Shown: one piece after another, positions 1 to 20,074 of the stretch
How the letters are laid out: each line of letters begins with the position of its first letter
Numbering within the stretch: the stretch's first letter is position 1
DNA from: a virus
Direction: 5' to 3' (one strand)
Length of the DNA stretch: 20,074 bases
Virus record (IMG/VR): IMGVR_UViG_3300046559_000077
Location: 1 to 20,074 of that record
Made by a program: the position numbers and the translations under genes
The notes under the pieces: generated by a model
Told to the model about the DNA's origin: nothing
Databases searched by the model: none
The model's input: only the letters and a program-made list of their open reading frames with translations

Positions 1-2
1 AC

Positions 3-1115
3 GCCGACAATCAAGACCGTGAGATCGGCGCGCTCGGCAAGATCCTGCAGTACACGCGCACCGGCATGGTGATCAACGGCATCGCGTTCCGGATCTCGAC
101 GGTGCTCAAGCACGGCGGCTCGGCCGCAATCAAGACCGGCGGATACTTCACCGGCGGCGGTGAAAAGTATCTGCTGTCGCGCTTCGCCGCGATGGGGACG
201 AACTACGCCGCCGAGATCAAGGGCGCGCAGGAAAAGTTTCCTGAGATCCGCGCGCGCTTGCTGCAGCAAGACCGCGACTTCAAAGCGATGTCGGCAAACC
301 TGTTTGAGCCGGAAGGCAAGATCGCGAAGGGCGAGCGCTTCGGCCACGCCGCCGTGGCTTACTTCGACATGCTGTCGGCCGTACCGACCGCATGGGCGGC
401 GTACGACCGCGCGGTAACCGAAGGCATCCCGAAGAACATGGGCGGCACTGGCGAGCCGATGACGGAGGAACAAGCCGTCGCCTACGCGAGCAAGGTCGTG
501 CGCGAAGCACACGGCAGCAACATCGCGTCGGCGCGCTCGATGGTGATCAACAACTCGTCGGAAGCGGTCAAGATGTTCACGACGCTTTATGGCTTCATGA
601 ACAACACCTACGGCCAGACCGCCGACATCGTGGATAAGCTGCGCACGGCGGGTATCAGTAACCCGCAGACGCTCGCGCGCGGCATGATGGCGTTGATCGT
701 GCCGGCGCTTTGGGCCGGGTATCTGACCGACGGCCCGCCGAACGATAAAGACGGGTGGGCGCACTGGATCGCGAAGTCGATCGGTGTCGAAGTCGCCGGC
801 ATGGTGCCCTTCGTGCGCGACGCCGCGGCGATGGTCGAAGGCTACAGCCACGCGGGTCAGGTCGGTGTTGAGTCGTGGCTCAATACGATGGTGACGGCAG
901 GTAAGGATGTCGCGCGCATCGCGACGGGGCAACACGCGAACGCGCCGATCAAAGACATCGCGAACGCCGCCGGCATGGGGTTGCACATCCCCGGGCTCGG
1001 CCAGGCCGGTGCCACTGCGCAGTACGCCGCCGACGTTGCGTCGGGCAAGCAGCACCCGGCGAACGCACTGGAATTCGCGCAAGGGCTGGCGCTCGGGCGA
1101 GGGCCGAAGCACTAG
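3..1115 (+). CDS. C-terminal end of a very large virion (DNA-ejection type) protein, partial
   Basis: The reading frame is open from the first bases of the window, so this is the 3' end of a gene that starts upstream; the ATG at 66 is only an internal methionine. The visible 370 residues are mostly helical and rich in Ala and Gly, with no enzyme motif that I recognise. A run of hydrophobic and Gly-rich stretches near residues 230-290 of the fragment could be membrane-active. Giant proteins just before the tail fibre gene are typical of Bcep22-like and related podoviruses, where they are carried in the virion and enter the cell with the DNA; the style also resembles the C-terminal domains called large polyvalent protein associated. 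That role is inferred from position and general resemblance only. The gene is followed by a 63-base gap and then the tail fibre gene. Confidence 0.6.
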   Translation, partial: ADNQDREIGALGKILQYTRTGMVINGIAFRISTVLKHGGSAAIKTGGYFTGGGEKYLLSRFAAMGTNYAAEIKGAQEKFPEIRARLLQQDRDFKAMSANLFEPEGKIAKGERFGHAAVAYFDMLSAVPTAWAAYDRAVTEGIPKNMGGTGEPMTEEQAVAYASKVVREAHGSNIASARSMVINNSSEAVKMFTTLYGFMNNTYGQTADIVDKLRTAGISNPQTLARGMMALIVPALWAGYLTDGPPNDKDGWAHWIAKSIGVEVAGMVPFVRDAAAMVEGYSHAGQVGVESWLNTMVTAGKDVARIATGQHANAPIKDIANAAGMGLHIPGLGQAGATAQYAADVASGKQHPANALEFAQGLALGRGPKH

Positions 1116-1153
1116 GCTGCGTTCACTTACTAGACTGATTGAAAAGGAAAATT

Positions 1154-1177
1154 GCGGGCATTCATAGGAGTGCCCGC
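1154..1177 (+). promoter_or_regulatory. Hairpin with the ribosome binding site in its loop
   Basis: GCGGGCA (1154-1160) and TGCCCGC (1171-1177) form a perfect 7-bp stem. The 10-base loop contains AGGAG (1166-1170), the only good Shine-Dalgarno sequence for the tail fibre gene, whose TTG start lies at 1179. The stem is followed by TTT, so it might also act as a weak terminator after the upstream virion gene. Both readings are inference. Confidence 0.5.
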
Positions 1178-1178
1178 T

Positions 1179-3113
1179 TTGACCATTTCCAGCACAACAC
1201 GAAAAGCCGGCCCTTTCATCGGTAACGGGGTAACCACTGTTTTCCCGTTCGGCTTCAAGATCTTCGCGAAGACCGACGTTGAGCTGCAACTGATCGATTC
1301 GAACGGTACTTCGACGACGCTCACGCTCGACTCTGATTACTCGGTCACACTGAACCCGAATCAGACCGACGCGCCGGGCGGTACGATCACCTACCCGATC
1401 ACCGGCTCGGCATTACCGTCGCCTTACAAGCTGGTCGTGCTCGGCGATCTGCCGATCGAACAGCAGACGGACATCACGAATAGCGGGGGGTTTTACCCCG
1501 AGATCATCGAAGACATGGTGGATCGCGCGACGATCCAGATCCAGCAGGTCGCCGAAGTCGTCAGCCGGGCGATCGTCGTCGGCGCGTCTGACACATCGAC
1601 CGCAGAGCTACCGTCGAGCGCCGCACGCGCGAATACGATCCTTGGCTTCGATGCGCTCGGTAATCTCGAAACCCTGCCGATCACGGCAAGTGTCGGCGCC
1701 GGTGACATGCGCACCGACACCTTCACCAGCGGAATCGACTTTACGTCGGGCGTGTCTAACTCGCTCGTCTTGTCGCGCGCGCCGGGTTCGCTCGCCAACA
1801 TCGAAGTATTTTTCGACGCAGCGTACCAAGGGCCGGAAAACTTTCAGTCGCTCACCGGCGCCGTGCTCACGTTCACCGCCGCGATCCCTGTCGGCGTCCA
1901 ACGAGTGTACGTGCGCGGCGGCTCGGCGCTTTCGATCTATCTGCCGTCGACCGGCAGCGTGTTCGACGCATCGGTCGCCGCCGGCACGAAGCTGCTCAAC
2001 CGAATCAATTTCATCGCGAACGCGAAAGACGCACCGTTTAACGCCATCGGTGACGGCGTGTCGAATGACACGATCGCGTTCCAAGCGATCTGTAACTCGA
2101 CGGCCGCGGGCCAGGTGCTCGACGTCGACGTGCCGGCGGGTTCGTACTATCTCGCGACGAACGTCGCCGCGGGCGCCGGCACCGTCAACTGGCGCTTCGC
2201 GAGCGGCGCGTCGCTCACAGGGCCGGGCAAGCTCGCGCACCACGCCGCGACGATGGCGTACAACTCGACGCCGAACGTCGGCAAGCGGCATAGCATCTGG
2301 CACGGCACCGACGCGAACCCGACGACCGACGGCGTGACGGCGACGTCGTACACGCAGCGCGTCGATCAGTCGGTTGTCGGCGACGATGCCGCGCACCTGA
2401 TCTTCCTGAAGTACAACGCGCTCAAGCGCGCGGCCGGCGGTACGGGCTGGCTCACCACGAATTACAACTATCTCGAAGACCATTCGACGTCGGGCGCCGC
2501 GCAGTCGGTCGCGTTGTCGGGCTCGGCGCACGGTATCACCGCGGGTGCTATTTGGGGTTTGTATTCGGAAGCATGGGCGCATAACCACAACGTTACCGCG
2601 ACCTCATTCGAGCACGACACGTTCAATTATTCCGGTAGCGATTACGTATACAACGACGCGTTTCCGACGACGGCGCCGTTCACTTGCGGCGACTGGAATA
2701 TCTCTTTCGGGCCGAATAAAAACACGTTCGCGAGCGGCATCGCGAGCGGCAGCGTCGCGAATATGTGGCGCACCGGCATCTACATGAAGACGTTCTCGAT
2801 CGATCACATCGGGATCGATATCCAGGCGCAACCGGCGACGCTGATCAATTTTAAGTACGGCGCGTCGACCGACGGCACCGGCATCACGCCGGGTGGCATC
2901 GGGCTTGACGTCGGACCGCAAGCCAGTGCGGCTTACGGCGCGGCTGCGAACCAGTGCGCGATTCACATGCGCGATCAACGGCTCGGCTTCGGCAGCTTCT
3001 CGTTTTTCCAATTCAACGCTGCGCAAAACAAGATCGAACTTTGGGTTTACAACGGCTCGACGTTTGACCGCCGCGGCTATTTCGATCTGACCGCAGCGGA
3101 CCACGCATTCTAA
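1179..3113 (+). CDS. Tail fibre / tail spike protein
   Basis: This 644-residue protein probably forms the receptor-binding fibre or spike. I chose the TTG at 1179 because AGGAG at 1166-1170 has correct spacing; the upstream in-frame TTG (1152) and GTG (1170) have no ribosome site. Residues 1-140 look like a virion-attachment domain of the T7 gp17 type: a 'GNGVTTVFPFGFKIF' start, a strand-rich section, then a helical stretch ending in EDMVDRATIQIQQVAEVV. Near residues 285-330 the sequence NAIGDGVSNDTIAFQAI is typical of the start of a pectate-lyase-like beta helix. The last 300 residues are rich in Gly, Ser, Thr and aromatics and resemble nothing I know, as expected for a fast-changing host-recognition region. 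No chaperone domain is obvious. It lies between the giant virion protein and the lysis genes. Confidence 0.8.
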   Translation: MTISSTTRKAGPFIGNGVTTVFPFGFKIFAKTDVELQLIDSNGTSTTLTLDSDYSVTLNPNQTDAPGGTITYPITGSALPSPYKLVVLGDLPIEQQTDITNSGGFYPEIIEDMVDRATIQIQQVAEVVSRAIVVGASDTSTAELPSSAARANTILGFDALGNLETLPITASVGAGDMRTDTFTSGIDFTSGVSNSLVLSRAPGSLANIEVFFDAAYQGPENFQSLTGAVLTFTAAIPVGVQRVYVRGGSALSIYLPSTGSVFDASVAAGTKLLNRINFIANAKDAPFNAIGDGVSNDTIAFQAICNSTAAGQVLDVDVPAGSYYLATNVAAGAGTVNWRFASGASLTGPGKLAHHAATMAYNSTPNVGKRHSIWHGTDANPTTDGVTATSYTQRVDQSVVGDDAAHLIFLKYNALKRAAGGTGWLTTNYNYLEDHSTSGAAQSVALSGSAHGITAGAIWGLYSEAWAHNHNVTATSFEHDTFNYSGSDYVYNDAFPTTAPFTCGDWNISFGPNKNTFASGIASGSVANMWRTGIYMKTFSIDHIGIDIQAQPATLINFKYGASTDGTGITPGGIGLDVGPQASAAYGAAANQCAIHMRDQRLGFGSFSFFQFNAAQNKIELWVYNGSTFDRRGYFDLTAADHAF

Positions 3114-3125
3114 AAGGAAACAACA

Positions 3126-3413
3126 ATGCAAAACGACATCGACTTTATCACCGCACAGATCGCACAGAGCAAGGCGCGATTGTACGAATTCCACGCCGCG
3201 CGCGAGCAGGAAGAGAAGAAGCTCGCCGCGCTCAACGGCGCGCTCGAAACGCTGCAGATGCTCGATCAGAAGCAACGCGCTGCCACGCAACAGCAGCCGG
3301 CCGAAGCACCGCAACCGGCAGCAGTGCAGCAGGCGCCGGTGCCGACTGACCCGGCTATCGCTGCCGCGCAAGCTGCCGGCGCCGCCGAACGCGCTGCGTC
3401 GCGCGCGTCGTAA
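3126..3413 (+). CDS. Small coiled-coil protein, function unknown
   Basis: This 95-residue protein starts at an ATG with AAGGA seven bases upstream, 12 bases after the tail fibre stop. Residues 1-55 form a likely coiled coil (many Gln, Glu, Lys and Leu in heptad-like spacing); the remainder is a low-complexity tail of Gln, Pro and Ala. There is no signal peptide or membrane segment. Its position between fibre and lysis genes would fit a small virion or fibre-associated protein, but nothing in the sequence proves this. Confidence 0.7.
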   Translation: MQNDIDFITAQIAQSKARLYEFHAAREQEEKKLAALNGALETLQMLDQKQRAATQQQPAEAPQPAAVQQAPVPTDPAIAAAQAAGAAERAASRAS

Positions 3414-3425
3414 TCGGGGCCCGCC

Positions 3426-3758
3426 ATGAGTGACGCACAGAAACGCCACTGGCTCGACACGTCCATCAACCTGCAGACGCTCGCGACCGGTGTCATCGGC
3501 GCGGCCGTCGCGCTTGTCGTCGTGTACATCGGGCTGCTCGGCCGGGTGTCGTCACTTGAGATTCACGACATCGAGCAGGAAAAACACTTCGACCGTATCG
3601 AGCGAACGATCGACCAGCAGCGCAGCGACATCAACGCGCAGCTCAAGAGCATCGGTTCGGATGTGAAAGACACGAACACGAAAGTCGACAAGCTCAACGA
3701 TCAATTGCTACTGAACACTGCCGGCAACACGCCGGGGATACGGAGATGGGCGAAATGA
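3426..3758 (+). CDS. Membrane-anchored coiled-coil protein in the lysis cassette
   Basis: This 110-residue protein has one strong membrane helix at about residues 17-40 (ATGVIGAAVALVVVYIGLL) followed by a charged coiled coil (about 45-95). The start ATG has a GGGGC-type upstream sequence only, but the reading frame is clean. Its stop overlaps the start of the holin-like gene by ATGA, so the two are translationally coupled. A single N-terminal helix plus a coiled coil would suit a holin partner, an antiholin or another lysis regulator; that is inferred from position. It might also be a virion protein. Confidence 0.7.
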   Translation: MSDAQKRHWLDTSINLQTLATGVIGAAVALVVVYIGLLGRVSSLEIHDIEQEKHFDRIERTIDQQRSDINAQLKSIGSDVKDTNTKVDKLNDQLLLNTAGNTPGIRRWAK

Positions 3759-4012
3759 AAATCACACTCGCGGACAACTGGCGGTCGCTGCACAAGCGCG
3801 GCACGGTGATTCTCGGTCTTGTATTCACGGCGCTCACCGGCTTCGGGCCGTCAATCGTGCAGGCATGGAACTTCATTCCGGCCGACATGAAAGCCGCATT
3901 GCCGGCCGGTGTCGCGCGCTACGCAACGATGGCCGCGTTCGCGCTGATGGTGCTGGTCCGATATACGTCGGTTCAAAAGACCGACCCTGACAAGGCCGGG
4001 CCTACACAGTGA
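3755..4012 (+). CDS. Holin-like membrane protein
   Basis: This 85-residue protein has two predicted membrane helices, about residues 15-38 and 59-77, with short charged ends, the layout of a two-helix holin. I chose ATG 3755 rather than ATG 3746, because GGAG at 3742-3745 is directly adjacent to 3746 but well spaced from 3755, and the 3755 start overlaps the previous stop as ATGA. Its own stop overlaps the endolysin start (GTGA). A holin would form lesions in the inner membrane that release the endolysin. The family assignment is from topology and position immediately before the endolysin; no unique motif is present. Confidence 0.7.
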   Translation: MKITLADNWRSLHKRGTVILGLVFTALTGFGPSIVQAWNFIPADMKAALPAGVARYATMAAFALMVLVRYTSVQKTDPDKAGPTQ

Positions 4013-4545
4013 CGCCGCAAACACTCGCCGCTGCGATCGGCGTCAATGTCGCGCGCACGCAGGAATGGGCCGACCCGATCACCGCGGCGATGGCACTTTG
4101 GGCGATCGACACCGACGCGCGCCAGGCTGCGTTCCTCGCGCAGATCGGGCACGAAAGCGGGCGGCTTCTGTATGTGCGCGAGTTGTGGGGGCCGACGCCC
4201 GCGCAGATCCGCTATGAAGGCCGCGCGGATCTCGGCAACACGCAGCCGGGCGACGGCAAGCGGTATCTCGGGCGGGGGCTGATTCAGATCACCGGTCGCA
4301 CGAATTACAAAGCAGTCGGCGACGCGCTCGGTGTGGATTTCATCGAGCAACCGCAGCTGCTTGAGCAGCCGGCGAACGCCGCGCTGTCGGCCGCATGGTT
4401 TTGGAACACGCACGGCTGCAACGAACTTGCAGACGTCGGCGACTTCCGGCGCATCACGCTTCGGATCAACGGTGGGATGAACGGATATGTCGACCGGCTC
4501 GCGCTGCTCGCGCTGGCGAAAGACGCTTTAACTGACAGGGGTTAG
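4009..4545 (+). CDS. Endolysin, glycoside hydrolase family 19 (chitinase-like lysozyme)
   Basis: This 178-residue enzyme should cleave the glycan strands of peptidoglycan at the end of infection. The pattern AQIGHESG at residues 44-51 carries the expected catalytic Glu49, and GKRYLGRGLIQITGRTNY further on is the conserved substrate-cleft block of phage and bacterial GH19 enzymes; LRINGGMNGYVDR is the usual C-terminal block. It starts at GTG 4009, overlapping the holin stop. There is no signal peptide or N-terminal membrane anchor, so export would depend on the holin before it. The length is close to that of single-domain phage GH19 endolysins, and no separate wall-binding domain is seen. Confidence 0.93.
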   Translation: MTPQTLAAAIGVNVARTQEWADPITAAMALWAIDTDARQAAFLAQIGHESGRLLYVRELWGPTPAQIRYEGRADLGNTQPGDGKRYLGRGLIQITGRTNYKAVGDALGVDFIEQPQLLEQPANAALSAAWFWNTHGCNELADVGDFRRITLRINGGMNGYVDRLALLALAKDALTDRG

Positions 4546-4547
4546 CC

Positions 4548-4862
4548 ATGCTCGCATTGCTCGGAAGTATCTGGCCGTTTCTGGTAGCTGGCGTAGGCAT
4601 CTTATTCGGCGTGTTCGCGCATCTCAGCGCGAAGTCGACGAAGGCCGCAGCCGAACAGAAAACAGCCGAAGCGCAAACCGTCGCCGCGCAAGCGCAGACG
4701 CAAGCGGCGCAAGTGCAAGACGCCGCCGCACAAGCGAACGCAACCGCAGCACAAGCCGGCGCCGTGGCGCTAAAGGAACGTGAAAATGTTGAAACGCCTA
4801 TTGCTAGTCAGCCTAGTGGCGACGCTGCAAAGCAGTTGCTCAATGACTGGACCCGCGGCTGA
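4548..4862 (+). CDS. Rz: Inner-membrane spanin subunit (Rz-like)
   Basis: This 104-residue protein has an N-terminal membrane helix (about residues 4-25) followed by an Ala/Gln-rich coiled coil (about 28-80), the expected form of an i-spanin, which together with an outer-membrane lipoprotein fuses the two membranes in the last step of lysis. An AGGGG site precedes ATG 4548, two bases after the endolysin stop. The 3' quarter overlaps the lipoprotein gene in another frame, as many Rz/Rz1 pairs do. Spanins have little sequence conservation, so this call rests on topology, order and the overlap. Confidence 0.75.
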   Translation: MLALLGSIWPFLVAGVGILFGVFAHLSAKSTKAAAEQKTAEAQTVAAQAQTQAAQVQDAAAQANATAAQAGAVALKERENVETPIASQPSGDAAKQLLNDWTRG

Positions 4863-5043
4863 AGCACCGCCGCCCGACGTCAAGATCGTCACGCAAACCA
4901 AGATCGTCGACACCGGCTGTGATTGGGTCAAGCCGATCTATGTCAGCAAGTCGGACGTGCTCAGTGATGACACGGCCAAAGCGATCCTGGCGCACAACCT
5001 GACCGGCGCGAAGATCTGCGGCTGGAAACCCTCTGCGAAATGA
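4786..5043 (+). CDS. Rz1: Outer-membrane spanin lipoprotein (Rz1-like)
   Basis: This 85-residue protein begins with KR, a hydrophobic stretch and then the sequence LQSSC, giving a lipidated Cys near residue 18. The usual Leu at -3 of the lipobox is Gln here, so the lipobox is not ideal. A Pro-rich patch (PAAEAPPP) follows, as in Rz1 proteins. I chose ATG 4786 because AAAGGA has good spacing to it; the in-frame GTG at 4780 is too close. The first 77 bases overlap the Rz-like gene in another frame, while the rest extends beyond it, an overlapped rather than embedded arrangement. At 85 residues it is longer than many Rz1 proteins. Confidence 0.72.
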   Translation: MLKRLLLVSLVATLQSSCSMTGPAAEAPPPDVKIVTQTKIVDTGCDWVKPIYVSKSDVLSDDTAKAILAHNLTGAKICGWKPSAK

Positions 5044-5990
5044 GAAACCCCATGAAACGAATCTTTGCCGGCGCATTCGCGCTTCTTTCGTTCGCTGCGT
5101 TCGCTGCGTTCGCGGCGACAACGACGCCAGTGCAGCTTCTGAACCCGGCCGGATCGACGAGCGGGCAAGCCATCTTGTCGACGGGGCCGACGACGGCGCC
5201 GCTTTGGGGTGGTGTACCGTTGACCGGTGTCACCGGTACGCTTGCCGTCAACCACGGCGGGACCGGCGCGAGCGCGGCCGGCGGCCCGGCGCTCGACAAC
5301 ATCAGCGGCTTTGCGTCGACAGGCTTTATCAAGCGAACTGGCGCGGGTGCATATTCGTTCATCGCCGACCCGCTGCCGATCGCAAACGGCGGCACCGGGC
5401 AGACGTCGGCTGGCGCCGCGCTCACTGCGCTCGGTGGTGCGCCGCTCGCTTCGCCGACGTTCACCGGCACGGTGACGACACCGGCGCTTACGGTTTCATC
5501 CGGCGGGGTCGGCGTTACCGGCGGGCTGACGATGGCGACCGGCGCGATCACGCCCGTCTCGACCGTCGGCATTACTGGCACGCCGACGAACAACAACGCG
5601 AGCGCAGGCGCGATCGGCGAATACATCACGAATTCGACGGCGGGCACGTCGCTGTCGACGGCGACAACGGCGAACGCGACGAGCGCGAGCTTGACGGCGG
5701 GGGATTGGGATGTGTCGTGTACGCCGACGTTCGCGCCGGCAGGATCGACAGTGCCTTCGATTCTCGCGGCTGGCGTCACCACGACGTCGGCGACGCTGCC
5801 GGGTTCCAATGTGGGCGGTTATGTGCAGCTCGCCAGCAGCTTCCCGGCTGGCGCCGCTCAAGTCGTCGTGACGCCGACGGTGCGGATCAGTCTATCGAGC
5901 ACGACGACGACCTATTGCGTGGTGCAGTCGACGTTCACCGTGAGCACGATGACGGTAAACGGCTTTATCCGAGCACGCCGGGTTCGCTAG
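5040..5990 (+). CDS. Secreted tail-fibre-like protein
   Basis: This 316-residue protein starts with a classic Sec signal peptide (MKRIFAGAFALLSFAAFAAFA, counted from ATG 5052; cleavage likely after AFA) and then has phage-fibre repeats: NHGGTGASAAGG, ANGGTGQTSAGAAL and SPTFTGTVTTP. The last 130 residues (GAIGEYITNST... to the end) form a Ser/Thr-rich beta-type domain that I associate with C-terminal domains of phage fibres and similar surface proteins. The start could be ATG 5040, which overlaps the previous stop as ATGA, or ATG 5052. Part of the signal peptide is coded by a 9-base tandem repeat (TTCGCTGCG). A signal peptide on a virion fibre is odd; it may act outside the cytoplasm, for example by blocking receptors. 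Confidence 0.7.
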   Translation: MRNPMKRIFAGAFALLSFAAFAAFAATTTPVQLLNPAGSTSGQAILSTGPTTAPLWGGVPLTGVTGTLAVNHGGTGASAAGGPALDNISGFASTGFIKRTGAGAYSFIADPLPIANGGTGQTSAGAALTALGGAPLASPTFTGTVTTPALTVSSGGVGVTGGLTMATGAITPVSTVGITGTPTNNNASAGAIGEYITNSTAGTSLSTATTANATSASLTAGDWDVSCTPTFAPAGSTVPSILAAGVTTTSATLPGSNVGGYVQLASSFPAGAAQVVVTPTVRISLSSTTTTYCVVQSTFTVSTMTVNGFIRARRVR

Positions 5991-6166
5991 CCCCGGTACT
6001 CGGTATAGCGGTTCATTAATCCAGACGGATCGAAGTGCGGGGCCGCCGGCGGCGCAGGCGGCACGATAACCAGCGGCGCGCGCGGCGCGACAGGCTTCGG
6101 CGGCTCGGTCACGATAGCCACTGGCGCCGGGGGTACGGGGCGTTTGAGCCACGATAGAAAATTCAT
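5987..6166 (-). CDS. Small Pro-rich protein, function unknown
   Basis: This 59-residue protein has an amphipathic start (MNFLSWLKRP), a long Pro/Ala/Val stretch at about 10-45, and an ordered-looking end (HFDPSGLMNRYTEYRG). Only a weak GAGAA lies upstream of the ATG. It is the last gene of the leftward operon, 31 bases beyond the SNF2 stop codon, with a hairpin in between. Its stop codon overlaps that of the opposing fibre-like gene (CTAG at 5987-5990). The regular Pro spacing and sensible ends support a real gene; I do not know the function. Confidence 0.6.
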   Translation of the reverse strand: MNFLSWLKRPVPPAPVAIVTEPPKPVAPRAPLVIVPPAPPAAPHFDPSGLMNRYTEYRG

Positions 6167-6184
6167 TTTTGTTCTCGTCTGATT

Positions 6185-6208
6185 AAACGCGCTGATTCTA
6201 GCGCGTTT
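6185..6208 (+). terminator. Rho-independent terminator of the late operon
   Basis: AAACGCGCT and AGCGCGTTT form a 9-bp stem around GATTCT, followed on the plus strand by TTCTTTT. It would stop rightward late transcription. It also contains the SNF2 stop codon on the other strand, where the downstream T-run is only TTTAAT, so leftward termination would be weaker. Confidence 0.75.
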
Positions 6209-7637
6209 TTCTTTTCATGGATTCGAGCAAGATGTCTTGCACTTCACGTTTTGTTTCTCGGCGCAACATCACATCTTCGTCGATCGTGTCGCGGGCGATA
6301 ATGTGATAGATAAAAACGGGCCGCTTATACCCGGCTTGCAATTGGCGCGTCGGCCCGATCCGCTCGATGATCTGCTGGAATTCTTCAAGGTTCCACCAGT
6401 GACCGAAGAAGGCGACGATGTTGCCGCCGTCTTGCAGGTTCAATCCGTGCCCGGCACTGGCGGGGTGTGCGAATAGAACAGGGATACGGCCCGCGTTCCA
6501 TTGCCGGATCGTGTCAGGATTAGCGTCAAGCACCCGACCCTTAGGGAAAGCTTTCTGAAGCCGGGCAAGGTCAGACTTGAAGTGGTAAGCCACGAGCACC
6601 GGCATGCCGGCGGCTTCTTCGATAATGTCTTCGAGCGCTTGCAGCTTGGCATCGTGAACCTCTTTCCAGTTTCCAGACTCGTCGACGTACGCGGCGCCGT
6701 TCGCAAGCTGCAGGCATTTGATCGTACGGCTCGCCGCGTTCATCGCTTCGATCTCGTGCTCGCCGATTTCCATAAACATGCGCCGTTCCATGTCGGTGTA
6801 TAGGCGCCGAGCCGCGGCCGGCAGGTCGACGTACACCGGGCGCACGATCGGCTGCTCGATGTCGAAATAGTCGGCTGCGTTGAGCGACAGACAGATGTCA
6901 CGTAACTTCGCCTGGATCTCGTCTTGCGCGTGATCGAGCGGGCGGATCTGCGAATAGCCTTGCCCACCGGGCACCGACTGAAACCAGCGACCCTCAAACG
7001 CCGAGAACGACCGACCGAGCCGCTGCCCGCCATCAAGGAACCACGTCTGACCCCATAGATCTTTCAACCCGTTCGGCGCTGGCGTGCCGGTGAGATTGAC
7101 CCATCGCCGCACCTTCGTGTGCGCGACTTGCGCGAGCGCACGGCCGCGCACGCTGCCGCCGGTTCCCTTCTGGAATTCCTTGCCCTTCTTACTTGTCTGC
7201 ATCGAGATCCGCGTCGACTTCAGCTTCGTCGACTCGTCGGCGATCACCGTGCCGAACGGCCAGGGGCGCGGATTGTGCTTAAACCAGTCGACGAGCCAAG
7301 GCAGATTCTCGTAATTGATCGACATGATCGGCGCGTCTTGCCGCAGCGCCTGCGCGCGTTGCGCCGCGCTGCCGATGATCGGCACGACTTCCATGCCGCG
7401 CAGGTGTTCCCACTTCTGGCACTCGTCCGGCCAGGTCGACTGTGCGACGCGCAGCGGCGCGATCACGAGCGTTGGCTGCGTCTCGATGCCGAGCGAATAG
7501 CACGCTTCGAGATGCGACAGGGTGGAAGAAGTTTTACCCATTCCCATTCCAGCAAAGACGGCCGCGCGATCGTGTTCGGCCAGGTGCTCGCCGATAATCT
7601 GCTGGTAGTCGTGGGGTTTGTAAATGCGTCGGGTCAT
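6198..7637 (-). CDS. SNF2-family DEAD/DEAH helicase-like ATPase
   Basis: This 479-residue protein has the two-lobe helicase layout. Motif I (Walker A) is GMGMGKT at residues 30-36; motif II is ADEST at 133-137; motif III is LTGTPAPNG at 182-190; motif VI is IIERIGPTRQ near residue 440, with the arginine-finger position present. It is a typical phage replication-cluster SNF2 helicase and is expected to use ATP to move on or remodel DNA during replication or recombination. The start overlaps the stop of the upstream gene (ATGA). In many phages the partner VRR-NUC nuclease gene lies next to it; here VRR-NUC is 3.2 kb away, beyond attP and the integrase. The length is normal for the group. Confidence 0.93.
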   Translation of the reverse strand: MTRRIYKPHDYQQIIGEHLAEHDRAAVFAGMGMGKTSSTLSHLEACYSLGIETQPTLVIAPLRVAQSTWPDECQKWEHLRGMEVVPIIGSAAQRAQALRQDAPIMSINYENLPWLVDWFKHNPRPWPFGTVIADESTKLKSTRISMQTSKKGKEFQKGTGGSVRGRALAQVAHTKVRRWVNLTGTPAPNGLKDLWGQTWFLDGGQRLGRSFSAFEGRWFQSVPGGQGYSQIRPLDHAQDEIQAKLRDICLSLNAADYFDIEQPIVRPVYVDLPAAARRLYTDMERRMFMEIGEHEIEAMNAASRTIKCLQLANGAAYVDESGNWKEVHDAKLQALEDIIEEAAGMPVLVAYHFKSDLARLQKAFPKGRVLDANPDTIRQWNAGRIPVLFAHPASAGHGLNLQDGGNIVAFFGHWWNLEEFQQIIERIGPTRQLQAGYKRPVFIYHIIARDTIDEDVMLRRETKREVQDILLESMKRKTR

Positions 7638-7909
7638 CGGTTATGTTCTTGTAAGGCTTCGGTGTATGACTTGAACCACTTGCCCGACTGCGCGCCCCAA
7701 GTGCCGTCTGTCAGGATCGCGCCGCAGTCTTCGCACATCGAGCAGTCGCGAATGTAGCGCGTCATGACGTGCTCGCATTGGGGCGGCACGCCATTCGCTT
7801 GAAGGAGCATAGCAATTTCGCCCTGCAGATCCGCGTGCGCAGTTGCCGTCAATTTGACGCCGTGCTTGCGCACCCACTCGGAAACTAGGTGATTCAGGTT
7901 GATGGACAT
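7634..7909 (-). CDS. Small Cys-rich protein, probable zinc-binding
   Basis: This 91-residue protein contains a cluster of Cys and His at about residues 45-63 (QCEH, DCSMCEDCG), which looks like a zinc-binding knuckle. I chose ATG 7909 because AGGTGA lies five bases upstream; the in-frame GTG at 7918 sits inside that site. It overlaps the SNF2 start (ATGA), so the two are probably translated together. It is the first gene on the SNF2 side of the attachment site. I do not recognise the family; DNA binding or a helicase partner would fit, but this is inference. Confidence 0.75.
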   Translation of the reverse strand: MSINLNHLVSEWVRKHGVKLTATAHADLQGEIAMLLQANGVPPQCEHVMTRYIRDCSMCEDCGAILTDGTWGAQSGKWFKSYTEALQEHNR

Positions 7910-7944
7910 GGGCGTCACCTGTCTAATAACTGCGGTTCAATCGG

Positions 7945-8112
7945 GCGCAAAGCCTTATGTCTTCGTGCCTGTTTTCTATGCAATCGATTAGACACCGCTC
8001 CGCGCAAAGCCTTATACTGATTGGCTTACCCCTGTCTCGACCATGCTGATTTGGGATCAGAGGGTCGAAGGTTCGAATCCTTTCGCTCCGACCACTATTT
8101 ACAAGGCTTTGC
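7945..8112. repeat. GCGCAAAGCCTTAT repeats flanking attP
   Basis: A perfect 14-base direct repeat lies at 7945-7958 and 8002-8015. A 12-base inverted copy with one mismatch (ACAAGGCTTTGC) lies at 8101-8112, on the other side of the tRNA-like core. Copies on both arms of the core suggest a second class of recombination protein binding site. Confidence 0.6.
8045..8094 (+). other. attP: attP core: 3' half of a tRNA-Pro(UGG) gene
   Basis: The sequence reproduces the anticodon arm, variable loop, T arm, acceptor 3' strand and CCA of a tRNA. The loop TTTGGGA (8050-8056) carries anticodon TGG (8052-8054), the T arm is GAAGG-TTCGAAT-CCTTT, and CGCTCCG-A-CCA ends at 8094. No matching CGGAGCG 5' acceptor strand, D arm or 5' half exists upstream, so this is not a working tRNA gene. 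A tRNA 3' half beside an integrase gene is the usual attachment core. Repeats shared by both flanks and phage genes on both sides show an intact attP rather than an integrated junction. Confidence 0.85.
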
Positions 8113-8169
8113 AGGCAGCGCGGTTTAGGGTGTCTAATGCAATGTCTAACGCGTGTCTAATAAATTTGG

Positions 8170-8403
8170 CTAGCCGATCACGTCGAAGTCATCTTCCGAC
8201 GGCGGGTTGCATACGTGCTGCTTGAGCCGGTTGTGCTCGACGCGCTCGTTTTCGAACAGGCGCCATCCTTCAGATTCTTCGCGCCACTTCAAGCCGGCCA
8301 TCCCGCAGTTCTTGCAAGTGACGCACCATGTGTTGCGGCGCGCGCGGAAATAACTACCGTTGTCGATCATCTGGTCGATAAGGTAGTCTGCGTACTCACC
8401 CAT
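8170..8403 (-). CDS. Small zinc-ribbon-like protein
   Basis: This 77-residue protein has a CVTCKNCG motif near residue 27, a GLKWR/GWRLF pair of aromatic stretches, and a late H-x-C (KQHVC), together suggesting a metal-bound fold. ATG 8403 is preferred over GTG 8406 because AGGAG is six bases from the ATG, and the start overlaps the integrase stop by one base (TGATG). It sits between the integrase and attP. Its function is unknown; the location would suit a recombination accessory factor, but small zinc proteins of this sort are spread through phage early operons. Confidence 0.72.
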   Translation of the reverse strand: MGEYADYLIDQMIDNGSYFRARRNTWCVTCKNCGMAGLKWREESEGWRLFENERVEHNRLKQHVCNPPSEDDFDVIG

Positions 8404-9488
8404 CACGCGCTCCTAGGTATGCGCAGCCGGACATCTGATACCGGCACTTCGCGCTGTTTCAAATAGATCTGCGTCGTCTTCGTGTCGCTGTGCGCGGCCG
8501 CGATCTTCAACGCCTCGATGTCGTACCCGGCGCGCTCTGCGTCGGTGAGCGCTTTCGCGCGAATATCTTTCACAGTGTAATTCTCTGCCGTCAGCGTGGC
8601 TCGCTCACACGCACGATCCCACGCCGAGCGGACGGCCGTGGCGCCGTACGGCTTGCCGTCGAGCGCGTGGATCACCGGTGTCTCGCCGATCCGCTGCACG
8701 CCGTCGATCTCGCGCACCCGGTCGAGCACCGCGGCGATCTCGGGCGTGATCGTGAAGTCGACGGCCAGGCCGCTGCTGTCTTCCGTCTTGCTCGGCACGA
8801 AGTGGATGACGCCCGCCGCGCGGTCGATCTGATTCCACGTCAGCGCGCGGATATCCGTCGAGCGCTGCGCGGTCAGGAAGCACAGGTCGACGAAGCACTG
8901 CATCATCGGGCCGGTGTTCACGCGGCCGGTGATCGTCTTGCCGGCACCGGTCGTGTAGGTGTAACTGAGCATCCCGTCGCGAATGCGCGCGAAGTGCTCG
9001 TCGGTGATATAGGTCTTGCGCGCCTTCGGCTTCTTCAGCTTCACTTCGCCGCATGGGTTCGTGTCGCGGCGGCCGTTGTCGACGCACCACTGAAAGAAGC
9101 CGGACAGGAACGCGCGCATCACGCGCTGCATCGACAGCTTGTCGGCGTACTTCACCTTCAGCCAGTTCGTGACGTGCGTCGGCTTGACGTCAGCGACGTT
9201 CACGTTTCTGAACCCCTTACCGGCGTACTCGCCGTACTTCGGCCATGCTTTCTCTTTGTGCTGATGTTTGCGCTCGCGCACGTACTGATCGATTAGCGGG
9301 CGCATGTCGCCGACGCCTTCGGGCCGCTCGACCTTCTTACGCTCAGCTGCGAGTCGTTCGACGAGTGTCGTCTCGCTATCAGTCAGCGCGCACAAACGAA
9401 TCCATTTTCCCGAGACGGGCTCGGACCAATACCAGGCGCCATGCTTCTGATACACGCGCGGATATTTGGCTTTTTTGCGCTCGACCAT
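8403..9488 (-). CDS. int: Tyrosine integrase
   Basis: This 361-residue site-specific recombinase should catalyse integration into, and with an excisionase excision from, a tRNA-Pro gene. The catalytic set is visible: Arg209 in TAQRSTDIRALTW, Lys234 in SKTEDSS, Arg310 in VKDIRAKALTDA, His333 in AAHSDTKTTQIYL and the nucleophile Tyr342. The box II position that is usually His is Lys307. Residues 60-150 look like the core-binding helical domain, and the first 50 like an arm-binding domain. I took ATG 9488; a TTG at 9494 overlaps the upstream stop and is also possible. No strong ribosome site is seen, so coupling to the DUF4224 gene is likely. attP lies 310 bases beyond its stop, after one small gene. 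Confidence 0.95.
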   Translation of the reverse strand: MVERKKAKYPRVYQKHGAWYWSEPVSGKWIRLCALTDSETTLVERLAAERKKVERPEGVGDMRPLIDQYVRERKHQHKEKAWPKYGEYAGKGFRNVNVADVKPTHVTNWLKVKYADKLSMQRVMRAFLSGFFQWCVDNGRRDTNPCGEVKLKKPKARKTYITDEHFARIRDGMLSYTYTTGAGKTITGRVNTGPMMQCFVDLCFLTAQRSTDIRALTWNQIDRAAGVIHFVPSKTEDSSGLAVDFTITPEIAAVLDRVREIDGVQRIGETPVIHALDGKPYGATAVRSAWDRACERATLTAENYTVKDIRAKALTDAERAGYDIEALKIAAAHSDTKTTQIYLKQREVPVSDVRLRIPRSA

Positions 9489-9490
9489 GA

Positions 9491-9706
9491 TCAATCAAAA
9501 CAGAGTTCAACCGCAGCCGGCGCGCTCGCGCCAAGGCCGTTCTTCTTTGCGTTCAATGCTTCGAACGTCTGCCAGGTGACGATCAGCTTGCCGTCACCAG
9601 CTCGCACGACGTCGACACCGAACGTCAGCTTGAACCATTCGGCTTGCTTCGAGTGGCGACGCTTGCCGGTGACGCGCACGAGTTCGTCTTCAGTAATGAG
9701 TTTCAC
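9491..9706 (-). CDS. DUF4224-type protein, probable excisionase or integration regulator
   Basis: This 71-residue protein matches the DUF4224 pattern I know: an N-terminal LITEDELVRVTGKRRHSKQAEWF section followed by a short winged-type strand pair (GKLIVTWQTFEAL). Proteins of this family are regularly coded directly before phage integrase genes, as here, and are thought to act as small DNA-binding or excisionase-like partners. The stop overlaps the integrase start. Family placement is fairly sure; the excisionase role is inferred from position. Confidence 0.8.
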   Translation of the reverse strand: MKLITEDELVRVTGKRRHSKQAEWFKLTFGVDVVRAGDGKLIVTWQTFEALNAKKNGLGASAPAAVELCFD

Positions 9707-9828
9707 AGAAACCCCACGATATGGGCAATGCCGGCGACAGAAAGAAACAGAACGCCCGACGCAAGACGGATGATGTAATTCAGTGTGTCGATGTTGTCGA
9801 CGTCGGCCGGGGTAATCTCGCGGTTCAC
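9703..9828 (-). CDS. Single-helix membrane peptide, 41 residues
   Basis: The GTG at 9828 has AAGGAG eight bases upstream and overlaps the previous stop (GTGA), so this short start is preferred over an upstream in-frame ATG. After a polar start (NREITPADVDNIDTLNY), residues 19-41 (IIRLASGVLFLSVAGIAHIVGFL) form one membrane helix reaching the C-terminus. The stop codon overlaps the DUF4224 start. Function unknown. Confidence 0.72.
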   Translation of the reverse strand: MNREITPADVDNIDTLNYIIRLASGVLFLSVAGIAHIVGFL

Positions 9829-10436
9829 GGTTGCGTCTCCTTGTTCTCGGCTAGGATTGCGCGGCAAAGGGTCGTTAAGTCTTTGCAATCGATTCTGAAT
9901 TCGCCGTCAACCCAATACCCGCCTGATATTTCAATCTCGTGCTCGATCTGCTCATCCGTCAGCGCCGCATCCTTTTCGGCGTCCGCACGCTCAGGCGTAG
10001 GGGCTGCGCTTTTAAGACAAGCAAAGCATCCGTTCCCACCGCAATGAGCGCACGGGGTATCAAAAGTGCCGTCATAGTTGAGCGTTGTTCTCGGCCCCAC
10101 CGGCTGCGCACGCTCAGGTGTAGGGGCGGCGGCAAGCATTTCGTCATAGATCGCGCCTACGTTCTCAGCACGCCACGGCTGCGCCTCACGCGGTGCGCAC
10201 TCGGCTTGCGGGGCTGCACGGTGCGGACAATTTCGCATCGTTGCTGCGTCGTCATTCACGCAGCTTCTGTTGTGCCAGCAAATGATCCTGTCGCATACCG
10301 CCTCACCCTTGCCGCCATCGGCTAGAAGGGCGCGAACGTCCGCTTTCAACACGGAAACGTGGCTTTCGAGTGCCGATCCGCGCCTTTCGGCATGCTCAAG
10401 TGCATGAGACAGCCGCGCTTTGATTTCGTCGTTCAT
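9825..10436 (-). CDS. Variable accessory protein with AAPTPERA repeats and a Cys cluster
   Basis: This 203-residue protein has a helical N-terminus (about 1-45), a His/Cys-rich middle (CDRIICWHNRSC, RNCPH), a CAHCGGNGCFAC knuckle near residue 132, and an acidic C-terminal segment. The octamer AAPTPERA occurs twice, coded by a 25-base near-perfect direct repeat at 9984-10008 and 10107-10131. This pattern is common in variable early phage genes that change by recombination at such repeats. It begins with ATGA overlap to a 29-codon gene and an AGGAGAG site. I do not know its function; zinc binding is plausible. Confidence 0.75.
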   Translation of the reverse strand: MNDEIKARLSHALEHAERRGSALESHVSVLKADVRALLADGGKGEAVCDRIICWHNRSCVNDDAATMRNCPHRAAPQAECAPREAQPWRAENVGAIYDEMLAAAPTPERAQPVGPRTTLNYDGTFDTPCAHCGGNGCFACLKSAAPTPERADAEKDAALTDEQIEHEIEISGGYWVDGEFRIDCKDLTTLCRAILAENKETQP

Positions 10437-10522
10437 TTCTTCTCTCCTGCAATGGCGGCGTCGATCTTTTTGCGTTTTTCCCGCTCCGCATCGTCTGCCG
10501 CGCGTTTGTTGTCTCGGCTCAT
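10433..10522 (-). CDS. Micro-gene, 29-residue charged peptide
   Basis: The peptide MSRDNKRAADDAEREKRKKI... is highly charged and helical. It is supported by AGGAAAG upstream of its ATG, by an ATGA overlap with the stop of the preceding gene, and by another ATGA overlap with the next start. This tight fit in the operon is the main argument for translation. Function unknown; it may serve mainly to couple its neighbours. Confidence 0.6.
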   Translation of the reverse strand: MSRDNKRAADDAEREKRKKIDAAIAGEKK

Positions 10523-10860
10523 GCTGCTTTCCTGGTCGACGCGCACAGTTCGGCGAAGCGATTCAGTTCCTTGTCGTACCCGCTCAGCGTTTCGGTCAGG
10601 CGCATATCTCGGTACGGCGGCGCAACGCGCGCCGGCTCGCTCGTGAAATAAACGTACGCTTTCCCGGCCATGTCGTCGTCACCGATGCGCTCGATGGCGC
10701 GCGACACACGGCCGGATGACAGCATGTCGGGCAGCGCGCGGTACAACGCGCCGGGGTGCGACACGCCGAGCCGTGACATCAGTTGGCGCATCGTCAGACG
10801 CTTGCCGCCATCAAGCACGCGCTCGACGTCTTCCGGCTTCACAAATATTTTCTTAGTCAT
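10519..10860 (-). CDS. Probable helix-turn-helix DNA-binding protein
   Basis: This 113-residue protein has a winged-helix-like segment at about residues 20-55 (RLTMRQLMSRLGVSHPGALYRALPDMLSSGRVSRA), typical of small phage regulators that bind DNA; the rest (YVYFTSEPARV and on) may be a wing or dimer part. It overlaps both neighbours by ATGA. In the operon it follows VRR-NUC. I cannot name a closer family. It could control later genes or act in replication. Confidence 0.7.
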   Translation of the reverse strand: MTKKIFVKPEDVERVLDGGKRLTMRQLMSRLGVSHPGALYRALPDMLSSGRVSRAIERIGDDDMAGKAYVYFTSEPARVAPPYRDMRLTETLSGYDKELNRFAELCASTRKAA

Positions 10861-11144
10861 ATCAGGGGGGCAATCTCTTCGATCATTCGATCAACGGCTT
10901 CTTTCGAATCGACGCAGCCGTACACCGCGCAGCCGAGCGCACGAAGGCGCTGATGCTCGCGGGTCTGTGCGTCGCTCGGCGTCTGGCCGGGTTTCTTCAA
11001 CTCTGCGAAAACGATCGTGCCGCCAGGGAAGATCACCAGTCGGTCGGGCACACTGCGCCGGGCCGGGCTCGTGAACTTGTATGCCTGCCCGCCGATCGCT
11101 TTCATGCGGTCGACCAGATAGGCTTCGACGTCACGCTCAAGCAC
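10857..11144 (-). CDS. VRR-NUC domain nuclease
   Basis: This 95-residue protein is a complete stand-alone VRR-NUC nuclease. The active site pattern is visible: Glu near residue 3-7, SVPDRLVIFPGG with the metal-binding Asp at about 34, and FAELKKPGQ with Glu48 and Lys50, followed by the conserved SDAQTREHQRLRALG helix. Members cut branched or structured DNA, and phage versions commonly work with an SNF2 helicase in the same gene cluster. It starts at GTG 11144, overlapping the previous gene by eight bases, without a clear ribosome site, so it depends on coupling. Its stop overlaps the next start (ATGA). Confidence 0.93.
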   Translation of the reverse strand: MLERDVEAYLVDRMKAIGGQAYKFTSPARRSVPDRLVIFPGGTIVFAELKKPGQTPSDAQTREHQRLRALGCAVYGCVDSKEAVDRMIEEIAPLI

Positions 11145-11307
11145 GGCGCGAACCGATTTCGAGATTCATCAGTTGCGACGCGACTTTTTCAGTCTCGCGG
11201 CGCAGTATCGATTCGCGGCGAACCGACTCGCGGCGCACCTGATAGACGTAATCGATCTCGCGCTTGAGCGCGCGCAGCTTGCGGTTGAGCAGATAGCGTT
11301 TAATCAC
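11137..11307 (-). CDS. Small basic coiled-coil protein, 56 residues
   Basis: The longer frame upstream of GTG 11307 is a shadow of the lipoprotein gene; the real gene probably begins at this GTG, which overlaps the lipoprotein stop (GTGA). The peptide (MIKRYLLNRKLRALKREIDYV...) is helical and strongly basic with regular Leu/Val/Arg spacing, so a coiled coil or nucleic-acid contact is possible. It lies between the lipoprotein and VRR-NUC. Function unknown. Confidence 0.68.
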   Translation of the reverse strand: MIKRYLLNRKLRALKREIDYVYQVRRESVRRESILRRETEKVASQLMNLEIGSRRA

Positions 11308-11642
11308 AGTGCACCTGTCGTTGCGATGGCGCAGTTTTTGATGCCGCGCAGGTTGTTGAGATCCGCCATACGTTCGTCGACGGTCTTTTGCGCGGCGGTG
11401 TGGGCGATGGCGTTGCCGATCCCGAAGTCGCCGAGTATCGCCAGCACGTCGAGCCCCGAGAACTCGGCTTGCTTGTCGATGGCGTGCTGCTGGCCTTGCG
11501 TCTTCGCGATTTCGAGATCGATCTCGCGGCACGACATCGTGGTCTTTTCGAAGTCGGTGACCTGGCCGGCTTGAACAAATTGCTTCGTCGCGCAACCCGA
11601 AAGGGCTGCGGCGAGAGCGGCTGCTAACAGAAGTTTTTTCAC
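11304..11642 (-). CDS. Small lipoprotein, possible superinfection-exclusion factor
   Basis: This 112-residue protein starts at GTG 11642 with AGGGG six bases upstream. It has a canonical lipoprotein signal (KKLLLAAALAAALSGC), giving a lipidated Cys17. The mature part has a charged helical region (MSCREIDLEIAKTQGQQHAID), a glycine-rich hydrophobic stretch (LDVLAILGDFGIGNAIAHT) and a helical end with a second Cys pair; I know similar small lipoproteins in proteobacterial genomes. It is the first gene after a strong promoter with two repressor sites, so it should be made early. Some early phage lipoproteins block injection by other phages; that role here is inference. Confidence 0.8.
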   Translation of the reverse strand: MKKLLLAAALAAALSGCATKQFVQAGQVTDFEKTTMSCREIDLEIAKTQGQQHAIDKQAEFSGLDVLAILGDFGIGNAIAHTAAQKTVDERMADLNNLRGIKNCAIATTGAL

Positions 11643-11659
11643 GGTGAGCCCCTAAGAGT

Positions 11660-11678
11660 TGTTCGGTGTTACCTAACA
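11660..11678 (-). promoter_or_regulatory. Repressor operator at the 11.7-kb promoter, start-site copy
   Basis: TGTTCGGTGTTACCTAACA is the best match in the window to the shared 19-bp pseudo-palindrome. It covers the expected transcription start of the leftward promoter (11686-11714). Confidence 0.75.
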
Positions 11679-11685
11679 CGACTCA

Positions 11686-11714
11686 ACTATAGGATGTTCG
11701 GCGAAGCCTGACAA
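11686..11714 (-). promoter_or_regulatory. Leftward sigma-70 promoter for the lipoprotein operon
   Basis: On the minus strand TTGTCA (11709-11714) and TATAGT (11686-11691) are 17 bases apart, both close to consensus. It lies in the 79-base gap between the polymerase stop and the lipoprotein start. One operator overlaps the -35 and spacer and another the start region, so the immunity repressor should silence it. Confidence 0.78.
11695..11713 (-). promoter_or_regulatory. Repressor operator at the 11.7-kb promoter, -35/spacer copy
   Basis: TGTTCGGCGAAGCCTGACA fits the shared 19-bp pattern with one change in the right half. It covers most of the -35 box and the spacer. Confidence 0.72.
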
Positions 11715-11721
11715 GTACTTT

Positions 11722-13851
11722 TTAATCCTTTTTGTAGCGATACCCCTCAAAGCCCGCCGCAGAAAGCGGCAAGCCTTCCGCCCACACCGGCACGGTCGAG
11801 ATCAGCTCGGACAATTGGCGCTCGGAATAGTCTTCCGTATCGGGCGCTTCCGTCAAAAGTTCGTCGTGAACTGACAACACGATGTCGTAACCGGCGGCTT
11901 CGACGTGCGGCATCGACGAGAACAACACGTCGCGCGACTCGGCTTGACACAAGTTTTCGAACAGCTTGCCGCCGTAGGTCTTCACGCGCTGCCATTTGCG
12001 CGAGTAGGGATTGACGCCCATATAGGAGATGTCGCCCTGATCGCTCACCTTCGGCGAGATGTAGCAAAGCTGCCGGCCGCTCGGCATCTGCACGCGCAGC
12101 CACTGGCCGTCACGGCGCATGATGATTCGGCGGCAGTGCACCGTCGTGCCGGGCGAGCAGATCGCGCGCACGGCCGCGTCTTTCAGTTCCCCCCAATAGC
12201 TCGACGTCTTCGGGTGCGCGCGGCGCCAGGCACGTTTCAGGATGTCGCAGGCGATATACACATCCTGATCGAGCGCGAGCGTGCGTTTCTTTTTCGTCGC
12301 CCAATCCCACGCGTTGCGCGCTTCGCGCACGACTCCGCTGTCGACCAGATCCAGCGCCGAAAAGACGGCCGTGCGGATGTCGTCGAGTTCCATCTTGTAG
12401 GTCATCGTGAACGTGACGAACGCGCCGACACCGCCTTCATAGGCAAGCGCGAGTTCCTGCACCTTCCCGAGCTGGCGTTTCTCTTTGTCGACCGCCTTGA
12501 CGTCGACGGCGAACGAGCGCGCATAGGCCAGCTTGTACAGGTCGGCGCCGGTGCCCGCGTCGAAGTCTCGGAACGCCTGCAGCTTCCACTCTTCGCCGGC
12601 AAGCCATGCCGCCATCCGGCCTTCGATGTTCGACAAGTCGGACACGACCAGCTTCTTACCGGGCGGCGAAACGATCGAGCCGCGGATCACGTTCGACGTC
12701 AAACCCATCACGTTACCGAAGACGAGATCGGCACCGTCAGACTTGAGCGCATCGACGCCCATGTCGACATAGCGTTGCATGTCGCCGTCGGCGAGCTTCT
12801 TCACGCCAAGCTCTTTCATGATCAGGCCGACGTTCGGTCGCGGCATGTTGCCCGGCTGATAGAGTCGGTGCGCGACGCGGCCGGTGCGGTTCGCGCCGCA
12901 AAACTGTTGCGTGCCGCGCATGCGGCCGTCGGACGACACGCCGCGCAGCAGCGTCTTGTATTTCGACGTGCTGGTCATCGTGGCTTCGAGCCGGATCGCG
13001 AGCAGTTCGCGCAACGCGTCGGGCAGATCCGGGTCATTGATCCGGCGCTCAAGCGTCGACTTTTTCATGTCCGGTAGGTCGACACCGTACTCGGCGAGCA
13101 AGTGCGCGAGCAGCTTGTCGCGCTGCGTCGTCTTCTGCACTTCGCCGTCGGTCAGCTCGACGGTGCGCTCGCCGAGCGCCTTCTGCGTGCGGGCGATGGC
13201 GCGCACGGCCGCGTGCGCGAGCTCGACGTCCATCGTCATGCCGCGCTGATTGATACCGATGTCGAGATGCGAAAGCGCAAGTTCCGAACGGTTGTTCGGA
13301 TAGTTCCACTTCGGCATCTTGTGATGGACGGCGCGCATCGCGCGGATATCCGCCTTCGCGTATTCCAGAAACTCAGACCATTCGACCGGGTGCGTCTCGC
13401 GCGTGGCGCGGCGCAGCTCCATGTGCGCGGGGCGCGGCTTGCAGAAAAGCTGAATCAGTGCGTTGCCGCGCTTGTCTTTCGCCTGATCCTGGCCGATGCC
13501 GAAGATCTCACAGAGCAGATCCAGCTTTCCCGGCAGGCTATGTTCGTACGCCTGCACCATCGTGTCGCGCCACTTCGCGACCGGCATGCGCGCATGCAAG
13601 TCGGGCATGCCGTGCTTGAGCACGGTGAAGTCGAACATGTTGCCGTTCTGCCACCAGTATTCGTCAGCTTCGTCGATCGCCATGTCGAGATCGCCCGGTA
13701 GCGGCTCGCCCGCCGTGCGATCCCACGCGGACACTTCGCCGTCGTCGATCGCGTAGGTGACGATCATGATCTCGACGGGCTCGGCGTAAATGTGCGTGCC
13801 CGACTTGATCGGCGTCGGGCTGAAGGTTTCGGTGTCGAGCCAAAGTTTCAT
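11722..13851 (-). CDS. Family A DNA polymerase with 3'-5' exonuclease domain
   Basis: This 709-residue enzyme should replicate the phage genome. The N-terminal DnaQ-like exonuclease is seen in WLDTETF (Asp6, Glu8), NGNMFDF near residue 72 and EYAKADI near 167. The polymerase motifs follow: A, VSDLSNIEGR near 403 (catalytic Asp); B, a KRQLGKVQELALAYEGG block near 460; C, LSVHDE near 660 with the second catalytic Asp. The real start is ATG 13851, which overlaps the previous stop (ATGA); the longer frame up to 14082 lies over another gene. All catalytic residues seem intact. The size fits the PolA-type replicases found with DUF2815 and DUF2800 genes in phages. Confidence 0.95.
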   Translation of the reverse strand: MKLWLDTETFSPTPIKSGTHIYAEPVEIMIVTYAIDDGEVSAWDRTAGEPLPGDLDMAIDEADEYWWQNGNMFDFTVLKHGMPDLHARMPVAKWRDTMVQAYEHSLPGKLDLLCEIFGIGQDQAKDKRGNALIQLFCKPRPAHMELRRATRETHPVEWSEFLEYAKADIRAMRAVHHKMPKWNYPNNRSELALSHLDIGINQRGMTMDVELAHAAVRAIARTQKALGERTVELTDGEVQKTTQRDKLLAHLLAEYGVDLPDMKKSTLERRINDPDLPDALRELLAIRLEATMTSTSKYKTLLRGVSSDGRMRGTQQFCGANRTGRVAHRLYQPGNMPRPNVGLIMKELGVKKLADGDMQRYVDMGVDALKSDGADLVFGNVMGLTSNVIRGSIVSPPGKKLVVSDLSNIEGRMAAWLAGEEWKLQAFRDFDAGTGADLYKLAYARSFAVDVKAVDKEKRQLGKVQELALAYEGGVGAFVTFTMTYKMELDDIRTAVFSALDLVDSGVVREARNAWDWATKKKRTLALDQDVYIACDILKRAWRRAHPKTSSYWGELKDAAVRAICSPGTTVHCRRIIMRRDGQWLRVQMPSGRQLCYISPKVSDQGDISYMGVNPYSRKWQRVKTYGGKLFENLCQAESRDVLFSSMPHVEAAGYDIVLSVHDELLTEAPDTEDYSERQLSELISTVPVWAEGLPLSAAGFEGYRYKKD

Positions 13852-14069
13852 GCCAGATCCGACAATGCTTCTTCGCGCTCGATTTCGAACGTCGCTTCGA
13901 CGACCGCCGGGTAAGTGATGCGCTTGGTCGGCGCCTTCTGCGACGCAATCTCGTAAGCGTCGCCGACAAGTCGGTCTTGCACTTCGAGCAGCCACTTGCA
14001 AGCGGCGCGAAAAGACGGGGTTTCCTGCAGTACGGTTTCGCTGCCGACTGCGCGCACGATATGTTTCAT
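13848..14069 (-). CDS. Small protein before the polymerase, 73 residues
   Basis: GGAG lies upstream of ATG 14069, and this start overlaps the previous stop (ATGA). The protein (MKHIVRAVGSETVLQETPSFRAACKWLLE...) has a helix rich in aromatic residues, then a strand-like RITYPAVVEATFEIE and an acidic end. Its stop overlaps the polymerase start. No family recognised; the fixed position next to the polymerase suggests a replication accessory role, which is inference. Confidence 0.72.
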   Translation of the reverse strand: MKHIVRAVGSETVLQETPSFRAACKWLLEVQDRLVGDAYEIASQKAPTKRITYPAVVEATFEIEREEALSDLA

Positions 14070-14212
14070 ACGAATGCTCCAATACCGATCACGGCGATGA
14101 AAGACACGAACCCGCCGAGCAGGCCGGTGAACACGTTGCGGCGCGCGTAGGCGCCGACCAGCACGCCGACTTGCGCGATAAGGACCGCGACTAGGAAAAG
14201 ATCGACTGTCAT
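14066..14212 (-). CDS. Two-helix membrane peptide, 48 residues
   Basis: The peptide begins MTVDLFLVAVLIAQVGVLVG and ends LLGGFVSFIAVIGIGAFV, two hydrophobic helices joined by a basic loop (AYARRNVFTG), so it should sit in the inner membrane. Its stop overlaps the next start (ATGA). Only a weak GGAA precedes the ATG. Function unknown; its topology resembles small phage membrane proteins that alter the host envelope. Confidence 0.65.
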   Translation of the reverse strand: MTVDLFLVAVLIAQVGVLVGAYARRNVFTGLLGGFVSFIAVIGIGAFV

Positions 14213-14393
14213 GTTGAGTTCCGGTTAGTAGTGCAAAACGGCAGTGCCTTGAATTTCCGCTCAATGCTTGCGTCGTTCGCGGTTTGCGCATGCTGCTGTC
14301 GTTGAAGCTCCTTGCGGGCGACGGCAGTTAGCGATTCAAGGCTTTGTCGCCGCGCTGCCGGCGCGACTCGGAGTGAACGACCCGCTAAAAATC

Positions 14394-14462
14394 GTTGCTG
14401 AAAGGACCGGCCCGGGTGTGCTCTGCGGCGCCGACCGCCGCGTGACCGACCCTTTCAGCAAC
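14394..14462 (-). terminator. Long inverted repeat followed by a T-run; possible terminator or structured RNA
   Basis: GTTGCTGAAAGG and CCTTTCAGCAAC pair perfectly over 12 bp; an inner hairpin (GCGGC / GCCGC) is possible. On the minus strand the second arm is followed by GATTTTT. It might stop part of the leftward transcription or form a stable RNA. Confidence 0.4.
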
Positions 14463-14485
14463 GCCCGGTGCGGGGACACCGGGCG
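14462..14485 (-). terminator. GC-rich 9-bp hairpin after the repeat-protein gene
   Basis: CGCCCGGTG (14462-14470) and CACCGGGCG (14477-14485) pair perfectly around a 6-base loop, seven bases after the stop of the 281-residue gene. On the minus strand it is followed by TTGCTG, not a T-run, so it may instead protect the mRNA end. Confidence 0.4.
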
Positions 14486-14491
14486 CGGCTT

Positions 14492-15337
14492 TTACTGCGC
14501 TGCTTCTACGTCGATCTGCGAGTGCACGGCCGTGAAGAAAGCGTCGGCCGCGTGCTGCAGTTGATCGGTCCACTGCACGACGTCAGCCAGCTCGCGCACC
14601 AGACCCGATTCGAGAATCGAAAGCACCTGGTGCTTTTCCTTCGCGTCGAGCGTTTCACCGGCGCCGGCCGACGGCCCGCCAGTCGGCGAACCAGTTACCG
14701 AGTCGGTGACGGCCGGCGTGATCGGATTGACCGGCGTCACGGCGTCAGCTGCGGCGGAATCGGCGATACTCGCAGGCGTAGCACTGACCGAAGGGTCGGT
14801 GCTGACATCGACGTTTCCCACGTCACCAGTGGGCGCGACATCGGCCGTACTGGCTGCAGGCGCAGCGTTTCCCGCGTCACCATCCGGTGCCGTCCCATCA
14901 TCCACGGCAGAACTGGCCGTTGACGATGCGTCGACAGAACTTGCACCAGCGCTCGTTGACGGTGAGGGCTCGACCGGGGCCACGTTTCCCGCGTCGAGCG
15001 GCGTGCCGTCTGCGTGCAAGTCGACGCCGCTAACCAATCCGGTGTCATCCGTGCCAATCGTGGAGGGAGAAGCGTCGCCACTCGTCGAACCAGCAGGCGA
15101 CGACGCTTCTACGTTTCCCGCGTCAACCGGTGCATCGCTCGGGGCCGCGGGCGCCGCTGACGACGTATCGGTTATGGATTCGGTCGTGCCAGATGTGACC
15201 GACGGCGCCGGTGCCGACACAGCGCCATCGGTCAATTCGTTTCCCGTGTCGGTCACTTCGAAATGGGGTTCGTCCGTGAAGTCTGCGGCCGGGGCTTCGA
15301 ACTGGTCGCCGGTGATCTTGCTGGTGATTTTTGCCAT
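14492..15337 (-). CDS. Low-complexity repeat protein with DAGNV-type repeats
   Basis: This 281-residue protein has three parts. Residues 1-35 look ordered (MAKITSKITGDQFEAPAADF...). Residues 36-230 are Ser/Thr/Ala/Pro/Asp-rich and disordered, with a repeated unit DAGNV/DVGNV/DTGNE coded by five in-frame copies of an ACGTTTCCCGCGTC-like sequence (plus strand 14811, 14865, 14982, 15111 and 15237). The last 50 residues (KEKHQVLSILESGLVRELADVVQW...) form amphipathic helices. ATG 15337 has GAGGAA upstream. The acidic linker with an ordered tail suggests a tethering or scaffold role; the function is unknown. The gene follows the SSB gene after a 66-base gap. Confidence 0.75.
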   Translation of the reverse strand: MAKITSKITGDQFEAPAADFTDEPHFEVTDTGNELTDGAVSAPAPSVTSGTTESITDTSSAAPAAPSDAPVDAGNVEASSPAGSTSGDASPSTIGTDDTGLVSGVDLHADGTPLDAGNVAPVEPSPSTSAGASSVDASSTASSAVDDGTAPDGDAGNAAPAASTADVAPTGDVGNVDVSTDPSVSATPASIADSAAADAVTPVNPITPAVTDSVTGSPTGGPSAGAGETLDAKEKHQVLSILESGLVRELADVVQWTDQLQHAADAFFTAVHSQIDVEAAQ

Positions 15338-15367
15338 GATGCAATTCCTCTGTGTGATAGTTACCCC

Positions 15368-15398
15368 GCGCCGAAGGGCGGCGCAGGGCTCCCTGCGC
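15368..15398 (-). other. Two overlapping hairpins between the SSB and repeat-protein genes
   Basis: An 18-base perfect palindrome (15381-15398, GCGCAGGG / CCCTGCGC around two bases) overlaps a second hairpin (GCGCC at 15368-15372 with GGCGC at 15380-15384). Only one can form at a time. No T-run follows, so neither looks like a normal terminator. Confidence 0.45.
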
Positions 15399-15403
15399 GA
15401 TCT

Positions 15404-15997
15404 TTAGCCGAGTTCGTCGGTCGCTTCTTCCGGTGCTTCGACTGATTCGAACTCGTCGTCGCTCACCGGCGTTCCTGCGCTGAAGGCGTCGCCGTCCTTC
15501 ATGAACTGGACGCCGCGCAGCGTGGCGCGGAGACCCTTTCCGAACTTGTTGTCTTGCGCCCACATCTCGACGGTCGCGTTGACGTAGCACCCTGCGTACG
15601 GCTTGCCGTCGCTCGCCGTCAGCGGCGACTTGTCGCGATCGATCACGATCGGGCGCCCCTTGTCGATGTTGCGCGACGCGGACAGCACGAAGTTGCCTTC
15701 ATATCCGTCGTACGTTTTCAGTGCGCCGTCATACCAGCAGCACTTTTGCGGGTTGCCTTCAAGCGACTTCAGGATCGCCGACGCCTTCGTCTTCCATGCG
15801 TCGGCGGCGATCTGATCGATGACTTTGCGCATCGTGGTTTTCTTCCACGAGCCATCGGTCTGCTTGAGCATTACCGGCGTGTCTTCTTCCTGCAGGAGCG
15901 CGGCGCGGTACGAGAACGGGCCTTGACCTTCAAACTGAACGGCTTCGAACAGATCGGGAAACGACAGACGGGCGGATTGGAGTTGAACGATTGCCAT
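15404..15997 (-). CDS. DUF2815-family single-stranded DNA-binding protein
   Basis: This 197-residue protein matches the DUF2815 family, the ssDNA-binding proteins of phages with PolA-type replication clusters. Visible features are an N-terminal strand section (VQLQSARLSFPDLFEAVQF), the LEGNPQKCCWYDGALKTYDGYEGNFVLSASR block, the GKPYAGCYVNATVEMWAQDN block with strand pattern, and an acidic C-terminal tail (DDEFESVEAPEEATDELG), as in many SSBs that recruit partners. I chose ATG 15997 since GAGG is seven bases away; the TTG at 16003 has none. It should coat ssDNA at the fork and aid the polymerase coded downstream. Confidence 0.88.
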   Translation of the reverse strand: MAIVQLQSARLSFPDLFEAVQFEGQGPFSYRAALLQEEDTPVMLKQTDGSWKKTTMRKVIDQIAADAWKTKASAILKSLEGNPQKCCWYDGALKTYDGYEGNFVLSASRNIDKGRPIVIDRDKSPLTASDGKPYAGCYVNATVEMWAQDNKFGKGLRATLRGVQFMKDGDAFSAGTPVSDDEFESVEAPEEATDELG

Positions 15998-15999
15998 TG

Positions 16000-16191
16000 T
16001 CAAACCTCTTTAAAGAACGTTGGATATTTCGATTGGACGCGGGCGATAGCTGTCTGAAGGTGAGCGTTGCGCGCGGCCGGGTTATCAATCAGTCTTGCTT
16101 CTCTCGCCGCCCGGGCCAGCATCTCGCGCGCGTCGGGCGGCAGATGCGCGCTCAAACCATTCAGGGCCGGTGTCGGGTGCCGTGCGTTCAT
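16000..16191 (-). CDS. Small helical protein, 63 residues
   Basis: The protein (MNARHPTPALNGLSAHLPPDAREMLARAAREAR...) is mostly helical after a Pro-rich start, with no Cys or membrane segment. It overlaps the upstream gene by ATGA and its TGA lies two bases before the SSB start. No family recognised; its neighbours suggest a part in replication or recombination. Confidence 0.72.
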   Translation of the reverse strand: MNARHPTPALNGLSAHLPPDAREMLARAAREARLIDNPAARNAHLQTAIARVQSKYPTFFKEV

Positions 16192-16430
16192 TTGTCGATC
16201 TCCGCGATCAGCTTGTCGGCCACGATCAGCGCCATGCGCGCGATCTGGTCGCTCGGTACGTCAGCGCGGGCCAGACCCGCCAGTGCCGCAGCCGCAAGAC
16301 GCTCGCGGCGCTCGGTGCTTTGCCTTACGCGACGCTCGACCGACGCTTCGAAGTCGCGGACCAGCTTCAACGCTTCGGAACGCTGGAACCCTTCGCGCAC
16401 CATTGTTTCGATCAGGTCGCGGTCGGTCAT
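16188..16430 (-). CDS. Small helical protein, 80 residues
   Basis: The protein is a chain of charged helices (MTDRDLIETMVREGFQRSEALKLVRDFEASVERRVRQ...) and then an Ala-rich helix. Both ends overlap neighbouring genes by ATGA, so translation is coupled to the DUF2800 gene before it. No catalytic motif or membrane segment is visible. Function unknown. Confidence 0.74.
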   Translation of the reverse strand: MTDRDLIETMVREGFQRSEALKLVRDFEASVERRVRQSTERRERLAAAALAGLARADVPSDQIARMALIVADKLIAEIDK

Positions 16431-17725
16431 GCCAGATCTCCACCGTCGTCGACGACTTCGAAGTCTTCCGCGACCGGGGCGATGACGAGCGCGGGGCGCT
16501 TGTCCGACTCAGGTGCGACAGACGGTGAGCCGTTCGGCTGCACGATCAGCGCTTCAGCCTTTTTCCAGCGCCGCGGCGAATCCTTCGCGAGCAGCTTCTC
16601 GGCTTGCGTCGGGCTGATCACCTTGAACTGATACATCTCGTCTTGCTTCAGACGCATCGACTTGAGCAGCGCTTCGGCTTCGTCGGTGCTCGACCACTTG
16701 CGCGCGCCCTTACGGCCTTGAACCAGCTTCAGGCCGGGCACCGCGTTACCCTGCAGCAGTTCGTACTCGATGCGACCGCGAACCGCTTTCATCCAGCCGT
16801 CGATCAGGTCGAGCGCCGGGTAGACCTTGCCGAGACGATCGTTGCTAAGCAGTGGCACAAAATCAAATGCGTCTGCGCCTAGGGCGTCGTTATTCGCGAT
16901 CGTTTCGAAGTCAGCGCCGATCGTCTGCTCGACATGCGCAGCCAGTGCCGGGCATACGGCCTTCGCCTTGCAAAACTTGCACTGCTTTTCGCCGGGCACG
17001 AAGTCGGACAGTGCGAGCGGCACGAAGTCGACCGACTCGACGTAGAGCATTGCCTGCTCGGCTGCCGGCTTCGCGACCGTCGAGATCCACTCGGTGAGCG
17101 CGGCCGGGGTGATTTCCCATTCGCTCGGCTTCTCCGACAGTCGCACCTGGTGGATCACGATGCGCACGTTCGTGAAGTCGAAAAAGTCGCTGTGCTCGTG
17201 CAGCGCGGCGTGCGCGTAGATCATTCCTTGATAGTTGTTCTCGGCGAACACCGGCACGCCCCGACCGTACTTGAGATCGATCACGCAGATCTCGGCGCGG
17301 CCGTCATCCCAGGATGCGATCAGCACGCAGTCGCTCGTGCCCTTCGCGCCTTTCTCGCCGGTGATGTGCTCGATCGACAGGCGCTGCTCGACAAACATCT
17401 GTACCGTCGCGCCGGTCAATTCGTACGCGGCTTTGCGGTTGCGGATGTCGTCGAGATACATCTGCACGTACTCAGCGCGCTCGTCGTCGACATCGAATTC
17501 CCGATCACCGATCGCGATGACGCGGCCGATGTAGGCGGCTGCGTCGTGGCCGGCGTCGAGACACCACTTCGCCAACTCGTGCGACGCGCTGCCGTCGTCG
17601 GCGAACTCACTGCTGTCGTCAGGCTGGCCGATCTGCGCGGCGGTCGACGCCTTGCAGTTGATCCAGGTCGCTGCCGACGACGGCGAGAACAGCGCGTGAG
17701 CGCGTTCTTCAATGACGTCGCTCAT
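16427..17725 (-). CDS. DUF2800 protein: RecB/Cas4-like exonuclease
   Basis: This 432-residue protein matches DUF2800, a phage member of the PD-(D/E)XK (RecB/Cas4-type) nucleases. The core is seen in GTSDCVLIASW near residue 130 (metal-binding Asp), ICVIDLKYGRG near 147-157 (Asp and Lys of the D-x-K motif) and QGMIYAHAAL (the Q-x-x-x-Y helix). The cysteine cluster CKFCKAKAVC near 250 would bind an iron-sulphur cluster together with an upstream Cys such as Cys24, as in Cas4 and AddB. It begins at ATG 17725 with CAGGAG upstream and overlaps the 51-residue gene. It probably resects DNA ends for recombination with the SSB coded after it. Confidence 0.88.
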   Translation of the reverse strand: MSDVIEERAHALFSPSSAATWINCKASTAAQIGQPDDSSEFADDGSASHELAKWCLDAGHDAAAYIGRVIAIGDREFDVDDERAEYVQMYLDDIRNRKAAYELTGATVQMFVEQRLSIEHITGEKGAKGTSDCVLIASWDDGRAEICVIDLKYGRGVPVFAENNYQGMIYAHAALHEHSDFFDFTNVRIVIHQVRLSEKPSEWEITPAALTEWISTVAKPAAEQAMLYVESVDFVPLALSDFVPGEKQCKFCKAKAVCPALAAHVEQTIGADFETIANNDALGADAFDFVPLLSNDRLGKVYPALDLIDGWMKAVRGRIEYELLQGNAVPGLKLVQGRKGARKWSSTDEAEALLKSMRLKQDEMYQFKVISPTQAEKLLAKDSPRRWKKAEALIVQPNGSPSVAPESDKRPALVIAPVAEDFEVVDDGGDLA

Positions 17726-17877
17726 GATTGCTCCTGCGAACTAAGCGCGGCCGACAGAACCGTGATGCTTGCTTTGTCGAACGCGACCAAAACTTCATTG
17801 CGGCCCCACCCGGTCTTAACGGCGAGGCGTCGCTCTAGTTCTTCGCGCAACTGGTCGAGAAACTGATCGATCGTCAT
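17722..17877 (-). CDS. Small helical protein, 51 residues
   Basis: ATG 17877 is chosen because AAGGA lies just upstream and it overlaps the previous stop (ATGA); the longer frame to 17967 covers another gene. The peptide (MTIDQFLDQLREELERRLAVKTGWGRNEVLV...) has one long helix and a short second part. Its stop overlaps the DUF2800 start. Function unknown. Confidence 0.72.
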   Translation of the reverse strand: MTIDQFLDQLREELERRLAVKTGWGRNEVLVAFDKASITVLSAALSSQEQS

Positions 17878-17960
17878 GATTGTTCCTTCGGTGCGGGCGG
17901 CGGGGTCCACACACGGCGCTTGATGCCGAGTGCAACCCACAGGGGGTCGAAGTCGTTCAC
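17874..17960 (-). CDS. Micro-gene, 28-residue peptide
   Basis: GTG 17960 overlaps the previous stop (GTGA), and the TGA overlaps the next ATG (ATGA). The peptide MNDFDPLWVALGIKRRVW ends in TPPPAPKEQS. The perfect fit between two genes with overlaps at both ends supports translation; the function is unknown and coupling may be its main purpose. Confidence 0.6.
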   Translation of the reverse strand: MNDFDPLWVALGIKRRVWTPPPAPKEQS

Positions 17961-18529
17961 GCTGCACCTTCCATCGATGCGGTCACGTCGAGACGGCCGG
18001 CGAGTACGTCGAGCGCCATCGCGAACACGGCCGGGAACTGGTCTTCATTCAGGCCGGGCTTGTCCGGCATTTCCGGCTTGAACGTCACGGCCTTCGCGCC
18101 GAAGCGACCGAGCAGCGCCGTGGCTTGTTCGCGGCCGGCGGGCTGGCCGAGCAACGAATTGATGCCGAGCACGGCCTTGCGCACGTTGTCGAGCGTCGGC
18201 TTTGCCGTCGCGAGTTCGCTGTACAGCTTGGCGGTCTTCTCGTGCCACGGCTGCAGGTCAACCGCGGGCGCTTCTTCCTTCACGGATTCGATCACCGGGA
18301 CCGGTGTCGACGCTTCGCCAGACGGGGTATCGGTCGTCGCCGCTTCCGGCTTTTTTGCGGCTTCTTTCTCCGCGAGTTCCTTCTGCGCCTTCGCGACAGC
18401 CTTGACGGCGGGCGACGACGCGGCTTGCGCGCTGACTTGTGCGGTCTGGATCGTGCCGGCTGCGGTGAGCGCGGCGATCAGTTCACGCATGACTGCGACG
18501 TTTTCGATCAGTGCGGCTTCGAGAGACAT
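17957..18529 (-). CDS. Early operon protein with Ala-rich linker, 190 residues
   Basis: ATG 18529 has AGGAG five bases upstream, so the longer frame to 18568 is not used. Residues 1-35 form a helix (MSLEAALIENVAVMRELIAAL), 36-95 are a low-complexity Ala/Lys/Glu/Pro linker, and 96-190 an ordered helical domain (DLQPWHEKTAKLYSEL to the end) with LLGRFGAKAVTFKPEMPD. Proteins with this layout often occur at the start of phage recombination and replication operons; the function is not known to me. Confidence 0.72.
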   Translation of the reverse strand: MSLEAALIENVAVMRELIAALTAAGTIQTAQVSAQAASSPAVKAVAKAQKELAEKEAAKKPEAATTDTPSGEASTPVPVIESVKEEAPAVDLQPWHEKTAKLYSELATAKPTLDNVRKAVLGINSLLGQPAGREQATALLGRFGAKAVTFKPEMPDKPGLNEDQFPAVFAMALDVLAGRLDVTASMEGAA

Positions 18530-18537
18530 ATAAACTC

Positions 18538-18609
18538 CTAGTTGAAAAATGGGGCGAGGACAGTCCAAAGAACGACAACCAGACCGCCGACGATGTAGAT
18601 CCCGTTCAT
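18538..18609 (-). CDS. Micro-gene, 23-residue single-helix membrane peptide
   Basis: The peptide (MNGIYIVGGLVVVLWTVLAPFFN) is almost one membrane helix. Its ATG follows the previous stop by one base (TGA-A-ATG) and its TAG overlaps the AGGAG site of the next gene. The upstream ribosome site is weak (GGTGGT), so translation probably depends on reinitiation. Function unknown. Confidence 0.5.
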   Translation of the reverse strand: MNGIYIVGGLVVVLWTVLAPFFN

Positions 18610-18610
18610 T

Positions 18611-18751
18611 TCAGCAACCACCGAGTTCGCTGCGAATTCCCGAGCCGATAATGCGGGCTGCGTATTCGCGCAACAGGTGCTGCGTCAGGGCTCCTGCGCC
18701 GCCAACTGCCAGGCGAAGGAGTTCGAGAAGATCAAGTGCGTCGTTGCTCAT
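18611..18751 (-). CDS. First gene of the leftward operon, 46-residue peptide
   Basis: ATG 18751 has AGGAG seven bases upstream; the longer frame to 18820 runs into the operators and is rejected. The peptide (MSNDALDLLELLRLAVGGAGALTQHLL...) is helical and fairly hydrophobic, ending in a Cys. Being first after PL it should be made at once after induction; lambda N holds this place in lambda but this peptide has no Arg-rich motif, so it is not an obvious antiterminator. Confidence 0.65.
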   Translation of the reverse strand: MSNDALDLLELLRLAVGGAGALTQHLLREYAARIIGSGIRSELGGC

Positions 18752-18776
18752 AGCTGGTCTCCTAATCGGCGTCTCT

Positions 18777-18795
18777 TGTTCGGTAACGCCTGACA
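18777..18795 (-). promoter_or_regulatory. Repressor operator OL, downstream copy
   Basis: TGTTCGGTAACGCCTGACA matches the shared 19-bp pseudo-palindrome. It lies just after the -10 box of PL, over the expected transcription start. Confidence 0.75.
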
Positions 18796-18798
18796 TGA

Positions 18799-18827
18799 AC
18801 TGTAGTCTGCCGCCGAACACGTGTCAA
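18799..18827 (-). promoter_or_regulatory. PL: leftward early promoter
   Basis: On the minus strand a perfect TTGACA (18822-18827) is 17 bases from TACAGT (18799-18804). It faces the 46-residue gene and the whole replication operon. Three operators cover it from the -35 to the start, so it should be fully shut in a lysogen. Confidence 0.85.
18801..18819 (-). promoter_or_regulatory. Repressor operator OL, middle copy
   Basis: TGTAGTCTGCCGCCGAACA has one perfect half (CCGAACA) and one weak half. It fills the spacer and -10 box of PL. Centres of the three OL sites are 24 and 21 bases apart. Confidence 0.65.
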
Positions 18828-18840
18828 GCGTCACCTAACA
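18822..18840 (-). promoter_or_regulatory. Repressor operator OL, -35 copy
   Basis: TGTCAAGCGTCACCTAACA has a perfect right half (CCTAACA) and a left half shaped by the overlapping -35 box TTGACA. Confidence 0.7.
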
Positions 18841-18854
18841 AAAAAGGCGAAAAA

Positions 18855-18876
18855 ATACCCGCTCGATGGCGGGTAT
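18855..18876 (-). terminator. Rho-independent terminator of the repressor gene
   Basis: ATACCCGC and GCGGGTAT form an 8-bp stem with a 6-base loop, followed on the minus strand by TTTTTTCGCC and another T-run. It separates the repressor gene from PL. Confidence 0.82.
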
Positions 18877-18943
18877 CGTTTTAACGAATTAGGGTTTGAT
18901 CAACGGCGTGCGGCTGTCGGCGCGGCGATGCGAAGCGCTTTCA

Positions 18944-19627
18944 TCAGTATGCGAGGGGTTTGTCGATCCGGCAGAAGACCACGCCGAGGATCTTGTGATC
19001 TTCGCGCATCGCGCCGAAGCGGTTCGGCCATTCCGGATTGAGCGCCTTGAGCATGCGCGTGTCGCCTTCGACAATCAGTTGACGCAGAACGGGCGTGGCG
19101 TCGTTGTATTGGACAACCACGAAGCTGCGGTGCTCGGCCGCGCGGTCAGGATCTACCCCGACGATATGGCCTTCCCTGAAAGACCGGGGGTCTGATGCGT
19201 CGGCCATGCTGTCACCGACGATTTCCACGTAATAAGCGTTCGGGCCGTGCTCCAGTTGGCACGGAAGCCATTCACCTACTTGCGAACTATCCACTTTCCC
19301 ACTCCACGATCCTGCTTGCTCCCAGGTTATCAGGGGGAGCATTCCTGCAGCGGGGGCTAACGCTTCGCTTGGCGGAAGTATATGCCTGCTTACAGAGGTC
19401 GATTCATCGATTAGGGGGGTGTTGTTACCGTTGTTACCAGTTAACAAAAAGTCGACGCTTACCCCAAGCGCCTCGGCGAGCGCAGCCATCCGTGTGTTGG
19501 CCGGCTGAGTGTCGCCAGATTCCCACGATGAAACCGAGCCGCGGCCGACCCCGACCAGCTCGCCGAGCTGCGTTCCGGTCAGGTGTTTCGCTTCGCGCAA
19601 TGCACGAATCCGCTCGCCCAATTTCAT
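18944..19627 (-). CDS. cI: CI-like repressor: XRE helix-turn-helix plus S24 (LexA-type) domain
   Basis: This 227-residue protein has an XRE helix-turn-helix at about residues 5-60 (LTGTQLGELVGVGRGSVSSWESGDTQP) and a LexA/UmuD-type domain at about 95-220. The expected cleavage bond is Ala105-Gly106 in WEQAGSW, and GDSM holds catalytic Ser140. At the usual catalytic Lys position I see Arg182 (PVLRQL). ATG 19627 is favoured because GGAGG lies five bases upstream; the ATG at 19639 is part of that site. It is divergent from the cro-like gene, with operators between them, and should maintain lysogeny by binding the 19-bp sites. Confidence 0.92.
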   Translation of the reverse strand: MKLGERIRALREAKHLTGTQLGELVGVGRGSVSSWESGDTQPANTRMAALAEALGVSVDFLLTGNNGNNTPLIDESTSVSRHILPPSEALAPAAGMLPLITWEQAGSWSGKVDSSQVGEWLPCQLEHGPNAYYVEIVGDSMADASDPRSFREGHIVGVDPDRAAEHRSFVVVQYNDATPVLRQLIVEGDTRMLKALNPEWPNRFGAMREDHKILGVVFCRIDKPLAY

Positions 19628-19646
19628 CGACCCCTCCATTTGTATG

Positions 19647-19676
19647 TTGACTTGTTAGGGGCTACCAAACTAAGAT
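19647..19676 (+). promoter_or_regulatory. PR: rightward early promoter
   Basis: TTGACT (19647-19652) and TAAGAT (19671-19676) are 18 bases apart, upstream of the cro-like gene. Two operators cover the spacer and the start. I could not find a convincing promoter for the repressor in the opposite direction. Confidence 0.68.
19653..19671 (+). promoter_or_regulatory. Repressor operator OR, spacer copy
   Basis: TGTTAGGGGCTACCAAACT has a perfect left half and two changes in the right half. It fills the spacer of PR. Confidence 0.62.
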
Positions 19677-19694
19677 GTTCGGCATCCCCTAACA
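19676..19694 (+). promoter_or_regulatory. Repressor operator OR, start-site copy
   Basis: TGTTCGGCATCCCCTAACA matches both halves of the consensus. It lies 23 bases from the other OR site, between the -10 box of PR and the cro-like gene. Confidence 0.75.
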
Positions 19695-19710
19695 TTCATA
19701 GGAAATAGCC

Positions 19711-19947
19711 GTGTCGATCATTGAAGCAGCAATTGACAAGGCCGGCGGTGGGGCGAAGGTGGCGCGTGCGCTGAACATCGGCCGGGTGTCGGTGTGGGAG
19801 TGGGTTAAGAAAGGCCGCATTCCCGACGCCCGCGTGCTGCAACTCGCCGAACTTACCGGATGGGAAGTTACCCCTCACCAGCTCGCGCCGGGCATTTATC
19901 CGAACAAAACGGACGGCTTGCCTTCGCACCTGTTGGGTAAAGCCTAA
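19711..19947 (+). CDS. Cro-like protein of the YdaS/Cro type
   Basis: This 78-residue protein starts at GTG 19711, five bases after an AGGAAATA site. The pattern IIEAAIDKAGGGAKVARALNIGRVSVWEWVKKGRIPDARVLQLAELTG is a compact helix-turn-helix (helix two about residues 15-22, recognition helix about 26-34) typical of YdaS/Cro-type genes opposite a repressor. It should turn down the repressor gene and favour lytic growth. An operator overlaps its last codons. Length is normal for the family. Confidence 0.88.
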   Translation: MSIIEAAIDKAGGGAKVARALNIGRVSVWEWVKKGRIPDARVLQLAELTGWEVTPHQLAPGIYPNKTDGLPSHLLGKA

Positions 19948-19949
19948 CA
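19931..19949 (+). promoter_or_regulatory. Repressor operator at the end of the cro-like gene
   Basis: TGTTGGGTAAAGCCTAACA fits the consensus with one change, and a lone CCGAACA half site follows at 19954-19960. No promoter is obvious here; it may help repressor looping or roadblock transcription. Confidence 0.6.
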
Positions 19950-20031
19950 CAAACCGAACAATCGTCAAAATTCGCGCTAGTGGATCGCCTCTAGCCGGGG
20001 TTTTGCTCGTTCATAAAAAGGACAAAAAGCG

Positions 20032-20074
20032 ATGCTCGGCTCAGTCATCTCGCTGTTCGACAAGACAGGTAACG
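20032..20074 (+). CDS. Start of a gene cut by the window end, possibly a DNA methyltransferase
   Basis: ATG 20032 has AAAAGGAC upstream. Only 14 residues are visible (MLGSVISLFDKTGN). The SLFDKTGN pattern reminds me of the start of phage DNA cytosine methyltransferase-like proteins found in early regions, but this is too short to be sure. It should be transcribed from PR together with the cro-like gene. Confidence 0.45.
   Translation, partial: MLGSVISLFDKTGN

Follow-up and report, generated by a model that had tools for sequence, protein, structure and literature searches.

The window analyzed here, a virus contig of 20,074 bases, carries at positions 5040 to 5990 (+) an open reading frame (ORF) of 316 amino acids that closes the late gene cluster of its phage. 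Export of its protein family through the Sec pathway is well supported by the comparison of related sequences. We tentatively read the product as a late, Sec-exported, disulfide-stabilized, fiber-like binding protein that would not be an ordinary virion part and may shield receptors, a reading to which we give somewhat less than an even chance. Comparative support covers the signal peptide, the mature N terminus, the disulfide pairing, the late-operon position, and the knob fold. Tail-fiber-like proteins are taken for cytoplasmic virion parts, a label that automatic annotation also gives this family; if a large class of them is exported, many "tail fiber" annotations in temperate phages would mislead host-range prediction.

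The fiber-like gene and its neighbors in the window

The initial annotation had described a fiber-like ORF with two characteristic repeats behind the lysis genes, and we recovered the ORF at the same position and length, the repeats (as NHGGTGAS and NGGTGQT), and holin, endolysin, and two spanin genes directly upstream. ATG 5040 shares the bases ATGA with the stop codon of the spanin gene before it. A second candidate 12 nt downstream, ATG 5052, is preceded by GAG and is the likelier start. Translation from ATG 5040 adds MRNP before the signal peptide MKRIFAGAFALLSFAAFAAFA (+). Since the signal peptide is kept from either start, a wrongly assigned start is an improbable explanation for the window gene, and among the family copies compared, a start downstream of the signal peptide occurs in the MTTL clade only.

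Counted from ATG 5052, the protein comprises a signal peptide (residues 1 to 21), a conserved module (22 to 60), a shaft (61 to 186), and a knob (187 to 312). The Sec signal peptide of 21 residues, MKRIFAGAFALLSFAAFAAFA (5052..5114, +), was identified from the sequence, the family alignment, the −3/−1 residues, and a rule-based score; the predicted cleavage at AFA after residue 21, between AFA and ATTTP, agrees with the family alignment. The mature N-terminal module beginning with ATTTPVQLLNPAGSTSGQAILSTGPTTAPLW (5115..5231, +) was delimited by alignment columns that vary little or not at all (A2, A3, and A8) and by a motif scan. It leads into a shaft of fiber-type repeats (5232..5609, +; NHGGTGAS, NGGTGQT, and ALGGAPLASPTFTGTVTTP), which was read from the sequence and modeled at low confidence. 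The C-terminal TNF/C1q-like jelly-roll knob (5610..5987, +) ends in RARRVR and was assigned from an AlphaFold2 model, fold matches, and homology to gp47 of entry 8vbx. Its cysteines, Cys223 (5718-5720, +) and Cys289 (5916-5918, +), form the commonest cysteine pair of the family. The profile phrog_11393 ("tail fiber protein") matches the C-terminal half of the protein (residues 109 to 316; E, 1.3e-21), but over profile positions 339 to 538 of 538 only, so that the N-terminal tail-attachment domain is absent; the signal peptide and the protein's own module make up the N terminus. Searches of Pfam and NCBIfam returned no family for the window protein.

The late cluster runs from the phage's tail fiber through two small genes, the holin, the glycoside hydrolase 19 (GH19) endolysin, and the Rz-like and Rz1-like spanins to the exported fiber gene, which begins inside or just past the spanin stop codon. 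The tail fiber or spike (1152..3113, +; exact start uncertain) was recognized by phrog_1640 (tail protein; E, 3.7e-29; residues 21 to 140). It has a tail-attachment N terminus, lacks the ARRVR knob, and gave no match to the exported protein. A TTG start in this ORF yields a short, odd N terminus, MRAFIGVPALTISSTT, which fools our crude signal-peptide rule; the true start is probably further downstream. The holin (3746..4012, +) matched phrog_1356 (E, 7.4e-14) and PF25612 (DUF7940; E, 1.9e-14), and the GH19-type endolysin (4009..4545, +) matched phrog_181 (E, 1.5e-67) and PF00182 (E, 9e-11). Two Rz-like spanin profiles identified the inner spanin (4548..4862, +; phrog_1026; E, 4.4e-6) and the Rz1-like outer spanin (4780..5043, +; phrog_1275; E, 6.3e-25), whose embedded gene overlaps the candidate start at 5040. 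The contig also encodes an integrase, a repressor, a DNA polymerase, and a helicase, and the phage is therefore probably temperate. Its nearest relatives among bacterial genomes were found in Caballeronia, Paraburkholderia, and Cupriavidus. On the opposite strand, an ORF of 281 amino acids (14492-15337, −) is rich in Ala, Ser, Thr, Asp, and Pro and has no PHROG match.

Signal peptides and paired cysteines across the family

We assembled 90 members of the family from the best 80 of 138 loci in an IMG/VR scan (alignment A3, in which the confirmation step used the signal peptide), 8 loci in a scan of GTDB genomes, the window, and Xanthomonas phage PBR31, and grouped them into 58 clusters at 90% identity. 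They extend across Burkholderiaceae prophages and a Xanthomonas phage. The N-terminal module used as a query matched only 2 of 50,697 phage records, and a plasmid search returned no match.

A signal-peptide rule of our own (charge, hydrophobic core, −3/−1 residues, and no acidic residue) passed all 58 representatives, which include the best 80 of 138 IMG/VR loci, versus 11 of 246 neighboring ORFs of at least 150 amino acids that were called by a simple chaining script and not by a gene finder. A chance signal peptide is ruled out by this comparison. Under the rule, a basic n-region, a hydrophobic core, and small −3 and −1 residues were found in all 58 clusters, and the AFA site initially proposed for the window protein fits this alignment. 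With the IMG/VR share limited to the same best 80 of 138 loci, residue −1 was G, A, or S in every cluster (37, 18, and 3, respectively) and residue −3 was A, S, V, or T in 57 of 58 (30, 13, 8, and 6, with one L). The signal peptides are 17 to 22 residues long, followed at +1 by A (51 clusters), T (6), or Q (1). None of the 58 clusters had Cys at +1 (a lipobox) or RR within the first 14 residues (a twin-arginine motif), so that the signal looks like a signal peptidase I type rather than a lipoprotein or Tat signal. At one locus (L005:2100-3041), from a 99% identical phage, one FAA repeat (9 bases) is missing inside the signal peptide; the loss is in frame, and a working −3/−1 site remains.

The mature start, ATTTPVQLLNPAGSTSGQ, is nearly invariant across the family. 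Because the A3 scan had used the signal peptide for confirmation, we rescanned with a DNA pattern of the mature motif only (QLLNPxG, then A/S-G-Q). This unbiased scan reported 109 stretches, from which 108 copies were read, 81 of them distinct, and a signal peptide was present in 75 of the 81. The six exceptions comprise four copies from one signal-less clade, one copy with a signal-like stretch and no standard start (L203), and one cut at a contig end (L216). Proteins of the signal-less clade (L146, L158, L205, L224, and relatives) start with M-TTLVPPQLLNPSGSTAGQ, which is the mature N terminus itself, behind an AAGG site; the mature fiber therefore exists with and without export. Their genes lie directly behind the tailspike gene, and in L158 small genes and then the large terminase gene follow downstream.

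Folding in the periplasm leads to the expectation that cysteines occur in pairs. Mature proteins contained an even number of cysteines, zero included, in 48 of 56 cases. For the knob, we compared parity in 87 aligned proteins below 75% identity with 5000 shuffles of the alignment columns, leaving out three proteins open at the 5′ end, 12 with other C termini, and one with a mis-picked start (L259, a duplicate of L125). Signal-bearing knobs (n = 62) had an even number in 37 cases, an odd number in 10, and no cysteine in 15; the shuffles gave a mean of 29.8 odd knobs, and 0 of 5000 were as low as 10. Among signal-less knobs, 3 were even, 12 were odd, and 10 lacked cysteine (shuffled mean, 10.5 odd), and the two groups differed in parity (Fisher P, 7e-5). 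Restricting the set to 17 proteins below 45% identity left the pattern in place: 13 knobs were even and 1 was odd, and 0 of 3000 shuffles were as low. Neighboring ORFs of at least 200 amino acids with cysteine, which are mutually related, served as a control and were even in 51 cases and odd in 83.

At least 10 different position pairs occur in the knob, including 223-289, 209-302, 221-308, 289-304, 225-240, and 225-304, so the cysteine pairs arose many times. Arithmetically, the pairs 289-304 and 291-302 share a constant sum, as do 225-304 and 221-308, which is what pairs bridging antiparallel strands should show. Signal-less proteins have single cysteines at these positions (for example, 302 without 209); within the signal-less clade, members with a RARRIR knob have one unpaired cysteine, and those with another C terminus have two. 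An N-terminal pair in the motif PSC...GFxC was complete in 19 proteins, half present in 3, and absent from 34; in the residue listing, two of those three proteins have both cysteines in a different context. Judged from these alignments, the cysteine state of the ARRVR-type knob tracks the signal peptide, and the knob pairs, Cys223-Cys289 in the window, are predicted to form disulfides. Two independent lines of comparison, conservation of the signal peptidase I site and pairing of the cysteines, thus support the export to the periplasm that had been proposed for the window protein. Taken together, the signal peptide in 75 of 81 copies, the −3/−1 conservation, and the pairing suggest that the export signal is ancestral to the family and apparently used.

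Knob fold and genomic setting

A structure prediction of the C-terminal region, suggested in the initial annotation, gave a confident jelly-roll knob. In the AlphaFold2 monomer, pLDDT is 90 to 98 over nearly all of residues 190 to 310 and mostly below 60 over residues 61 to 180, so that the knob alone is modeled confidently. Its fold is a TNF/C1q-like jelly roll. The model matched a cyanophage A4 tail protein (9k09; Z, 10.0), Bacillus ExsF/BxpB (Z, 9.1 to 9.7), the BC2L-C lectin domain (Z, 9.1), the phi812 spike (Z, 9.0), and the short tail fiber of cyanophage A-1(L) (Z, 8.7); the matches to the TNF/C1q-like lectins BC2L-C and PLTL had Z of 8.2 to 9.1 over 113 to 116 residues, and structure matches in BFVD were mostly unnamed phage proteins. 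By sequence, the knob is homologous to residues 396 to 534 of the protein that the solved structure 8vbx lists as "Tail fiber (gp47)" (E, 8.8e-11 with a single sequence and 1e-41 with a profile), so it is a genuine virion fiber tip in other phages. The fiber-type C-terminal domain recognized at first reading is borne out by this homology and by the phrog_11393 match. Across the family, 46 of 56 full-length representatives end in an ARRVR-type knob and 10 in other C termini; shaft and knob are modular.

Searching each genome against itself by BLAST gave matches in 2 of the 58 loci, and only one (L047) involves the C-terminal domain, at 30% identity; the loci reach at most about 8 kb upstream, and some fibers may lie outside. 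With C-terminal likeness in 1 of 58 loci over this range, a knob copied from the phage's own fiber, which the simplest form of the proposed receptor blocking on debris would predict, is not supported. This count is not decisive against a decoy, since one sugar may be bound by different folds. No positive selection on the knob was detected in two pairwise comparisons, dN being below dS wherever both could be estimated; the knob dS had reached saturation in the comparison with L079.

In 53 of 58 loci (IMG/VR share, best 80 of 138), the gene starts between −8 and +15 nt from the upstream stop, and in 14 of 58 it overlaps the upstream gene by 4 nt. The upstream ORF has at least 430 amino acids in 19 loci and fewer than 260 in 39. 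PHROG comparisons covering 58 of 58 first upstream genes, 52 of the 56 available second upstream genes, and 91 of 91 downstream genes gave, respectively, tail spike or tail protein, holin, and Rz-like families; endolysins; and endolysins, holins, and a few O-acetyltransferases, with tallies that count members per family and cannot be summed over categories. Depending on the phage, the gene is thus placed behind the tail spike or behind the lysis genes. Portals of the P22 type were found in 14 of 30 records, PBR31 included, an HK97-type portal in 1 of 30, and T7/BPP-1-type connectors in 9 of 29; the records may be fragments. A tyrosine integrase was present in 21 of 29. Since the same N-terminal module is combined with three or more unrelated kinds of portal, a single conserved dock on the virion is unlikely. 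From the late-operon position, the differing portals, and the integrases, as far as sequences can tell, this is a late gene of mostly temperate podophages that is not tied to one virion architecture.

Possible roles of the exported protein and related systems

In the mechanism that we favor, the gene would be expressed late, co-transcribed and probably translationally coupled with lysis or tail genes. The protein would be exported via Sec, cut by signal peptidase I after AFA, and folded in the oxidizing periplasm, where the Cys223-Cys289 pair would form a disulfide, into a short and probably trimeric fiber-like molecule. Its TNF/C1q-like knob may bind a host surface glycan or receptor, either in the periplasm or, once the outer membrane has been opened by the spanins, in the medium, and occupied receptors on the dying cell, on debris, and on neighboring cells would then keep progeny or competing phages from adsorbing. 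Several points speak against this reading. A conserved mature N-terminal module would be expected for virion docking, and virion use is plausible for the signal-less relatives behind the tailspike gene. Knob and own fiber share sequence in only 1 of 58 loci, so that a receptor common to both would be conjecture. Cysteine is absent from 15 of the 62 exported knobs and odd in number in 10, and the two pairwise comparisons gave no sign of positive selection on the knob.

The main rival, which we consider unlikely, is a virion fiber matured in the periplasm: exported, oxidized, and trimerized there, it would join virions at lysis through the mature N-terminal module, docking on the tail spike or tail once holin and spanins admit virions. 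Conserved N-terminal module and variable C terminus follow the usual logic of fibers that dock by their N termini, and the gene lies directly after the tail fiber or spike gene in BcepC6B and PBR31, as the signal-less relatives lie right behind the tailspike gene. Against this rival, the portals that accompany the module fall into at least three unrelated classes, the tail proteins encoded ahead of it belong to many PHROG families, and no tailed phage is known to add a fiber outside the cytoplasm. An ordinary fiber assembled in the cytoplasm, with a hydrophobic N terminus unused for export, would agree with the annotations of the BcepC6B and PBR31 proteins and with the knob being a virion fiber tip in other phages; it leaves unexplained both the strict −3/−1 rule in 58 clusters and a cysteine pairing confined to signal-bearing proteins, and we regard it as improbable.

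A Lom-like adhesin on the lysogen surface, altering adhesion or excluding superinfection to the benefit of the host, is likewise unlikely in our judgment, somewhat more so than the periplasm-matured fiber. It would suit the tyrosine integrase in 21 of 29 records, the surface-modification genes at the same site (Acyl_transf_3 behind L083 and L119, and O-acetyltransferase families), and the precedent of Lom, which sits between tail spike and fiber genes and is expressed in lysogens (PMC12309495). Nevertheless, the gene abuts its late upstream neighbor in 53 of 58 loci, which leaves little room for an intergenic promoter of its own and so speaks against lysogenic expression. That the exported knob binds lipopolysaccharide from inside and aids the spanins at the outer membrane seems a poor prospect; holin, endolysin, and spanin genes adjoin in the window and its relatives, but elsewhere the gene precedes the lysis genes and follows tail spikes, and the window has complete spanins and a protein in which no membrane-active feature was seen. 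Finally, capture of a fiber gene behind a signal peptide had been raised at the outset. Taken as a recent accident in this phage only, it would be allowed by the modularity of shaft and knob, but in that form it is highly improbable and indeed refuted: signal peptide and mature module are common to 90 members in 58 clusters, which extend over prophages of Burkholderiaceae and a phage of Xanthomonas, and the carriers have at least three unrelated portal types.

Receptor shielding can be set within a broader reading to which we likewise give a little less than an even chance. Many temperate podophages, together with one or more phages of a different type, would carry a second, exported set of fibers, disulfide-locked in the periplasm, released at lysis, and serving as decoys or added to virions outside the cytoplasm, with cysteines that mark export and one small clade that lost or never had the signal and retains the fiber in the cytoplasm. 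If cysteine pairs were gained repeatedly only in signal-bearing copies, these fibers would really fold outside the cytoplasm. Dozens of related phages share the export signal and the paired cysteines, and the release of fiber-like binding proteins distinct from ordinary tail components thus seems to be common to many phages. If this is true, soluble receptor-binding fibers released at lysis would be a testable phage strategy, and cysteine parity would offer a cheap sequence test for phage proteins that fold outside the cytoplasm.

Two named phages, BcepC6B and PBR31, allow a direct test. Their proteins gp19 and orf035 are full homologues with the same signal peptide, mature module, and knob, encoded between the tail fiber or spike and holin genes; the gene thus precedes the lysis genes there, whereas it follows them in the window. 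They are annotated as "tail fiber protein" (BcepC6B gp19) and "putative structural protein" (PBR31 orf035), and the signal peptides go unmentioned in the GenBank rows and in section 3.3 of PMC10975493. In the parts of the literature consulted, no proteomics of the exported protein was found for either phage. The fibers of 8vbx (gp47) and of Phimunavirus and Drulisvirus (CB5 and KpV74) have a homologous C-terminal knob and GGTG repeats; they differ from the window protein in their tail-attachment N terminus, in lacking a signal peptide, and in having at most one knob cysteine. With the lectins BC2L-C (N-terminal domain) and PLTL and the Bacillus exosporium proteins ExsF/BclA, the knob shares its jelly-roll fold (Z, 7.5 to 9.7; rmsd, about 2.5 to 3.4 Å; identity, about 10 to 14%), a fold-level likeness from which the ligand cannot be inferred.

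Among receptor-blocking proteins, Llp of phage T5 is phage-made, exported, and disulfide-bearing, is encoded beside the receptor-binding protein gene, and blocks the receptor (PMC9586334). The window protein, as predicted, shares with T5 Llp and the Cor superinfection-exclusion proteins a phage origin, export, and disulfides; Llp, however, is a small lipoprotein, whereas this family lacks a lipobox (58 of 58 clusters) and is fiber-like with a lectin-like knob. Lambda Lom, an outer-membrane protein with a signal peptide (PMC12309495), is a beta-barrel, in contrast to the soluble, fiber-like window protein. Knobs of this fold and exported receptor-blocking phage proteins are thus known already, the latter from T5 Llp (PMC9586334). 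No description of an exported fiber-like phage protein was found in the literature searched (mostly open-access, preprints excluded), within which the predicted Sec-exported, disulfide-paired fiber-like family appears to be new.

Beyond the family itself, the same knob is linked to a signal peptide through two or more other N-terminal modules, one of the QFxPGQxLTAxxLNxxF type and one of the TYPSP/TYPTP type (L258, L279, L289, L293, L295, L297, L300, and L306; L012, L267, L325, L326, and L330); exported fiber-like proteins are thus broader than the window family. Genes of the surface-modification type were found directly downstream of the exported fiber: two Acyl_transf_3 acyltransferase genes (L083:7984-9009 and L119:8099-9202) and, at L122:7907-9013 and L127:9135-10910, genes for a methyltransferase and for a DUF7657 protein. 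Together with the O-acetyltransferase families, they suggest that host-surface genes may collect at this site. PBR31 has another exported protein in this place: its gp40 (L002:10203-10850, −) is a signal-peptide-bearing SGNH esterase behind the lysis genes (PMC10975493).
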